This document shows, one piece after another, positions 1 through 64,000 of a stretch of DNA of 64,000 bases (position 1 is the stretch's first letter; each line of letters begins with the position of its first letter). Origin of the DNA: Pelagibacterales bacterium SAG-MED49. GTDB lineage: Bacteria; Pseudomonadota; Alphaproteobacteria; Pelagibacterales; Pelagibacteraceae. The position numbers and the translations under genes are program-made. The notes beneath the pieces were generated by a model that was given only the letters and a program-made list of their open reading frames with translations, was not told the DNA's origin and ran no database searches. Location: positions 96,542 through 160,541 of the forward strand of contig JACWEQ010000002.1 of NCBI GenBank assembly GCA_014653365.1, given 5' to 3'.

Positions 1-1
1 A

Positions 2-130
2 AGAGAGGACAAAACAGTGAAGAATGGTTTAAATGTGTGGATTGTTTCAGATAATCTTTTAAGAGGTGCAGCATTAAATGCAGTTGAGATTGCTGAGACT
101 TTAATTAAAAATAATTTTTATGGAAAATAA
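2..130 (+). CDS. asd: Aspartate-semialdehyde dehydrogenase, C-terminal end (partial)
   Basis: The reading frame is open from the window edge and ends at TAA 128-130. It encodes about 42 residues containing VWIVSDNLLRGAALNAVEIAE, which matches the conserved C-terminus of aspartate-semialdehyde dehydrogenase. That enzyme makes aspartate semialdehyde from aspartyl phosphate for lysine, threonine and methionine synthesis. The catalytic cysteine and NADP-binding domain lie outside the window. The stop overlaps the sdhC start by 11 bases, so the two genes are probably co-transcribed. The family call rests on the tail only. Confidence 0.85.
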   Translation, partial: REDKTVKNGLNVWIVSDNLLRGAALNAVEIAETLIKNNFYGK

Positions 131-503
131 AAATCCTTTATCACCACATATTCAAATTTATAGATGGCATATTTCATCTTTAGTCTCTATTTCTCATAGA
201 ATAACTGGAATAATTAATATTGTTGCAATAACTCTAATTTGTATTTGGACTGCATCATTAATTCTTGGTGACACAAACTATGATTTTATAAATTCATTTT
301 TAACTTCAATTTTCGGAAAATTTATTGTTATTGGTTTAGCTTGGTCATTTAGTTTTCAAATATTAAGTGAAATTAGGCATTTGTTAATGGATATGGGTTA
401 CGGTTTTGAATTACAAACAACTCGTATCACAGGATTAGGTGTTATTTTTGGATCAATTTTGCTAACTATTTTAATTTATTTAATAGGTAAGAATTTTATT
501 TAA
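120..503 (+). CDS. sdhC: Succinate dehydrogenase cytochrome b556-type subunit SdhC
   Basis: This 127-residue membrane anchor of complex II has three predicted helices (about 29-49, 64-84 and 104-123). The SISHRITG motif (23-30) supplies the Ser and Arg that in E. coli SdhC (S27, R31) contact ubiquinone, and IRHLLMDMGYG (85-95) matches the end of helix II. The haem b ligand of E. coli SdhC (H84, seven residues before the His of the IRH motif) aligns with Q80 here, so that ligand is absent. It is first in sdhCDAB and overlaps the asd stop by 11 bases. Confidence 0.93.
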   Translation: MENKNPLSPHIQIYRWHISSLVSISHRITGIINIVAITLICIWTASLILGDTNYDFINSFLTSIFGKFIVIGLAWSFSFQILSEIRHLLMDMGYGFELQTTRITGLGVIFGSILLTILIYLIGKNFI

Positions 504-504
504 T

Positions 505-831
505 ATGAATTTAGCAACTAAAAAATGGATTTTTTTAAAAATCTCATCAATAATTTTATTACCTCTAATGGTTTGGTTTATTTTTAATTTTATTGCAATT
601 TACGATCAAAGTTATCAGGAGGTTTTAAAATTTTTTAGTAACTCAACCACTAAATTTTTATTTAGTTTGTTTATAATATTTGCATATTTTTTTTCATCTT
701 TAAGTATTAGTGAGGTTTTTGAGGACTATATTGACAATGATAAAATCAAAAATGTCGCAAACAGTCTATTATTTTTATCTGCTATAATAATTCCATTATT
801 AACAATTATATCTTTATTTAATCTAAATTAA
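505..831 (+). CDS. sdhD: Succinate dehydrogenase hydrophobic anchor SdhD, no haem ligand
   Basis: A 108-residue, three-helix protein between sdhC and sdhA. The EDYI motif (73-76) matches the TDYV motif of E. coli SdhD and keeps the quinone-site Tyr (Y75). The haem-ligating His, expected 11 residues before the Asp (E. coli H71), is F63. The whole protein contains no histidine and no cysteine, so it cannot supply a classical axial ligand. Assignment rests on position, size and the DYI motif; overall similarity of SdhD proteins is always low. Its stop overlaps the sdhA start by one base. Confidence 0.88.
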
Positions 832-2606
832 TGAGTGCTTATAAAATTATAGACCATGAATATGACGTTGTAGTCCTAGGTGCTGGAGGATCAGGCCTTA
901 GAGCTGCTGTAGGTTTAAGCGAAGCCGGATTAAAAACCGCATGTATTTCAAAAGTTTTTCCAACAAGAAGTCATACCTCTGCTGCTCAAGGTGGAATTTC
1001 AGCTGCGTTAGGTAATATGGGAGAAGACGACTGGAGATGGCACATGTACGATACAGTAAAAGGTGCTGATTGGTTAGGAGATCAAGATAGTATCGAGTAT
1101 TTATGTAAAGAAGCACCTAAAGCAGTAATTGAGCTAGAAAAGTATGGTGTTCCATTTAGTAGAACAGACGAAGGAAAAATTTATCAAAGACCTTTTGGTG
1201 GAATGACAAAAAATTATGGAAATGGAATAGTTCAAAGAACTTGTGCAGCAGCTGATAGAACTGGTCATGCAATATTGCACACTCTTTATGGACAGGCTTT
1301 AAAACATAATACAGAATTTTTTATTGAATATTTTGCTTTAGATTTATTGATGAAAGATGGTGAGTGTAAAGGATTAATTGCTTGGAATTTAAATGATGGA
1401 ACAATTCATAGATTTAGAGCACATACAGTTATTATTGCAACAGGTGGATATGGAAAAGTATATTATTCAGCAACATCGGCTCATACGTGTACAGGTGATG
1501 GTAATGCAATGGTTTTAAGAGCCGGACTTCCATTACAAGATATGGAATTTGTTCAATTTCATCCAACTGGAATATACGGTCACGGCACTTTGATAACAGA
1601 AGGAGCTAGAGGTGAAGGTGGGTACCTTACAAATTCAAAAGGTGAGAGATTTATGGAAAGATATGCTCCTAACGCAAAAGATCTAGCATCAAGAGATGTT
1701 GTAAGTAGATCAATGTCTATTGAAATTAATGAAGGAAGAGGAGTTGGAAAAGATCAAGATCATGTTCATTTAAACTTAAGTCATTTAGATAAAGAAATTA
1801 TTGAGAGCAGATTGCCAGGTATTACTGATGCTGCAAGATTATTTGCAAATGTTGATGTTACTAAAGAACCAATTCCAGTTGTGCCGACTGTTCACTATAA
1901 TATGGGAGGTATTCCAACAAATTATAAAGGAGAAGTTTTAACAGTAAACGGCTCTGACAAAACTGTTCCTGGATTGATGGCAATCGGAGAGGCAGCATGT
2001 GTTTCTGTTCATGGAGCTAATAGATTAGGTTCTAATTCGTTAATTGATTTAGTTGTTTTTGGAAGAGCTGCTGCAAAAAGGGCTGCTGAGCTAGTAAAAC
2101 CAGGAACACCTCATGAAGAAATTGGAGAGACTGAAACTCAAAAATGTTTGGATAGGTTTGATAAACTTAGAAATGCTGAAGGTGAAAACAGTACAGCAGA
2201 TCTGAGACTTGCTATGCAAAAAACTATGCAAGCTAAATGTGCAGTTTTTAGAACTGAAAAAAATCTTAAAGAAGGAGTTGATGAGATTAGAAAAACATAT
2301 GATGGAATGGAATCTATTTCAGTCAAAGATAGATCTTTAGTGTTTAACACTGATTTAGTAGAAACTTTAGAATTTGATAATTTGATAAGACAAGCTGTAA
2401 CAACAGTAGACTCCGCATATCATAGAAAAGAAAGTAGAGGAGCTCATGCGAGAGACGATTATCCAAAAAGAGACGATGAAAAATTTATGCAACATACACT
2501 AGCTTGGTGTGATGGTAAAAATACTAAAATAAGTTATAGAGAAGTACATAAATCTACTTTAACTAACGAAGTACAATACTTCCCACCACAAGAAAGAGTT
2601 TATTAG
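831..2606 (+). CDS. sdhA: Succinate dehydrogenase flavoprotein subunit SdhA
   Basis: This 591-residue catalytic subunit oxidises succinate to fumarate on the cytoplasmic face of the membrane. It has an N-terminal FAD-binding GAGGSG motif (18-23), the SHTSAAQGG segment whose His (H48) carries covalent FAD, and an active-site region [11 protein letters not shown] with the conserved Arg. The C-terminus [19 protein letters not shown] is typical of the family. Length is normal. The ATG overlaps the sdhD stop, and the TAG shares its last base with the GTG of sdhB, indicating translational coupling. Confidence 0.98.
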
Positions 2607-3385
2607 TGGTTCAAATAAATTTACCTAAAAATTCTGAAGTAACTAAAGGTAAATATTATCAAGATAAAACTGGTTCAAAAAATATAAGAAAAGTTAATGT
2701 CTATAGATGGGATCCTTCTACGGAGGAAAATCCAAGATTAGATACTTATGAAGTAGATATGGATAATTGTCCCTCAAAAGTTTTAGATATTTTAAACAAA
2801 ATTAAAAATGAAATTGATCCAACGTTAGCTTACCGAAGATCATGTGCACATGGAGTTTGTGGATCTTGTGCTATGAACATGGGAGGAAAAAATGGCCTTG
2901 CTTGTACTACACCTCATGAAGAAATTGATGGTGATATAGATATTTATCCTTTGCCACACCTGAAAGTTAAGAGAGATTTAATTGGAGATTTAGATGGTCT
3001 TTACAAACAATATCAATCAATTGAACCATGGTTAAAAACTAATTCAAAAACAGAAAAAACAGAAATTATTCAGTCCAAAAAAGATCGTGCAAAGCTAGAT
3101 GGTGCATATGAATGTATAATGTGTGCTTGTTGTTCAACTTCGTGCCCAAGTTATTGGTGGAATGGTGATAAATACTTAGGTCCAGCAGTTTTGCTTCAAG
3201 CATATAGATGGATTGTCGATAGTAGAGATGATGAAAGAAAAGCTAGATTAAAGAAGGTTGCTGATGAATTAAAACTTTATAGATGTCATACTATTCTCAA
3301 CTGTACAAGTGCTTGTCCAAAAGGCTTGAATCCAGCAAAAGCAATAGCTGAAATTAAAAAAATGTTAGCAACTTCTAGTCTTTAA
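2606..3385 (+). CDS. sdhB: Succinate dehydrogenase iron-sulfur subunit SdhB
   Basis: This 259-residue electron-transfer subunit of complex II carries all three cluster motifs: the [2Fe-2S] set in CAHGVCGSC plus the later Cys of LACTTP, the [4Fe-4S] set [12 protein letters not shown], and the [3Fe-4S] set [12 protein letters not shown]. It starts with GTG, overlapping the sdhA TAG by one base. It closes the sdhCDAB operon. Its 3' end overlaps the convergent IclR gene by 11 bases, leaving no room for an intergenic terminator. Confidence 0.98.
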
Positions 3386-4139
3386 ACAAAGCTTTCTTTA
3401 AATTTTTAGCTGCAGATAACATCACAGGATAAATTTTTCTTAAATCATCTATATTTTTTCTACTTTTTGCTGTGTGAGTAGATAAACAAAAGCATAATTC
3501 ATTTTTGGAATTTGTAATAGGCAAAGATATTCCAACCATTCCATTAAACCACTCCTCATCATCAAATGCATATCCTTGTTTATTGATTTTATTTAACTCT
3601 TTTTTAAATTTGTCAATATCTGTAATAGTATTTTTGGCAGATTTTGGAGTTTTAATATTATTAAATATTTCTAATGCATCTACTTTTTTAATAGATGATA
3701 GATATAGCTTTCCAGAAGCAGATGCATGCAATGGTAGATGGTCACCAGCTTCTAGATTAAGCTGCATAGGCCAATGAAATTCAATTCTGTCAAAATAAAC
3801 AAGCTTTGTTCCAATTGGGACTGACAAGCTGACAGTCTCTTTTATTTCTTCAGTAAGCTTTCTTAAATATGATCTTCTAAGTGTAAAGTTTGGTTCATAG
3901 GGCAAACTATGTAAAATTATATTTCTTATTTTTGGTCCTGGAATATATTTCTTTGAATTATCGGCAATTAGAAATCTCTCATCACATAAAGTTTCTATAT
4001 GTCGATAAACTGTTGCTAAGGGAATTTCTAATTTATGAGATATTTTTTTAGCAGTAAAATTATCTGGATCTAATAAAATTTCCTCCAGGATGTTTAATAT
4101 TCTTCTAGGTGAAGTCCTACTATTTATTTCACTCATCAA
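3375..4139 (-). CDS. IclR-family transcriptional regulator
   Basis: A 254-residue protein with an N-terminal winged helix-turn-helix (about 8-65, including [22 protein letters not shown]) followed by an IclR effector domain (about 80-250, including [15 protein letters not shown] and [16 protein letters not shown]). IclR proteins sense small organic acids or aromatics and usually control adjacent catabolic genes. It lies 19 bases downstream of mmsA on the same strand, so the two are likely one transcript, and the mmsA / Fe-ADH intergenic region is the natural target. The ligand cannot be read from sequence. Confidence 0.9.
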
Positions 4140-4158
4140 CTCGAAATTTTACTAAAAA

Positions 4159-5652
4159 CTATGATAGAACTGGAATTGTAAATTCTGGACCACTATCATC
4201 TTCTGACCAAGTTACAGTTGCAGTTTTTAATTTAGTGTAAAATCTTACTCCTTCAGGTCCATGCATTGAATGATCCCCAAATAATGACCGTTTCCATCCC
4301 CCAAAGCTATGGTAAGCTACAGGCACAGGTATGGGAACGTTCACTCCTATCATTCCTATTTTTGCATTCTCAGTAAAGTGTTTTGCAATCATTCCACTTT
4401 TAGTAAATACGGCAGCTCCATTGCCTAATTCATGATCATTAACAAGCTTTAATGCATCCTCATAAGTATCAGTTGTCATCATACTCAGTACTGGACCAAA
4501 AATTTCTTCTTTATAAATTTTCATATCTGGCTTCACTTCATCAAAGATAGTAGGGCCTACAAAGTAACCATTTTCATAACCTTGTAGTTTCATATTTCTT
4601 CCATCTGAAAGTAGCTTTGCTCCCTCTTTTTCACCAGTATCAATATATCCCAATACTTTTTCATAGTGAGCTTTATTATTTAATGGACCAAAATCACTTT
4701 TTTCATCTGTGTATGGTCCTACATTTAGTTTCGAAGTTTCCTCTAATAATTTAGTTTTTAGGTTTTCTGCTGTCTTTTTTCCAACACACACTGCAACTGA
4801 AATAGCCATACATCTTTCACCAGCTGATCCAAAAGCAGAACCTATAATAGCATCAGTCGTCTTATTAACATCCGCATCAGGCATAACTACCATATGATTT
4901 TTAGCACCGCCAAGTGCTTGAACTCTTTTATTATTTTTTGTTCCAGTATGGTAAACATATTCTGCTATTGGAGTTGAGCCCACAAAACTAATTGCTTGAA
5001 CATCTTTGCTTTCTAATAAAGTATCAACAGACTCTTTATCACCATTTACCACATTTAAAACTCCAGGAGGCATTCCAGCTTCTATAGCTAATTCACCTAG
5101 TCTTATAGGACAGCTTGGATCTTTTTCTGATGGTTTAAGAACAAATGTATTTCCACAAGCTATAGCAACAGGATACATCCACATAGGTACCATTGCTGGG
5201 AAATTAAAAGGAGTTATCCCAGCACAAACCCCTAGCGGTTGTCTCATTGAATATGAATCTACATTAGTTCCAACACTAGCAGAGTGATCTCCTTTCAGCG
5301 AATCAGTTATTCCTGTAGCATACTCAACAACTTCAATTCCTCTTTGAATAGATCCTTTGGCGTCCGGTATAGTTTTACCATGCTGTTCTGAAACCATTAC
5401 AGCTAAATCTTCCATATTTTCAATTAATAAATCTTTGTACTTTGCAAGAATTCTTGATCTGTTTATTGGGGTAGTTTTTGACCATGATGTAAAAGCTTTT
5501 TTAGAACTTTCTATCGCTATCTCAACAGTATCTTTACTTGCTAATTCAACCTCTGCTATTTGTTCTCCTATCGCTGGATTAAAGATTGGACCTTTTCTTG
5601 ACTCGTTATCTGAATAAGTTTTTCCATCTATAAAATGACTTATTTTTTTCAT
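4159..5652 (-). CDS. mmsA: CoA-acylating (methyl)malonate-semialdehyde dehydrogenase (MmsA/DddC-like)
   Basis: This 497-residue aldehyde dehydrogenase has the MmsA-specific active-site segment GSAGERCMAIS with catalytic Cys, the substrate-path motif ICAGITPFNFPAMVPMWM, and a C-terminal FGGWKRSLFGDHSMHGPEGVRFYT. The family converts methylmalonate semialdehyde to propionyl-CoA, or malonate semialdehyde to acetyl-CoA, with NAD and CoA. DddC of DMSP catabolism belongs to the same family. A good Shine-Dalgarno (AAGGAG) precedes the ATG. It is divergent from an iron alcohol dehydrogenase, which could supply its semialdehyde substrate. The exact substrate is inferred. Confidence 0.92.
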   Translation of the reverse strand: MKKISHFIDGKTYSDNESRKGPIFNPAIGEQIAEVELASKDTVEIAIESSKKAFTSWSKTTPINRSRILAKYKDLLIENMEDLAVMVSEQHGKTIPDAKGSIQRGIEVVEYATGITDSLKGDHSASVGTNVDSYSMRQPLGVCAGITPFNFPAMVPMWMYPVAIACGNTFVLKPSEKDPSCPIRLGELAIEAGMPPGVLNVVNGDKESVDTLLESKDVQAISFVGSTPIAEYVYHTGTKNNKRVQALGGAKNHMVVMPDADVNKTTDAIIGSAFGSAGERCMAISVAVCVGKKTAENLKTKLLEETSKLNVGPYTDEKSDFGPLNNKAHYEKVLGYIDTGEKEGAKLLSDGRNMKLQGYENGYFVGPTIFDEVKPDMKIYKEEIFGPVLSMMTTDTYEDALKLVNDHELGNGAAVFTKSGMIAKHFTENAKIGMIGVNVPIPVPVAYHSFGGWKRSLFGDHSMHGPEGVRFYTKLKTATVTWSEDDSGPEFTIPVLS

Positions 5653-5816
5653 GGTACTCCTTTTATATTTATTTAAAAGTTACACTAGCTTTTTTTTCAT
5701 TTCAATCTCTTATTCCTTAAATGAGAAAAATATTATCAATTAGATGATTTCAGCTGTTGACTCCTTAATTTACATAAGTTTAGATCAGGCTTAAAAAATT
5801 AAAATGAAAGATAGTT
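5653..5816. promoter_or_regulatory. Divergent control region between mmsA and Fe-ADH
   Basis: This 164-base AT-rich region separates the divergent mmsA and alcohol dehydrogenase genes and is among the longest non-coding stretches in the window. It contains a credible sigma-70 promoter for the plus strand (annotated separately) and the mmsA ribosome site. An imperfect 11-mer palindrome, ATCAATTAGAT (5735-5745), is a possible operator for the adjacent IclR regulator. That role is inference from position only, since imperfect AT-rich palindromes are common here. Confidence 0.4.
5757..5785 (+). promoter_or_regulatory. Candidate sigma-70 promoter for Fe-ADH/TRAP operon
   Basis: TTGACT (5757-5762), a 17-base spacer and TTAGAT (5780-5785) match the -35/-10 consensus well. 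The predicted start near 5792 gives a leader of about 25 bases to the TTG codon at 5817. Confidence 0.5.
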
Positions 5817-6998
5817 TTGATTAAAAGAGACAACGTACGAGTTTGTGTGCCAAGATATTTGCAAATTGGCAAAGGTAGCTTAAATGAATTACCTGAAATT
5901 ATAAATATTCTAGGGTCAATAAAATCATTATTAATTGTAACGGATAAACAAATGGTATCATTTGGTTATGTTAAAAAATTACAAGAAGTTTTAACTAAAG
6001 CAGGATTAAAATCAGATGTTTTTGATGACACGGTACCCGATCCAACAGATACAGTCGTTTTAAATGGTATTAAATTCTTAGAAAAATGCAAAAATGATGC
6101 TGTCATAGGGTTTGGTGGAGGTAGTCCAATAGATACAGCTAAAGCGATTGCTGCGATGGCTAAATATAGTAAAAATATTCAAGATTATAAACCACCTTCA
6201 ATGTTTGATAAAAAAGGTTTACCAATCATTGCAATACCCACAACAGCTGGAACAGGTTCAGAGGTAACGCATCATGCAGTGATTATAGATTCTAATAATA
6301 ATGAGAAAATTTCTTGCAGAGGCGAAGGGTTTGTTCCAATTTGTGCTATTGTTGACTATGAATTAACTTTAACAAAACCTAGAAGATTAACAATTGATAG
6401 TGCAATTGATACTTTAACGCATGGAATAGAAGCATATGTAAGTAAAAAAGCTACACTATTTTCGGATAGAATGGCACTAGATACAATAAGACTTGTTTCA
6501 CAAAATATTTACGCCGTTGATAAAGACCCAAAAGATTTAAAAGCAAGAGAAGGACTAATGTTAGCAGCTACATTGGGTGGTTTGGCATTTTCAAATGCAT
6601 CTATTTGCTTGGTGCATGGAATGAGTAGGCCTTTAGGAAGTAATTTTAAAGTTCCACATGGCCTAAGTAATGCAATGCTATTGCCAACTATAACTGAATT
6701 TTCAATAGAGCATGCAAAGAGTAGATATGCTGACTGTAGTCGGGCAGGTAATTTTGCACATCCTGAGGATTCTGATGATGTAGCATGTGATAAATTAATT
6801 AAAGGTCTTTATAAAATTAATAATGATTTTGAAGTTCCATCAATGCTTAATTTTGGAATTAATCAAAAAAATTTTGAGGAAGAGTTAGAAAATATGGCAA
6901 CTGATGCAGAAAATTCAGGAGCACCAAACCTCAATCCAAGAGTGCCTTCTGTAAACGAGATGGTAGATCTTTACGGACAAGCATGGAGAGCATTTTAG
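5817..6998 (+). CDS. Iron-containing alcohol dehydrogenase (DddB-like candidate)
   Basis: This 393-residue group III (Fe-dependent) alcohol dehydrogenase has the NAD-binding GGGSPIDTAKAIA, the metal-binding DSAIDTLTHGIEAY (Asp and His) and VHGMSRPLGSNFKVPHG (two His). The start is taken as TTG 5817. An in-frame stop lies at 5805-5807, the nearby ATG at 5804 is out of frame and stops within a few codons, and no in-frame ATG occurs until 5952, inside the conserved domain. Group III members oxidise diverse hydroxy acids, diols and alcohols. Pairing with an MmsA-type enzyme suggests a 3-hydroxyacid substrate such as 3-hydroxypropionate. That is inference. Confidence 0.88.
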   Translation: MIKRDNVRVCVPRYLQIGKGSLNELPEIINILGSIKSLLIVTDKQMVSFGYVKKLQEVLTKAGLKSDVFDDTVPDPTDTVVLNGIKFLEKCKNDAVIGFGGGSPIDTAKAIAAMAKYSKNIQDYKPPSMFDKKGLPIIAIPTTAGTGSEVTHHAVIIDSNNNEKISCRGEGFVPICAIVDYELTLTKPRRLTIDSAIDTLTHGIEAYVSKKATLFSDRMALDTIRLVSQNIYAVDKDPKDLKAREGLMLAATLGGLAFSNASICLVHGMSRPLGSNFKVPHGLSNAMLLPTITEFSIEHAKSRYADCSRAGNFAHPEDSDDVACDKLIKGLYKINNDFEVPSMLNFGINQKNFEEELENMATDAENSGAPNLNPRVPSVNEMVDLYGQAWRAF

Positions 6999-7001
6999 TA
7001 T

Positions 7002-7034
7002 GAGTTGGAAATGTTCTTCTTTAAAAAACAACTC
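7002..7034 (+). other. Hairpin in the leader of the TRAP binding-protein gene
   Basis: GAGTTG (7002-7007) and CAACTC (7029-7034) form a perfect six-base stem 23 bases upstream of the dctP ATG. It could protect the 5' end of the message for the abundant binding protein, or be chance. It overlaps the 19-codon extension that the ORF track gives dctP, which is unlikely to be translated. Confidence 0.3.
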
Positions 7035-7056
7035 TAAACAAAACGAGAGGGGTATA

Positions 7057-8121
7057 ATGAAAAAACTAATAAAAACATCATTTAGTATTTTTGCTGCCTT
7101 TGCTATTGTGTTTACTTTTTCACTTCAGCAGGTTAATGCAGCAGAAAAAATTAGATGGAAAGTGCAATCCACTTTCAACACTGGTTGGCCAGCATTAGGT
7201 GATCCTGTTGCACGTCTTTCAGACACTTTAGATAGAGCTACAGATGGAAGAATAAAACTAAAGGTTTACGAGCCTGGAAAAATTCTTCCTCCGCTAGAGA
7301 TTTCACCATCAATAAGTAAAGGTGACTTACCTGCGGCTTACAACTATATGGCTTATGACCAAGGAAGAATTCCAGCAGCTGTTTTATTTGCAGCGGTACC
7401 GTTTGGAATGGAACCATGGGAATATGCTGCATGGTGGTTTGAAGGAGAAGGTTCAAAATTAGCAAATGAAATCTACAACAAACAAAATATTCAAGTTTTG
7501 TTATGTAGTACGATTGGACCTGAAACTGCTGGCTGGTATAGAAACCCAATTACAAGTTTAGATGATCTTAAAGGTTTAAAAATTCGTTTCTCAGGTTTAG
7601 GAGGAATGGTTTTAAATGAAATCGGAGCATCTGCTACATTAATGGCTGGTGGTGAAATCTTTGCTGCTTTAGAAAAAGGAACTCTAGATGCAACAGAATA
7701 TTCAATGCCTGCAATTGATGAAGTTCTTGGTTTTCACAAAATTACTAAGTTCAACTTGTTTCCAGGTTGGCACCAAGTATCAACATCTACTCACTTCATG
7801 ATCAATTTAGATTTATGGAAAAAAATGGGTGCAGCTGACCAAGCTTTATTCGAAATGGCTTGTACAGCAGCAGCTATGAGAGCAATTACAACTGGAGAAT
7901 TTTTACAAGGTAAACAAATCGCAAGTTTTCCTTCTAAAGGCGTAACAGCTGCTAGACTGCCTGATAGCGTATTGAGAGAACTACAAAAAGTTAGTGCAAG
8001 AGTTATGGATGAACAATCTGCAAAAGATGCTGACTTTAAAAAAGTTTGGAATTCTCAACAAGCATTCATGAAAGAGTATGATGTTTGGCAAAAATGGGGA
8101 TATTTACCAAGAAACTTTTAG
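7057..8121 (+). CDS. dctP: TRAP transporter substrate-binding protein (DctP family)
   Basis: The 354-residue product starts with a clear Sec signal peptide (MKKLIKTSFSIFAAFAIVFTF, cleavage near VNA-AEK) and continues as a DctP-type periplasmic solute receptor, including the GPETAGWYRNPITSLDDLKGLKIRF segment with the carboxylate-binding Arg region. The start at 7057 is preferred over 7000 because GAGAGGGG sits just upstream and the signal peptide begins there. TRAP receptors of this type bind organic acids; the ligand is unknown. The gene lies 58 bases after Fe-ADH, so substrate uptake and oxidation are probably co-regulated. Confidence 0.93.
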   Translation: MKKLIKTSFSIFAAFAIVFTFSLQQVNAAEKIRWKVQSTFNTGWPALGDPVARLSDTLDRATDGRIKLKVYEPGKILPPLEISPSISKGDLPAAYNYMAYDQGRIPAAVLFAAVPFGMEPWEYAAWWFEGEGSKLANEIYNKQNIQVLLCSTIGPETAGWYRNPITSLDDLKGLKIRFSGLGGMVLNEIGASATLMAGGEIFAALEKGTLDATEYSMPAIDEVLGFHKITKFNLFPGWHQVSTSTHFMINLDLWKKMGAADQALFEMACTAAAMRAITTGEFLQGKQIASFPSKGVTAARLPDSVLRELQKVSARVMDEQSAKDADFKKVWNSQQAFMKEYDVWQKWGYLPRNF

Positions 8122-8154
8122 TATTTAATACTTAAAAAGTTGATTATAATAATA

Positions 8155-8188
8155 AAAGCGGCCGGTTTCACCGGCTGCTTTTGTTTTT
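8155..8188 (+). terminator. GC-rich hairpin with U-tract between dctP and dctQ
   Basis: AAAGCGGCCGG (8155-8165) pairs with CCGGCTGCTTT (8171-8181) over 11 bases with one G-U wobble and a five-base loop, followed by TGTTTTT. It is by far the most GC-rich intergenic element in the window. Because dctQ starts only 13 bases later, it probably acts as a partial terminator or 3' mRNA stabiliser, giving more binding protein than membrane subunits. Confidence 0.85.
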
Positions 8189-8201
8189 AAAGAAAAAAAA
8201 T

Positions 8202-8771
8202 ATGTCTAAAGATTTTATAGAAGTGGAAAGTGCTCTTGATAAAAAGCTTCAACTTAGGCATTTACCTATCACAAAGACAATAGACAACTTTGTTTTAAGA
8301 GTTGGTGAAATTTTTAATTGGTTGTGGGTAGCTTTAGTAGCAGTAATTATTCTTAATGTAGTTTTAAGATATGTTTTTAAAAATGGAATGATTGAACTAG
8401 AAGAATTACAATGGCACTTATACAGTATTGGATGGTTAGTTGGTTTATCTTCAACATATATAGTGGATTCACATGTTAGAGTTGATGTCTTAAGCGAAAG
8501 ATTAGATTATAGAAAAAAATTATGGTTTGAGTTGTTTGGTATTATTATATTGTTTTTACCGTTCGTAATTTTAGTACTTTATTATGCGGTTCCATTTTTT
8601 GAATTATCATGGACTACAAATGAAAGATCAACCTCTGCAAATGGTTTACCTGCAAGATGGTTTGTTAAAGGGTTCTTGGTAATAAGTTTTTTTCTTTTAT
8701 TAATCTCTGGCCTATCCAGAATTACAAGAGTAATCGCAACACTTAGATATGGACTGGAAACTAACAAATGA
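8202..8771 (+). CDS. dctQ: TRAP transporter small membrane subunit (DctQ family)
   Basis: This 189-residue protein has four predicted transmembrane helices (roughly 40-60, 75-95, 115-135 and 160-180) and the DctQ hallmark LEELQWHLYSIGWLVGLSSTYIVDSHVRVDVL. ATG 8202 is chosen; the ORF-track start (TTG 8181) lies inside the 3' arm of the terminator hairpin. With DctM it forms the membrane complex that imports the DctP ligand using the sodium gradient. It overlaps dctM by four bases (ATGA). Confidence 0.92.
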   Translation: MSKDFIEVESALDKKLQLRHLPITKTIDNFVLRVGEIFNWLWVALVAVIILNVVLRYVFKNGMIELEELQWHLYSIGWLVGLSSTYIVDSHVRVDVLSERLDYRKKLWFELFGIIILFLPFVILVLYYAVPFFELSWTTNERSTSANGLPARWFVKGFLVISFFLLLISGLSRITRVIATLRYGLETNK

Positions 8772-10132
8772 TTGCACTGGTTACAGAATATTTTTTAGCA
8801 ATAGCTCTTTTTTTTAGTTTTATAACTTTAATTTTTTATGGTTTTCCAGTTGCATGGACTATGGGAGGTCTTGGTGTAATTTTTATAATTATATCAATGT
8901 TATCAGATAGTTTGTTTGATACTTTTTATGGTGTTGACTGGGGCTTTGCTTCGATGGTGGTCTACAGGCTTTATGGCGTAATGGCTAATTGGGTATTGGT
9001 TGCGCTTCCGATGTTTATCTTTATGGGAATTATGATGGATAAATCTGGAATTGCAGAAGATTTAATGACAGACTTATCGAAATTATTTGGAAAAACAAGA
9101 GGTGGACTTGCAATTTCCATTGTATTTATTGGAGTATTATTAGCTGCTTCAACAGGAATTATAGGAGCGGCTGTAGTGTTATTGACCATACTTGGTGTTC
9201 CTTTAATGCTAAAAAATAATTACAATCCAGATTTAGCTTGTGGTGTTGTTTGTGCAACGGGTACTTTAGGAATACTTATTCCTCCAAGTATCATGTTGGT
9301 CATAATGGGAGACCAAGTAAGAATTTCAGTAGGAGATTTATTTATGGGAGCTGTATTCCCAGGTCTTTTATTAGGTTTGTTATATACAATTTATATTTTT
9401 GTTTATGCTTATATGAACCCTAAGGCAGCTCCACTGCCAAAAGATGCTGAACCAGTAAGTATCAAAATAATTTTTAGAGTTTTAAAATCTATTATTCCAC
9501 CTGCATTATTAATTTTTGCTGTTTTAGGCAGTATATTTATGGGTATTGCTACCCCAACAGAGGCATCAGGAGTCGGGGCATTGGGAGCATCATTATTAGC
9601 AATTATTAGAGGAAGATTATCTTTTTCTGATTTAAAACATGTGATTAGAAAAACAACACATACCACAGCTTATATTTTTGCACTTTTTGTTGGGGCAACC
9701 ATGTTCGCGTTAGTTTTGAGAGGATTAGGTGGCGATGAATTAATTGAAGGTGCTTTAAACGCTTTACCATTTGGAACAAATGGAGTGGTGATTGTTGTCT
9801 TAATAGTTGCATTTTTATTGGGCTTCTTTTTAGATTGGATTGAAATTACATTAATAATTTTACCTTTTTTAGCTCCTGTCATGATGGATCTTGGAGTTGA
9901 TATGGTTTGGTTCATAGTAATGTTTGCTGTTGTTTTACAAACTTCATTTATCACACCTCCAGTAGGGTTTGCTCTATTTTATATGAAGGGTGTAGCACCT
10001 CAAGGTATTACAATAACAAACATATATAGAGGAATAATTCCATTTGTCTTACTTCAAGTTATAGCCGTTGTAATTGTTTTTAATTTTCCAGAAGTAGTTA
10101 CATGGCTACCTAAAGTAGCTTATGGTCCATAA
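8768..10132 (+). CDS. dctM: TRAP transporter large permease subunit (DctM family)
   Basis: This 454-residue, about 12-helix permease belongs to the ion-transporter superfamily. Typical DctM segments are present: GLAISIVFIGVLLAASTGIIGAAVV, GILIPPSIMLVIMGDQ and ATPTEASGVGALGA. The length fits the family. It completes the dctPQM set and probably ends the Fe-ADH-dctPQM operon, though a small exported protein follows after 17 bases. Confidence 0.95.
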   Translation: MIALVTEYFLAIALFFSFITLIFYGFPVAWTMGGLGVIFIIISMLSDSLFDTFYGVDWGFASMVVYRLYGVMANWVLVALPMFIFMGIMMDKSGIAEDLMTDLSKLFGKTRGGLAISIVFIGVLLAASTGIIGAAVVLLTILGVPLMLKNNYNPDLACGVVCATGTLGILIPPSIMLVIMGDQVRISVGDLFMGAVFPGLLLGLLYTIYIFVYAYMNPKAAPLPKDAEPVSIKIIFRVLKSIIPPALLIFAVLGSIFMGIATPTEASGVGALGASLLAIIRGRLSFSDLKHVIRKTTHTTAYIFALFVGATMFALVLRGLGGDELIEGALNALPFGTNGVVIVVLIVAFLLGFFLDWIEITLIILPFLAPVMMDLGVDMVWFIVMFAVVLQTSFITPPVGFALFYMKGVAPQGITITNIYRGIIPFVLLQVIAVVIVFNFPEVVTWLPKVAYGP

Positions 10133-10149
10133 AATAGATATTAAATTAA

Positions 10150-10593
10150 ATGAAAAAAATAAAATTTCTAATCATAATTTTTAGTATAACTTTTTTTGTG
10201 AGTTCTGTTAAAGCTGAGTCTAATTTTTCTTTACAAAATTACTTAGATAAAAATAATATTGAAAATGGAGAAACTCAAATTTATTTACTAAACAGATGTA
10301 GCGCTGTATATGCTTATGCATCAGGTATTATTTTAAAAACAGATGCTGTAAGCTCTAAGAATTTTATTGAAATCTCTAATAACCTCTTATTTAAATCTGT
10401 TGAGCTTACAATAATTGAAGAAGAAAAAAAATTAGAGGAAGTTCAAAAAAAAGCTGAAGAGATTAGAAAAGAACTATTCAATAATTACATAGCTGAGGGT
10501 AAAAAAAACTGGGAAAAAAATAAATCACATTTTAAAGGCTCATATATTGCAAATGATATGACGATCTGCTCTAAACTTACTGAAGAAAAGTAA
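10150..10593 (+). CDS. Small exported protein of unknown function
   Basis: I do not recognise this 147-residue protein. It begins with a signal peptide (MKKIKFLIIIFSITFFVSSVKA) and should be periplasmic. The mature part has two cysteines (in NRCSAVYAYASG and MTICSKL), which could form a disulfide, and a Lys/Glu-rich segment (about 94-113) that looks helical or coiled-coil. No membrane anchor follows. It sits between dctM (17-base gap) and mdh, so it may be the last gene of the TRAP operon or an independent gene. Confidence 0.7.
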   Translation: MKKIKFLIIIFSITFFVSSVKAESNFSLQNYLDKNNIENGETQIYLLNRCSAVYAYASGIILKTDAVSSKNFIEISNNLLFKSVELTIIEEEKKLEEVQKKAEEIRKELFNNYIAEGKKNWEKNKSHFKGSYIANDMTICSKLTEEK

Positions 10594-10650
10594 ATTACTC
10601 TAAATATCAGTTGAATAATTTTTAATTATCAATAAAAGATAGGCTCATTC

Positions 10651-11616
10651 ATGAAAAAAAAAATTTCTTTAATAGGTGCAGGTCAAATAGGTGGCACTCT
10701 TGCTCATTTGATTGGTACAAAAGAAATAGTTGATGAAGTAGTTTTATTTGATGTTGCAAGTGGAATTGCTAAAGGAAAAGCCCTTGATATTGCTCAATCT
10801 TCTTCTGTAGATGGCTTTAATGTTAAATTTTCAGGTACTGACGACTATAAAGATATTAAAGACTCTGATGTAATTATTATTACAGCTGGTGTTCCTAGAA
10901 AACCAGGTATGAGTAGAGATGATTTATTAGGGATAAATTTAAAGATCATCAAACAAGTTGCTGAAGGAATTAAACAAAATGCTCCTAATGCTTTTGTTAT
11001 ATGTATTACTAATCCATTGGATGTAATGGTTATGGCTTTTCAAAAATTTTCAGGTTTACCAGCCAACAAAGTTGTTGGAATGGCTGGAATTTTAGACAGT
11101 TCAAGATTTAAATTATTTTTATCATTAGAACTAAATGTTCCAGTAAAAGAAATAGATGCAATGGTTATGGGAGGCCATGGAGATACAATGGTGCCAATGC
11201 CAAGATTTACAAAAGTTTCAGGAAAACCATTATTAGATTTAGTTAAAGAAGGAAAAATTTCACAAGAGAGGTTAGAAGAAATAAATCAAAGAACGAGAGA
11301 TGGTGGTGCAGAAATAGTAAAATATCTTGAAAAAGGATCAGCATTTTATGCGCCAGCTGCATCAGGAGTACAAATGGCAGAGGCTTACTTAAATGATGAA
11401 AAAAAATTATTACCTTGTGCTATTCAATTAAACGGAGAATACGGTGTAAGCAATGTCTATGCAGGTGTTCCTGTAATTATTGGAAAAGATGGAGTGGAAA
11501 AAATAGAACAAATTGATTTGGATGATAAAGAGAAGAAAGAATTTATGCATTCTATCGATGCAGTCAAAGCACTTTGGGAAGCAGCATCTAAAATTGATCC
11601 TGATCTTTCTAAATAA
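10651..11616 (+). CDS. mdh: Malate dehydrogenase
   Basis: This 321-residue NAD-dependent, lactate-dehydrogenase-like malate dehydrogenase interconverts malate and oxaloacetate. It shows the Rossmann motif [12 protein letters not shown], the malate-specifying Arg in [12 protein letters not shown], the ITNPLDVM motif, the LDSSRF loop and the catalytic His of [10 protein letters not shown]. It begins the TCA block, with sucC starting two bases after its stop, the usual alphaproteobacterial order. Confidence 0.97.
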
Positions 11617-11618
11617 TA

Positions 11619-12779
11619 ATGAACATTCACGAGCATCAAGCTAAACAAATTTTGAAAAAATATGGTGCAGTTGTGCCAGAGGGTGTGTTTGCACTTACTG
11701 TTGAAGATTTAGTTGAAAAAGCAAAATCATTAAATACAAAAAAATATGTTTTAAAAGCCCAAATCCATGCTGGTGGAAGAGGTAAAGCAGGAGGTGTAAA
11801 AATTTTAGAAACTATTGAAGAATTAAGTGAGGCAGCAAAAGAGTTAATGGGAAAAACTTTAGTAACTCATCAAACAGGTCCTGAGGGAAGAGAAGTTAAA
11901 AGACTATATGTAGAAGAGTCATCAAATATAGACAAAGAGTTTTATTTATCTTGTTTAGTTGATAGAGGAAGTTCAAAAATAGCCTTTATATCTAGTGATC
12001 AAGGTGGAATAGATATTGAGGAAGTAGCAAGTAGTACGCCTGAGAAAATTATAACAACTAAAGTTGATATCAATAATGAAATTTCAGATAAAGATTGTGA
12101 GGAGATAGTTAAGATTTTCAGCTTAAGTGATAGTGCAAAAACACAAGCAATTTCACTAATAAAATCAATTTATGAAATGTTTATAAGCACTGATGCAAAT
12201 ATGGTTGAAGTTAATCCATTAATTTTAACTAAAGAAGAAAAGATAATTTGTTTAGATGCAAAAGTAAATTTTGACTCTAATGCTTTATTTAGGCACCCTG
12301 AAATTATTGAGTTAAGAGATTTAAATGAAGAAGATGCAACAGAAATAGAAGCAAGCAAACATGATCTAGCTTATATTAAATTAGATGGAAGTATTGGTTG
12401 TATGGTTAATGGAGCAGGATTGGCTATGGCAACTATGGATATAATTAAATTATATGGAAAAGAGCCAGCTAACTTTTTAGATGTTGGTGGTGGAGCTTCA
12501 AAAGAAAAAGTTTCTGCTGCTCTAAAGATAATTCTTTCAGATAAGAACGTTAAAGGAATTTTGGTCAATATTTTTGGTGGAATAATGAGATGTGATGTTC
12601 TTGCTCAAGGAATAGTAGATGCTGCAAAAGAAATTAATATCAGTGTTCCATTAGTTGTTAGACTTGCAGGAACAAATTTTAAAGAAGGAAAAGAGATATT
12701 AGATAATTCAGGACTAAAATTAATATCAGCTGAAAATTTAGATGATGCAGCTAAAAAAATTGTTGAGGCAATAAAATAA
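11619..12779 (+). CDS. sucC: Succinyl-CoA synthetase beta subunit
   Basis: This 386-residue subunit has an N-terminal ATP-grasp domain ([16 protein letters not shown], then [16 protein letters not shown]) and the C-terminal CoA-ligase domain with [13 protein letters not shown] and [17 protein letters not shown]. With SucD it converts succinyl-CoA to succinate with substrate-level phosphorylation. Length matches the ADP-forming bacterial enzyme. sucD begins one base after the stop. Confidence 0.97.
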
Positions 12780-12780
12780 A

Positions 12781-13656
12781 ATGTCTGTACTAGTAAATAA
12801 AAATACAAAAGTGATTTGCCAAGGTTTTACAGGTGCACATGGAACTTTTCACTCTGAACAAGCAATAAAATATGGTACCAACTTAGTTGGTGGTGTGACA
12901 CCAAAAAAAGGTGGTCAAAAATATTTAGATAGACCTGTTTATAATAGTGTACTTGAAGCTAAAAATGAAGTTGGTGCAGATGCAACAATGATTTATGTGC
13001 CAGCAAAATTTGCAGCTGCAGCTATTATAGAAGCAATTGATGCACATGTTGAATTAATAGTATGCATCACTGAAGGCATCCCAGTTCAAGACATGCTTAA
13101 AGTAAGACAAAAATTAAATGGATCAAAAAGTAGATTAATAGGACCAAATTGCCCTGGAATAATTACACCAGATGAATGTAAAATTGGAATTATGCCAGGA
13201 AATATTCATAAAAGAGGATCAGTTGGAATTGTATCAAGATCTGGAACACTTACTTACGAGGCGGTCGCTCAAACAACTGAGAATGGTTTAGGCCAATCAA
13301 CTTGTATTGGTATTGGAGGTGATCCAATTAATGGAACAAACTTTATTGATTGTTTAGATTTATTTTTAAATGACGAAGAGACAGAATCTATTTTAATGAT
13401 AGGAGAAATTGGGGGCACAGCAGAAGAAGAAGCTTCAGAATTTGTTAAAAACCATAAAATTAAAAAACCTATTGTCGGATTTATTGCTGGAATTACAGCT
13501 CCCCCTGGAAGAAGAATGGGTCATGCAGGAGCAATTATTTCAGGAGGTAAAGGTGGTGCAGAGGATAAAATTAAGAAAATGGAAGAATCTGGTATTACAG
13601 TCGCAAAATCGCCTTCAATAATTGGAAAAACTTTATTTAATAAATTGTCAAATTGA
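12781..13656 (+). CDS. sucD: Succinyl-CoA synthetase alpha subunit
   Basis: This 291-residue subunit binds CoA and carries the phosphohistidine. The CoA-binding Rossmann region includes [16 protein letters not shown] and [10 protein letters not shown]. The phosphorylated His lies in [18 protein letters not shown], and [10 protein letters not shown] is also conserved. It is translated with sucC and followed after 34 bases by sucA, with a ribosome site in TAGAGGA. Confidence 0.97.
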
Positions 13657-13690
13657 AAAATAATATTAGAGGATTATATTAAATAAATAG

Positions 13691-16600
13691 ATGTCATCAT
13701 CAAAAAATCTTGAATACGAAAAAACTTCATTTTTGAACAAATCTAATAGTGCATTTATTGAGCAAATGTATCTTAAGTTTATTAATAAGGATGTAGATTT
13801 ACCAGATAGCTGGAAAGATTATTTTGAGGGAATTGGAGATGAATTAAATACTATTGCAAATGAAATTAATGGACCTTCATGGGGACCCAAAAAAAATAAA
13901 GTAAATATAGATGAGCTTCAAAAAAAAATTGATCAAGAAGATGTAGATTCTATTAGTAATAATTTAAGCATCAAAACAATTCATGTAAATTCATCTAGAT
14001 CAAATGAAGACTCAATAAAAGCTGTCTCGATGATTAGATCTTACAGACAAAGAGGACATCTTATTGCTAAACTTGATCCATTAGAATTAATTAAATCAGA
14101 CTATTTAGACGAACTTCATCCTGAGTCTTTTGGATTTAAAAAACAAGACTATGACAAAAATATCTATTTAGGTGGAGTTATAAATAGAGAAAATTCAAAT
14201 ATTAGAGAAATATTAGGATTTTTAAAAAAAACTTATTGTGGACCAGTTGGATATGAATACATGCATATTTCAAACCCAACAGAAAGAAAATGGTTTAGAG
14301 ATAGAATAGAAAAATCAAAAGATAATATGAATTTTACCAAAAATGGTAAGGAAGCAATTTTAAATAAATTAATTCAAGCAGAGGGTTTTGAAAAGTTTCT
14401 TCACACAAAATATGTTGGAACTAAAAGATTTGGATTAGATGGAGGTGAAAGCTTAATACCTGCGCTAGAACAAATAATTAAGATTAGTGGTCAAGCTCAA
14501 GTTAAAGAAGTTAAGATTGGTATGTCTCATAGAGGAAGGTTAAATGTTTTAGCTAATGTTTTACAAAAGTCTTACAAAAGAATATTTAATGAATTTGCTG
14601 GAGAATTTGGAACTTCATCTGACGAAGGTGCGGGAGATGTTAAATATCATTTAGGAGCCTCTTCTAATAGAGAATTTGATGGAAATTCAGTACATGTCAG
14701 TTTGACAGATAACCCTTCTCATTTAGAAGCAGTTAATCCAGTTGTTCTTGGTCAAACTAGGGCAAAACAATTTTTTCATAAAGATAAAGAAAGAAATAAA
14801 GTGATACCAATTTTGATTCATGGTGATGCTGCATTTGCAGGTCAAGGTGTAGTTGCTGAGTGTTTTGCAATGTCTGGATTACCAGGTCATAATACTGGAG
14901 GCACAATCCACATAATAGTTAACAACCAGATAGGATTTACTACCAGCCCAAGATTTGCTAGATCCTCTCCCTATCCTTCTGATGTTGCAAAAATGGTTGA
15001 TGCTCCAATTATTCACGCAAATGGAGATGATCCAGAAGCAGTTGTTTATGCGGCTAGAATAGCAACCGAATTTAGGTTGAAGTTTAATAGAGATGTGGTC
15101 GTGGATTTAATTTGCTATAGACGGTTTGGTCATAATGAAGGAGATGAGCCATCATTTACTCAACCTTTGATGTATGAAAAGATTAGATCACATCCTTCAA
15201 CTATAAAAGTTTATGGAAAGAAACTTGTAGATGAAAATATTATTTCTAATGAAAGTTTAGATAGTTTGATTAAGATATTTAAAAATTTACTTGATGAACA
15301 ATTCAAAAGTGCAAAAGATTATAAACCTAAAATTGCATGGTTTGAAGGCACATGGTCTGCATATAAACCTGAAAAAGGAAAAGATAAAAGAGGAGTAACT
15401 GGAGCAGATACCAATAAACTTTTAAAAATTTCTGAAAAAATAAATTCTTTATCTGATGAATTAAACTTACATAAAACAATAGTTAAAATATTAAATAACA
15501 GGAAAGAGGCTGTTAAAAATGGAAAAAATATAGATTGGTCGACAGCAGAATCGTTAGCATTTGGTTCTTTATTGGAAGAAGGTTATCCAGTAAGGTTAGT
15601 TGGACAGGACTCTGGAAGAGGAACATTTAGTCAAAGACACTCTGTATTAAGAAATCAAAAAGATAATAGTCGATATGTTCCATTAAATAATATTTCAAGT
15701 AACCAAAAACAATTTGAGGTGGTTGATAGTTTCTTATCTGAGCTTGCTGTTTTAGGATTTGAGTATGGTTATAGTTTAGTTGAACCTAACACGCTTACAC
15801 TTTGGGAGGCGCAGTTTGGTGATTTTGCAAACGGCGCACAAGTTGTCATTGATCAATTTATTGCATCAGGAGAAAGAAAATGGAGAAGGGCCTCTGGATT
15901 AGTAATGTTATTACCCCATGGCTATGAAGGTCAAGGACCAGAACATTCATCAGCTAGATTAGAAAGATTTTTGCAAATGTGTTCAAACGATAACATGCAA
16001 GTAATGAATTGCACAACACCTGCAAACTATTTTCATGCTCTTAGAAGACAAATGCTTAGGGATTTTAGGAAGCCACTAATTATGATGACACCAAAATCTT
16101 TGTTAAGAAACAAGTATTGTGTTTCTAATATAGAGGACTTTAATAAAAAGAATTCGTTTCATAGAATTTTATGGGATCATGCTATAGATCCAAAATCAAA
16201 AGGTTTTATTGAGTTAAAAGAGAGCTCTAATATTAAAAAAGTTATATTATGCTCTGGTAAAGTTTATTTTGATTTATTGGAGGCTAGAGAAAAATTAAAA
16301 AAAGATGATGTAATATTATTTAGAATAGAACAGCTTTATCCTTTTCCAGTAAAAACTCTTGTTAAAGAGCTTAAACCATATGCAAAAAATTCTAAATTTT
16401 TTTGGTGTCAGGAAGAACCAAAAAATATGGGTGCATGGTTTTCTGTAAGAGATTATATCCAATGGACATTGGATACTATTAAGGCTAATAATAAAGAAAT
16501 TTCTTATATAGGAAGAAGCCCAGATGCATCTCCTGCTACTGGATATGCAAAAAGGCATATTTCTCAACAACAAGAAATAATTAATAAGGTATTTGAATAA
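13691..16600 (+). CDS. sucA: 2-oxoglutarate dehydrogenase E1 component
   Basis: This 969-residue thiamine-diphosphate enzyme decarboxylates 2-oxoglutarate and succinylates the lipoyl arm of SucB. The N-terminal helix motif (SAFIEQMYLKF) that docks E1o to the complex is present. The ThDP site includes IHGDAAFAGQGVVAECFAMSGLPGHNTGGTIHIIVNNQIGFTT, and GMSHRGRLNVLANV is the conserved His/Arg region. The C-terminal domain has GHGYEG-like LLPHGYEGQGPEHSSARLE. Length is typical. Confidence 0.97.
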   Translation: MSSSKNLEYEKTSFLNKSNSAFIEQMYLKFINKDVDLPDSWKDYFEGIGDELNTIANEINGPSWGPKKNKVNIDELQKKIDQEDVDSISNNLSIKTIHVNSSRSNEDSIKAVSMIRSYRQRGHLIAKLDPLELIKSDYLDELHPESFGFKKQDYDKNIYLGGVINRENSNIREILGFLKKTYCGPVGYEYMHISNPTERKWFRDRIEKSKDNMNFTKNGKEAILNKLIQAEGFEKFLHTKYVGTKRFGLDGGESLIPALEQIIKISGQAQVKEVKIGMSHRGRLNVLANVLQKSYKRIFNEFAGEFGTSSDEGAGDVKYHLGASSNREFDGNSVHVSLTDNPSHLEAVNPVVLGQTRAKQFFHKDKERNKVIPILIHGDAAFAGQGVVAECFAMSGLPGHNTGGTIHIIVNNQIGFTTSPRFARSSPYPSDVAKMVDAPIIHANGDDPEAVVYAARIATEFRLKFNRDVVVDLICYRRFGHNEGDEPSFTQPLMYEKIRSHPSTIKVYGKKLVDENIISNESLDSLIKIFKNLLDEQFKSAKDYKPKIAWFEGTWSAYKPEKGKDKRGVTGADTNKLLKISEKINSLSDELNLHKTIVKILNNRKEAVKNGKNIDWSTAESLAFGSLLEEGYPVRLVGQDSGRGTFSQRHSVLRNQKDNSRYVPLNNISSNQKQFEVVDSFLSELAVLGFEYGYSLVEPNTLTLWEAQFGDFANGAQVVIDQFIASGERKWRRASGLVMLLPHGYEGQGPEHSSARLERFLQMCSNDNMQVMNCTTPANYFHALRRQMLRDFRKPLIMMTPKSLLRNKYCVSNIEDFNKKNSFHRILWDHAIDPKSKGFIELKESSNIKKVILCSGKVYFDLLEAREKLKKDDVILFRIEQLYPFPVKTLVKELKPYAKNSKFFWCQEEPKNMGAWFSVRDYIQWTLDTIKANNKEISYIGRSPDASPATGYAKRHISQQQEIINKVFE

Positions 16601-16606
16601 TTTGAA

Positions 16607-17945
16607 ATGAGTGAAAAAATTTTAGTCCCAGTTCTTGGAGAAAGTATTGCTGAAGCAACAGTTGCAAAATGGTTAAAAAATACTGGTGATACAGTTGAAG
16701 CAGATGAGCCAATTGTAGAGCTTGAAACAGATAAAGTTAATCTAGAAGTGCCATCTCCAGTAAAAGGTGTTCTAACAGAAATTAATTCAAAAGATGGCTC
16801 TACAGTGGAAGTAGGGGCTCTCTTAGGTTTAGTTTCAGAAAATGGAGCTGCAACATCTTCTGTAAAAGAAAAAGAAGAAGAGATAAAAAAAATAGAAACT
16901 ACTTCTGAAGAAAGTAACGTAATTAAATTAGATGCATCAAAAAAAGAACCAAAAATTTTTGAGGAAAAAAATGAAGTTAAAAAAGAAACATTGGAAGAAA
17001 AACCATTAATTTTAACAGATGAAGTTGTAGAAAAAAAAATATCAAATGAAAAATTAGAAAATACAACCCCCAAACCTAATTTAGAAAATCAAATACTCTC
17101 ACCAGCTGTAAGGAAAATAGTAGCTGAGAAAAAAATAGATATTAATTCTGTAAAAGGATCTGGAAAAGACGGAAGAGTTTTAAAAGGGGATCTTATTAGT
17201 TTGATGGGGGTTAACCCGCAGCCATCGGATAGAAAAGTCCAATATGGTCAAGAGGAAAGAATCAAAATGACCAGACTAAGACAGACTATTGCTAAAAGAT
17301 TAAAACAGGCACAAGAAAATGCAGCGCTATTAACTACTTTTAATGAAGTTGATATGTCAAGTATCATGAAAATGAGGAAAGAGAATCAACAGGATTTTCA
17401 AAGTCGATATGGAATAAAATTAGGCTTCATGTCCTTTTTTTGTAAAAGCATGTGTGGTTGCATTAAAAAATTTCCCTACAGTAAATGCTGAAATAGATGG
17501 AGATGAAATAGTTTATAAAAATTATTATAATTTAAGTTTTGCAGTGGGAACAGAAAAAGGTTTAGTGGTACCTGTATTAAGAAATGCTGATGAATTATCG
17601 TTTGCTGATATAGAAAAAAATATTAAAAATATTTCAGAAAAAGCAAGAGATGGCAAATTAACAATCGAAGATCTTCAAGGAGGAACGTTTACTATTAGTA
17701 ATGGTGGAGTTTATGGATCGATGTTATCAACTCCAATATTAAATCTTCCTCAATCAGGAGTTCTTGGAATGCACAATATTGTTGAAAGACCTGTAGTTGT
17801 TGATGGTGAAATTAAAATTAGACCAATAATGTATTTAGCATTGTCATATGACCATAGAATAATTGATGGCAAAGAGTCTGTTTCGTTTTTAAAAATGGTT
17901 AAAGAAAACTTAGAGGACCCTAGAAGGTTGTTTTTGGATATTTAA
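16607..17945 (+). CDS. sucB: 2-oxoglutarate dehydrogenase E2 (dihydrolipoyl succinyltransferase), interrupted by a +1 frameshift
   Basis: The gene is split into two overlapping frames. Frame one (16607-17491) carries the lipoyl domain (Lys of [14 protein letters not shown]), a Lys/Glu-rich linker, the E3-binding domain ([33 protein letters not shown]) and the start of the catalytic domain. Frame two holds the rest, including the active-site SYDHRIIDG. The break is the T7 run at 17435-17441. Deleting one T restores [18 protein letters not shown] and a normal 445-residue protein. Both halves look fully conserved, so this is either a sequencing or assembly indel or a very recent mutation. Confidence 0.93.
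17435..17441 (+). other. T7 homopolymer, site of the sucB frameshift
   Basis: Seven T residues follow ATGTCC. With six, the frame reads M-S-F-F-V-K-A and joins the two sucB frames; with seven, it runs into C-K-S and stops about 17 codons later. Confidence 0.9.
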
Positions 17946-19346
17946 ATGTCAGAAAAATTTCAAGCTGTTGTAATTGGTGGTGGTCCAGGTGGTTATGTTT
18001 GTGCAATCAGACTTGCTCAGCTTGGATTAAAAACAGCTTGCATTGAATCTAGAGGTTCTCTTGGAGGAACATGTTTAAATGTTGGATGTATACCCTCAAA
18101 AAGCTTATTAAATTTATCTGAAGAATTTCATAAAGTTCAAAACTTATCCAGTAAAGGAATTGAAGTCGGTGAAGTTAAGCTAAATCTTGAAAAAATGATG
18201 AAAAGTAAGGATAAAGCAGTGACTATACTTACTAAAGGTGTCGAGTTTTTACTAAAAAAAAATAAAGTAACTTATTATAAAGGAATCGGAAGCTTCAAGT
18301 CTCAAAATGAAATTATAATTAAAGATGATCAAAATAAAGAGACTATTATTGAAGCTGAAAAAATTGTGATAGCAACAGGTTCTGTGCCAGTATCTTTGCC
18401 TGGAATAGAAATTGATGAGAAAGTCATTGTATCTTCAACAGGTGCATTAAAATTAGATAAAGTTCCAAAAAAAATGGTTGTAGTAGGGGGTGGTTATATT
18501 GGATTGGAGATGGGATCAGTATGGTCAAGATTGGGAGCTGAAGTTCAAGTAGTAGAATTTTTAGATCATATTACTCCTGGCATGGATAAAGAAATTTCAT
18601 CAGAATTTATGAAGATTTTAAAAAAACAAGGCATCAAATTTAATATGCAAAATAAAGTTGAAGCTATTCAAAATAATAAATCAGGGGCAGTTGTTTCAAC
18701 AGTTGATAAAGATGGAAATAAAAATAACTTTGATTGTGATGTCGTTCTTATTTCAGTTGGTCGAAAAGCAAATACAAATGGTTTAAACTTAGAAACTGTT
18801 GGGGTTGAATTAGACGAAAGAAAAAGAGTTAAAACAAACAATTTATTTAAAACTAATATAGATAACATTTATGCAATAGGTGATGTTATAAGTGGACCTA
18901 TGCTTGCCCACAAAGCAGAGGATGAAGGAATTGCAGTTGCGGAAAATATTGTAGGTCAATCAGGTCACGTAAATTATGATACAATTCCTGGAGTTGTGTA
19001 TACAGCACCTGAAGTTGCATCAATTGGCAAGACTGAAGAACAATTAAAAGAATCAAATACAAAATATAAAATTGGTAAGTTTTCATTCATGGCAAACTCT
19101 AGAGCAAAAGCAATAGATGATGCAGAAGGGTTTGTTAAAATTTTAGCAGACGACACTACAGATAAAGTTTTGGGTGCGCATATTATTGGACCTCATGCAG
19201 GAGAGCTAATTGCAGAAATTGGCGTTGCAATGGAATTTGGTGCTAGTTCTGAAGATATTGCAAGAACTTGTCATGCCCACCCAACTTTTTCAGAAGCTGT
19301 TAAAGAAGCAGCATTATCAGTAGATAAAAGAGCAATACACTCTTAG
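17946..19346 (+). CDS. lpd: Dihydrolipoamide dehydrogenase (E3)
   Basis: This 466-residue FAD/NAD oxidoreductase reoxidises the lipoyl arm of SucB. It has FAD-binding GGGPGGYVCAIRLAQ, the redox disulfide in GGTCLNVGCIPSKSLL, NAD-binding GGGYIGLEMGSVWSRLG, the second FAD motif YAIGDV, and the C-terminal catalytic HAHPTFSEA. It starts immediately after the sucB stop and ends the mdh-sucCDAB-lpd block. The linkage supports dedication to 2-oxoglutarate dehydrogenase, though SAR11 may share it with other complexes. Confidence 0.97.
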   Translation: MSEKFQAVVIGGGPGGYVCAIRLAQLGLKTACIESRGSLGGTCLNVGCIPSKSLLNLSEEFHKVQNLSSKGIEVGEVKLNLEKMMKSKDKAVTILTKGVEFLLKKNKVTYYKGIGSFKSQNEIIIKDDQNKETIIEAEKIVIATGSVPVSLPGIEIDEKVIVSSTGALKLDKVPKKMVVVGGGYIGLEMGSVWSRLGAEVQVVEFLDHITPGMDKEISSEFMKILKKQGIKFNMQNKVEAIQNNKSGAVVSTVDKDGNKNNFDCDVVLISVGRKANTNGLNLETVGVELDERKRVKTNNLFKTNIDNIYAIGDVISGPMLAHKAEDEGIAVAENIVGQSGHVNYDTIPGVVYTAPEVASIGKTEEQLKESNTKYKIGKFSFMANSRAKAIDDAEGFVKILADDTTDKVLGAHIIGPHAGELIAEIGVAMEFGASSEDIARTCHAHPTFSEAVKEAALSVDKRAIHS

Positions 19347-19368
19347 TAAATTTTCATATTATTGAGAT

Positions 19369-21324
19369 ATGAAAGTACCGATTCTTTTACCGAACATATT
19401 CAATCATCCTTTTACATATGAGAGTGATATTAATTTAAAAGTAGGTGATTATGTAGTTGTACCTTTTGGTAAATCTAAAATCACAGGAGTAGTTTGGGAT
19501 GAATTTGAAAAAAAAAAAAATAGAAATTTTAAGATTAAAAGTGTTTTAAAAAAATTAGATGTAACACCATTAAAAAAAACGACTATTAAATTTCTGAATT
19601 GGTTTTCTGAATACAATATAATTCCAAAAGGAATGGCTTTAAAACTGGTATTATTAAGTAGCAATGCCGTAGAAAAGTTTCAAAAAGATGCTTACAAAAT
19701 TTTTGCAACAGGTATTAAAAAAAATTCAATAAAACTTTCTGAAGAACAAAAAAAATCTCTTAAAAAAATGAATGTTTCTAATCAAAAATTCAGAGCTCAT
19801 GTTCTACAAGGAACAACGGGTTCAGGAAAAACCATGGTGTATTTTGAAGCCCTTAAAGACATTATAAATAAGGGTTTTCAGGGCTTAATTTTATTACCAG
19901 AGATTGGTTTAACAGGCCAATTTGAAAAAAAATTTATAGAATTTTTTGGCTTTACCCCTGCAGTTTGGCACTCAGGTATTACAAAAAAAAAGAAAGAAAT
20001 AATTTGGAGTGGAATTGCAAATGGAGAAATTAAAGTTGTCATAGGTGCTAGATCATCATTATTTTTACCATTTAAAAAATTAGGATTAATCATTGTTGAT
20101 GAGGAACATGATCAGTCTTACAAGCAAGATGAGGGTGTCACCTATAATGCAAGAGACATGGCAATTGCAAGAGCATCATTTGAAAATATCCCTATTAATT
20201 TAATTACAGCTGTTCCTTCAATTGAAACTTATGAAAATATTAAAAAAGGTAAGTATACTATCTCAAAACTAGAAAAGCGTTATAAAAATGCTTCATTGCC
20301 TAATTATGAAATAATAAATCTCAATGAAACAAAATTGGAAAAACAATCATGGCTATCAAAAAAAATAATTGAAAAAGTAAATTTTCATCTTGATAAAAAT
20401 GATCAGGTATTATTTTTTTTAAATAGAAGAGGATTTTCTCCACACGTACTTTGTAACAAATGCTTTAATAGTTACTCATGTCCTAATTGTTCAATTAATC
20501 TGGTTTATCATAAAAATAAAAACAATTTATTATGTCATTATTGTGGATTTAAATCTTCTTTAAAAAGAACTTGTGTCAAAGATGGTTACTGTGAGTTTAT
20601 TTTTAGTGGCCCTGGCGTTGAAAGAATATCTGAAGAGGTTAAAAAAAATTTTCCATCAAAAAAAATTGAAATTTTTTCAAGTGATACTATGAGTAAAAAA
20701 GACTCTAGTGAAAAATTAGAAAAAATAATTAATAATGAAGTTCAAATTTTAGTTGGAACCCAGCTAATTTCAAAAGGTTTTCATTTTCCAAGCCTTAATT
20801 GTATTGTGGTAGTTGATATTGATCTTTCCTTACAGGGACATGATTTAAGAGGAGCTGAAAAAAATTTACAGTTATATCATCAACTTTCTGGTCGAGCTGG
20901 AAGAACAGGTAAACCTGCAACTGTGTACTTTCAAACTTATAATACTAATACTAAAATGATTTCAGATTTAACCAATAGTAATCCTGATATTTTTCTTGAT
21001 AGAGAATTAGATATTAGAAGACAAAACAAACTTCCACCATTTCAAAGATTTATTTCTTTAATCTTAACAGGTGACAATGAAGCTAAATTAGAAAAAGAAG
21101 CTTTTTATTTTAAAAATTTTATTGAAAAAAAAATTGAGGCAAGAGTGCTGGGACCGGTAAGTGCACCAATTTTTAGATTAAAAAGAAAATTTAGGATAAG
21201 AATGTTAATCAGGGGTTCAAAATCCCTCAAATTACAGAACTCAATCGCAGAAATTATCCCAAATTACAAATTTTCGTCAGGAATAAAACTTTCAGTTGAT
21301 GTTGATCCAATAAACTTCAATTAA
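19369..21324 (+). CDS. priA: Primosomal protein N' (replication restart helicase)
   Basis: This 651-residue superfamily 2 helicase restarts stalled replication forks. It has Walker A GTTGSGKT, Walker B DEEH, motif QLISKGFHFP and the QLSGRAGRTGK arginine-finger motif. A zinc-binding insert follows LNRRGFSPHVLCNKC (CNKCFNSYSCPNCS and CHYCGF). It is shorter than E. coli PriA, and the N-terminal DNA-binding domain is compact. Codons for EKKKN (19508-19520) form an A13 run, a potential slippage site, but the frame is intact. It stands alone between the TCA and ATP synthase operons. Confidence 0.95.
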   Translation: MKVPILLPNIFNHPFTYESDINLKVGDYVVVPFGKSKITGVVWDEFEKKKNRNFKIKSVLKKLDVTPLKKTTIKFLNWFSEYNIIPKGMALKLVLLSSNAVEKFQKDAYKIFATGIKKNSIKLSEEQKKSLKKMNVSNQKFRAHVLQGTTGSGKTMVYFEALKDIINKGFQGLILLPEIGLTGQFEKKFIEFFGFTPAVWHSGITKKKKEIIWSGIANGEIKVVIGARSSLFLPFKKLGLIIVDEEHDQSYKQDEGVTYNARDMAIARASFENIPINLITAVPSIETYENIKKGKYTISKLEKRYKNASLPNYEIINLNETKLEKQSWLSKKIIEKVNFHLDKNDQVLFFLNRRGFSPHVLCNKCFNSYSCPNCSINLVYHKNKNNLLCHYCGFKSSLKRTCVKDGYCEFIFSGPGVERISEEVKKNFPSKKIEIFSSDTMSKKDSSEKLEKIINNEVQILVGTQLISKGFHFPSLNCIVVVDIDLSLQGHDLRGAEKNLQLYHQLSGRAGRTGKPATVYFQTYNTNTKMISDLTNSNPDIFLDRELDIRRQNKLPPFQRFISLILTGDNEAKLEKEAFYFKNFIEKKIEARVLGPVSAPIFRLKRKFRIRMLIRGSKSLKLQNSIAEIIPNYKFSSGIKLSVDVDPINFN

Positions 21325-21359
21325 CCTTTAAAAAAAGGACTTTTAAACGAATGTGCTAC

Positions 21360-21388
21360 TTGAAGACATAATGGTCATATGCTAATTA
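21360..21388 (+). promoter_or_regulatory. Candidate promoter of the ATP synthase operon
   Basis: TTGAAG (21360-21365), a 17-base spacer and TAATTA (21383-21388) lie in the 109-base priA-atpH gap. The predicted start near 21395 leaves about 40 bases of leader. Confidence 0.4.
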
Positions 21389-21433
21389 GAGCGTGATTTA
21401 AAAAATAATCTTCAACATAACAAAGGTACCAAG

Positions 21434-21991
21434 TTGAGTAAAAATAAGGGATTTTCAATAACTTCAGCTGACAGATATTCTTTAGCTTTGTATGAACTTG
21501 CAAGCGAAAGCAATGTTCTTTCACAAGTAGAAGATCAATCTTTATCTATTTTGAGTTTGATTTCATCAAGTAAAGATTTTTCTAATTTAATTAAAGATCC
21601 AACAAATAACCAAGACGATCTTTTAAAAGTTATTAATGATATTTCTGATAATAATAAATTTGAGAGCTTATTAAAAAGTTTTTTAAGTTTTTTAATTACA
21701 AAAAGACGTTTTTTTTATGTAGAACAAATTTTAAAGAGTTTTATCGAAACATGTTCTCAAAAAAGAGGAGAATTAAAAGCTGAATTAAAGTCTGCAAATG
21801 AACTATCTAGTGATGAAATTTCTAAAATCACAGATGAGCTTACTAAAAACTTTAGTTCTAAAATAAAATTAAACTACAAACATGACGAAAGTTTAATAGG
21901 AGGCTTAGTAGTACAAGTTGGAAGTACTATGGTAGATACCTCAATTAAAAATAAATTACAACAAATCGAAAACAGAATGATAGAGGCATAA
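21434..21991 (+). CDS. atpH: F1 ATP synthase delta subunit
   Basis: The 185-residue delta subunit links the F1 head to the stator stalk. N-terminal ADRYSLALYELASE and C-terminal DESLIGGLVVQVGSTMVDTSIKNKLQQIEN are family signatures. The start is a TTG at 21434, supported by AAAGG seven bases upstream and by the conserved N-terminus that follows. It is first in atpHAGDC; F0 genes are elsewhere, the usual alphaproteobacterial arrangement. The stop is directly followed by the atpA ATG. Confidence 0.95.
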   Translation: MSKNKGFSITSADRYSLALYELASESNVLSQVEDQSLSILSLISSSKDFSNLIKDPTNNQDDLLKVINDISDNNKFESLLKSFLSFLITKRRFFYVEQILKSFIETCSQKRGELKAELKSANELSSDEISKITDELTKNFSSKIKLNYKHDESLIGGLVVQVGSTMVDTSIKNKLQQIENRMIEA

Positions 21992-23527
21992 ATGGAAATA
22001 AATCCTTCAGAAGTAACAAAGATACTAAAAGAACAAATTAAAAATTTTGGAGATAAAGCTGAAGTAACTGAAGTTGGTCAAGTATTATCAGTAGGAGACG
22101 GTATAGCTAGAATTTATGGTCTTGATAATGTTCAAGCTGGAGAGATGGTTGAGTTTGCTGATGGATCTAAAGGTATGGCTTTAAACCTTGAAAGTGAAAA
22201 TGTTGGTGTTGTAATTTTTGGAGATGACAGAAATATTAAAGAAGGTGATACAGTAAAAAGAACTGGAAACATTGTCGATACTCCAGTTGGAAAAGAATTG
22301 TTAGGTAGAGTTGTTGACGGATTAGGAAATCCAATTGATGGTAAAGGACCTTTAGATAAAAGTGTTAAAAAGAGTAGAGTTGAAGTTAAAGCTCCAGGAA
22401 TTATTCCTAGACAGTCAGTTAGTGAGCCCATGCAAACAGGGCTTAAATCTATTGATAGTTTAGTTCCAGTTGGAAGAGGTCAGCGTGAATTAATTATTGG
22501 AGATAGACAAACAGGTAAAACTGCAGTTGCAATTGATGCAATTATAAACCAAAAAAAAATTAATGAATCTGGTGATGAGAAACAAAAACTTTATTGTGTC
22601 TATGTTGCTATTGGTCAGAAAAGATCAACAGTAAGACAAATACAAAAAACACTGGAAGAGGCTGGAGCAATGGAATACACAACAATTGTTGCTGCAACAG
22701 CATCTGACTCTGCACCACTTCAGTTCTTAGCACCTTACACAGGGTGTACAATGGGTGAATATTTTAGAGATAACGGAATGCATGGATTAATTATTTATGA
22801 TGATTTATCTAAGCAGGCTGTTGCTTATAGACAAATGTCTCTATTATTAAGAAGACCTCCAGGACGTGAAGCTTACCCCGGTGATGTATTTTATCTACAT
22901 AGTAGATTATTAGAAAGAGCAGCTAAGTTAAGTGATGAGCATGGAGGAGGTTCTTTAACAGCACTTCCAATTATTGAAACACAAGGTGGTGACGTATCTG
23001 CGTTTATTCCAACTAATGTAATTTCAATTACTGATGGTCAAATTTTCTTAGAAACTGAACTTTTTAACCAAGGGATTAGACCAGCAATTAACGTTGGACT
23101 ATCAGTTTCTAGAGTTGGTTCTTCAGCACAAACAAAAGCTATGAAAAAAGTTTCTGGATCCATGAAATTAGAATTAGCCCAATACAGAGAGATGGCAGCT
23201 TTTGCTCAATTTGGTTCTGATTTAGATGCTTCAACACAGCAACTTTTAAATAGAGGTTCAAAATTGACTGAACTTCTTAAGCAAAAACAATATTCACCAA
23301 TGACAGTTGCCGAACAAGTTATTTCAGTTTTTTGTGGAGTAAAGGGATATTTGGATGATATTGAATTAAAAGATATTGCTGAGTTTGAAAACAAAATCAT
23401 TGAAAAATGTAGGTCTGATAAACCTGAAATAATCGATTCAATTCAAAGTTCAGGTAAACTTGAGGATGATAAAGAAAAATTACTAATTGAAGTAATTACT
23501 CAATTAAAAGAAAATTTTAAATCTTAA
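21992..23527 (+). CDS. atpA: F1 ATP synthase alpha subunit
   Basis: This 511-residue non-catalytic nucleotide-binding subunit has the P-loop [15 protein letters not shown], the [45 protein letters not shown] block and the regulatory Arg in [17 protein letters not shown]. Length and motifs are standard. Confidence 0.98.
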
Positions 23528-23533
23528 TTTATT

Positions 23534-25829
<2,296 letters not shown>

Positions 25830-25830
<1 letters not shown>

Positions 25831-26222
25831 TGAGTGAAGAGTTTAAAGTTGAAATAGTAAATCCAGAAAAATCTTTTTTAGTTAAAGAAGATGTTTCTGA
25901 AGTAGTTGTTCCCGCATTTGAAGGAGAAATGGGAATACTTAAAGACCATATTTCTATAATTTCTTTTTTAAAGCCAGGTATAATTAAAATTTTATCAAAA
26001 TCAGGGGATGAAAATTTTTATGTTGAAGATGGAATTGTTGAATTTAAAAATAACAATCTTTCAATTCTTACAAGCTCTATATTTAATCTTAATGATTTTG
26101 ATAAGACTAAACAACAAGAGTTGCTTAAACAAGCTGAAGATGAAGCGAGTAAGCCAGAGATTAATGATCAATCTAAATATTTAGTAGATCAAAAAGTTGA
26201 AGTATTAAAATCTATTAATTAA
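25830..26222 (+). CDS. atpC: F1 ATP synthase epsilon subunit
   Basis: This 130-residue protein has the N-terminal beta-sandwich (FKVEIVNPEKSFLVKEDVSEVVVPAFEGEMGILKDH) that couples gamma to the c-ring, and a short helical tail. Its 3' end overlaps the convergent rppH gene by eight bases. Confidence 0.94.
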
Positions 26223-26691
26223 TAATTTTTTTAATTTTTTCTTTGAGCTCTTTGTAAACATGCAGCTTAAAGTCAACAACAACTTCAGTTATTTGATCAA
26301 GTTCAATCCATTTCCAATCTAAAAACTCTGGATTTTTTGTTTCAACATTTATTTCTTCTTCTTGACCTATAAACCTCATTAAGAACCATTTTTGTTTTTG
26401 ACCCCTATATTTACCTTTCCAAATAATTCCTAACAGGCGATCAGGAAGTTCATATGTTATGGTTCCTTCCAATTCTTTTATTAATTCTACATTCTTAATA
26501 CTAGTTTCCTCTTCTAATTCTCTATAGGCAGCTTTCAAAAAATCTTCGCCTTCATCAACACCACCCTGAGGCATTTGCCAAAAATTTTTTGGATTGTCTA
26601 TTCGTTTTGCAACAAACACTTTATCGCTATTGTTTAACAGAACTATCCCCACTCCACTTCTAAGTGGTAATTCACTTAAATTTTTTTTCAT
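26215..26691 (-). CDS. rppH: RNA pyrophosphohydrolase (Nudix)
   Basis: This 158-residue Nudix hydrolase removes pyrophosphate from triphosphorylated mRNA 5' ends to start decay, or hydrolyses dinucleoside polyphosphates. The full Nudix box GGVDEGEDFLKAAYRELEEETSI is present, preceded by LRSGVGIVLLNNSDKVFVAKRIDNPKNFWQMPQGG, which is typical of RppH. It is the last gene of the long rplU-to-rppH run and begins one base after ctpA. Confidence 0.92.
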   Translation of the reverse strand: MKKNLSELPLRSGVGIVLLNNSDKVFVAKRIDNPKNFWQMPQGGVDEGEDFLKAAYRELEEETSIKNVELIKELEGTITYELPDRLLGIIWKGKYRGQKQKWFLMRFIGQEEEINVETKNPEFLDWKWIELDQITEVVVDFKLHVYKELKEKIKKIIN

Positions 26692-26692
26692 A

Positions 26693-27832
26693 TTATCCGT
26701 TAAGTAGTTTGATAGCGTAATTTAGTTGATTGTCAGTATCGGTTTTGATTCTAAAGCTTTCACCTTCTTCGTTAACTTCAATGTCTGGTCGTACTCCAAC
26801 TTCTGATATTGATTTTCCAGAAGGAAGATAATATTTAGCAACTGTTAAACGTATTGCACCCTTATTTTTAAGTGGAATTATGGATTGAACAGACCCTTTG
26901 CCATAACTATTTTCTCCTACTAAAATTGCTCTTTTATGATCTTTAAGAGCACCAGCAACAATTTCAGATGCAGATGCTGAACCATAGTTGATTAAAACTA
27001 ATAAAGTTTTACCGTCCAGAATATCTCCTTTTTTTGCAAACCACTTTCTATTCTCAGATTTTTTTCTACTTTTTGTTGATACAATTTCACCATTTTCTAA
27101 AAAGAAATCTGTAATTTTAATTGCTTGTGATAACAATCCTCCAGGATTATTTCTTAAATCTAAAATGTAAGAACTTAAATTCTTATTCTTTTTTAATTTT
27201 TTAATTTGTTTTTTAATTTGTTGACTACTATTATCATTAAAGGAAGTTAATCTAAGATAACCAATATTATTTTCTAATAGTTCAGATTTAACAGATTGAA
27301 CTTCAATTATTTCTCTAACCACATTAAACGTTAAAGCTTTTTTCACACCTCTTCTTCTAACAGTTAATTCTATTCCTGATCCAACAGGACCCCTCATTAA
27401 ATCAACAGCCTCACTTAAGGATTTACCCTGAACCTGAATATCATTTATTTTAACAATATAATCCCCCGCTTTTAAACCTGCTTTTGATGCAGGTGTATCA
27501 TCAATCGGGGTAATTACTTTTACAACACCAGCTTCCATACTTACCTCAATTCCAAGACCTCCAAATTCACCACTTGTTTCTGTTTGCATCTCTTCAAAAA
27601 TTTCAGGGGACATGTAAGATGAATAAGGATCAAGTGATTGAAGAAGGCCATCAATAGCCGAGTCCATACTTTTAGATTGATTAATTTCATCAACATACTC
27701 TTTATTTATTTTTTCAAGAACTTCTCCAAAAAGATCAATTTTTTTATAAATATCAATCTCTGCTGAATTTACTTTTTCCAAAAAAAGAAATTGAATAAAA
27801 AAAACTATTAAGTAAATTTGAATTTTTTTCAT
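26693..27832 (-). CDS. ctpA: C-terminal processing protease (S41)
   Basis: This 379-residue periplasmic serine protease has an N-terminal signal sequence ending near VNSAEI, a PDZ domain (about 90-170, EFGGLGIEVSMEAGVVKVITPIDDTPASKAGLKAGD), and the Ser-Lys catalytic site in NYGSASASEIVAGALKDHKRAILVGENSYGKGSVQS. It cleaves C-terminal tails of envelope proteins, including cell-wall hydrolases in other species. It overlaps rsfS by four bases. Confidence 0.95.
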   Translation of the reverse strand: MKKIQIYLIVFFIQFLFLEKVNSAEIDIYKKIDLFGEVLEKINKEYVDEINQSKSMDSAIDGLLQSLDPYSSYMSPEIFEEMQTETSGEFGGLGIEVSMEAGVVKVITPIDDTPASKAGLKAGDYIVKINDIQVQGKSLSEAVDLMRGPVGSGIELTVRRRGVKKALTFNVVREIIEVQSVKSELLENNIGYLRLTSFNDNSSQQIKKQIKKLKKNKNLSSYILDLRNNPGGLLSQAIKITDFFLENGEIVSTKSRKKSENRKWFAKKGDILDGKTLLVLINYGSASASEIVAGALKDHKRAILVGENSYGKGSVQSIIPLKNKGAIRLTVAKYYLPSGKSISEVGVRPDIEVNEEGESFRIKTDTDNQLNYAIKLLNG

Positions 27833-28179
27833 ATGATAACTTTCTCTTTTGGAATTAATTCAGACCAAATTTTTTCAAGTTCATAAAACTTTCTTTTTTC
27901 AGGATGAAAGATATGTACAATTAAATCAATTCCATCAACTAGTTTCCATTCACTACTTTCTTTACCTTCTATTTTTGAGTTTTTAAAACCATTATCTTTT
28001 AGTTTTTCCAGGACTTGTTCTGATAAAGACTGAATGTGTCTTGAAGAAGTTCCACTCGCAATAATCATGAAGTCAGCCATTGAGCTCTTATCTTTAAGAT
28101 CAATAGTTACAATATCTTCTGCTTTATTGGTATCCAATGTGTTGATTACAATGTTTTTGAGATCTGAAATTTTATCCAT
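27829..28179 (-). CDS. rsfS: Ribosomal silencing factor RsfS
   Basis: This 116-residue protein binds L14 and blocks joining of ribosomal subunits under nutrient limitation. Family signatures are ADFMIIASGTSSRHIQSL and EWKLVDGIDLIVHIFHPEKRKFYELEKIWSE. Placement next to nadD is the common bacterial arrangement, which strengthens the call. Confidence 0.95.
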   Translation of the reverse strand: MDKISDLKNIVINTLDTNKAEDIVTIDLKDKSSMADFMIIASGTSSRHIQSLSEQVLEKLKDNGFKNSKIEGKESSEWKLVDGIDLIVHIFHPEKRKFYELEKIWSELIPKEKVII

Positions 28180-28196
28180 TAATTGAAATTAGACTA

Positions 28197-28718
28197 TCAA
28201 ATTTTTCTTAATTGAGAAGATGAAATGTTGACTTTTTCAAACTCAACGAATGTAAGAATACTTTTATTAAGTTCTTTAAATGTCTTTGATTTTAAAGAAC
28301 TTTTTTTGTAACCATGGCGATCAAAAACTAAAATATTACATTTTTGTGAAATTGATTTTGATTTATGCCATTTATGAAAGTTAATTAAGTTATCTGCACC
28401 CATTAAAAAGTAAATTTCTATATTATTATTTTTTTTAATATGATTAATTAAATCAATAGTTTTATTTGATTTAATAACATTTTCATAAAATCTTACTTTT
28501 ATAAATAAGTTTGTTCCAATTATTTTTTTACAATCTTTAATTCTTTTAGATAGTAACGTTTCACTTTCGGCTTTAAATGGATTTTTTTTAGTTATTGCCC
28601 AAATTATTCTTTCTAGATTAAATCGTTTTTTTGCTTCTTTTGAAATTGCCAAATGACCTTTGTGAGCTGGGTCAAATGATCCACCTAATATTCCAACTCT
28701 AATTTTTTTATTATTCAA
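28197..28718 (-). CDS. nadD: Nicotinate-nucleotide adenylyltransferase
   Basis: This 173-residue nucleotidyltransferase converts nicotinate mononucleotide to deamido-NAD. It carries GGSFDPAHKGHLAIS with the HxGH-type motif, FLMGADNLINFHKWH, and the C-terminal NISSSQLRK equivalent of ISST. It is shorter than many NadD proteins, mainly at the C-terminus. It starts one base after proA. Confidence 0.94.
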   Translation of the reverse strand: MNNKKIRVGILGGSFDPAHKGHLAISKEAKKRFNLERIIWAITKKNPFKAESETLLSKRIKDCKKIIGTNLFIKVRFYENVIKSNKTIDLINHIKKNNNIEIYFLMGADNLINFHKWHKSKSISQKCNILVFDRHGYKKSSLKSKTFKELNKSILTFVEFEKVNISSSQLRKI

Positions 28719-28719
28719 A

Positions 28720-29970
28720 TTAGTCTCTTATTTTTCCTTTACTTGAAATTTCATATTTATATGAAACTAATTGTTCTAAACCAACAGGACCTCTTGGTGG
28801 GAGAGTATTCGTTGAAATACCTACTTCTCCTCCAAAACCAAATTCACCACCATCAGCAAATTGAGTTGAAGTATTGTGCATAGCAATAGAACTTTTTATA
28901 TTTTTTAAAAATTGTTGTGCAGTTTTTTTATTTTTAGTAATAATTGCATCTGTATGCATAGTTCCATATTTATTTATATGATTAATAGCGGCTTTAGAGT
29001 TTTTTACAATTTTTACAGAAACAGTTGATGTTAAATATTCTGTCGACCAATCTTTCTCTTTAGCTGGATACAGTTTACCTTTGTAGTATCTTTTTAAAAT
29101 ATTATCGCCGTATATTTTGCAATTCTTATCTTCAAGCTTTTTTAAAATTGGATTACAAAATTTTTTAACTATTTTTTCGTGCATTAGAATTGTTTCTGTT
29201 GCACCACAAATACTAGTGTTTCTTAACTTAGCATTATAAACAATATTTGATGCCATTTTTAATTCCGCATCTTTATCTATGAATGTATGGCAAAGACCTT
29301 CTAAGTGACCAATGATAGGTACTTTTGATAATTCTTGAACTCTTTTTACTAAATTTTTTCCTCCACGTGGTATTATTACATCAATATATTTTTTCATTTT
29401 CGAAAGCATTGTGTCGACCATTTTTCTTTCTTTAGAGTCGACAAATTGAATGAAGTTCTCATCAACTTTATTTCTTTTTAAAGCTCTTCGAAATAATTTT
29501 GCTAAAATTCTATTAGTATTTATTGCCTCTGATCCACCTTTTAAAATTACAGCATTCCCAGATTTAAAACATAGAGCCGCCACATCTGAAGTAACGTTGG
29601 GCCTACTTTCATAAATTACTCCAATAACACCTATTGGTATCGATACTCTTTTAATATTTAATCCATTAGGTCTACTCCATTTTTGTAATGTAATATTTAC
29701 AGGATCCTTCAGTTTTGAAATTTTTTTAATAGAGCTTACAATGCCTTTTAACTTCACCTTATTCACAATTAGTCTATTAATAAGATTTTCTTTTAATCCT
29801 TTGTTTTCAGCAAATTTAATATCTTTTTTATTCTCTCTTAGAATAGATTTTTTTTCCTTATCAATTAATAAAGCGTAGTTATTTAAAACTTTATTTTTTA
29901 TTTTAGTATTTATTTTTATCTCAGAAGCTTTTCTAGCTTTAATACCAATTAAATTCATAAATTTATTCAT
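28720..29970 (-). CDS. proA: Gamma-glutamyl phosphate reductase
   Basis: This 416-residue enzyme catalyses the second step of proline synthesis, reducing glutamyl-5-phosphate to the semialdehyde. It shows IPIGVIGVIYESRPNVTSD, the SGNAVILKGGSEA nucleotide motif and the catalytic Cys in NTSICGATETIL. It lies directly downstream of proB. Confidence 0.96.
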   Translation of the reverse strand: MNKFMNLIGIKARKASEIKINTKIKNKVLNNYALLIDKEKKSILRENKKDIKFAENKGLKENLINRLIVNKVKLKGIVSSIKKISKLKDPVNITLQKWSRPNGLNIKRVSIPIGVIGVIYESRPNVTSDVAALCFKSGNAVILKGGSEAINTNRILAKLFRRALKRNKVDENFIQFVDSKERKMVDTMLSKMKKYIDVIIPRGGKNLVKRVQELSKVPIIGHLEGLCHTFIDKDAELKMASNIVYNAKLRNTSICGATETILMHEKIVKKFCNPILKKLEDKNCKIYGDNILKRYYKGKLYPAKEKDWSTEYLTSTVSVKIVKNSKAAINHINKYGTMHTDAIITKNKKTAQQFLKNIKSSIAMHNTSTQFADGGEFGFGGEVGISTNTLPPRGPVGLEQLVSYKYEISSKGKIRD

Positions 29971-29971
29971 T

Positions 29972-32075
<2,104 letters not shown>

Positions 32076-32078
32076 CTA

Positions 32079-32333
32079 TTAATTGGGTTTTACTGAAACG
32101 AAAGTTCTATCTGCTTTAGATTTTTTGAACACAACTTTACCCTTAACAACTGAAAAAATTGAATGATCTTTGCCCATTCCTACATTTTCGCCAGGAAAAA
32201 TTTTAGTTCCTCTTTGTCTTACAATTATATTTCCAGGTACTACTGTTTCACCACCGTATTTTTTAACACCAAGTCTTCGCCCGGCACTATCTCGTCCGTT
32301 TCTCGATGATCCACCTGCTTTTTTTGTTGCCAT
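32079..32333 (-). CDS. rpmA: 50S ribosomal protein L27
   Basis: This 84-residue protein has the canonical [29 protein letters not shown]-terminus, which reaches towards the peptidyl-transferase centre, and [27 protein letters not shown]. It lies 12 bases after rplU. Confidence 0.98.
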
Positions 32334-32345
32334 AACTTACCTAAT

Positions 32346-32759
32346 TTATTTGCTTGCCACTTCTGTTTTTACTTTTACTTCGGTCTCAACTTTTTTAGTT
32401 GGTTCAACCATTTTTTCTGCTTCTGCTAAAACTTTACTATCTTTAGAAAAAATTTTATTAATTCTAATCATTGTATGTTCTTGTCTATGACCATTTTTTC
32501 TTCTTGAATTGTGTCTTCTTCTTTTTTTGAAGATTAAAATTGTTCTATCTTTGCCATTTTTAATTAAATCAGCTTCTACTTTTGCACCCTCAACATATGG
32601 AGAACCTACTTCTATAGATTTATCATCTCCGTATGCAAGTATTTCGTTAAATTCTATTTTAGACTCAGGTTTTGAATCTGGTAGTTTTTCAATTTTTAAG
32701 ATTTCACCAGCTTTAACTTTATACTGTTTTCCACCTGTTTTGATTACTGCGTATGACAT
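32346..32759 (-). CDS. rplU: 50S ribosomal protein L21
   Basis: The first ~103 residues are standard L21 (MSYAVIKTGGKQYKVKAGEILKIEKL, then KKRRRHNSRRKNGHRQEHTMIRI). A lysine/glutamate-rich tail of about 30 residues (VEPTKKVETEVKVKTEV) extends it to 137, as in several alphaproteobacteria. It heads the nine-gene minus-strand run. Confidence 0.97.
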   Translation of the reverse strand: MSYAVIKTGGKQYKVKAGEILKIEKLPDSKPESKIEFNEILAYGDDKSIEVGSPYVEGAKVEADLIKNGKDRTILIFKKRRRHNSRRKNGHRQEHTMIRINKIFSKDSKVLAEAEKMVEPTKKVETEVKVKTEVASK

Positions 32760-32786
32760 AGTATGAATTTAAATTTAAGTTACCGC

Positions 32787-32814
32787 AATATAGTTGTAGC
32801 AAGGTTTTAGTCAA
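32787..32814 (-). promoter_or_regulatory. Candidate promoter of rplU-rpmA-obgE operon
   Basis: On the minus strand TTGACT (32814-32809), a 16-base spacer and TATATT (32792-32787) precede rplU. The -35 box starts only about 10 bases after the gloB stop, so there is no room for a terminator between the two units. Confidence 0.55.
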
Positions 32815-32824
32815 GTCGAATTAA

Positions 32825-33556
32825 TTAGAAATTATCCTTTAAATCTCTCAATTTTGAAAAAGATTCGATATTATTTGCTCTTAAAAATATATTGCATTCT
32901 ATTTCATCTTTTAGAGTAGATGGGATTGAAGGGGTATTATTTTCAAGTTTTTTTTTAATATCTATTATCTTCTTTTGAAGATTTAAATTTGCTGGATCAT
33001 GTTTAATACAAAATTTAGAATTTTGAAGTGTATATTCGTGTCCACAATAAATCTTAGTATCTTCTGGTAGACTTTTTATTTTATTTAAAGAAGAAAACAT
33101 TTGCTCATAAGTGCCTTCAAAAATTCTACCACAACCAAGTGAAAACAATGTGTCTCCAGTAAAGATTAATTTCTCCTTAAAAAAATAAAAACTAATATGG
33201 CCAATAGTATGTCCAGGAATATACATAATTTTTGCTTCAAAATTCTCAGCTTTCCATATTTGATTGTCTTCTACCAAAAAATCAATCTCAGGAATTCTAT
33301 GAGCATCATCCTTGTAGCCAACTACAATAGCATTATATTTTTTCTTTAAATTTATATTGCCTCCAATATGATCAAAATGGTGATGTGTATTTAGAATATA
33401 TTTTAAATTAATATTATTTTTTTCTATAAAGTTTATAACTGGTTCTGCTTCACTAGGATCAACAACACATGCATTATTATTAATTTCATCAATTATCAAA
33501 TAACTGTAATTATCTTGTAAGCATGGAATTATTTCGATTTTCATATTATTTTTCAA
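32825..33556 (-). CDS. gloB: Hydroxyacylglutathione hydrolase (glyoxalase II)
   Basis: This 243-residue metallo-beta-lactamase-fold thioesterase hydrolyses S-lactoylglutathione in methylglyoxal detoxification. It has the metal-binding NTHHHFDHIGG, the PGHTIGHISFYF His, FTGDTLFSLGCGRIFEGT and the YCGHEYTLQNSKF motif with its final His. It overlaps metW by 11 bases, probably because of genome compaction rather than function. Confidence 0.94.
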   Translation of the reverse strand: MKNNMKIEIIPCLQDNYSYLIIDEINNNACVVDPSEAEPVINFIEKNNINLKYILNTHHHFDHIGGNINLKKKYNAIVVGYKDDAHRIPEIDFLVEDNQIWKAENFEAKIMYIPGHTIGHISFYFFKEKLIFTGDTLFSLGCGRIFEGTYEQMFSSLNKIKSLPEDTKIYCGHEYTLQNSKFCIKHDPANLNLQKKIIDIKKKLENNTPSIPSTLKDEIECNIFLRANNIESFSKLRDLKDNF

Positions 33557-34142
33557 TTAAAAAAATCCCCAGATCAGCGAACAAATTTTTAATTCCTAAA
33601 TTAGAATTGTTAATTAGTGAAACATTTTCACTATTTAGTGCAAGTGATTTAAATATTTTAAAATTTCTAGATTTTACAAAATGAACAAAATCTTTAATTG
33701 TACACATGTGTAGATTAGGAGTGTTATACCATTCATCTGGTAACGTTTTAGTTATAGGCATTGTACCTTTGGTTAATAAATGAAGTCTAATTTTCCAGTA
33801 ACCAAAATTAGGAATTGTAACTATTGCTTTATTTCCAACTCTTAATAATTCATTAATTACTAGTTCAGGATTTAAAAATGCTTGAAGTGTTTGACTCAAA
33901 ATAACATAATCAAAAGATTTGTCAGGAAATTGACTTAAATCTTTTTCAGCATTTCCCTCGATAACAGTTAAACCTTTTGCGATACATTTTTGAACTTTGT
34001 CTTTTGAAATTTCTAAACCTCTAATATTAATATTTTTGTTATCTTTCAAAAATTTCATTAAGGTTCCATCTGCACACCCAACATCTAAAACTCTTTTATC
34101 TTTTTCAATTAAATCAGCAATTACTTTAAATTCATTTTTCAT
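33546..34142 (-). CDS. metW: Methionine biosynthesis protein MetW
   Basis: This 198-residue SAM-dependent-methyltransferase-fold protein has VLDVGCADGTLMKFL (motif I) and the MetW signatures DYVILSQTLQAFLNPELVINELLRVG and PNFGYWKIRLHLLTKGTMPITKTLPDEWYNTPNLHMCTIKDF. In proteobacteria MetW is required for full MetX-dependent homoserine acylation, and it sits two bases after metX here. Confidence 0.95.
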   Translation of the reverse strand: MKNEFKVIADLIEKDKRVLDVGCADGTLMKFLKDNKNINIRGLEISKDKVQKCIAKGLTVIEGNAEKDLSQFPDKSFDYVILSQTLQAFLNPELVINELLRVGNKAIVTIPNFGYWKIRLHLLTKGTMPITKTLPDEWYNTPNLHMCTIKDFVHFVKSRNFKIFKSLALNSENVSLINNSNLGIKNLFADLGIFLIEK

Positions 34143-34144
34143 AA

Positions 34145-35275
34145 TTAATTTTCTGTATAAGATTTATCTAAAAAGTTTTTAAGTGAATTTAAGAAATCTG
34201 GAACATCAAGTAAGAATGAGTCATGTCCCTTGTCTGACTCAATTTCAACAAAACCTACATCAGCACCAATAGCGTTTAAAGCAATTACGATATCTTTATT
34301 TTCCTGAGTTGGGTAAAGCCAATCTGAAGTGAAAGATATTATAAAAAATTTAGCTTCAGTTTCTTTAAAAGCATCTGATAAATTTCCTTTAAATTGTTTA
34401 CCTAAATCAAAGTAATCCATAGCTCTAGTAATATAAAGGTAGCTGTTAGCATCAAATCTATCTACAAAAACTGATCCTTGATATCTAAGATAACTTTCAA
34501 TTTGAAAATCTGCATCAAAACTAAATTTGATATCTTCTCTCTCTTGTAGTTTTCTTCCAAATTTTTCTTGAAGACCTTTTTTTGAAAGATATGTTATATG
34601 GGCAGCCATTCTTGCAACAGCCAAACCTTTATTTGGAACAGTATCTTTAGTATTGTAGTTTCCTTCGTTCCAATTGTTGTCTGCAGTAATTGCTTGTCTA
34701 CCAAGTTCATTGAATGCAATATTTTGAGCTGAATGACTAGAGGTGCATGCAATAGGAATTACAGTTTTAGCTTTACCTGGAAAATTACTAATAAATTGAA
34801 GAACCTGCATGCCTCCCATGGATCCACCAACAACAGAAAAAAGTTTTTCTATTCCAAAGTGATCAAGTAAATTATTCTGTGCATTGACCATATCATTAAT
34901 AGTGATTACTGGAAAATTAGTACCTAAAATTTCTTGTGTATTAGGATCTTTATGACTTGGTCCAAATGAACCCATACATCCACCAATTACATTTGAACAA
35001 ATTACAAAATACTTATTAGTATCAATTGCTTTATCTGGACCTACGGCATAGGACCACCAACCATCTTTATTTGTAATTGGATTTAGACCAGTTACAAATT
35101 GATCACCCGTTAGTGCATGAAAGATTAAAATAGCATTATCTTTGTTTTTATTTAATGACCCATAAGTTTCATAGGCAATTGGAAAATTATTAATTGTTTT
35201 TCCACAATCTAGTTTTAGTGGTTTTTTAACTATTAGAGTTTTTAAATTTATCTCTGTATTCATAATAAAAGTCAT
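34145..35275 (-). CDS. metX: Homoserine O-acyltransferase
   Basis: This 376-residue alpha/beta-hydrolase acylates homoserine, the committed step to methionine. The nucleophile Ser is in [10 protein letters not shown], the Asp in SDWLYP and the His in KGHDSFLLD. Two ATGs (35275 and 35263) are possible. The conserved region begins after MNTEINLK, so 35263 is equally plausible and neither has a clear Shine-Dalgarno. A SAM-II riboswitch covers the leader, so SAM should repress it. Acetyl versus succinyl specificity cannot be decided from sequence. Confidence 0.96.
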
Positions 35276-35297
35276 TAATTGAATTGAGAGAAAAAAA

Positions 35298-35350
35298 CAA
35301 TTTTAGCGGTTTTTTTTAAGCGCTCGCAATTCAGTTAAATCAGCGCATAA
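35298..35350 (-). ncRNA. SAM-II riboswitch (metX leader)
   Basis: Read on the minus strand, GCGCTGATTTAACTGAATTGCGAGCGC followed by an A-rich linker and GCTAAAA matches the SAM-II aptamer as I recall it from the environmental metX element (GCGCUGAUUUAACC...UUGCAAGCGC...GCUAAAA). P1 is GCGCT/AGCGC. Loop nucleotides ATTTAAC and the 3' GCTAAAA strand provide the H-type pseudoknot that holds SAM. Downstream, A7C can also pair with GT7 around the GCTAAAA strand, a possible competing expression platform (inference). Confidence 0.92.
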
Positions 35351-35352
35351 AT

Positions 35353-35381
35353 TTTGTACAAGAAGTTATTTATTATGTCAA
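35353..35381 (-). promoter_or_regulatory. Promoter of metX-metW-gloB
   Basis: On the minus strand a perfect TTGACA (35381-35376), a 17-base spacer and TACAAA (35358-35353) place transcription start near 35346, exactly at the first paired base of the SAM-II aptamer. Confidence 0.75.
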
Positions 35382-35453
35382 TTATTTTAAAAATTGTCTT
35401 ATTCTATGTAAAAATTTTTAATTTTATCTATAAAGAACCCATAAATTAAAAAT

Positions 35454-36536
35454 ATGACTACACCAAAATTTAAAAAATTTAATATCGAGGCATATAAACC
35501 TGGTAAATCTAAGATTAAAAAACAAAAAAAAATTATTAAATTATCAGCTAATGAATCAGCCTTAGGAATGAGTCCTAAAGCAACCAAGATATTATCCAAT
35601 AAAAAATTTAATTTAGAGAGATATCCTGACGGCAAATCTCAAAATTTAAGAGCAGAAATATCAAAAAAATTTGATTGTAATCGAGATAAAATCATATGTG
35701 GAGCAGGTTCGGATGAGGTTATTCAAATGATATGTCAATTATTTGTAAAGCCTAAAGATGAAGTTGTAGTTCCACAATATAGTTTTCTGATGTACAGAAT
35801 TTATGCAAATATTGTTGGTGCTAAGGTTGTGTTTGCAAAAGAAGTTAATTTTAAAATTTCAAGTAATGAAATTCTTAAAAAGATAAGCAAAAATACAAAA
35901 ATTGTTTTTATTGCTAATCCAAATAATCCAACGGGAACTTATTTAACAAAAAATGAGATTTTAGATCTTAGAAAAAAATTAAATAAAAATATTTTACTAG
36001 TGGTAGATGATGCTTATGCCGAATACATGAAAAATAAAGATTATAAATCAGGATTAGATTTATTTAAAAATAAAGATAATGTTTTTGTGCTAAGAACATT
36101 TTCTAAAATATTTGGACTAGCTTCATTAAGAGTTGGATGGGGATATGGATCTAAAAAAATAATAACTGCACTAAATGTTATAAAACCTCCATTTAATGTT
36201 GGTCTCCTTGGGCAATTAGCAGCAACAGAGTCGCTTAAAGATAAAAAATTTATAGAACGGTCAATAAAACATAATTTGTATTATGCTAAGAAGATAAAAT
36301 CTTATCTTGAGCAACATAATATTTTTTCTAATGCAATTTCTGCAAATTTCCTATTTTTAGATTTTGATAAATGCAAATATACAGCCAAGTATTTTTATGA
36401 GAGATTAAAAAAAAAAGGAATTATTGTAAGATCCACAGAAGATGGTTATCACATCAAGAATAAATTAAGATTAACTATTGGGTCTAAAAGTGAAAATTTA
36501 GCATTTATGAATGCTGCAAAAAAAATATTAAGTTAA
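35454..36536 (+). CDS. hisC: Histidinol-phosphate aminotransferase family protein
   Basis: This 360-residue fold-type I PLP aminotransferase has KLSANESALGMSPKA at the N-terminus, GAGSDEVIQ, ANPNNPTGTYL, DDAYAEYM and the PLP-binding Lys in RTFSKIFGLASLRVGWG. In this family the enzyme serves histidine synthesis and often aromatic transamination. Its direct neighbour is a prephenate dehydrogenase homologue, so it may act in tyrosine and phenylalanine synthesis as well. Confidence 0.92.
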   Translation: MTTPKFKKFNIEAYKPGKSKIKKQKKIIKLSANESALGMSPKATKILSNKKFNLERYPDGKSQNLRAEISKKFDCNRDKIICGAGSDEVIQMICQLFVKPKDEVVVPQYSFLMYRIYANIVGAKVVFAKEVNFKISSNEILKKISKNTKIVFIANPNNPTGTYLTKNEILDLRKKLNKNILLVVDDAYAEYMKNKDYKSGLDLFKNKDNVFVLRTFSKIFGLASLRVGWGYGSKKIITALNVIKPPFNVGLLGQLAATESLKDKKFIERSIKHNLYYAKKIKSYLEQHNIFSNAISANFLFLDFDKCKYTAKYFYERLKKKGIIVRSTEDGYHIKNKLRLTIGSKSENLAFMNAAKKILS

Positions 36537-36537
36537 T

Positions 36538-37434
36538 ATGAAAAATATTTTAATTATCGGATGTGGTTTATTGGGATCATCTTTATTGAGAAGAATTCAA
36601 AAAAAAAAGATGGCCAAAAAGATTTATATTTATGAAAAATCAAAATCTAGTATTGCTAAAATAAAAAAATTAAAACTTCCTGGAATAATTATAAAAAAAT
36701 TAGAGGATGGTATTATAAAATCAGATTTAATAATTCTATGCACGCCAATGAGTGAATATAAGAATCTTATTCTTAAGATGAATAAATTTTTATCACCCAG
36801 GACTATTATAACAGATATAGGTTCATCAAAAATAGAAACTTCAAAAATTATTAAAAAATTTCTAAGAAAAGATATTTTTTGGACACAAAGTCATCCCATT
36901 GCAGGATCTGAAGTAAGTGGACCAGAGCATGGTAAACAAGATATATTTGAGAATAAATGGTGTGTTTTAATAAAAGAGAAAAATACTCAAAAAATTCATT
37001 TGAATGTGTTAAATAAGTTTTGGAAAAAAATTGGTTCAAAAGTGGCTATTATGAGCCCTGAAAAACATGATAAAATTTTTTCTATAACCAGTCATCTCCC
37101 GCACTTAATTGCATATAATCTAGTCAAGTCAGCGCAAGATTTTGAAAAAATACAAAATTATGACTTGATTAAATATAGTGCAGGCGGTTTGAGAGATTTT
37201 TCAAGAATAGCAGCTTCAAATGAAATTATGTGGAGGGATATATTTTTTAATAATAAGAAAAATATTTCAAAAGCTATTGATTTATTTATCAAAAACCTAA
37301 ATTCATTCAAAAAAGATATTAATTCAAAAAATAATAAATCAATTTTAAGAAAATTAATTCAAACAAAAAAAGTAAGAACAAAAATTATTAAATTAAAACA
37401 AGATATAGATAAACCAGATTTTGGAAGAAGCTAA
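36538..37434 (+). CDS. tyrC: Prephenate/arogenate dehydrogenase
   Basis: This 298-residue NAD-dependent dehydrogenase converts prephenate (or arogenate) on the way to tyrosine. It shows Rossmann GCGLLGSSLLRRI, LIILCTPMSEY, the catalytic His in QSHPIAGSEVSGPEHG, and ITSHLPHLIAYNLV. No chorismate mutase or ACT domain is fused, so it matches the short cyclohexadienyl dehydrogenase type. It follows hisC by one base. Its 3' end overlaps the convergent NlpC/P60 gene by four bases. The product preference is inferred. Confidence 0.9.
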   Translation: MKNILIIGCGLLGSSLLRRIQKKKMAKKIYIYEKSKSSIAKIKKLKLPGIIIKKLEDGIIKSDLIILCTPMSEYKNLILKMNKFLSPRTIITDIGSSKIETSKIIKKFLRKDIFWTQSHPIAGSEVSGPEHGKQDIFENKWCVLIKEKNTQKIHLNVLNKFWKKIGSKVAIMSPEKHDKIFSITSHLPHLIAYNLVKSAQDFEKIQNYDLIKYSAGGLRDFSRIAASNEIMWRDIFFNNKKNISKAIDLFIKNLNSFKKDINSKNNKSILRKLIQTKKVRTKIIKLKQDIDKPDFGRS

Positions 37435-38186
37435 TAATTTTTAATATTACAAATTTTTCTAACCTCAAGTTTTGCTGTTTTTTTAATTAATTTTATCGTG
37501 TTTTCTGTTTTCATTATTAAGACTTTTTTTCTAGGACCATAGGCGTGAATGAAAGCATTATTTTTTAAACAAATTCCAACATGACCTCTCCAAAAAATTA
37601 TATTTCCAGGTTTATAATTTTTTTTAGATTTTTTTCTACAATACTTTATTTGATCTTTTGTATCTCTTGGAAAAAATAAATTATTATAATAGTAATACAT
37701 TTGGATAAGTGCAGAGCAATCAATGCCATCACAGCTTTTTCCTCCCCATAAATATTTAGTTCCAAGAAATAATTTAAATATTTTCACAAAATCTTTTTCA
37801 ACATGATTAATCTTTTTTATATCTTTTTTTTTAACCCATTGATTTTTGTCAAATTCAATAAAATTAACACTCTGATTTTGAAGTACTATCCTTGATGCAA
37901 AGTATATAAATTGGTTTGTGGGAACAAATTTATTATTTAATTTTTTAAATACCTGAGATTTTAATCTAAATATTTTATGCGTAAGTTTTAAATTTTTTAT
38001 GAATTTATCATTTTTTAAGTAGCCAATATATCTATCATAACTTGTTTTAATTTTGACCCATTTTTCATTTTTTGAAATAATAGAAAATTTTTCACCATAT
38101 AAAATTTGCGAACTAATTTCTGACTTTACAGATGGCTTTATGTAAATATTACCTAAACTACGATTAAAATAATAATTATTTTTCAC
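37431..38186 (-). CDS. NlpC/P60 peptidase with SH3 domains
   Basis: This 251-residue protein has N-terminal SH3-like repeats (about 5-65 and 70-120; WVKIKTSYDRYIGYLKNDKF) and a C-terminal NlpC/P60 cysteine peptidase (about 130-250) with the catalytic Cys in WGGKSCDGIDCSALIQM and His in IIFWRGHVGIC. It resembles DL-endopeptidases that cut gamma-D-Glu-diaminopimelate in peptidoglycan peptides. No signal peptide is visible, which suggests a cytoplasmic recycling role, and the neighbouring AmpG-like permease fits that. Confidence 0.88.
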   Translation of the reverse strand: MKNNYYFNRSLGNIYIKPSVKSEISSQILYGEKFSIISKNEKWVKIKTSYDRYIGYLKNDKFIKNLKLTHKIFRLKSQVFKKLNNKFVPTNQFIYFASRIVLQNQSVNFIEFDKNQWVKKKDIKKINHVEKDFVKIFKLFLGTKYLWGGKSCDGIDCSALIQMYYYYNNLFFPRDTKDQIKYCRKKSKKNYKPGNIIFWRGHVGICLKNNAFIHAYGPRKKVLIMKTENTIKLIKKTAKLEVRKICNIKNY

Positions 38187-39552
38187 TTAATTTAAGCTTG
38201 TTTCTCATGAACCATAATAAAATTAATGATGGTATTACCATTATAGCTGTTAGAATAAAAAATGTACCCCAATCACCGTTTAACCAATCCACTAATGCAC
38301 CCGATGATGATGCTAAAGTTGTTCTGCCAGCTGTTCCAATTGATGCTAATAGAGCATACTGGGTTGCTGTATAGGATCTATCTACCAGTAAAGAAATAAA
38401 GGCAACAAAAGCTACAGTTGCAAACGCAGCTGCAATATCATCAAAAATAACTGCTATTGCAAAAAGTAGTTCAGATTTATCACTCCAAGCAAGAAAGCTA
38501 AATAAAAGGTTTGTGCTTGCCATAATAATACCAGCAAGAAACATTGCTTTTAAAACGCCTGATCGAATTACAAAAAGTCCACCTAACAATGTAAAAATTA
38601 CAGTTGTAACCCATCCTAAAGTCTTAGAATAAATAGCAATATCTGTTTTGCTAAAACCTATCTCTTTATAAAATATAATAGACATTCTTCCCAAAAAGGC
38701 CTCACCAACTTTAAATAAAAAAACAAAACCAAGTATTCCAAGGGCAATTGAAAATCCATTTTTTTTAAAAAAACTAATAATTGGTCCACTTATAGTTCCG
38801 CCAATCCATGTAAAAAAGTTGGTAATTAGATTTTTGCTCTTAAAATTATTAGAAATTAATTTATCATTTTCTTTTTGTTTATTTTCTCGATCTGTAGAAT
38901 CAGATTCTTTAATAAACATTAGCCCAATATTCATTAGTATTACCAGCACTCCTAAAATTAAAAATGTTAACTGCCAATAATTTTCAAATCCTAAATTTTG
39001 TAAATATTCTGCGGAAAATAATGAAATAACCCCACCCAGTTTATATCCAGTCCACCAACCAACAACCGCCATTGCAGCTCCAGCAGCCATTGATTTTCCT
39101 TCGTTTTCTCCAATTTGTTCTATTCTTAAAGCATCAACAGTTATATCTTGAGTAGCTGAGGCTATTGCTATTAATAAACCAACGCTAATTACTAAAGCTA
39201 AATTTTCAGTTGGATTAATTATGCCCCACAGGAATAGGCAAATTAAAATTAATAACTGCATTAAAACTATCCATCCTCTTCTGTGACCAATTCTTTTTGT
39301 TAAAAAAGGAAGTTGTATTCTGTCAATTAAAGGTGCCCATAAATAATTAAAAGCATATACACCAAAAATTAAGCCAGCCCATCCAATAGTAGATCTGCTT
39401 AAACCATCCTCTTTTAGCCAAAGACTGAGACTACTCCCTATCAAAACCCATGGAAAGCCAGAGATTGCTCCAAGCAATAAGATCTTTAACATTCTACTAT
39501 CAAAATAGACTGAAAAAGTTTCAGATAAAGATTGTTTCTTTATTTCAATCAT
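38176..39552 (-). CDS. ampG: AmpG-like major facilitator permease
   Basis: This 458-residue protein has about 12 helices and the AmpG signatures LGAISGFPWVLIGSSLSLWLKEDGLSRSTIGW, WAPLIDRIQLPFLTKRIGHRRGWIVLMQ and SATQDITVDALRIEQI. AmpG imports anhydromuropeptides released by lytic transglycosylases, and the adjacent NlpC/P60 enzyme overlaps it by 11 bases. Specificity within this MFS branch is inferred. Confidence 0.85.
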   Translation of the reverse strand: MIEIKKQSLSETFSVYFDSRMLKILLLGAISGFPWVLIGSSLSLWLKEDGLSRSTIGWAGLIFGVYAFNYLWAPLIDRIQLPFLTKRIGHRRGWIVLMQLLILICLFLWGIINPTENLALVISVGLLIAIASATQDITVDALRIEQIGENEGKSMAAGAAMAVVGWWTGYKLGGVISLFSAEYLQNLGFENYWQLTFLILGVLVILMNIGLMFIKESDSTDRENKQKENDKLISNNFKSKNLITNFFTWIGGTISGPIISFFKKNGFSIALGILGFVFLFKVGEAFLGRMSIIFYKEIGFSKTDIAIYSKTLGWVTTVIFTLLGGLFVIRSGVLKAMFLAGIIMASTNLLFSFLAWSDKSELLFAIAVIFDDIAAAFATVAFVAFISLLVDRSYTATQYALLASIGTAGRTTLASSSGALVDWLNGDWGTFFILTAIMVIPSLILLWFMRNKLKLSEK

Positions 39553-39554
39553 TT

Positions 39555-40994
39555 TTAATTACGCCAAAAAGAAGGTAAGAATAATACTAGTATTGCAAAC
39601 AATTCAAGTCTACCCAAAATCATTCCTATAGTTAAAACCCATTTAGAAATATCTGGTAGTGAAGAAAAATCTCCATTAGGACCAATTATAGGGCCTAATC
39701 CAGGACCAACATTAGAAATTGAAGTTGCTGCTCCAGAGATTGAAGTAATAAAATCAAGTCCAGTTAATGACAATAAGGTAGTTAATACAAAAAATATTAC
39801 AAAGTAAAAATATATAAAAGAAATTATTGAAGCAATAAATTTATCATCCACTGAGCTTTGATCATATTTAATTACAAAAACTCCTTTTGGATAAATAATT
39901 TTTTTAAGCTGATTTGCTATAAATAAATATAATATTTGAATTCTGAAAATTTTAATTCCACAAGTTGTTGAGCCTGCACAGCCTCCTATAAACATTAAAG
40001 CCAGAAATAATGTCAATGGAAAACTACCCCAACCATCAAATTCTGCGCTTACGTATCCAGTTCCAGTTAATATTGAAACTGTATTAAAAAAAACTGACCT
40101 TAAATTAAAATTATCATTATCATTTATTAATAAATATACAGATAGTATAATAACTGTTGCGATGATAATTTTTAAAAAAGTTTTTATTTGAATATCTGTT
40201 AGAAAAATTTTTTTATTTCCATTTATAAATTTTATATATGCAATAAAAGGTAAACTACCTAAAATAATAAAAACCATTGATGAGATTTCGATAGGGACGC
40301 TATCGAAATAACCAATTGACTGGTTATAATTTGAGAAACCACCAGTTGCAATTGTGGTCATAGAATGAGTTAAACTATCAAATTTTCCCATTCCAAACAC
40401 CCAATAAGTAATTGCACATATAGTCGTTAAGCCTAAATAAATATAAATTAATCTTAGAGCTATCTCTTTTGATTTTGGAAGTATTTTTTCAGAAGAATCG
40501 TTACTAGATATCTTGAATAATTGCATTCCACCCACATTCATTATTGGCATTAGAGTAATTGCCATAACAATTATACCGATACCCCCTAACCACTGAAGGA
40601 TAGCTCTCCATAACAATATTCCTTTAGGTGTTTCTTCTAAATTAGAAATTATAGTAGAACCAGTGGTTGTTATACCCGACATACTCTCAAAAAAAGCATC
40701 GGTAATTGTTAATTCAATGGTTGAAAATATAAATGGCAGAGAACCAAAAATTGCAATACTCAACCAAGAAAGAGCTGTTAACAAAAAAGCTTGTTGTAAG
40801 TTTAATTTTTTATTGTGATCTAAATTAGATAAAAAAAATAAAATTCCAAATACAATTGTAATAATTGATGCACCAAAGAAAGATGAATCTATTTCTGAAT
40901 AAACAAACTGTGCAATTATAGGTATGAACATTGATACACCTAGAATTATTTGTAAAATTCCAAGGGTAAAAAAAACAGTTTTATAATTAGACAT
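39555..40994 (-). CDS. trkH: Trk-type potassium uptake protein TrkH
   Basis: This 479-residue channel subunit has four pore-loop repeats with K+-filter-like segments such as SMSGITTTGSTI, ATGGFSNYNQS, ILTGTGYVSAEFD and AATSISNVGPGLG. The GGCAGSTTCGIKIFR segment after the third loop is diagnostic. Its cytoplasmic NAD-binding partner TrkA is not in the window. It is the first gene of trkH-ampG-NlpC, with gaps of only two or three bases. Confidence 0.95.
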   Translation of the reverse strand: MSNYKTVFFTLGILQIILGVSMFIPIIAQFVYSEIDSSFFGASIITIVFGILFFLSNLDHNKKLNLQQAFLLTALSWLSIAIFGSLPFIFSTIELTITDAFFESMSGITTTGSTIISNLEETPKGILLWRAILQWLGGIGIIVMAITLMPIMNVGGMQLFKISSNDSSEKILPKSKEIALRLIYIYLGLTTICAITYWVFGMGKFDSLTHSMTTIATGGFSNYNQSIGYFDSVPIEISSMVFIILGSLPFIAYIKFINGNKKIFLTDIQIKTFLKIIIATVIILSVYLLINDNDNFNLRSVFFNTVSILTGTGYVSAEFDGWGSFPLTLFLALMFIGGCAGSTTCGIKIFRIQILYLFIANQLKKIIYPKGVFVIKYDQSSVDDKFIASIISFIYFYFVIFFVLTTLLSLTGLDFITSISGAATSISNVGPGLGPIIGPNGDFSSLPDISKWVLTIGMILGRLELFAILVLFLPSFWRN

Positions 40995-41084
40995 TTTGAA
41001 AGAACATTATTTTATGGTAAATAAATTTCAACTCTATAAGAATTAATAAATTCGCTAATTTAAGATTTTTTAGAAGAATAATTC

Positions 41085-42647
41085 ATGATTAAAAAAGAAA
41101 ATTTAGATAAAACAAGTGCATGGCCTTTTGTAGAAGCAAAAAAAATGCTTCGTGAGAGAAAATCTTTCATTGAAAAAAAAGGTAAAATTACACTACAGAC
41201 TGGTTATGGTCCAAGTGGGCTTCCACATATTGGAACATTTGGCGAAGTTGCAAGAACATCGATGCTTGTAAATGCATTAAATCAATTATCAGATTTACCT
41301 ACTGAGATAATAACATTTTCAGATGATATGGATGGATTAAGAAAAGTTCCAGATAATGTTCCTAATCAAAAATTATTAAATGATAATCTTCATAAACCAT
41401 TAACCCAAGTTCCTGATCCGTTTGAAAAATTTAATAGTTTTGGTGAGCATAATAATGAAATGTTAAAAAATTTTTTAGATAGTTTCAAATTTAAATATAA
41501 TTTCCAAAGTTCCACATCTCTTTATAAGAGTGGTTTTTTTAATCCTACGCTGAAAATTATTTTAGATAATTATGAGGGAATTATGAACATTATAATTCCA
41601 ACACTAGGCAAGGAACGACAACAAACTTATAGTCCATTTTTACCAATTTGTCCTGACTCTGGACATGTTTTGGAAATACCCGTTATAGAAATTGATAAAC
41701 AAAAATCTAAGATTATTTTTGATAATAAAGGAAAAAAATTTGAGGCAAGTATCTTAGATGGAAATTGTAAATTACAATGGAAAGTTGATTGGGCGATGAG
41801 ATGGTATGCTCTTGATGTCGACTTTGAAATGTATGGTAAGGATTTAATTGAGAGTGCAATTTTATCAACAAAAATAATTAATTTAATAGGAAAAAAAAAT
41901 CCATCGGGATTTGCTTACGAGTTATTTTTAGACGAAAAAGGTGAGAAAATTTCTAAGTCAAAAGGGAATGGTATTACCATTGATCAATGGTTAAAATATG
42001 CTTCTCCAGAAAGTTTATCTTTGTATATGTATCAAAACCCAAAAAGAGCTAAAAAACTTTATAAAGAAATAGTACCTAAAGCTGTCGATGATTATTTAGA
42101 TTGTATTGAAAAATCAAAAAAACAGAATGAATTACAACTATTAATGAATCCTGTTTGGCATGTACATAATGGCAATATTCCTAATGAGGATATGATTATG
42201 ACATTTTCAATGTTGCTAAATTTGGTTGAGACTAGTAATGCCGACAGTAAAGAATTATTATGGAAATTTGTTAAAAAATATAAATCAGATATTTCTGAAG
42301 AAAATTTTTCAATTTTTGATGGATTGATAGGTTATGCAATTAAGTATTTTAATGATGTAATCAAGGCACAAAAAAAATATAAGAATCCCAATGATAATGA
42401 AAAATTAGCATTACAAGCTTTAGTAAAAACTTTAGAAAAGTGTACTGATGAAATGTCGCCAGAAGACATACAAACATTAATCTATTCAACTGGAAAAGAA
42501 AATGGTTATACAGAAAATTTAAGAGATTGGTTTAAATTGATTTATGAGGTAGTTTTTGGAGATGAAAATGGGCCTCGTATGGGATTTTTTATAAGTTTTT
42601 TTGGTGTCAACGAAACTAAAGAGCTGTTAATAAATAAACTAAAATAA
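41085..42647 (+). CDS. lysS: Class I lysyl-tRNA synthetase
   Basis: This 520-residue enzyme charges tRNA-Lys but belongs to the archaeal-type class I fold rather than the class II LysS of most bacteria. The ATP-binding signatures are GPSGLPHIGTFGEVART (HIGH variant) and KISKSKGNGITIDQW (KMSKS variant). The C-terminal anticodon-binding region is helical. Class I LysRS is known from alphaproteobacteria, so this is expected in the lineage. pyrD begins on its stop codon. Confidence 0.95.
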   Translation: MIKKENLDKTSAWPFVEAKKMLRERKSFIEKKGKITLQTGYGPSGLPHIGTFGEVARTSMLVNALNQLSDLPTEIITFSDDMDGLRKVPDNVPNQKLLNDNLHKPLTQVPDPFEKFNSFGEHNNEMLKNFLDSFKFKYNFQSSTSLYKSGFFNPTLKIILDNYEGIMNIIIPTLGKERQQTYSPFLPICPDSGHVLEIPVIEIDKQKSKIIFDNKGKKFEASILDGNCKLQWKVDWAMRWYALDVDFEMYGKDLIESAILSTKIINLIGKKNPSGFAYELFLDEKGEKISKSKGNGITIDQWLKYASPESLSLYMYQNPKRAKKLYKEIVPKAVDDYLDCIEKSKKQNELQLLMNPVWHVHNGNIPNEDMIMTFSMLLNLVETSNADSKELLWKFVKKYKSDISEENFSIFDGLIGYAIKYFNDVIKAQKKYKNPNDNEKLALQALVKTLEKCTDEMSPEDIQTLIYSTGKENGYTENLRDWFKLIYEVVFGDENGPRMGFFISFFGVNETKELLINKLK

Positions 42648-43699
42648 TGTTTTCAAAGCTAAGATCTTTAATATTTAAAATAGATCCTGAAAGAGCTCAC
42701 ACTTTAGCAATTAAATCTTTAAAATTGAATTTAGTTTCAAATATATTTGATAAAAATAAAGATGATCCAATTTTTAAAACTAAAATTTTTGATAAGGAGA
42801 TAGATAATCCAATAGGGATGGCAGCTGGTTTTGATAAGAATGCAGAAGTATATAATGCTTTATTTAGACTAGGTTTTGGATTTGTTGAAGTTGGAACCAT
42901 TACTCCTTTAAAACAATATGGAAATTCTAAACCAAGAGTTTTTAGACTTGTTGAAGATGAAGCTTTAATTAACAGATTGGGATTTAATAATCATGGAGCT
43001 AAAACTGTTTTGGATCGAATTAAATCTAATAAGAAGCTAGGATTACTTGGGATCAATGTGGGACCAAATAAAGATTCTGATAATAGGCTGAATGATTACT
43101 TAATCGGATTAAGAACCTTCCATGAAGTTGCAGATTATATAACAATAAATATTTCATCTCCAAATACTGAAAATTTAAGAAATTTTCACGAAGAAAGTAA
43201 ATTACAAGAATTGCTTGCATCTATTTTAAAAGAAAAAAATGATTTAAAATCAAATGTTCCCATTGTAGTAAAAATCTCACCAGATATAGACGAAAATCAA
43301 ATTAATTTGATTTCTGAAATCCTTTTAGAAAACGAGATAAAAGCGATAATTATTTCTAATACATCTGAGTCTTCAAGAAATTTGCTTAGTGATATTCAAA
43401 GACATCAAAAAGGAGGATTATCTGGAAAACCTATAGAGACAAAATCAAATATTTTAATTAATAAATTCTATAAGTTATTAAAAGGTAAAATTAAGATAAT
43501 AGGAGTAGGAGGTGTTGACTCTGGTCAAGCGGCATATGCTAAGTTTTTAGCGGGTGCAGATTTTATTCAACTTTATACTGGAATGGTTTTTAAAGGCCCA
43601 AATATTGCAGGGATTATAAAAAAGGATCTAAAAGATTTACTATTAAGAGATGGAGTGAAGAATTTTAATGAAATTGTAGGAAATAAAACCCTATCTTAA
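42647..43699 (+). CDS. pyrD: Dihydroorotate dehydrogenase (quinone, class 2)
   Basis: This 350-residue membrane-associated flavoprotein oxidises dihydroorotate with quinone in pyrimidine synthesis. It shows [41 protein letters not shown] with the class 2 catalytic Ser region, GGLSGKPI and [35 protein letters not shown]. The N-terminal helices that dock to the membrane are present. Confidence 0.97.
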
Positions 43700-43710
43700 A
43701 TCTATTAAAC

Positions 43711-43739
43711 TTGACGCATTCATCATCTCGCCTTATATA
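43711..43739 (+). promoter_or_regulatory. Candidate promoter of rpmB with very short leader
   Basis: TTGACG (43711-43716), a 17-base spacer and TATATA (43734-43739) form a strong consensus. Predicted initiation near 43746 leaves only about six bases before the rpmB ATG, and no Shine-Dalgarno fits in that space. Confidence 0.65.
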
Positions 43740-43751
43740 GGCACTGTTATT

Positions 43752-44063
43752 ATGTCAAAAAAATGTGAATTAACCGGTAAAATCCCTATGAAAGGTCATA
43801 ATGTTAGTCATGCTAACAATAAGACTAAAAGAAGATTTTTACCTAATCTTAAAAAAGTTAAATTTACAAGTGAACTGATGAAAAGAAGTCTGAAACTTAC
43901 TGTAAGTAATGCGGGAGTAAGATCAGTTGATAAAAAAGGTAGTTTTGATGAATATTTGAAGGTTGTTAAAAACAAAAACTTGTCACCAAGACTTAAAAAA
44001 TTAAAAAAAGGGATTTTAATTAAATCTCCGTTTAAGAAAAAGCCAGTAGCAAAATCTGCATAA
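43752..44063 (+). CDS. rpmB: 50S ribosomal protein L28
   Basis: This 103-residue protein begins [36 protein letters not shown], the L28 signature. Its C-terminal extension of basic residues is typical of alphaproteobacteria. It has its own promoter and overlaps the next gene by one base. Confidence 0.97.
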
Positions 44064-44617
44064 TGAATAAATTGTTTTTGCTTCTCTCATTTTTAATGGG
44101 AGTTGTTGTTTTGTCATCAAATTATTTAGTTCAGTTTCCAATTAAATATTATGGTCTCGAAGAGATACTTACTTATGGTGCTTTTAGTTATCCAGTGGCA
44201 TTTTTAATTACAGATTTAGCAAATAGATCATATGGAAAGTTGGTAGCAAGAAAAATTGTTTATATTGGATTTGCAATAGGTGTTAGTTTTACTCTTTTAT
44301 TCTCAACTAATTTTGCAGATTTAATTTCAGTGAGAATTGCCATTGGGTCAGGGACTGCTTTTTTAGTAGCTCAATTATTAGATGTACAAATATTTGATCA
44401 ATTAAGAAAAAAAAAATGGTTTATAGCCCCTATAACTTCTTCATTTATTGGATCTACAGTTGATACTTTTTTATTCTTTTCAATATCTTTTTATGCAACA
44501 GGGATACCATGGATTACGTTATCTTTAGGAGATTTAGCAGTTAAGATATTTGTAGCCTTAATAATGTTAATACCTTTTAGATTACTACTTGGTACTCTTA
44601 AAGCTGTTAAAGTTTAG
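44063..44617 (+). CDS. Queuosine precursor transporter (YhhQ/VUT family)
   Basis: This 184-residue protein has about six hydrophobic helices and the family segments YGAFSYPVAFLITDLANRSYGKLVARKIVYIGF and LLDVQIFDQLRKKKWFIAPITSSFIGSTVDTFLFFSISF. Characterised relatives import queuine or preQ0/preQ1 for tRNA queuosine synthesis. The assignment is by family; the ligand is inferred. Its stop overlaps convergent speB by four bases. Confidence 0.85.
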   Translation: MNKLFLLLSFLMGVVVLSSNYLVQFPIKYYGLEEILTYGAFSYPVAFLITDLANRSYGKLVARKIVYIGFAIGVSFTLLFSTNFADLISVRIAIGSGTAFLVAQLLDVQIFDQLRKKKWFIAPITSSFIGSTVDTFLFFSISFYATGIPWITLSLGDLAVKIFVALIMLIPFRLLLGTLKAVKV

Positions 44618-45489
44618 TATAAAAATTTATAAGACAAAATTTTATAAGCTAACTTTGCAACAAGAAAATTATATGAGTTAAAGCCTTTTATGGGTGATAG
44701 TTCGTTAATATCTGCACCAACAATTTTAGAATTTTTTGCAGCAATTCTTATAATATTTAGAGTTTCATCCCACAATAATCCACCGGGTTCTGGAGTCCCG
44801 GTTGCCGGCATAATACTTGAGTCTAATCCATCAACATCAAAGGTCAGATAAACTGTTTTATTCTTTATCAGTTTTTTAAACTTATTTAAATTCCATTTAC
44901 TTTTATCTTTTGCCCAAAATATATTAACTCTAGAAGAATTTTTTTTTAAAAAGGGAATTTCACTTTGAGATATGTTTCTAATTCCAAATGAAATTACAGA
45001 AACATTTGGATAATCTAAACATCTTCTAATAGCAGAAGCGTGTGAAAATTTTTCTCCATTATAGCTTTCTCGCAAGTCTGCATGGGCATCAAAATGTAAA
45101 AGACATATGTCTTTATATTTTTTAGTGAATGGTGCAATACATCCAGGGGTAATGGAGTGTTCACCACCAAATGTCATTGGAAAAAGTTTTTTACCTAAAA
45201 TCTCTTCATTTATTTTAGACATCTTATTTAGAGCTTTTTTGATATTTTTATCAATCTTAAATGGCTTTAAGGTTTTAATCCCTATTTTTTTATAAGGTTC
45301 ACAATTTAATTCTTCATCATACAATTCAACTTGATGAGATGCTTTGATTATTTCTTTGGGTCCATTTTTAGTTCCATCTCCATAACTAACTGTTTTTTCA
45401 AGGCCAAATGGTACAACTATTACTTTTTCTTTGAAATTGACTTTATTATCAATCCCTAAAAATCCATTTTTATTTGAAAGATATTTCAA
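44614..45489 (-). CDS. speB: Agmatinase-family ureohydrolase
   Basis: This 291-residue binuclear-manganese hydrolase has metal-binding motifs MTFGGEHSIT, LHFDAHADLR and TFDVDGLDSSIMPATGTPEPGG. Agmatinase converts agmatine to putrescine and urea. The placement in a polyamine cluster supports this, but other ureohydrolases share the motifs and no arginine decarboxylase is visible in the window, so agmatine would have to come from elsewhere. It lies two bases after the deoxyhypusine-synthase-like gene. Confidence 0.85.
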   Translation of the reverse strand: MKYLSNKNGFLGIDNKVNFKEKVIVVPFGLEKTVSYGDGTKNGPKEIIKASHQVELYDEELNCEPYKKIGIKTLKPFKIDKNIKKALNKMSKINEEILGKKLFPMTFGGEHSITPGCIAPFTKKYKDICLLHFDAHADLRESYNGEKFSHASAIRRCLDYPNVSVISFGIRNISQSEIPFLKKNSSRVNIFWAKDKSKWNLNKFKKLIKNKTVYLTFDVDGLDSSIMPATGTPEPGGLLWDETLNIIRIAAKNSKIVGADINELSPIKGFNSYNFLVAKLAYKILSYKFLY

Positions 45490-45491
45490 TT

Positions 45492-46535
45492 TTATTTAAA
45501 AATATTTGTGAAGTTTTTTCTATCTCTGCTTTTCCATTCACCTTTATGGTAAGCATCACTTACTATTAGTGGTAATACACTTGTTGCTTCAGCAAACACC
45601 ATTTGTTCTTTTGTTATATCTACTTTACCCCAAGAACTTGCTTCCTTTAAGGTTGAGCTACTGCAAGCACCATCTCTACTATCTGCAACTGTAATTTGTA
45701 CTGCATATTTATGCATATCAACTTCTTTTCCTAAAAGTTCGGCACATATAACGGTATCTTGAATAAAATTTTTGGGAACCCCGCCACCAATCATAAAAAG
45801 CCCTGAACCTTTAGATTGAATTTTAATTTCTGTAAGTTCTCTAAACTCTCTAATAGAGTCTATAGTCATATGTTGTTTTGGATTTTTTTCCTGATGAATA
45901 ACCAAACCAAATCCTGCACTAGAATCTGTAAAGGCAGGACAAAAAATTGGAACATCATTTTCATATGCAGTCTCAATTAAAGAGTCTTTCTTCTTTGAAT
46001 TTTTTTTTAAATATTTTCCCATCTCATAAATAAACTCTCTAGAAGTATAACTTCGTGGTTCTAATGTATCTGCTATCTCGCATATAATTTTATCACACAT
46101 TTGCAACTCTTCTTCATCGATATAGGTGTCATATATTCTATCTATATAATTATTTCTTAATTCCGCATCATCTTGAAATTGCGAACCTTGATAATGTTTA
46201 AATCCAAGGGCTTCAAAAAAATCCATATCAACAATAGATGCTCCAGTTGCAACAATCGCATCCACCATATTATATTTAACTAGATCTTTATAAATATTCA
46301 TACAACCAGCGGCAGATGTAGATCCTGCTAATGTTAAAAATATTGTGCAATCTTTATCTTTTAACATGTCGTTATATATATTTGCTGCATTAGCTGTTTC
46401 TCGTGAAACAAAAGACATTTTTTCCATCGAAGAAATTATTTTTCGAGAGTCAAATGACGTAATATCAATATGTTCTATTGGATTTTTTAAAAAATCTTTT
46501 TTGCTATTATGACCTACGTTTTTATGATCAGACAT
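45492..46535 (-). CDS. Deoxyhypusine-synthase-like protein (probable aminobutyl transferase)
   Basis: This 347-residue protein belongs to the deoxyhypusine synthase family. It has NAD-binding LAGSTSAAGCMNIYKDLV, GGGVPKN and the active-site lysine in SSTLKEASSWGKVD, equivalent to the Lys that carries the enzyme-imine intermediate in eukaryotic DHS. Bacteria have no eIF5A, so the product is probably a free polyamine such as homospermidine or a related compound; that is inference. It overlaps the ornithine decarboxylase gene by one base, which would supply putrescine. Confidence 0.88.
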   Translation of the reverse strand: MSDHKNVGHNSKKDFLKNPIEHIDITSFDSRKIISSMEKMSFVSRETANAANIYNDMLKDKDCTIFLTLAGSTSAAGCMNIYKDLVKYNMVDAIVATGASIVDMDFFEALGFKHYQGSQFQDDAELRNNYIDRIYDTYIDEEELQMCDKIICEIADTLEPRSYTSREFIYEMGKYLKKNSKKKDSLIETAYENDVPIFCPAFTDSSAGFGLVIHQEKNPKQHMTIDSIREFRELTEIKIQSKGSGLFMIGGGVPKNFIQDTVICAELLGKEVDMHKYAVQITVADSRDGACSSSTLKEASSWGKVDITKEQMVFAEATSVLPLIVSDAYHKGEWKSRDRKNFTNIFK

Positions 46536-47719
46536 TAAGCAACCAGGGTAGCTTTATTAATGTCTTTACCATACATCGTTAATATTGGTTGATCTTCAAC
46601 CTCGTAGATTTCATCAGAGTAAAAGCCATTAAACTGAGTTCTAAATGTTAAACCGTAAGCACCTAATTGACCAAGTTCGATATAATCATTTTCTTTAATA
46701 TTGTTAGGAAGTAAAAATGGACCCTTCATATAATCCATGCTATCGCAAGTCGGTCCAAAAAAATCAAAAGCTGTTAATTTTTTAGAAATTATTTTACTAC
46801 TATTTTCTTTAATCATTTTAGATGGAAAAACAATATTAGGAGTACCTGCATCAAAAAGAGTACCATATGTTCCATCATTTATATAAAGTTTTTGTTTTTT
46901 TCGTAAATTTACTTTTACAATTGTTGAACCACTTTCTGACACTAAAGCTCTCCCTGGTTCACAAATTATTTCAGGCAACTTTTCAAGCTTTAAGTTTTCT
47001 AAACTTTTTTTAATTTCATTAAAATAGCTATCCAAAGCTTGTGGAATTAGATTTGGATATATAGCTGGAAATCCACCACCAACATTAATATAGTCTGGGA
47101 TAATTTTTGTTTTTTTAATTATATTTCCAATATCATTAATACCTTTAGCGTAAGAAATTGGATGCATACATTGAGATCCAACATGAAAACTCAAACCAAT
47201 TTTTTTGGAGTGTTGTTTTGCAAGCCTTAATAATCCAGCAGCTTCAGAGCTTAATGCACCAAATTTTTTTGATAAATCTATTTCTGCGTGTTCATTTGAA
47301 ACTGCTACTCTTACAAATAATTCTAAGTCTTTAGCATTATTGGTAGTTTCAAAAATTTTGATCAACTCATCTTTAGTATCTAGTGAAAAAGTTTTAACTC
47401 CATATTTAAAGTAAGCTTCTTTTATGTTTTCTCTACTCTTTACAGTATGCATATATGAACATTTAGCAGTTTGGCTAAAACTTTTTATAGTTTTAATTTC
47501 TTCAATTGATGCAATATCAAATTGCTCTACGCCACTTTCTATAATTTGTTCGATTACCAAAGGATGTGGGTTAGTTTTTACTGCGTATAAAATTTTTCCA
47601 GGAAAATTTTTTATGAAATATCTAACTGCAGATTGAATAGAATTCTTTCTGATACAATAAACCGGTTTTTCAGGTTTCAGTTGATTTATTAAGTTCTCAA
47701 CTGATTTAAATTTTTGCAT
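46535..47719 (-). CDS. Ornithine decarboxylase (PLP, alanine-racemase fold)
   Basis: This 394-residue fold-type III decarboxylase has the PLP lysine in ILYAVKTNPHP, the phosphate-binding INVGGGFPAIYP, EPGRALVSESG, and the catalytic Cys/Asp in FFGPTCDSMDYM, which is characteristic of eukaryotic-like ODC and bacterial lysine/ornithine decarboxylases. It produces putrescine (or cadaverine if bifunctional). A good GGAGG sits 10 bases upstream of ATG 47719. It is first of three polyamine genes and its leader contains a terminator-like hairpin. Confidence 0.9.
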   Translation of the reverse strand: MQKFKSVENLINQLKPEKPVYCIRKNSIQSAVRYFIKNFPGKILYAVKTNPHPLVIEQIIESGVEQFDIASIEEIKTIKSFSQTAKCSYMHTVKSRENIKEAYFKYGVKTFSLDTKDELIKIFETTNNAKDLELFVRVAVSNEHAEIDLSKKFGALSSEAAGLLRLAKQHSKKIGLSFHVGSQCMHPISYAKGINDIGNIIKKTKIIPDYINVGGGFPAIYPNLIPQALDSYFNEIKKSLENLKLEKLPEIICEPGRALVSESGSTIVKVNLRKKQKLYINDGTYGTLFDAGTPNIVFPSKMIKENSSKIISKKLTAFDFFGPTCDSMDYMKGPFLLPNNIKENDYIELGQLGAYGLTFRTQFNGFYSDEIYEVEDQPILTMYGKDINKATLVA

Positions 47720-47751
47720 TTAAAATGCCTCCAAAAAAAATTTAATAAAAA

Positions 47752-47777
47752 AAAGTCTTTTACTTATAAAAAACTTT
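47752..47777 (-). terminator. Terminator-like hairpin in the ornithine decarboxylase leader
   Basis: On the minus strand AAAGTTTTTTA, loop TAAG, TAAAAGACTTT form an 11-base stem (one G-U pair) continuing into a run of eight T. It lies 33 bases before the decarboxylase ATG, so it should act as an attenuator rather than an operon end. The T-run faces only the minus strand. AT-rich stems are weak, so efficiency is uncertain. Confidence 0.6.
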
Positions 47778-47867
47778 AAAATTTCCCCCTATTAAGCCTA
47801 TAGGTAAATAAAGTAAAGCAAATAATAGGTATTGAATTTTAATAGTTAATAGCCATATAGAGAGCAT
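47760..47867 (-). CDS. Possible 35-residue leader peptide upstream of ornithine decarboxylase
   Basis: The minus strand has ATG (47867-47865), which overlaps the divergent regA start in CATG, and an open frame encoding a hydrophobic peptide (LLFALLYLPIGLIGG core, ending FKVFYK). Its TAA (47762-47760) falls inside the 3' arm of the terminator-like hairpin, the arrangement expected if translation controls termination. There is no close Shine-Dalgarno, and T-rich DNA readily gives hydrophobic frames, so it may be chance. Confidence 0.3.
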   Translation of the reverse strand: MLSIWLLTIKIQYLLFALLYLPIGLIGGNFKVFYK

Positions 47868-48429
47868 GAAAGAACAAATTATCCTTAAAAACCTTAGTGA
47901 TTTTGAGAATAAATCTCTATTAATAGTTGATGACGACAATCCATTTAGAGAAAGACTAGCGAGAGCAATGGAAAAAAAAGGTTTTGAAGTTTTTCAAGCT
48001 GAGAGTGTACAAAAGGGAGTTGATTCAGTTAAGACAAAAAAACTTGGTTTTGCTGTTGTAGATCTTAGACTTGGAGATGGAAATGGCTTAGAGGTTGTAA
48101 AGCAAATTCAATCAACAAATAATGACAGTAGAATTGTCATGCTGACAGGATATGGAAATATTCCGACAGCAGTTGCTGCAATTAAAGAAGGTGCTATAGA
48201 CTATTTAGCCAAACCAGCTGATGCTGAAGATGTTGAGAGAGCTTTATTGGCAGATCCTGACAAAAAAGCTGCTCCACCAGAAAATCCCATGTCCGCAGAT
48301 CGAGTAAAATGGGAACATATACACAGAGTTTTTGAGCTATGTAATAGAAATGTTTCTGAAACTGCAAGAAGATTAAAAATGCATAGAAGAACTCTCCAAA
48401 GAATTCTATCTAAGAGATCGCCTAGATAA
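47866..48429 (+). CDS. regA: RegA/PrrA/ActR-type response regulator
   Basis: This 187-residue regulator has a receiver domain (about 18-125; acidic DDD near 22-24, phospho-acceptor Asp in AVVDLRLGDGNG, Lys in YLAKPAD), then a short proline-containing linker and a Fis-type helix-turn-helix (NVSETARRLKMHRRTLQRILSKRSPR). This matches the global redox regulator RegA. The usual kinase partner RegB/PrrB is not adjacent. It is divergent from the polyamine genes and its tail overlaps convergent bioY by eight bases. Confidence 0.93.
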   Translation: MKEQIILKNLSDFENKSLLIVDDDNPFRERLARAMEKKGFEVFQAESVQKGVDSVKTKKLGFAVVDLRLGDGNGLEVVKQIQSTNNDSRIVMLTGYGNIPTAVAAIKEGAIDYLAKPADAEDVERALLADPDKKAAPPENPMSADRVKWEHIHRVFELCNRNVSETARRLKMHRRTLQRILSKRSPR

Positions 48430-48973
48430 AGTTTCTAAGTTTAATAATTTGTTTTGTTATTATTGCTAAAATAATAATTTTAAAAATTTCAGCTAAAAGA
48501 AATGGTGTAGCTCCTAATGCAAAAATTGGTTTATCCCATCCAATAAGCGTTCCAAGCCACAATAATCCCAGAATATAAATTGTAGAAGTTGCAACTATAA
48601 GTTTAGTTAAAACTAATAAAAAACTATCCTTGCTATTTACTTTTGAAGCTAAAAAACTAGCAGTTAAGAAACCAATTAAGTACCCCATAGTAGGACCGGT
48701 GAAGTACAAAAATCCGACACCTTTTTCAGGAGAATTTGAAAAAACTGGTAATCCCAAAATTCCTTCTAGTAAATACAAACCAACACTAGCTAATCCTATT
48801 TTATATCCTAAGCTTACTCCCAAAAATAACACAACAAATGTTTGCATGGTCATTGGAACAGGGTAAAAAGGTATTTTAATTTTTGCAGATATTGTTAAAG
48901 CAATTGAGCCGAGTATTATAGCAAATAAAGATTTAATTAATGTAGTTTGAGAAATGTTTTTGGTTAATTCCAT
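48422..48973 (-). CDS. bioY: Biotin transporter BioY
   Basis: This 183-residue, six-helix S component of an ECF transporter has the BioY signatures KIPFYPVPMTMQTFVVLFLGVSLGYKIG, GPTMGYLIGFLTASFL and GATPFLLAEIFKIIILA. It imports biotin alone or with a shared ECF energising module, which is not in this window. This implies biotin scavenging. Confidence 0.94.
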   Translation of the reverse strand: MELTKNISQTTLIKSLFAIILGSIALTISAKIKIPFYPVPMTMQTFVVLFLGVSLGYKIGLASVGLYLLEGILGLPVFSNSPEKGVGFLYFTGPTMGYLIGFLTASFLASKVNSKDSFLLVLTKLIVATSTIYILGLLWLGTLIGWDKPIFALGATPFLLAEIFKIIILAIITKQIIKLRNFI

Positions 48974-49087
48974 GAATTCACAATACTATTAATCTTAATA
49001 ATAATCTAGCTATAAAAAATGTTCTTAGGTAAAGTATATTTTTTTATATACAGATTTTATTACCATTGTAATATTTAATTTAATCTA

Positions 49088-51862
49088 ATGAATAAAATTC
49101 AAAAAACAGATCATTTTTACTTAATTGATGGTTCTGGTTATATATTTCGAGCATATTATGCATTACCACCATTAACTAGAAAAAGTGATGGACTACCAGT
49201 AGGTGCAGTAAGTGGATTTTGCAGTATGCTTTTCAAACTTCTTGAAGATTCCAAATCAGATCAAAATTTACAAAAACCCACACACTTTGCAGTGATCTTT
49301 GACTCTGCAAGAAAAACATTTAGGAATGATATTTATAGTGACTACAAAGCTAATAGATCAGAAGCTCCTGATGATCTTGCTCCTCAATTTGAATATATAA
49401 GAAAATCTGTACTAGCTTTTAATTTACCCTCAGTAGATCTTCCTAATTATGAAGCAGATGATTTGATAGCAACTTATGTGGAAAAAATATTAGAAAAAGG
49501 TGCAAAAGTTACCATAGTTTCATCAGATAAAGATTTAATGCAGTTATACAAAAAAGGTGTTCGTATTTTTGATCCTATGAAAAATAAATTTATTTCAGAG
49601 GAGGATATAATGAATAAATTTGGAGTTGATGCATCGAAGGTGATTGATGTACAATCTCTTGCTGGCGATAGCAGCGATAATGTTCCTGGTGTACCAGGTA
49701 TAGGAGTTAAAACTGCTGCAGAATTAATTAATAAATATGGAACTTTGGAAAAACTTTTAAAATCTGCTCATGAAATAAAACAAAATAAAAGAAGAGAAAC
49801 ATTAATAGAAAATAAAGATAAGGCACTGATTAGCAAACAACTTGTTACCTTGAAACAAGACTCTCCAACAAATAGAGAATTAAGTGAGTTTAAACTAAAG
49901 GATATAGATAAAGATAAGCTATATAAATTCTTACGAGAGATGGAATTTAACAGATTATTAAGTTCAGCTATTTCAGCATATGGCGAACCTGAAATGACAA
50001 GTTTGTCAAATGAAGCAAAGATATTAGAAAAACAAAAACCAATAAATAATAAGAATTATCATTTAATTACTGATGCTAATCAAATAGATCAATGGATTAA
50101 AGAAGCTGAAGAAACAGGTGAGGTCGCAGTAGATACTGAAACAAGTTCTTTAGATCCTCATCAAGCAGATTTAGTAGGTGTTTCTCTATGCTCTAAAATT
50201 GGTAAAGCTTGTTATATTCCAATTGGACACAAATTATCAAAATGTATTGATAAAAATATTGTCATAAAAAAACTAAAACCTTTATTAGAAGATACTAGTG
50301 TAAAAAAGATTGGTCAAAATATTAAGTTTGATTTTATAGTTTTATATAAACAAGGAATAACAATTTCCTCAATGGAAGACACAATGCTCATGTCATATGT
50401 GTTGGATGCTGGAAAAAATAGACACAACATGGATAAGTTATCTGAAATTCATTTAGGTCATAAAACAATTTCTTTCAAAGAGATTGTTGGAACTGGTAAA
50501 AAAGAGATTAATTTTAGCGATGTTGAGATTGATAAAGCTAAAGATTATGCTGCTGAAGATGCAGACATAACTTTTAGATTATACAAAAAGTTTATCAAAA
50601 ATCTGAAGCTAGAAAAAATGGTAAATATTTATGAAATATTTGAAAAACCGTTAATTAAAATTCTAGCTTTTATGGAGATGGAAGGTATCGAAGTGGATAG
50701 TAAATTTTTAAAATCTCTCTCTTCAAAATTTGAAAAAAAAATTAAAAGTCTAGAAAAAGAGGTTTTTAAAATTTCCAAAAAAGAATTTAATATTGCTTCA
50801 CCCAAACAATTAGGAGAAATAATTTATAATGATCTCAAAATTGCAGGATTAAAAAAAACTAAAAAAGGTAGTTTCGCAACAAGCGCAAGTGTTTTGGAGG
50901 ATTTAGCTTTTAAAGGGCATGAATTTCCACAATTAATTTTAGACTGGAGACAAGTATCAAAACTAAAAAATACTTATTCTGACTCCTTGCCAGAGCATAT
51001 TAATCCCATCACTAAAAGAGTTCACACTTCATTTTTATTAGCAGCAACAACAACTGGTAGACTGGCATCAAGTGACCCTAATTTACAAAATATTCCAATA
51101 AAATCAGAGGATGGGAAAGATATTAGAAAAGCATTTGCTGCTAAAAAGGATCATTTATTAATTTCAGCAGATTACAATCAAATTGAAATGAGAATTTTAG
51201 CAGATATTGCAGATGTTAAAGAACTAAAAAAAGCTTTTAAAAACAATGAGGACATCCACTCTTTAACAGCTAGTCAGATTTTCAACTTAGATATTAAAAA
51301 AGTAAATCAAGATCATCGAAGAAAAGCTAAAGCAATTAATTTTGGAATTATTTACGGAATTTCTCAATACGGTTTAGCAAAACAAATTAATGTTTCAAAT
51401 TACGAGGCAGAAGAATTTCTAAATGCGTATTTTACAAAATTTCCTGAAATTAAAGTTTATATGGATAATACAATTAAATTTTGTAGAAAAAGTGGTTATG
51501 TAAATAATATTTTTGGTCGAAGATCTCATTTTAATGGAATTAATGATAAAAATTTTAATGTAAGAAATTTTCAAGAACGTGCAGCAATTAATGCACCTAT
51601 TCAAGGATCAGCATCAGAAATTATGCGTTTAGCCATGATAAGATTAGACAAGAAATTGTCTGATCAAAAAAATATTAAATCTAAAATGTTGTTACAGATT
51701 CATGATGAGTTAATTTTTGAAGTTCCAAAAAACAATGAAAAGATAATGATCAAACTTATAAAAGATGAAATGACCAGTGTAGCAGAAAGTGATTATCATT
51801 CTTTTTCTACACCACTAACTGTTGATATAAATATAGGGGATAACTGGGGAATGCTTCACTAA
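49088..51862 (+). CDS. polA: DNA polymerase I
   Basis: This 924-residue polymerase keeps all three domains: 5'-3' exonuclease (1-295; LIDGSGYIFRAYYA, YEADDLIATY, SSDKDLMQL), 3'-5' proofreading exonuclease with intact acidic residues (about 330-515; AVDTETSSLDP, YAAEDADITFRL), and the polymerase (ADYNQIEMRILA, RRKAKAINFGIIYGIS, QIHDELIFE). Intact proofreading is noted because some bacterial PolA proteins have lost it. Confidence 0.98.
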   Translation: MNKIQKTDHFYLIDGSGYIFRAYYALPPLTRKSDGLPVGAVSGFCSMLFKLLEDSKSDQNLQKPTHFAVIFDSARKTFRNDIYSDYKANRSEAPDDLAPQFEYIRKSVLAFNLPSVDLPNYEADDLIATYVEKILEKGAKVTIVSSDKDLMQLYKKGVRIFDPMKNKFISEEDIMNKFGVDASKVIDVQSLAGDSSDNVPGVPGIGVKTAAELINKYGTLEKLLKSAHEIKQNKRRETLIENKDKALISKQLVTLKQDSPTNRELSEFKLKDIDKDKLYKFLREMEFNRLLSSAISAYGEPEMTSLSNEAKILEKQKPINNKNYHLITDANQIDQWIKEAEETGEVAVDTETSSLDPHQADLVGVSLCSKIGKACYIPIGHKLSKCIDKNIVIKKLKPLLEDTSVKKIGQNIKFDFIVLYKQGITISSMEDTMLMSYVLDAGKNRHNMDKLSEIHLGHKTISFKEIVGTGKKEINFSDVEIDKAKDYAAEDADITFRLYKKFIKNLKLEKMVNIYEIFEKPLIKILAFMEMEGIEVDSKFLKSLSSKFEKKIKSLEKEVFKISKKEFNIASPKQLGEIIYNDLKIAGLKKTKKGSFATSASVLEDLAFKGHEFPQLILDWRQVSKLKNTYSDSLPEHINPITKRVHTSFLLAATTTGRLASSDPNLQNIPIKSEDGKDIRKAFAAKKDHLLISADYNQIEMRILADIADVKELKKAFKNNEDIHSLTASQIFNLDIKKVNQDHRRKAKAINFGIIYGISQYGLAKQINVSNYEAEEFLNAYFTKFPEIKVYMDNTIKFCRKSGYVNNIFGRRSHFNGINDKNFNVRNFQERAAINAPIQGSASEIMRLAMIRLDKKLSDQKNIKSKMLLQIHDELIFEVPKNNEKIMIKLIKDEMTSVAESDYHSFSTPLTVDINIGDNWGMLH

Positions 51863-51872
51863 TTTTATATGA

Positions 51873-51901
51873 TTGCCCAATTTAGAACAATTTAGTATTT
51901 T
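51873..51901 (+). promoter_or_regulatory. Possible chvI promoter, short leader
   Basis: TTGCCC (51873-51878), 17 bases, TATTTT (51896-51901); a start near 51908 would sit only about four bases before the chvI ATG. The boxes are weak and AT-rich DNA gives such matches by chance. Confidence 0.3.
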
Positions 51902-51911
51902 TATATAAGTA

Positions 51912-52619
51912 ATGAACAAACAAACCATAGCTTTAATTGATGATGATAGAAATATCTTAACAAGCTTAAGTATTGCTCTCGAAAAAGAAGGTTTCTATGT
52001 TCAAACTTATATAGACGGAGAAAGTGCGTTAATCGGTTTAACTCGCACCCCACCAGATTTAGCTGTAATTGATATTAAGATGCCTAAAATGGATGGTGAA
52101 GAATTACTAAAAAGACTTAGAAAAAAAACTTCTATGCCAGTAATTTTTTTAACATCCAAAGATGATGAAATTGATGAGTTATTAGGACTAAAGTTAGGTG
52201 CTGATGATTTTGTTAAAAAATCAGGAGGCTTTTCAATTAAAGTTTTAATTGAAAGAATTAGAGTACAGTTAAGAAAAAAAGACTCCACCAATGTTTTAGA
52301 AGAAAATAAAAGCTTAATTGTTCATGGAAGATTAAAGCTAGACCCATCTCAACTTGAATGTGAATGGAATGCAAAGCAACTTCCAGATAAATTAACTACC
52401 ACTGAATTTTTAATTGTTAAAGAATTAGCTAAAAGGCCAGGTATTATTAAGGAAAGATCACAATTAATGGATATTGCTTATAGGGAGGATACCGATATTG
52501 AGGACAGAACTATAGATAGTCATGTTAAAAGAATTCGAAAGAAATTTAAAAAAGTTGATCCTGATTTTTCAGCTATTGAAACTAGGTATGGTAGTGGATA
52601 TAGATGGAATGTTAGCTAA
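51912..52619 (+). CDS. chvI: ChvI-type response regulator
   Basis: This 235-residue OmpR-family regulator has a receiver domain (IALIDDDRNIL, phospho-Asp in LAVIDIKMPKMDG, Lys in LTSKDD) and a C-terminal winged helix (about 140-235; TTTEFLIVKELAKRPGIIKERSQLMDIAY, DRTIDSHVKRIRKKF). The insertion GADDFVKKSGGFSIKVL is typical of ChvI. Its stop overlaps the kinase gene by one base. ChvG/ChvI responds to envelope or acid stress in other alphaproteobacteria. Confidence 0.94.
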   Translation: MNKQTIALIDDDRNILTSLSIALEKEGFYVQTYIDGESALIGLTRTPPDLAVIDIKMPKMDGEELLKRLRKKTSMPVIFLTSKDDEIDELLGLKLGADDFVKKSGGFSIKVLIERIRVQLRKKDSTNVLEENKSLIVHGRLKLDPSQLECEWNAKQLPDKLTTTEFLIVKELAKRPGIIKERSQLMDIAYREDTDIEDRTIDSHVKRIRKKFKKVDPDFSAIETRYGSGYRWNVS

Positions 52620-54163
52620 TGTTAAGTAAATTCTTAAAAAGTTTATCAATATTAAAAAAATTTTTATTTATAAATTTAGTTATTTTTACAATTATTGGAT
52701 CATTTACAATAATATATTTAAACAATGTTCAGCCAAATTTAATTAAAAAGAAATCAATTAATCACATTAATATTATTGATAATACAATTGAAAATCTTTC
52801 AAGGTTAGATGTAAAATTTACCACAAAAGATATACGAAAGTTTTTATTTTCTACAAGATTTATATTTCAAAACTTAGATAGAGTTATTTTTTTTGACAAT
52901 GAATTAAGTCTTATTGGAGATACCGATACACTAGATCTTGATCCAAGATCTTTTTCAACAAGACTAAATGAGATTGAGTTCGAGAGTTTAAATGACAATA
53001 AGATAGATCGAAGTGTTGATAATAAAGATACGAATAAGGATAAAAAAAATTTTATATCTTTTAAGGATATTTTGAAAAAATATTCAGATTCAGATAATTA
53101 TGGAAATTCTTTTACATTTACTCAAGAAAATTTTAATCAATTTAAATTAACAACTATTAAAAATGTAACTAAAGATGGATTAAATGTTGGCTATCTTGCA
53201 ATCACCGAAAATGCCAATGATATTAAAACAGCAATAGACGAACGAAAAGCATTTGTTGTAAGAACTGCAATTGCTGTTGGGTTTGTTATTTTAATTTTTT
53301 CTTTTGTCTTAAGTAGATATTTTATCAAACCAATACAAAATTTAGTGAGTTATACAAAAATTATAAAAGAAAAAAGTCACAAAAAAAGTGGTATTGATAA
53401 TTTAAAAAATAGAAATGATGAATTAGGACTTTTGTCTAAATCATTAGAAGATATGACAAATGAACTTCAAAAAAGAGTTGCACATGCTGAAAATTTTTCA
53501 ACAGATCTTGTGCACGAAATTAGAAACCCACTAGCATCTTTAAAGAGTGCCTCTGAAATCTTACAGGATACCAATAATTCAGATCAAAGATTAAAATTAT
53601 TGAATATACTTAATCATGATGTTCAAAGAATTGAGAGGTTGATTACTGATTATTCTCAAATGCTGAAAGATGAAGTGGCTTTAAGTAAAGAAAAAATGAA
53701 AAAAATTAATATTGAGCCAATCATTCAATCTGTTGTAGATGATTATAACAGTATCTATAAAGTTAAAAAAGATATCAAAATTAATTATGAAGATGATGGA
53801 AAAAAAGAATATTCTATTAATGGTATAGAAAATAGAATTGAACAAATGATTGCGAATCTGTTGGATAATTCGATCTCTTTCACTGAAAAAGGGGGAAAAA
53901 TTATTGTAAATATTTCCATTAGCTCAAACAGAAAAATTACAGTCAAAATTATTGATGAAGGTCAAGGATTCAAAGAAAAAGATACCTCTAAAATATTTAG
54001 AAGATTTTATAGCAATAGACCAGATAAATTTGGAGAACATTCTGGTCTTGGATTAAATATTGTGAAAAATTTAGTTGAATTACATGATGGAAAAATTTTA
54101 GCATCTAATCGACCCAATAATAAAGGTGCAATTATCGAAATTAGTTTTCCAAGCATGCAATAA
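52619..54163 (+). CDS. chvG: ChvG-type sensor histidine kinase
   Basis: This 514-residue kinase has two transmembrane helices (about 15-35 and 212-232) flanking a periplasmic sensor of about 175 residues, then HAMP (about 233-285), HisKA with phospho-His in DLVHEIRNPLASLKSA, and HATPase motifs NLLDNSISFT, DEGQGF and SGLGLNIVKNLVELH. Located directly after chvI, it is the cognate kinase. The periplasmic part is Lys/Asp/Asn-rich and gives no ligand clue. Confidence 0.94.
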   Translation: MLSKFLKSLSILKKFLFINLVIFTIIGSFTIIYLNNVQPNLIKKKSINHINIIDNTIENLSRLDVKFTTKDIRKFLFSTRFIFQNLDRVIFFDNELSLIGDTDTLDLDPRSFSTRLNEIEFESLNDNKIDRSVDNKDTNKDKKNFISFKDILKKYSDSDNYGNSFTFTQENFNQFKLTTIKNVTKDGLNVGYLAITENANDIKTAIDERKAFVVRTAIAVGFVILIFSFVLSRYFIKPIQNLVSYTKIIKEKSHKKSGIDNLKNRNDELGLLSKSLEDMTNELQKRVAHAENFSTDLVHEIRNPLASLKSASEILQDTNNSDQRLKLLNILNHDVQRIERLITDYSQMLKDEVALSKEKMKKINIEPIIQSVVDDYNSIYKVKKDIKINYEDDGKKEYSINGIENRIEQMIANLLDNSISFTEKGGKIIVNISISSNRKITVKIIDEGQGFKEKDTSKIFRRFYSNRPDKFGEHSGLGLNIVKNLVELHDGKILASNRPNNKGAIIEISFPSMQ

Positions 54164-54167
54164 TTTA

Positions 54168-54195
54168 TTGATTAATAAATACTTAGTTATATAAA
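54168..54195 (+). promoter_or_regulatory. Candidate ahcY promoter giving a near-leaderless mRNA
   Basis: TTGATT (54168-54173), 16-base spacer, TATAAA (54190-54195). Initiation about seven bases later falls at 54202, immediately before the ahcY ATG (54203). There is no Shine-Dalgarno before the ATG. Confidence 0.5.
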
Positions 54196-54202
54196 GCTTT
54201 CC

Positions 54203-55489
54203 ATGGAAGATTATAAAATCAAAGATATATCGTTAGCTAATTTTGGCAGAAAAGAAATTTCTATTGCAGAAAGTGAAATGCCAGGTCTGATGGCCTTAAG
54301 AGAAGAGTATACAGGAAAATCACCTTTAAAAGGTGCACGAATTATAGGTTGTCTACATATGACCATTCAAACAGCAGTATTAATTGAGACACTAGTTGAT
54401 CTAGGGGCAGAAGTTAGATGGTCTTCATGTAATATTTTTTCAACACAAGATCATGCGGCTGCAGCAATTGCAAAAGCTGGAATACCTGTTTACGCATGGA
54501 AAGGTGAAACAGAAGAGGAAGCTGTTTGGTGCATAAGACAAACAATCGATGGAAACAAAGATTGGAAAGCAAATATGCTTCTAGATGATGGTGGTGATTT
54601 GACTGCAATGATGCATAGTGATTACAAAGATTTATTAAAAGAAGTAAAGGGTGTTTCAGAAGAAACAACAACAGGAATTAAAGCATTAAATAAAATGGAA
54701 AATGATGGGTCATTAATGATTCCAGCAATTAACGTTAATGATTCTGTGACAAAGTCTAAATTTGATAATCTATATGGTTGCAGAGAAAGTTTAGTTGATG
54801 GAATTAGAAGAGCAACAGATGTCATGATGTCTGGAAAAATTGCTATCGTTGCAGGCTTTGGAGATGTGGGAAAGGGTAGTGCTGCATCACTTAGACAAAG
54901 TGGAGCAAGAGTTTTAGTTACTGAAGCAGACCCAATTTGTGCATTGCAGGCTGCAATGGAAGGCTATGAAGTTGTGTTAATGGATGAGGCAATTAGTAGG
55001 GCAGATATTGTTGTAACAGCTACTGGTAATAAAGATATCGTAACAGCTGATCATATGAGAGATATGAAAGATAGAGCGATTTTATGTAACATTGGTCATT
55101 TTGATAACGAGATACAAGTTGAAGCTTTAAAAAATTATAAGTGGAATGAAGTAAAACCTCAAGTTCATGAAATAGAGCTACCAAGTAAAAAAAGAATTAT
55201 TCTTCTAGCAGAAGGTAGATTGGTAAACTTAGGATGTGCAACGGGACACCCAAGTTTTGTAATGAGTGCATCATTTACAAACCAAGTAATTGCTCAAATT
55301 GAACTTTGGAATAACCATAAAAATTATGAAAATAAAGTTTATGTCTTACCTAAACATCTTGATGAAAAAGTTGCGACACTTCATTTAAAAAAAGTGGGGG
55401 CAAAACTTACTAAATTATCAAAAGAACAAGCAGATTATATAAGTGTTGGGACAGAAGGTCCTTTTAAACCAGATGCCTATCGCTATTAA
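54203..55489 (+). CDS. ahcY: S-adenosylhomocysteine hydrolase
   Basis: This 428-residue NAD-dependent enzyme splits S-adenosylhomocysteine to homocysteine and adenosine, completing SAM recycling. It has [30 protein letters not shown]-binding [18 protein letters not shown], and the invariant C-terminus PDAYRY. It is close to the eukaryotic length, lacking the ~40-residue insertion seen in many bacteria. Its last 17 bases overlap the tsaE start. Confidence 0.97.
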
Positions 55490-55928
55490 AGATAGCAAAA
55501 TAGATATATCTTCTGAAGAGACTACTAAAGAATTAGCAAAAGATCTTACACATTACTTAAAAGGTGGTGAAATAATTTATTTATATGGGGAAATGGGTGT
55601 TGGAAAAACTACTTTTGTTAGATATCTAATCAATCAATTTCAGAAAAATAAAAAATTACATATTACAGAAGTTACAAGTCCAACTTTCAATTTACTAAAT
55701 GAGTATGTTATAAATGATTTAGTAATTAAACATTACGATTTATTTAGATTAAAAGATGAATCTGAAATTACAAATTTAGATTTATTTGAAAATAATCAAA
55801 GCACAATAACTCTTATAGAGTGGCCTCAACTTATTAGTAAAAATAAGTCAATTAAGACAATAGATCTAATATTTAGTTATGAAAATGAATTAAATAATAG
55901 ATCTGTCAAAATTGATGGTTTAAATTAA
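55473..55928 (+). CDS. tsaE: tRNA threonylcarbamoyladenosine biosynthesis ATPase TsaE
   Basis: This 151-residue P-loop ATPase has [39 protein letters not shown] and ITLIEWPQL, the TsaE set. It works with TsaB and TsaD in t6A modification of tRNAs that read ANN codons. Start 55473 (ATG) is chosen over the track's GTG 55443, which would add ten residues read from inside ahcY. It lies in the common alphaproteobacterial tsaE-phosphotransferase-nucleotidyltransferase string. Confidence 0.94.
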
Positions 55929-55939
55929 TTTTTTATAAT

Positions 55940-56890
55940 ATGAGATTTCTAAAAGATTATAAGGAAATTAAAGGAGATGCTTCTTTTAGAAAATTTTATA
56001 GAAATAAAAATAAAAACACAATTATCGTTTTGGCTGAAAAAGAAAGAAACAAGAATCTTTTGATTTATGATGCAATTAATAAAATTCTAATTAAAAATAA
56101 AATTTTAGCACCAAAACTATTAAATCAAAATTATAAAAAAAATTACATTGAAATCCAAGATTTAGGAAATCAAACGATTTACCAATTATTTAAAAGTAAA
56201 AAAAAAAATAATTATTTGATATTAAAAGAGGTGATAAAAGTTTTGAATAAAATTCAATTAATTAAGAATAAAAAAATAAAAACTTTTGAAAAAAAAGATT
56301 ATAAAATCAAGGAGTATAAAATACAGATTTTATTTAATGAGGCTAAACTGTTTTGTGATTGGTATGTTCCAAGTAAATTATTAAAAAAAATTCATATTTC
56401 ATTTAACTATAAGTTTAAAAAAGAGATTAAATTTTTATTGTCAAAATTAAATTATGGAAATGATACTTTCGTTCATAGGGACTTTCATGTATCAAATTTA
56501 ATGCTAAATTTAGAAAACAAAATAGCTGTCATTGACAGTCAAGATGCATTAATTGGTAATAAAGCCTATGATTTAGCCTCATTAATTGATGATGTGAGAT
56601 TCAAGACATCCAATTCTTTGAAAGATAAAGTTTATAATTATTATTTAAAATCAAATAACAAAATTAATATTAATAAATTTAAAGAAGATTTTGAAATATT
56701 ATCGGTTTTACGAAATTTAAAAATTATAGGTATATTTATGCGTTTAGCACTAAGAGATAATAAAAAAAAATATGTAAAATTAATTCCTTATGCATGGGAG
56801 CTTATTAACCTTAGAATGAAAAATAATAAAGCATTTGATAATTTGAGACTGCTATTAAATGATAATTTTCCTAAAGTTTTAGGTAAGTAA
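55940..56890 (+). CDS. amgK: AmgK-like aminoglycoside-phosphotransferase-fold sugar kinase
   Basis: This 316-residue kinase has the APH-fold catalytic loop VHRDFHVSNLMLN (Asp, Asn) and metal-binding VIDSQDALIGNKAYDLASLIDD. With the next gene it matches the AmgK-MurU pair, in which AmgK phosphorylates N-acetylmuramate and N-acetylglucosamine at C1 in cell-wall recycling. It is lysine-rich and fairly divergent at the N-terminus. The assignment leans on the neighbour. Confidence 0.85.
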   Translation: MRFLKDYKEIKGDASFRKFYRNKNKNTIIVLAEKERNKNLLIYDAINKILIKNKILAPKLLNQNYKKNYIEIQDLGNQTIYQLFKSKKKNNYLILKEVIKVLNKIQLIKNKKIKTFEKKDYKIKEYKIQILFNEAKLFCDWYVPSKLLKKIHISFNYKFKKEIKFLLSKLNYGNDTFVHRDFHVSNLMLNLENKIAVIDSQDALIGNKAYDLASLIDDVRFKTSNSLKDKVYNYYLKSNNKININKFKEDFEILSVLRNLKIIGIFMRLALRDNKKKYVKLIPYAWELINLRMKNNKAFDNLRLLLNDNFPKVLGK

Positions 56891-56891
56891 T

Positions 56892-57581
56892 ATGAAAATT
56901 GATACGGCCTTAATTTTATGTGCGGGTTTTGGCAAAAGGTTAAATCCTATTACGTTAGATACCCCAAAACCATTACTTGAGCTAAATAATGTAGCTCTTT
57001 TAGAAACATGTATCAATTTAATTGAAAATTTAGGAATAAGAAAAATTATCATAAATACTTTTTACTTAGGAGATCAAATTTCTAGTTTTTTAAGAAATAA
57101 AAATTTTATTAGTAAGATTAAAATTATTGATGAAGGAAAAAATATTTTAGACACAGGTGGCGGCATATTAAATATGATAAATCACTCTAATGAAAATAAT
57201 TTTTTGGTTTTTAATCCTGATACTCTTTGGCACAAAGATTATCATGATGAGATAGTAAAGATGGAAGAGTTATATTATTCAAAAAAAGTTGAAAATTTAT
57301 TATTATTGGTAAACAAAAATCTAAGCTTTGATAAAAATCTTAATGGTGATTTCAATCTTAAAAATGATTTAATTTCAAAAGAGGATAAAAATTATTTTAT
57401 TTATACTGGTTGTCAAATATTAAGTAAAAAAATATTTATTAATTATAAAGTTGAAAATTTTTCAATTACTAGGGTTTGGAATAGCTTAATTGAAAAAAAA
57501 GAATTATTTGGGTTTGAAAGTTATAATGATTTTTATCATTTAACAGATCTTAAGACTTTTAAAAAACTACAAGATCTTTAG
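56892..57581 (+). CDS. murU: MurU-like sugar-1-phosphate nucleotidyltransferase
   Basis: This 229-residue nucleotidyltransferase has LILCAGFGKRLNPITLDTPKPLLELNN and the metal-binding FLVFNPDTLW. It starts one base after amgK. MurU makes UDP-MurNAc from MurNAc-1-phosphate, by-passing de novo UDP-GlcNAc chemistry. Its last 23 bases overlap the convergent gpmA, the largest such overlap here. Confidence 0.88.
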   Translation: MKIDTALILCAGFGKRLNPITLDTPKPLLELNNVALLETCINLIENLGIRKIIINTFYLGDQISSFLRNKNFISKIKIIDEGKNILDTGGGILNMINHSNENNFLVFNPDTLWHKDYHDEIVKMEELYYSKKVENLLLLVNKNLSFDKNLNGDFNLKNDLISKEDKNYFIYTGCQILSKKIFINYKVENFSITRVWNSLIEKKELFGFESYNDFYHLTDLKTFKKLQDL

Positions 57582-58272
57582 CTCTTTCATGGTCTAAATA
57601 TTTGCAACTATTAATTTTATTTTTTATATCCAGATGTATTACCAGTGGGTTACCAGTGGGTATTTCTAGTTTCGAAATTTGATCATTATCTAATTTAAAT
57701 AAGTATTTGCAAAGTGCTCTTATGGAGTTTCCATGAGCAGAAATTAAAATATTATTATTTGTAGTTTTGTTTTCAATTACTTGCTTGTAAAAATTAACTA
57801 CTCTTTCATAAGTATCCTTTAGTGACTCTGTATCTGGAATTTTATTAATTGGTATTTCTTTATAGGCTTCAATATTGATTGGGTGATAGGAACTCTTTTT
57901 ATCAAGCGGATCAGGCCTTAAGTCCCATGATCGTCTAAATTGATGTACTTTACTTTCTCCAAGTTTAATTTTCATCTCTTCTTTATTTAAACCAGTTAGA
58001 ATACCATAGTGCCTCTCATTTAGTTGCCAGGCTTTTTCTGAAATTTTTGTATCTTGTAATACTTCTTGTATTAATTTTAGTGTATTTTTTGCCCTTAATT
58101 GAAAAGATGAGTAATAGATATCAATATTGATATTATTAGCTTTAATTAATTCACCCGCATTTTTAGCTTCTAATTTTCCATTTTGAGTTAAATCAACATC
58201 AACCCATCCTGTAAATTTTTTCTCAAGATTCCAACTACTTTGACCATGTCTTACTAAAATTAAATAACTCAT
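57559..58272 (-). CDS. gpmA: 2,3-bisphosphoglycerate-dependent phosphoglycerate mutase
   Basis: This 237-residue enzyme interconverts 3- and 2-phosphoglycerate. It has the phosphohistidine motif LVRHGQSSWNLEKKFTGWVDVDLTQNG, LNERHYGILTGLNKEE, RRSWDLRPDP and the second His in ILISAHGNSIRALCKYL. The cofactor-dependent form is identified by the LNERHYG region and length. Confidence 0.96.
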   Translation of the reverse strand: MSYLILVRHGQSSWNLEKKFTGWVDVDLTQNGKLEAKNAGELIKANNINIDIYYSSFQLRAKNTLKLIQEVLQDTKISEKAWQLNERHYGILTGLNKEEMKIKLGESKVHQFRRSWDLRPDPLDKKSSYHPINIEAYKEIPINKIPDTESLKDTYERVVNFYKQVIENKTTNNNILISAHGNSIRALCKYLFKLDNDQISKLEIPTGNPLVIHLDIKNKINSCKYLDHERAKDLVVF

Positions 58273-58322
58273 TTGTTAATCTTTTAATTTAATTTATAAA
58301 ATAAGACTACTAATTAAATTAT

Positions 58323-58922
58323 ATGAAAATTTTAAAAATTAATTCATTATTTATAGTATTATTTTTTATTTCTGCTTGTTCATCAATACCTTCAAATACC
58401 TCAAATAGTTGTTCAATATTTGGGGAAAGATATTTGTGGTATAAACATGCAAAAAAATCTGAAAAAAAATGGGGTACACCTGTTTATTTGCAGCTTGCTA
58501 TAATTAAAATGGAGTCAGATTTTGACTGGCTGGCAAAACCTCCTAGACAAAAACTTTTTAAAGTTATTCCATATAAAAGACCATCTAGTTCTTTTGGTTA
58601 TTCACAAGCTGTTAATGGGACATGGGAACAATATAAAAAAGAAACAGGAAACAAGCTTGCGGTTAGAACTCGATTTAAAGATAGTGTTGATTTTATTGGT
58701 TGGTACACGAATAAGTCAGAAAATATTTTGAAGATATCTAAAAAAGATGCTTTCAAGCAATATGTTGCTTACCATGAAGGGTGGGGAGGGTTTAAAAATT
58801 ATAAAGATAATAAAAAAATAATTAACTTAGCAAAAAAAGTTGAGAAACAATCAAATGTTTATAAAAAACAACTTTCAAAATGTGTTAGTTCACTGACCAC
58901 TAGTAAATATATTATTTTTTAG
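58323..58922 (+). CDS. Lipoprotein with lytic-transglycosylase-like domain
   Basis: This 199-residue protein has an N-terminal lipoprotein signal with lipobox FFISACSS, so it should be anchored to a membrane. The rest resembles an SLT-type transglycosylase: PVYLQLAIIKMESDFDWLAKPPR (candidate catalytic Glu), SSFGYSQAVNGTWEQYKKETG and YVAYHEGWGG. Such enzymes cut the glycan strand to anhydromuropeptides. Its 3' end overlaps the convergent RND gene by 11 bases. Catalytic identity is inferred. Confidence 0.8.
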   Translation: MKILKINSLFIVLFFISACSSIPSNTSNSCSIFGERYLWYKHAKKSEKKWGTPVYLQLAIIKMESDFDWLAKPPRQKLFKVIPYKRPSSSFGYSQAVNGTWEQYKKETGNKLAVRTRFKDSVDFIGWYTNKSENILKISKKDAFKQYVAYHEGWGGFKNYKDNKKIINLAKKVEKQSNVYKKQLSKCVSSLTTSKYIIF

Positions 58923-61900
58923 ATAGTCCTTTTTCTAACTCTAAATCAACGGAGTCTATTCTCTTGGTATTTTTGGCAAGTGCTAGATACATTGTTGGTG
59001 TTACATATAGAGTAAAGAAAGTTGAAATAATCATTCCTCCAAGAATAGTTGCGCCTACCGCTAACCTTGATGCCTCACCGGCACCAGGACCAATATTTCC
59101 AATAACCAATGGCAACATCGCTATCATAGTACTTATTGATGTCATCATGATTGGTCTAAATCTTAAATCACACGCTTCTTTAATTGAAGCTTCAATTGCT
59201 TTTCCAGTTGTTCTAATTTGATTTGCATAATCAACGATCAGAATACTGTTTTTTGTTGATATACCAATTAAAATTACAAGAGCAATTTGAGAAAAAATAT
59301 TTATTGAGCTATTTAAGAATAAAATAAATACCAGTCCTCCAAAAACAGCCAATGGTACAGTAAGCATTATTATGAATGGGTGAATAAACGAGTTAAATGT
59401 AGCAGCCATTACTAAATAAGCAGTTAGTAAACCAAGAGCAAAAATTATATAAAGTTCATTTGTTGTCTCCTTAACCTCTTCAGATTCACCTTTCCAAGTA
59501 ATTTGATTAGTGGGTGCTACTTCTGCAATTATATTTTCCAAATATTCAATTGCCTCAAATAATGAGTAATTTGGATTTACATTTGCTGATATCGTTACTG
59601 CTCTTTGTCTATTGTATCTTGCTAATACTTTTGCTGAACCTTCTTCTCTTAGGTCAACTAGGTTTGATAATGAGATTAATTCTCCAGTTGTACCAGACCT
59701 TACAAAAAGTTTACTCAAACTATCTTTATCTTGCCTATCAACAAGGTATTGTTGAAGAATTATTGGATATTCTTTACCCAATTTATTAAATGTGGTGACT
59801 CTTTTGCCACCATATAATGTTTCCAATGTTTGACCAATTGATTGAGTAGATACTCCTAAATCCTTAGCTTTATTTTTATTTATAACCAACTTAACTTCTG
59901 GTTTATTTCTATTAAAGTCAGACTCAATTCTTGATAAACCTCGATTACTACGTAATTTACTTATCACTTCTTTTTGAATACTTTCTAGCTCTTCATAAGT
60001 ACTTCCCAAAATAACCATTTGAATTGGTTTATTATAATTTGAAACTCTTATGGATTGAGGCGATATTGGAAAAGCTAAAGTTTGAGGAACAGTTACTATT
60101 TTGCCTATGGCCTGTCTCATAATTGTCATGGCATCTTGATCTCGATCTTTCCAATCTTCAAGTAAGGCTATTATAATAAAGCTGTTGAAAGAATTAGCGG
60201 AACTACCAAAACCTGGAACTCTCATAATAAATTTATCATATGGACTATCTTCAGCTCGTAAAAGTGGAAGCAGTCTTTTTTCAATTTCCTGAGCTCTTTT
60301 TTGTGTGTAGTCAAACGAACTTCCTTCGTCTGTAAAACCAAGAACCAAATAAACGCCCCTATCTTCTTTTGGAAGTAGCTCTTTGGTTGAGAACATAAAT
60401 AGAGCAACAGATCCAGCTATAATTAAAAAAATAAAAGTTATAATAGTTTTTTTTTTATTTATCCAATATTCCAATGTTTCCTTGTAAAAATTTGAAAAAC
60501 CTTGAAAAAAAATATTAAATTTCCTTACAAAAAATCCAGCACTTCTTTCTTTATCTAAAAATTTACTTCCTAACATTGGTGACAATGTTAGAGCGACAAA
60601 TGATGAAACAACTATAGAAAAAGATAGTGCTAAAGCAGTTTCTCTAAATAAAGTTCCGGATATTCCTTTGATAAAAATTAAAGGAATGAAAACAGCAACA
60701 AGTATTAAGGTAGTTGCTATAATTGCAAAAGTAATTTGTTTAGAACCTTTGTAGGCAGCTACCAATGGAGTTTCTCCATTTTCTATTCTTCTATAAATTG
60801 CATCAGTCATGATAACTGAATCATCAGTTATAATTCCGATCGCCAGTATAAAACTTAAAAGAACAAAAATATTGATAGATAAATCAAATAAATAAATACC
60901 TAAAAAGGATGCAATCAAACTTACCGGAAGAGCAACCGCAGGAACTATAACTGCTTTTATATTACCTAAAAATAAGTAAATAATTATTACCACTAAAATA
61001 AATGCAATCGCTAAGGTTTTATAAACTTCATCAATTGCAGCTTTAACATATGTTGCTCTGTTAAATGAAACTTCTATTTTGAGACCTTCAGGTAAAGTTT
61101 TTCTTACTTCAATAATCTTTTTATTAATCTCTTTTGATAGTTCAACAGTTGATGCACCACTTTTTGCATAAATTCCAATACCTACCGTTTTTTGATCTAA
61201 ATTTTTTTTGCTTTGAGCTTTAAATAGAGTTTTTTCTGAAACTGGGCCCAATTCTACATCTGCAACATCTGATAATCTTACAATCTTGTCTATTGTTTTT
61301 TTAATAGGTAAAAATTTTAATTCATCAATGTTATTATAGGATTTATCTAAATTAATAGTTAAATCTACATTGTCTGCTTCTAAAGTTCCTGCTGGTAGGC
61401 TTATATTTTCATTTCTAAGTGCATTTTCTACTTCTTGAATAGTTAATTTATTTGCCGCTAATTTAATAGGATCAATCCAAACTCTAACGCTAAGCTCTCT
61501 TAGTCCACCCAATCGAATTCTTCCCACATTTTTTACACTAGAAAAAGCATCTACTAAATATCGATCAGCATAATCACCAAGTTCAAGATCTGACCAAGTT
61601 GATGAAGAAACTGAAAGCCACATTGTTGTTGTAAAACCAGCTGCTTGTTTTAATATTTGTGGTGCATCTGCTTCTGATGGTAGATTATCAACTACTCTAG
61701 CTACTCTCTCTCTAATATCATTTGCAGCATCATCTAGCTCAATATCGGTATCAAACTCTATATTGATACTGCTTCTTCCATTTTCAGATTTAGAATCTAT
61801 ATTTTTAATACCTTCTGCTCCTCCAATAACATCCTCGATTACCTGGGTAATCTCTTGATCAATAATAGGAGCTGATGCAGATTTATAATTTACTTTTACT

Positions 61901-62040
61901 TGTACTACTGGTGGCTGCAAACCATCAGGCAGCTCTCTTGTTGGTAGTTCAGAATAAACAAATAAACCAAATACAATGAGAATAAGAGAGAGTACCCAAG
62001 CTACAACTGGTCTTCTAATACTAAGTTCAGTTATATACAT
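58912..62040 (-). CDS. RND-family efflux transporter (inner-membrane pump)
   Basis: This 1042-residue, 12-helix pump begins MYITELSIRRPVVAWVLSLILIVFGLFVYSELPTRELPDGLQPPVVQV, typical of HAE1-type RND transporters. A proton-relay DD pair is seen in GIITDDSVIMTDAIYRRIENGETPLVAA, and the second half has ISTKNSILIVDYANQIRTTGK and LRFRPIMMTSIST. The substrate is unknown. Length is standard. It lies four bases after its adaptor gene; no outer-membrane channel gene is nearby. Confidence 0.93.
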   Translation of the reverse strand: MYITELSIRRPVVAWVLSLILIVFGLFVYSELPTRELPDGLQPPVVQVKVNYKSASAPIIDQEITQVIEDVIGGAEGIKNIDSKSENGRSSINIEFDTDIELDDAANDIRERVARVVDNLPSEADAPQILKQAAGFTTTMWLSVSSSTWSDLELGDYADRYLVDAFSSVKNVGRIRLGGLRELSVRVWIDPIKLAANKLTIQEVENALRNENISLPAGTLEADNVDLTINLDKSYNNIDELKFLPIKKTIDKIVRLSDVADVELGPVSEKTLFKAQSKKNLDQKTVGIGIYAKSGASTVELSKEINKKIIEVRKTLPEGLKIEVSFNRATYVKAAIDEVYKTLAIAFILVVIIIYLFLGNIKAVIVPAVALPVSLIASFLGIYLFDLSINIFVLLSFILAIGIITDDSVIMTDAIYRRIENGETPLVAAYKGSKQITFAIIATTLILVAVFIPLIFIKGISGTLFRETALALSFSIVVSSFVALTLSPMLGSKFLDKERSAGFFVRKFNIFFQGFSNFYKETLEYWINKKKTIITFIFLIIAGSVALFMFSTKELLPKEDRGVYLVLGFTDEGSSFDYTQKRAQEIEKRLLPLLRAEDSPYDKFIMRVPGFGSSANSFNSFIIIALLEDWKDRDQDAMTIMRQAIGKIVTVPQTLAFPISPQSIRVSNYNKPIQMVILGSTYEELESIQKEVISKLRSNRGLSRIESDFNRNKPEVKLVINKNKAKDLGVSTQSIGQTLETLYGGKRVTTFNKLGKEYPIILQQYLVDRQDKDSLSKLFVRSGTTGELISLSNLVDLREEGSAKVLARYNRQRAVTISANVNPNYSLFEAIEYLENIIAEVAPTNQITWKGESEEVKETTNELYIIFALGLLTAYLVMAATFNSFIHPFIIMLTVPLAVFGGLVFILFLNSSINIFSQIALVILIGISTKNSILIVDYANQIRTTGKAIEASIKEACDLRFRPIMMTSISTMIAMLPLVIGNIGPGAGEASRLAVGATILGGMIISTFFTLYVTPTMYLALAKNTKRIDSVDLELEKGLSKK

Positions 62041-62044
62041 TTAA

Positions 62045-63055
62045 TTATTTGCTCTTATTATCTTCTTTTTTCGACACAGATTTTTTAAATATATTTAATT
62101 TTTTAATCCAATCGAATTTACCTTTTTTAGTTTCTGTTTTGTTGGGTTGTGCTTTTTTTTTCCAGTTTGATACAACTTCTTTTGATCCAAATTTAATAGG
62201 TTTAATTTTTCCATTTGGTCTTGTTTTCCTTAAACCTTCAGCAACAATAGTATCACCACTTTGAAGACCAGTCTTAACTTCTACATTTCCTTGATTTCTT
62301 AATCCAATTTCAATTTCTATTTTTTTTACAGTATTTTCTCTATCTACTTTGTATACATAAACTTTATTTCCCTCCATTAGTAAGCTAGTATCAGGAATGC
62401 TTAATGAATTTCTCTCATTATAGTTAATAGATGCTTCTAGCAATGAGCCAGATAAAAGTTCATTATTAGGATTATCAAGCTTAATTCTTACAGGTAGAGA
62501 TCTTTTACTAGTATCTATTCTGCTTGCTGTAGACTCAACAATTCCAGGATATTTTTTAAGATTGTTTCCAGAAAACTTTATATCAACATTTTGGTTCTTT
62601 TTTACGTATGGCGCAAATGTTTCAGGTATATCAACATCAATAAATAGTATCGATGTATCCTCTAAGTTTAATATAATTGAGCTTTTTGATACATCTATAT
62701 CATTTGAAAAATTTCTTTTTCCAATAATTCCATCAAAAGGAGTGACTATATTTCTATTTTTTAATTTAGCTATTACATCACCCGTTTTAACTTTAGTATT
62801 AAATTTAATTGGTTCTAAAATTTCATATTTTTCAATATTATATGATTTGATTTGTGAAGGAACCGCAGTGCCAAATGTTTCAATAGTATTTTGGAATAAT
62901 TTTTGCTCGACTATTTTCACAATAATACCTGGAGGAGGTCTTTTACTAAATTTTTTTTTAAAATGATTTCCTATCATTGTTCTTGCAATGATTACTGCCG
63001 AAATGATGAAGAAGAAGATTAATATTATAGATATAATTTTTGTTGATCTTCTCAT
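62045..63055 (-). CDS. RND efflux periplasmic adaptor (membrane fusion protein)
   Basis: This 336-residue protein has an N-terminal membrane anchor (about 6-26), a lipoyl/barrel-sandwich half (NTKVKTGDVIAKLKNRNIVTPFDGIIGKRNF) and beta-barrel segments (VRIKLDNPNNELLSGSLLEASI; GLQSGDTIVAEGL). The alpha-hairpin is almost absent, so it is a compact adaptor. The lysine-rich C-tail (after about 290) is unusual and its role unknown. It precedes the RND pump, with which it forms a complex. Confidence 0.9.
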   Translation of the reverse strand: MRRSTKIISIILIFFFIISAVIIARTMIGNHFKKKFSKRPPPGIIVKIVEQKLFQNTIETFGTAVPSQIKSYNIEKYEILEPIKFNTKVKTGDVIAKLKNRNIVTPFDGIIGKRNFSNDIDVSKSSIILNLEDTSILFIDVDIPETFAPYVKKNQNVDIKFSGNNLKKYPGIVESTASRIDTSKRSLPVRIKLDNPNNELLSGSLLEASINYNERNSLSIPDTSLLMEGNKVYVYKVDRENTVKKIEIEIGLRNQGNVEVKTGLQSGDTIVAEGLRKTRPNGKIKPIKFGSKEVVSNWKKKAQPNKTETKKGKFDWIKKLNIFKKSVSKKEDNKSK

Positions 63056-63058
63056 AAT

Positions 63059-63874
63059 TTAACTTTTTCCATACTCAGACCAAGAGCCATCGTATATTGT
63101 CGGCATATATTTAGCATTTATTAAGGAATATGCTAGTGCCAATACACTTGCAGTAACACCTGAGCCACATGAAAATACTATATTTTTATTATGGTCTAAA
63201 TTAAATGGCTTAAATTTTTCTACAATCTTATCTTTAGCAATAAACGTACGATCATCGGTATTTATCAATTCTGAAAAAGGTAAACAAAATGAATTTTTAA
63301 TCGATCCACTTCTTAAACCTTTTCTGGGCTCAGCAACTTTTCCTTCAAATCTTTCTATACTTCTTGCGTCAATAACATTAAACTCATTTTCAGAAATATT
63401 TTTATCTATTTCCTGTTTATCTTTTACAAGTTTTTTGTTTTCATTAGCTTTATAGTTTGAACGTGTGATAGATATAGTTTTGTTATTTGTAATTTTATTT
63501 TCTTTTTTCCATTTCTTTAAGCCTCCATCTAGTACATGAACAAGTTTTGGATTGTGACCAAAGTAAATTAGATTATACCAACAGCGACAAGAGCTTATTA
63601 CGTCTGAATTGTCATAAATTACTATTTCGTCTTTATTTTCAATGCCCATACTACTAATGAGTAATTCCCATGAATTAATATCAGTTAACATATGTGGCAA
63701 GTCTGTATCTATTTTTGAATTTGCATCTAAATCAAAAAAAATTGCATCGGGTATATGTTCTTTATTATATTCTTCAAAACCACTTCTTTCTGTTTGTGGC
63801 ATATGCCAGGAACAATCTATTATTTTTATTTTATTCAGGTTTTTTTCTAACCAATTTGAATCTACTAAAGACAT
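63059..63874 (-). CDS. sseA: 3-mercaptopyruvate sulfurtransferase / thiosulfate sulfurtransferase
   Basis: This 271-residue tandem-rhodanese protein has IDCSWHMPQTERSGFEEYNKEHIPDAIFFDLD in the inactive first domain and the catalytic Cys loop FSCGSGVTASVLALAY in the second. The CGSGVTAS loop indicates mercaptopyruvate rather than thiosulfate as the preferred donor. It starts one base after the msrA stop. Confidence 0.93.
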   Translation of the reverse strand: MSLVDSNWLEKNLNKIKIIDCSWHMPQTERSGFEEYNKEHIPDAIFFDLDANSKIDTDLPHMLTDINSWELLISSMGIENKDEIVIYDNSDVISSCRCWYNLIYFGHNPKLVHVLDGGLKKWKKENKITNNKTISITRSNYKANENKKLVKDKQEIDKNISENEFNVIDARSIERFEGKVAEPRKGLRSGSIKNSFCLPFSELINTDDRTFIAKDKIVEKFKPFNLDHNKNIVFSCGSGVTASVLALAYSLINAKYMPTIYDGSWSEYGKS

Positions 63875-63875
63875 T

Positions 63876-64000
63876 TTATCTCTTTTCTAAATACTTTTGA
63901 TGATATTCTTCAGCTGCACAATAGTTTTTTACTAATGAGATTTTAGTTACAACTTTTTCAGATAGTCTTTTATTTTCTTCTTCTATCATTTTTTTTGCAA
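63876..64000 (-). CDS. msrA: Peptide methionine sulfoxide reductase MsrA, C-terminal end (partial)
   Basis: The frame is open from the window edge on the minus strand and ends at TAA 63878-63876. The last ~41 residues, including TKISLVKNYCAAEEYHQKYLEK, match the conserved C-terminus of MsrA (the AExYHQxYL motif). MsrA reduces methionine-S-sulfoxide. The catalytic GCFW motif lies outside the window. This short reading frame is not in the ORF track. Confidence 0.85.
   Translation of the reverse strand, partial: AKKMIEEENKRLSEKVVTKISLVKNYCAAEEYHQKYLEKR

What the first reader, a model, noticed from the sequence alone, without database searches (positions are those of the whole stretch)
120..831. 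Succinate dehydrogenase anchor subunits lack both haem b ligands
In E. coli SdhC the haem ligand is H84, seven residues before the His of the IRH motif; here that position is Q80. In E. coli SdhD it is H71, eleven residues before the Asp of DYV; here it is F63, and SdhD has no His or Cys anywhere. The quinone-site residues (SdhC Ser/Arg, SdhD Tyr) are kept. Loss in both partners suggests a deliberately haem-free complex II, which would save iron in a streamlined marine bacterium.
Basis: partly seen in the sequence, partly recalled or inferred. Interest (0 to 1): 0.7.

Follow-up and report, generated by a model that had tools for sequence, protein, structure and literature searches.

The report
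SAR11 complex II probably without haem
In the most abundant ocean bacteria (SAR11) the respiratory enzyme succinate dehydrogenase has lost both residues that normally hold its haem, and the haem pocket has been rebuilt much as in the haem-free yeast enzyme, so these cells probably run a haem-less version of an enzyme whose haem has no agreed function.

Summary
The window is Pelagibacteraceae (SAR11). SdhC has Gln80 at the E. coli H84 column; SdhD has Phe63 at the H71 column and no His or Cys. Among 107 distinct SdhC/SdhD pairs from other alphaproteobacteria, SdhC His and the Gly one turn later are kept in 107, and the SdhD His and its Gly in 106. In the window's clade (114 distinct pairs, three genus-level groups) SdhD never has the His, SdhC Gly88 is always Glu, SdhD Arg20 is nearly always Lys, and SdhC H84 is Gln in 87. 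Quinone-site residues are invariant. Freshwater (LD12) and allied SAR11 genera keep the canonical pocket. Loss was stepwise: SdhD first, SdhC later and repeatedly. The sister family lost only the SdhC ligand (Tyr/Asn). The published haem-free yeast enzyme has the same kind of repair in mirror image (Gly to Glu at ligand+4, salt-bridged to the Arg that held a propionate). Best explanation: a naturally haem-free type C complex II in which Glu84 and Lys12 replace propionate contacts. Iron saving is possible but unproven: one Fe of ten, and haem is still made for complexes III and IV. No spectrum or structure exists. The library searches found no earlier report.

The parts
120..503 (+). sdhC, cytochrome b556-type anchor subunit, 127 aa, 3 TM
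   Evidence: AF2 pLDDT 88, Foldseek to E. coli SdhC
357..359 (+). SdhC Gln80 (CAA) at the E. coli H84 haem-ligand column
369..371 (+). SdhC Glu84 (GAA) at the E. coli G88 column, one turn after the ligand; Glu in 114/114 distinct pairs of the clade, Gly in 107/107 other alphaproteobacteria
198..200 (+). SdhC Arg27 (E. coli R31), quinone-site and former propionate residue, kept
   Evidence: role from PMC3290573
378..380 (+). SdhC His87 (E. coli H91), kept; a propionate contact in haem enzymes, not an axial ligand
   Evidence: PMC3290573
505..831 (+). sdhD, hydrophobic anchor subunit, 108 aa, 3 TM, no His or Cys
   Evidence: AF2 pLDDT 95, Foldseek to E. coli SdhD TM 0.76-0.84
691..693 (+). SdhD Phe63 at the E. 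coli H71 haem-ligand column
703..705 (+). SdhD Ser67 at the conserved Gly75 column
538..540 (+). SdhD Lys12 at the E. coli R20 column (propionate contact); Lys in 112/114 of the clade
   Evidence: PMC3290573
712..714 (+). SdhD Glu70 at the E. coli Q78 column; Glu throughout the order, canonical genera included
724..729 (+). SdhD Asp74-Tyr75 of the quinone site, kept
831..2606 (+). sdhA, flavoprotein
2606..3385 (+). sdhB, iron-sulfur protein; YRCHT motif (E. coli H207 region) kept

Best explanation
It is a complete, functional succinate:ubiquinone oxidoreductase of type C architecture whose membrane anchor no longer binds haem b. Electrons go from FAD through the three Fe-S clusters straight to ubiquinone at the intact SdhB/C/D site; haem is off this path. 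The cavity between SdhC and SdhD was closed by Phe/Tyr at the SdhD ligand and Gln at the SdhC ligand. Glu84 of SdhC (former Gly), paired with Lys12 of SdhD, probably replaces the lost propionate contacts. Shown: residue losses, invariant replacements, kept quinone site, phylogenetic order of events. Inferred: absence of haem in the folded enzyme, the Glu84-Lys12 contact, and unimpaired activity.
For: Distribution of ligand and pocket residues over 255 distinct SdhC/SdhD pairs. Fixed differences from canonical SAR11 relatives include SdhC G88 (11/11 Gly vs 137/137 Glu) and SdhD R20, V19, A23 and H71; V19 and A23 are among the haem-adjacent residues mutated in PMC3290573. Propionate partners and the R20/R31 pseudo-symmetry come from PMC3290573. 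The haem-free yeast enzyme has ligand His to Tyr108 and Gly to Glu112 at ligand+4, salt-bridged to Arg97 in place of a propionate (PMC13066397). A haem-free E. coli variant is active and supports growth on succinate (PMC3290573). Only one SdhC/SdhD pair was found in the genome.
Against: No spectrum, metal analysis or structure of a SAR11 complex II. E. coli single-ligand mutants retain haem (title of ref. 8 in PMC3290573), so ligand loss alone does not prove haem loss. SdhC H84 persists in 26 of 114 distinct pairs of the clade and reappears in three genomes of the window's genus. The Glu84-Lys12 contact is inferred by pseudo-symmetry, not modelled; the two subunits could not be folded together here.
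Confidence: 0.82

Rival explanations
1. Haem b is still bound, held by other residues (for example SdhC His26 or His87, or SdhD Met22) or by packing and propionate contacts alone.
For: E. coli single-ligand mutants keep haem (reference title). SdhC His26 (H30 column, in contact with the porphyrin in E. coli) is present in 134/137 and SdhD Met22 in 131/137 of the clade.
Against: Neither candidate is invariant: His26 is Thr in 3 and Met22 is Leu, Ile or Lys in 6. His87 is a propionate contact in haem enzymes and is equally conserved there. SdhD offers no His or Cys in the window. An invariant Glu sits one turn from the ligand where haem enzymes have an invariant Gly.
Confidence: 0.13
2. Haem loss is neutral decay after the haem became dispensable, not an adaptation (a rival on motive, compatible with the best explanation).
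For: Stepwise, scattered loss of the second ligand, with SdhC His/Gln/Phe all tolerated once the SdhD ligand is gone; haem is dispensable for E. coli SDH activity.
Against: Glu at column 88 is invariant over 114 distinct pairs and Gln80 is nearly fixed in the window's genus, which suggests selection on the repaired pocket.
Confidence: 0.5
3. Haem loss is an iron-saving adaptation of open-ocean SAR11.
For: The clade is largely marine single-cell genomes by their record titles (habitat inferred), whereas the group holding freshwater LD12 (G065, 1,160,202 bp, the length of LSUCC0530 in PMC6018831) and its sister genera keeps both ligands. Estuarine waters have been noted as Fe2+-rich (PMC10030771).
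Against: One phylogenetic contrast only. Saves one Fe of about ten per complex (established knowledge). Haem synthesis, complex III and IV are kept. Most other small-genome alphaproteobacteria sampled keep both His, as does a SAR116 genome (L217).
Confidence: 0.25
4. Sequencing or annotation artefact.
For: None.
Against: Same residues in hundreds of independent genomes, including complete single-contig ones.
Confidence: 0.005

Closest known systems
Saccharomyces cerevisiae complex II (PDB 9QDL/9QDM, PMC13066397)
   Same: Type C architecture without haem; axial His replaced; Gly at ligand+4 replaced by Glu; a Lys helps replace propionate contacts; quinone site kept.
   Different: In yeast the Glu is in the SdhD homologue and the SdhC His remains, bonded to the new Tyr. 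In SAR11 the Glu is in SdhC and both His are gone: a mirror-image, independent solution.
Escherichia coli SdhCDAB (PDB 1NEK)
   Same: Gene order, subunit folds, quinone-site residues.
   Different: E. coli has bis-His haem b (SdhC H84, SdhD H71), Gly88 and Gly75.
E. coli fumarate reductase FrdABCD (type D)
   Same: Haem-free anchor; can replace SDH when overexpressed (PMC3290573).
   Different: Different anchor families; the window proteins match Sdh_cyt (PF01127), TIGR02970 and TIGR02968.
Tetrahymena thermophila and Perkinsus marinus complex II (cited in PMC13066397)
   Same: Natural complex II without membrane haem.
   Different: Highly divergent protist anchors, not compared here.

Membership tests
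Type C succinate:quinone oxidoreductase | two anchor subunits of 3 TM helices each | tested here: met
Type C succinate:quinone oxidoreductase | sdhCDAB operon with flavoprotein and Fe-S subunit | tested here: met
Type C succinate:quinone oxidoreductase | quinone-site residues SdhC Ser/Arg, SdhD Asp-Tyr | tested here: met
Type C succinate:quinone oxidoreductase | one haem b ligated by one His from each anchor subunit | tested here: not met
   canonical axial His absent in both subunits; haem content itself not testable
Haem-free type C complex II (yeast-like) | at least one axial His replaced | tested here: met
   both replaced
Haem-free type C complex II (yeast-like) | Gly at ligand+4 of the SdhD homologue replaced by Glu | tested here: not met
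   SdhD has Ser67; the Glu is at the mirror position in SdhC
Haem-free type C complex II (yeast-like) | no haem in spectrum or density | not testable with these tools
   needs protein
Type D (FrdCD) anchors | membership of FrdC/FrdD families | tested here: not met
   Pfam hits for both anchors are Sdh_cyt PF01127 only

The most novel reading that the evidence does not exclude
The order Pelagibacterales lost complex II haem at least twice by opposite routes: the Pelagibacter side lost the SdhD ligand first and gained SdhC Glu88 and SdhD Lys20; the sister family lost the SdhC ligand to Tyr or Asn while keeping the SdhD His, the mirror image of yeast's His-Tyr pair. Intermediates survive (His/His with SdhD Gly75Ser in L201 and L302). 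This would be a natural series of haem removal in a respiratory complex of the ocean's most abundant bacteria.
Probability: 0.6. Interest if true: 0.72.

Novelty: new variant of a known kind. Interest (0 to 1): 0.62.

Why it matters
The function of complex II haem b has been argued over for decades; E. coli mutants show it is not needed for turnover. If the dominant SAR11 lineages run this enzyme without haem while close relatives keep it, nature has done the removal experiment repeatedly, with intermediates, in culturable strains. It would also lower the haem quota assigned to very abundant marine bacteria and show that yeast's haem-free solution is a repeatable evolutionary outcome.

Tried and rejected
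A single-sequence phmmer of SdhD against the PDB gave nothing; a profile and a fold search did. The profile aligner put a one-residue gap at the SdhD ligand column and first showed Ser there; MAFFT and counting back from the DY motif give Phe. I therefore make no claim on the E. coli I68 column listed. Folding SdhC and SdhD as a pair was not possible with the single-chain tool; an artificial fusion was not tried because both chains run N-in/C-out. Alternative ligands His26 and Met22 were considered and found not invariant. Library searches for a report of SAR11 complex II lacking haem found none. Two key E. coli papers (PMC2888824, PMC2084287) are not held, so their results are cited only through PMC3290573 and PMC13066397. 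The length of HTCC1062 (1,308,759 bp, contig of G066) is from memory; attempts to confirm it in held papers failed.

Full report
Identity and observation. The window lies in a Pelagibacteraceae (SAR11) genome: named relatives of its SdhC are all SAR11 down to about 45-50% identity. The operon is sdhC 120..503, sdhD 505..831, sdhA 831..2606, sdhB 2606..3385. SdhC and SdhD match TIGR02970 and TIGR02968 above cut-off. Both fold confidently as three-helix anchors (pLDDT 88 and 95) with E. coli SdhC and SdhD among their best PDB matches. SdhC Gln80 occupies the E. coli H84 column and SdhD Phe63 the H71 column; SdhD has no His or Cys.

Distribution. I collected SdhC/SdhD pairs from the order, the class and named genomes and read the haem-pocket columns by E. 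coli numbering. In 107 distinct pairs from other alphaproteobacteria (with a few other proteobacterial records), SdhC has His84 and Gly88 in 107, and SdhD has His71 and Gly75 in 106. The single exception, L131, has Tyr and Ser in SdhD. In the window's clade, three genus-level groups with 114 distinct pairs, the picture is: SdhC84 Gln 87, His 26, Phe 1; SdhC88 Glu 114; SdhD71 Phe 95, Tyr 17, Asn 2; SdhD75 Ser, Thr or Asn; SdhD20 Lys 112, Arg 2. SdhC R31, H91, D95 and SdhD D82, Y83 are invariant there. Glu at 88 and loss of the SdhD His coincide without exception inside this family.

Census. A DNA pattern for Phe-Gln-x3-Glu-x-Arg-His-x2-(Trp/Met)-Asp occurs in 247 of 397 genomes of the order; by my count 236 are in the window's genus, 7 in g8 and 4 in g9. 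The corresponding His pattern occurs in 61, only 3 of them in the window's genus. Those three still have Glu88 and Phe71 (L299-L301), so they look like reversions at SdhC84 alone.

Order of events. On a tree of SdhA+SdhB, genera g5, g6 and g7, which keep all four canonical residues, form the sister group of the rest of the family. G065 in g6 is 1,160,202 bp long, the published length of the freshwater isolate LSUCC0530 (PMC6018831). Then come two sequences (L201, L302) with both His but Ser at SdhD75, and the sequences that have lost the SdhD His. The branching among L201/L302, g1 and g8+g9 is unresolved; one clade for all Glu88 sequences is not rejected (AU p = 0.44). SdhC84 then changed several times (7 His/non-His changes on the whole tree). 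The sister family f2 shows the reverse: SdhC Tyr or Asn at 84 and Cys, Ser or Asp at 88 with SdhD His and Gly kept, except g3, which is canonical.

Why haem is probably gone. In E. coli the two propionates are held by SdhC R31 with SdhD Q78, and by SdhC H91 with SdhD R20 and SdhB H207, with SdhC R31 and SdhD R20 related by a pseudo-two-fold axis (PMC3290573). The columns that separate the loss clade from its canonical relatives include SdhC G88 and SdhD V19, R20, A23 and H71, of which V19 and A23 were mutated in that paper as haem-adjacent residues. In the solved haem-free yeast complex II, the SdhD-side ligand is Tyr108, the Gly four residues later is Glu112, and this Glu salt-bridges the R31 homologue in place of a propionate; Asp167-Lys73 is another replacement bond (PMC13066397). 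SAR11 has the Glu at the pseudo-symmetric position of SdhC, so its expected partner is SdhD Lys12 at the R20 column. That contact is inference; no two-chain model could be made here.

Mechanism. Electrons pass FAD to Fe-S clusters to ubiquinone; the haem is a side cofactor in E. coli, and a haem-free variant is active and supports growth on succinate (PMC3290573). The kept quinone site therefore predicts a working enzyme. The genome has no second SdhC/SdhD pair (it is 89% complete). It retains ferrochelatase, cytochrome b and COX1, so haem is available and only complex II seems to have dropped it.

Motive. Iron saving is plausible but weakly supported. It is one contrast (largely marine clade against the LD12-containing group), one Fe of about ten per complex, and other small-genome alphaproteobacteria sampled mostly keep both ligands. 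Neutral loss with local repair explains the stepwise pattern as well; the invariant Glu points to selection on the repair rather than on iron.

Verdict. New variant of a known kind: a likely haem-free type C complex II in bacteria, convergent in mirror image with yeast. It fails the haem-ligand criterion of type C by sequence, while meeting every other feature tested. Confidence 0.82 for absence of haem, about 0.5 for the Glu84-Lys12 replacement, 0.25 for iron as the cause.

Noticed in passing
L283-L286, L212, L216 (family f2): The sister SAR11 family has lost the SdhC ligand (Tyr, or Asn in L287) but keeps the SdhD His and Gly, the mirror image of yeast's His-Tyr pair; possibly an independent haem loss or a Tyr/His-ligated haem.
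   Followed up: partly
L131 (G349, another alphaproteobacterial family): SdhD Tyr and Ser at the ligand and Gly columns with SdhC His and Gly kept, as in yeast: an isolated further candidate for haem loss.
   Followed up: no
window SdhC His17 (168..170): A His at the E. coli P21 column is present in 103 of 106 Gln80 sequences but only 8 of 30 His84 sequences of the clade; meaning unknown, possibly only shared ancestry.
   Followed up: partly
window SdhD Met22 (568..570): Met at the E. coli I30 column in 131/137 of the clade, against Leu in most canonical SAR11 relatives; may fill the cavity.
   Followed up: partly
window 3375..6998: Next to sdhB lie an IclR-type regulator (-), an aldehyde dehydrogenase (-) and an iron-type alcohol dehydrogenase (+), identified by Pfam only.
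   Followed up: no
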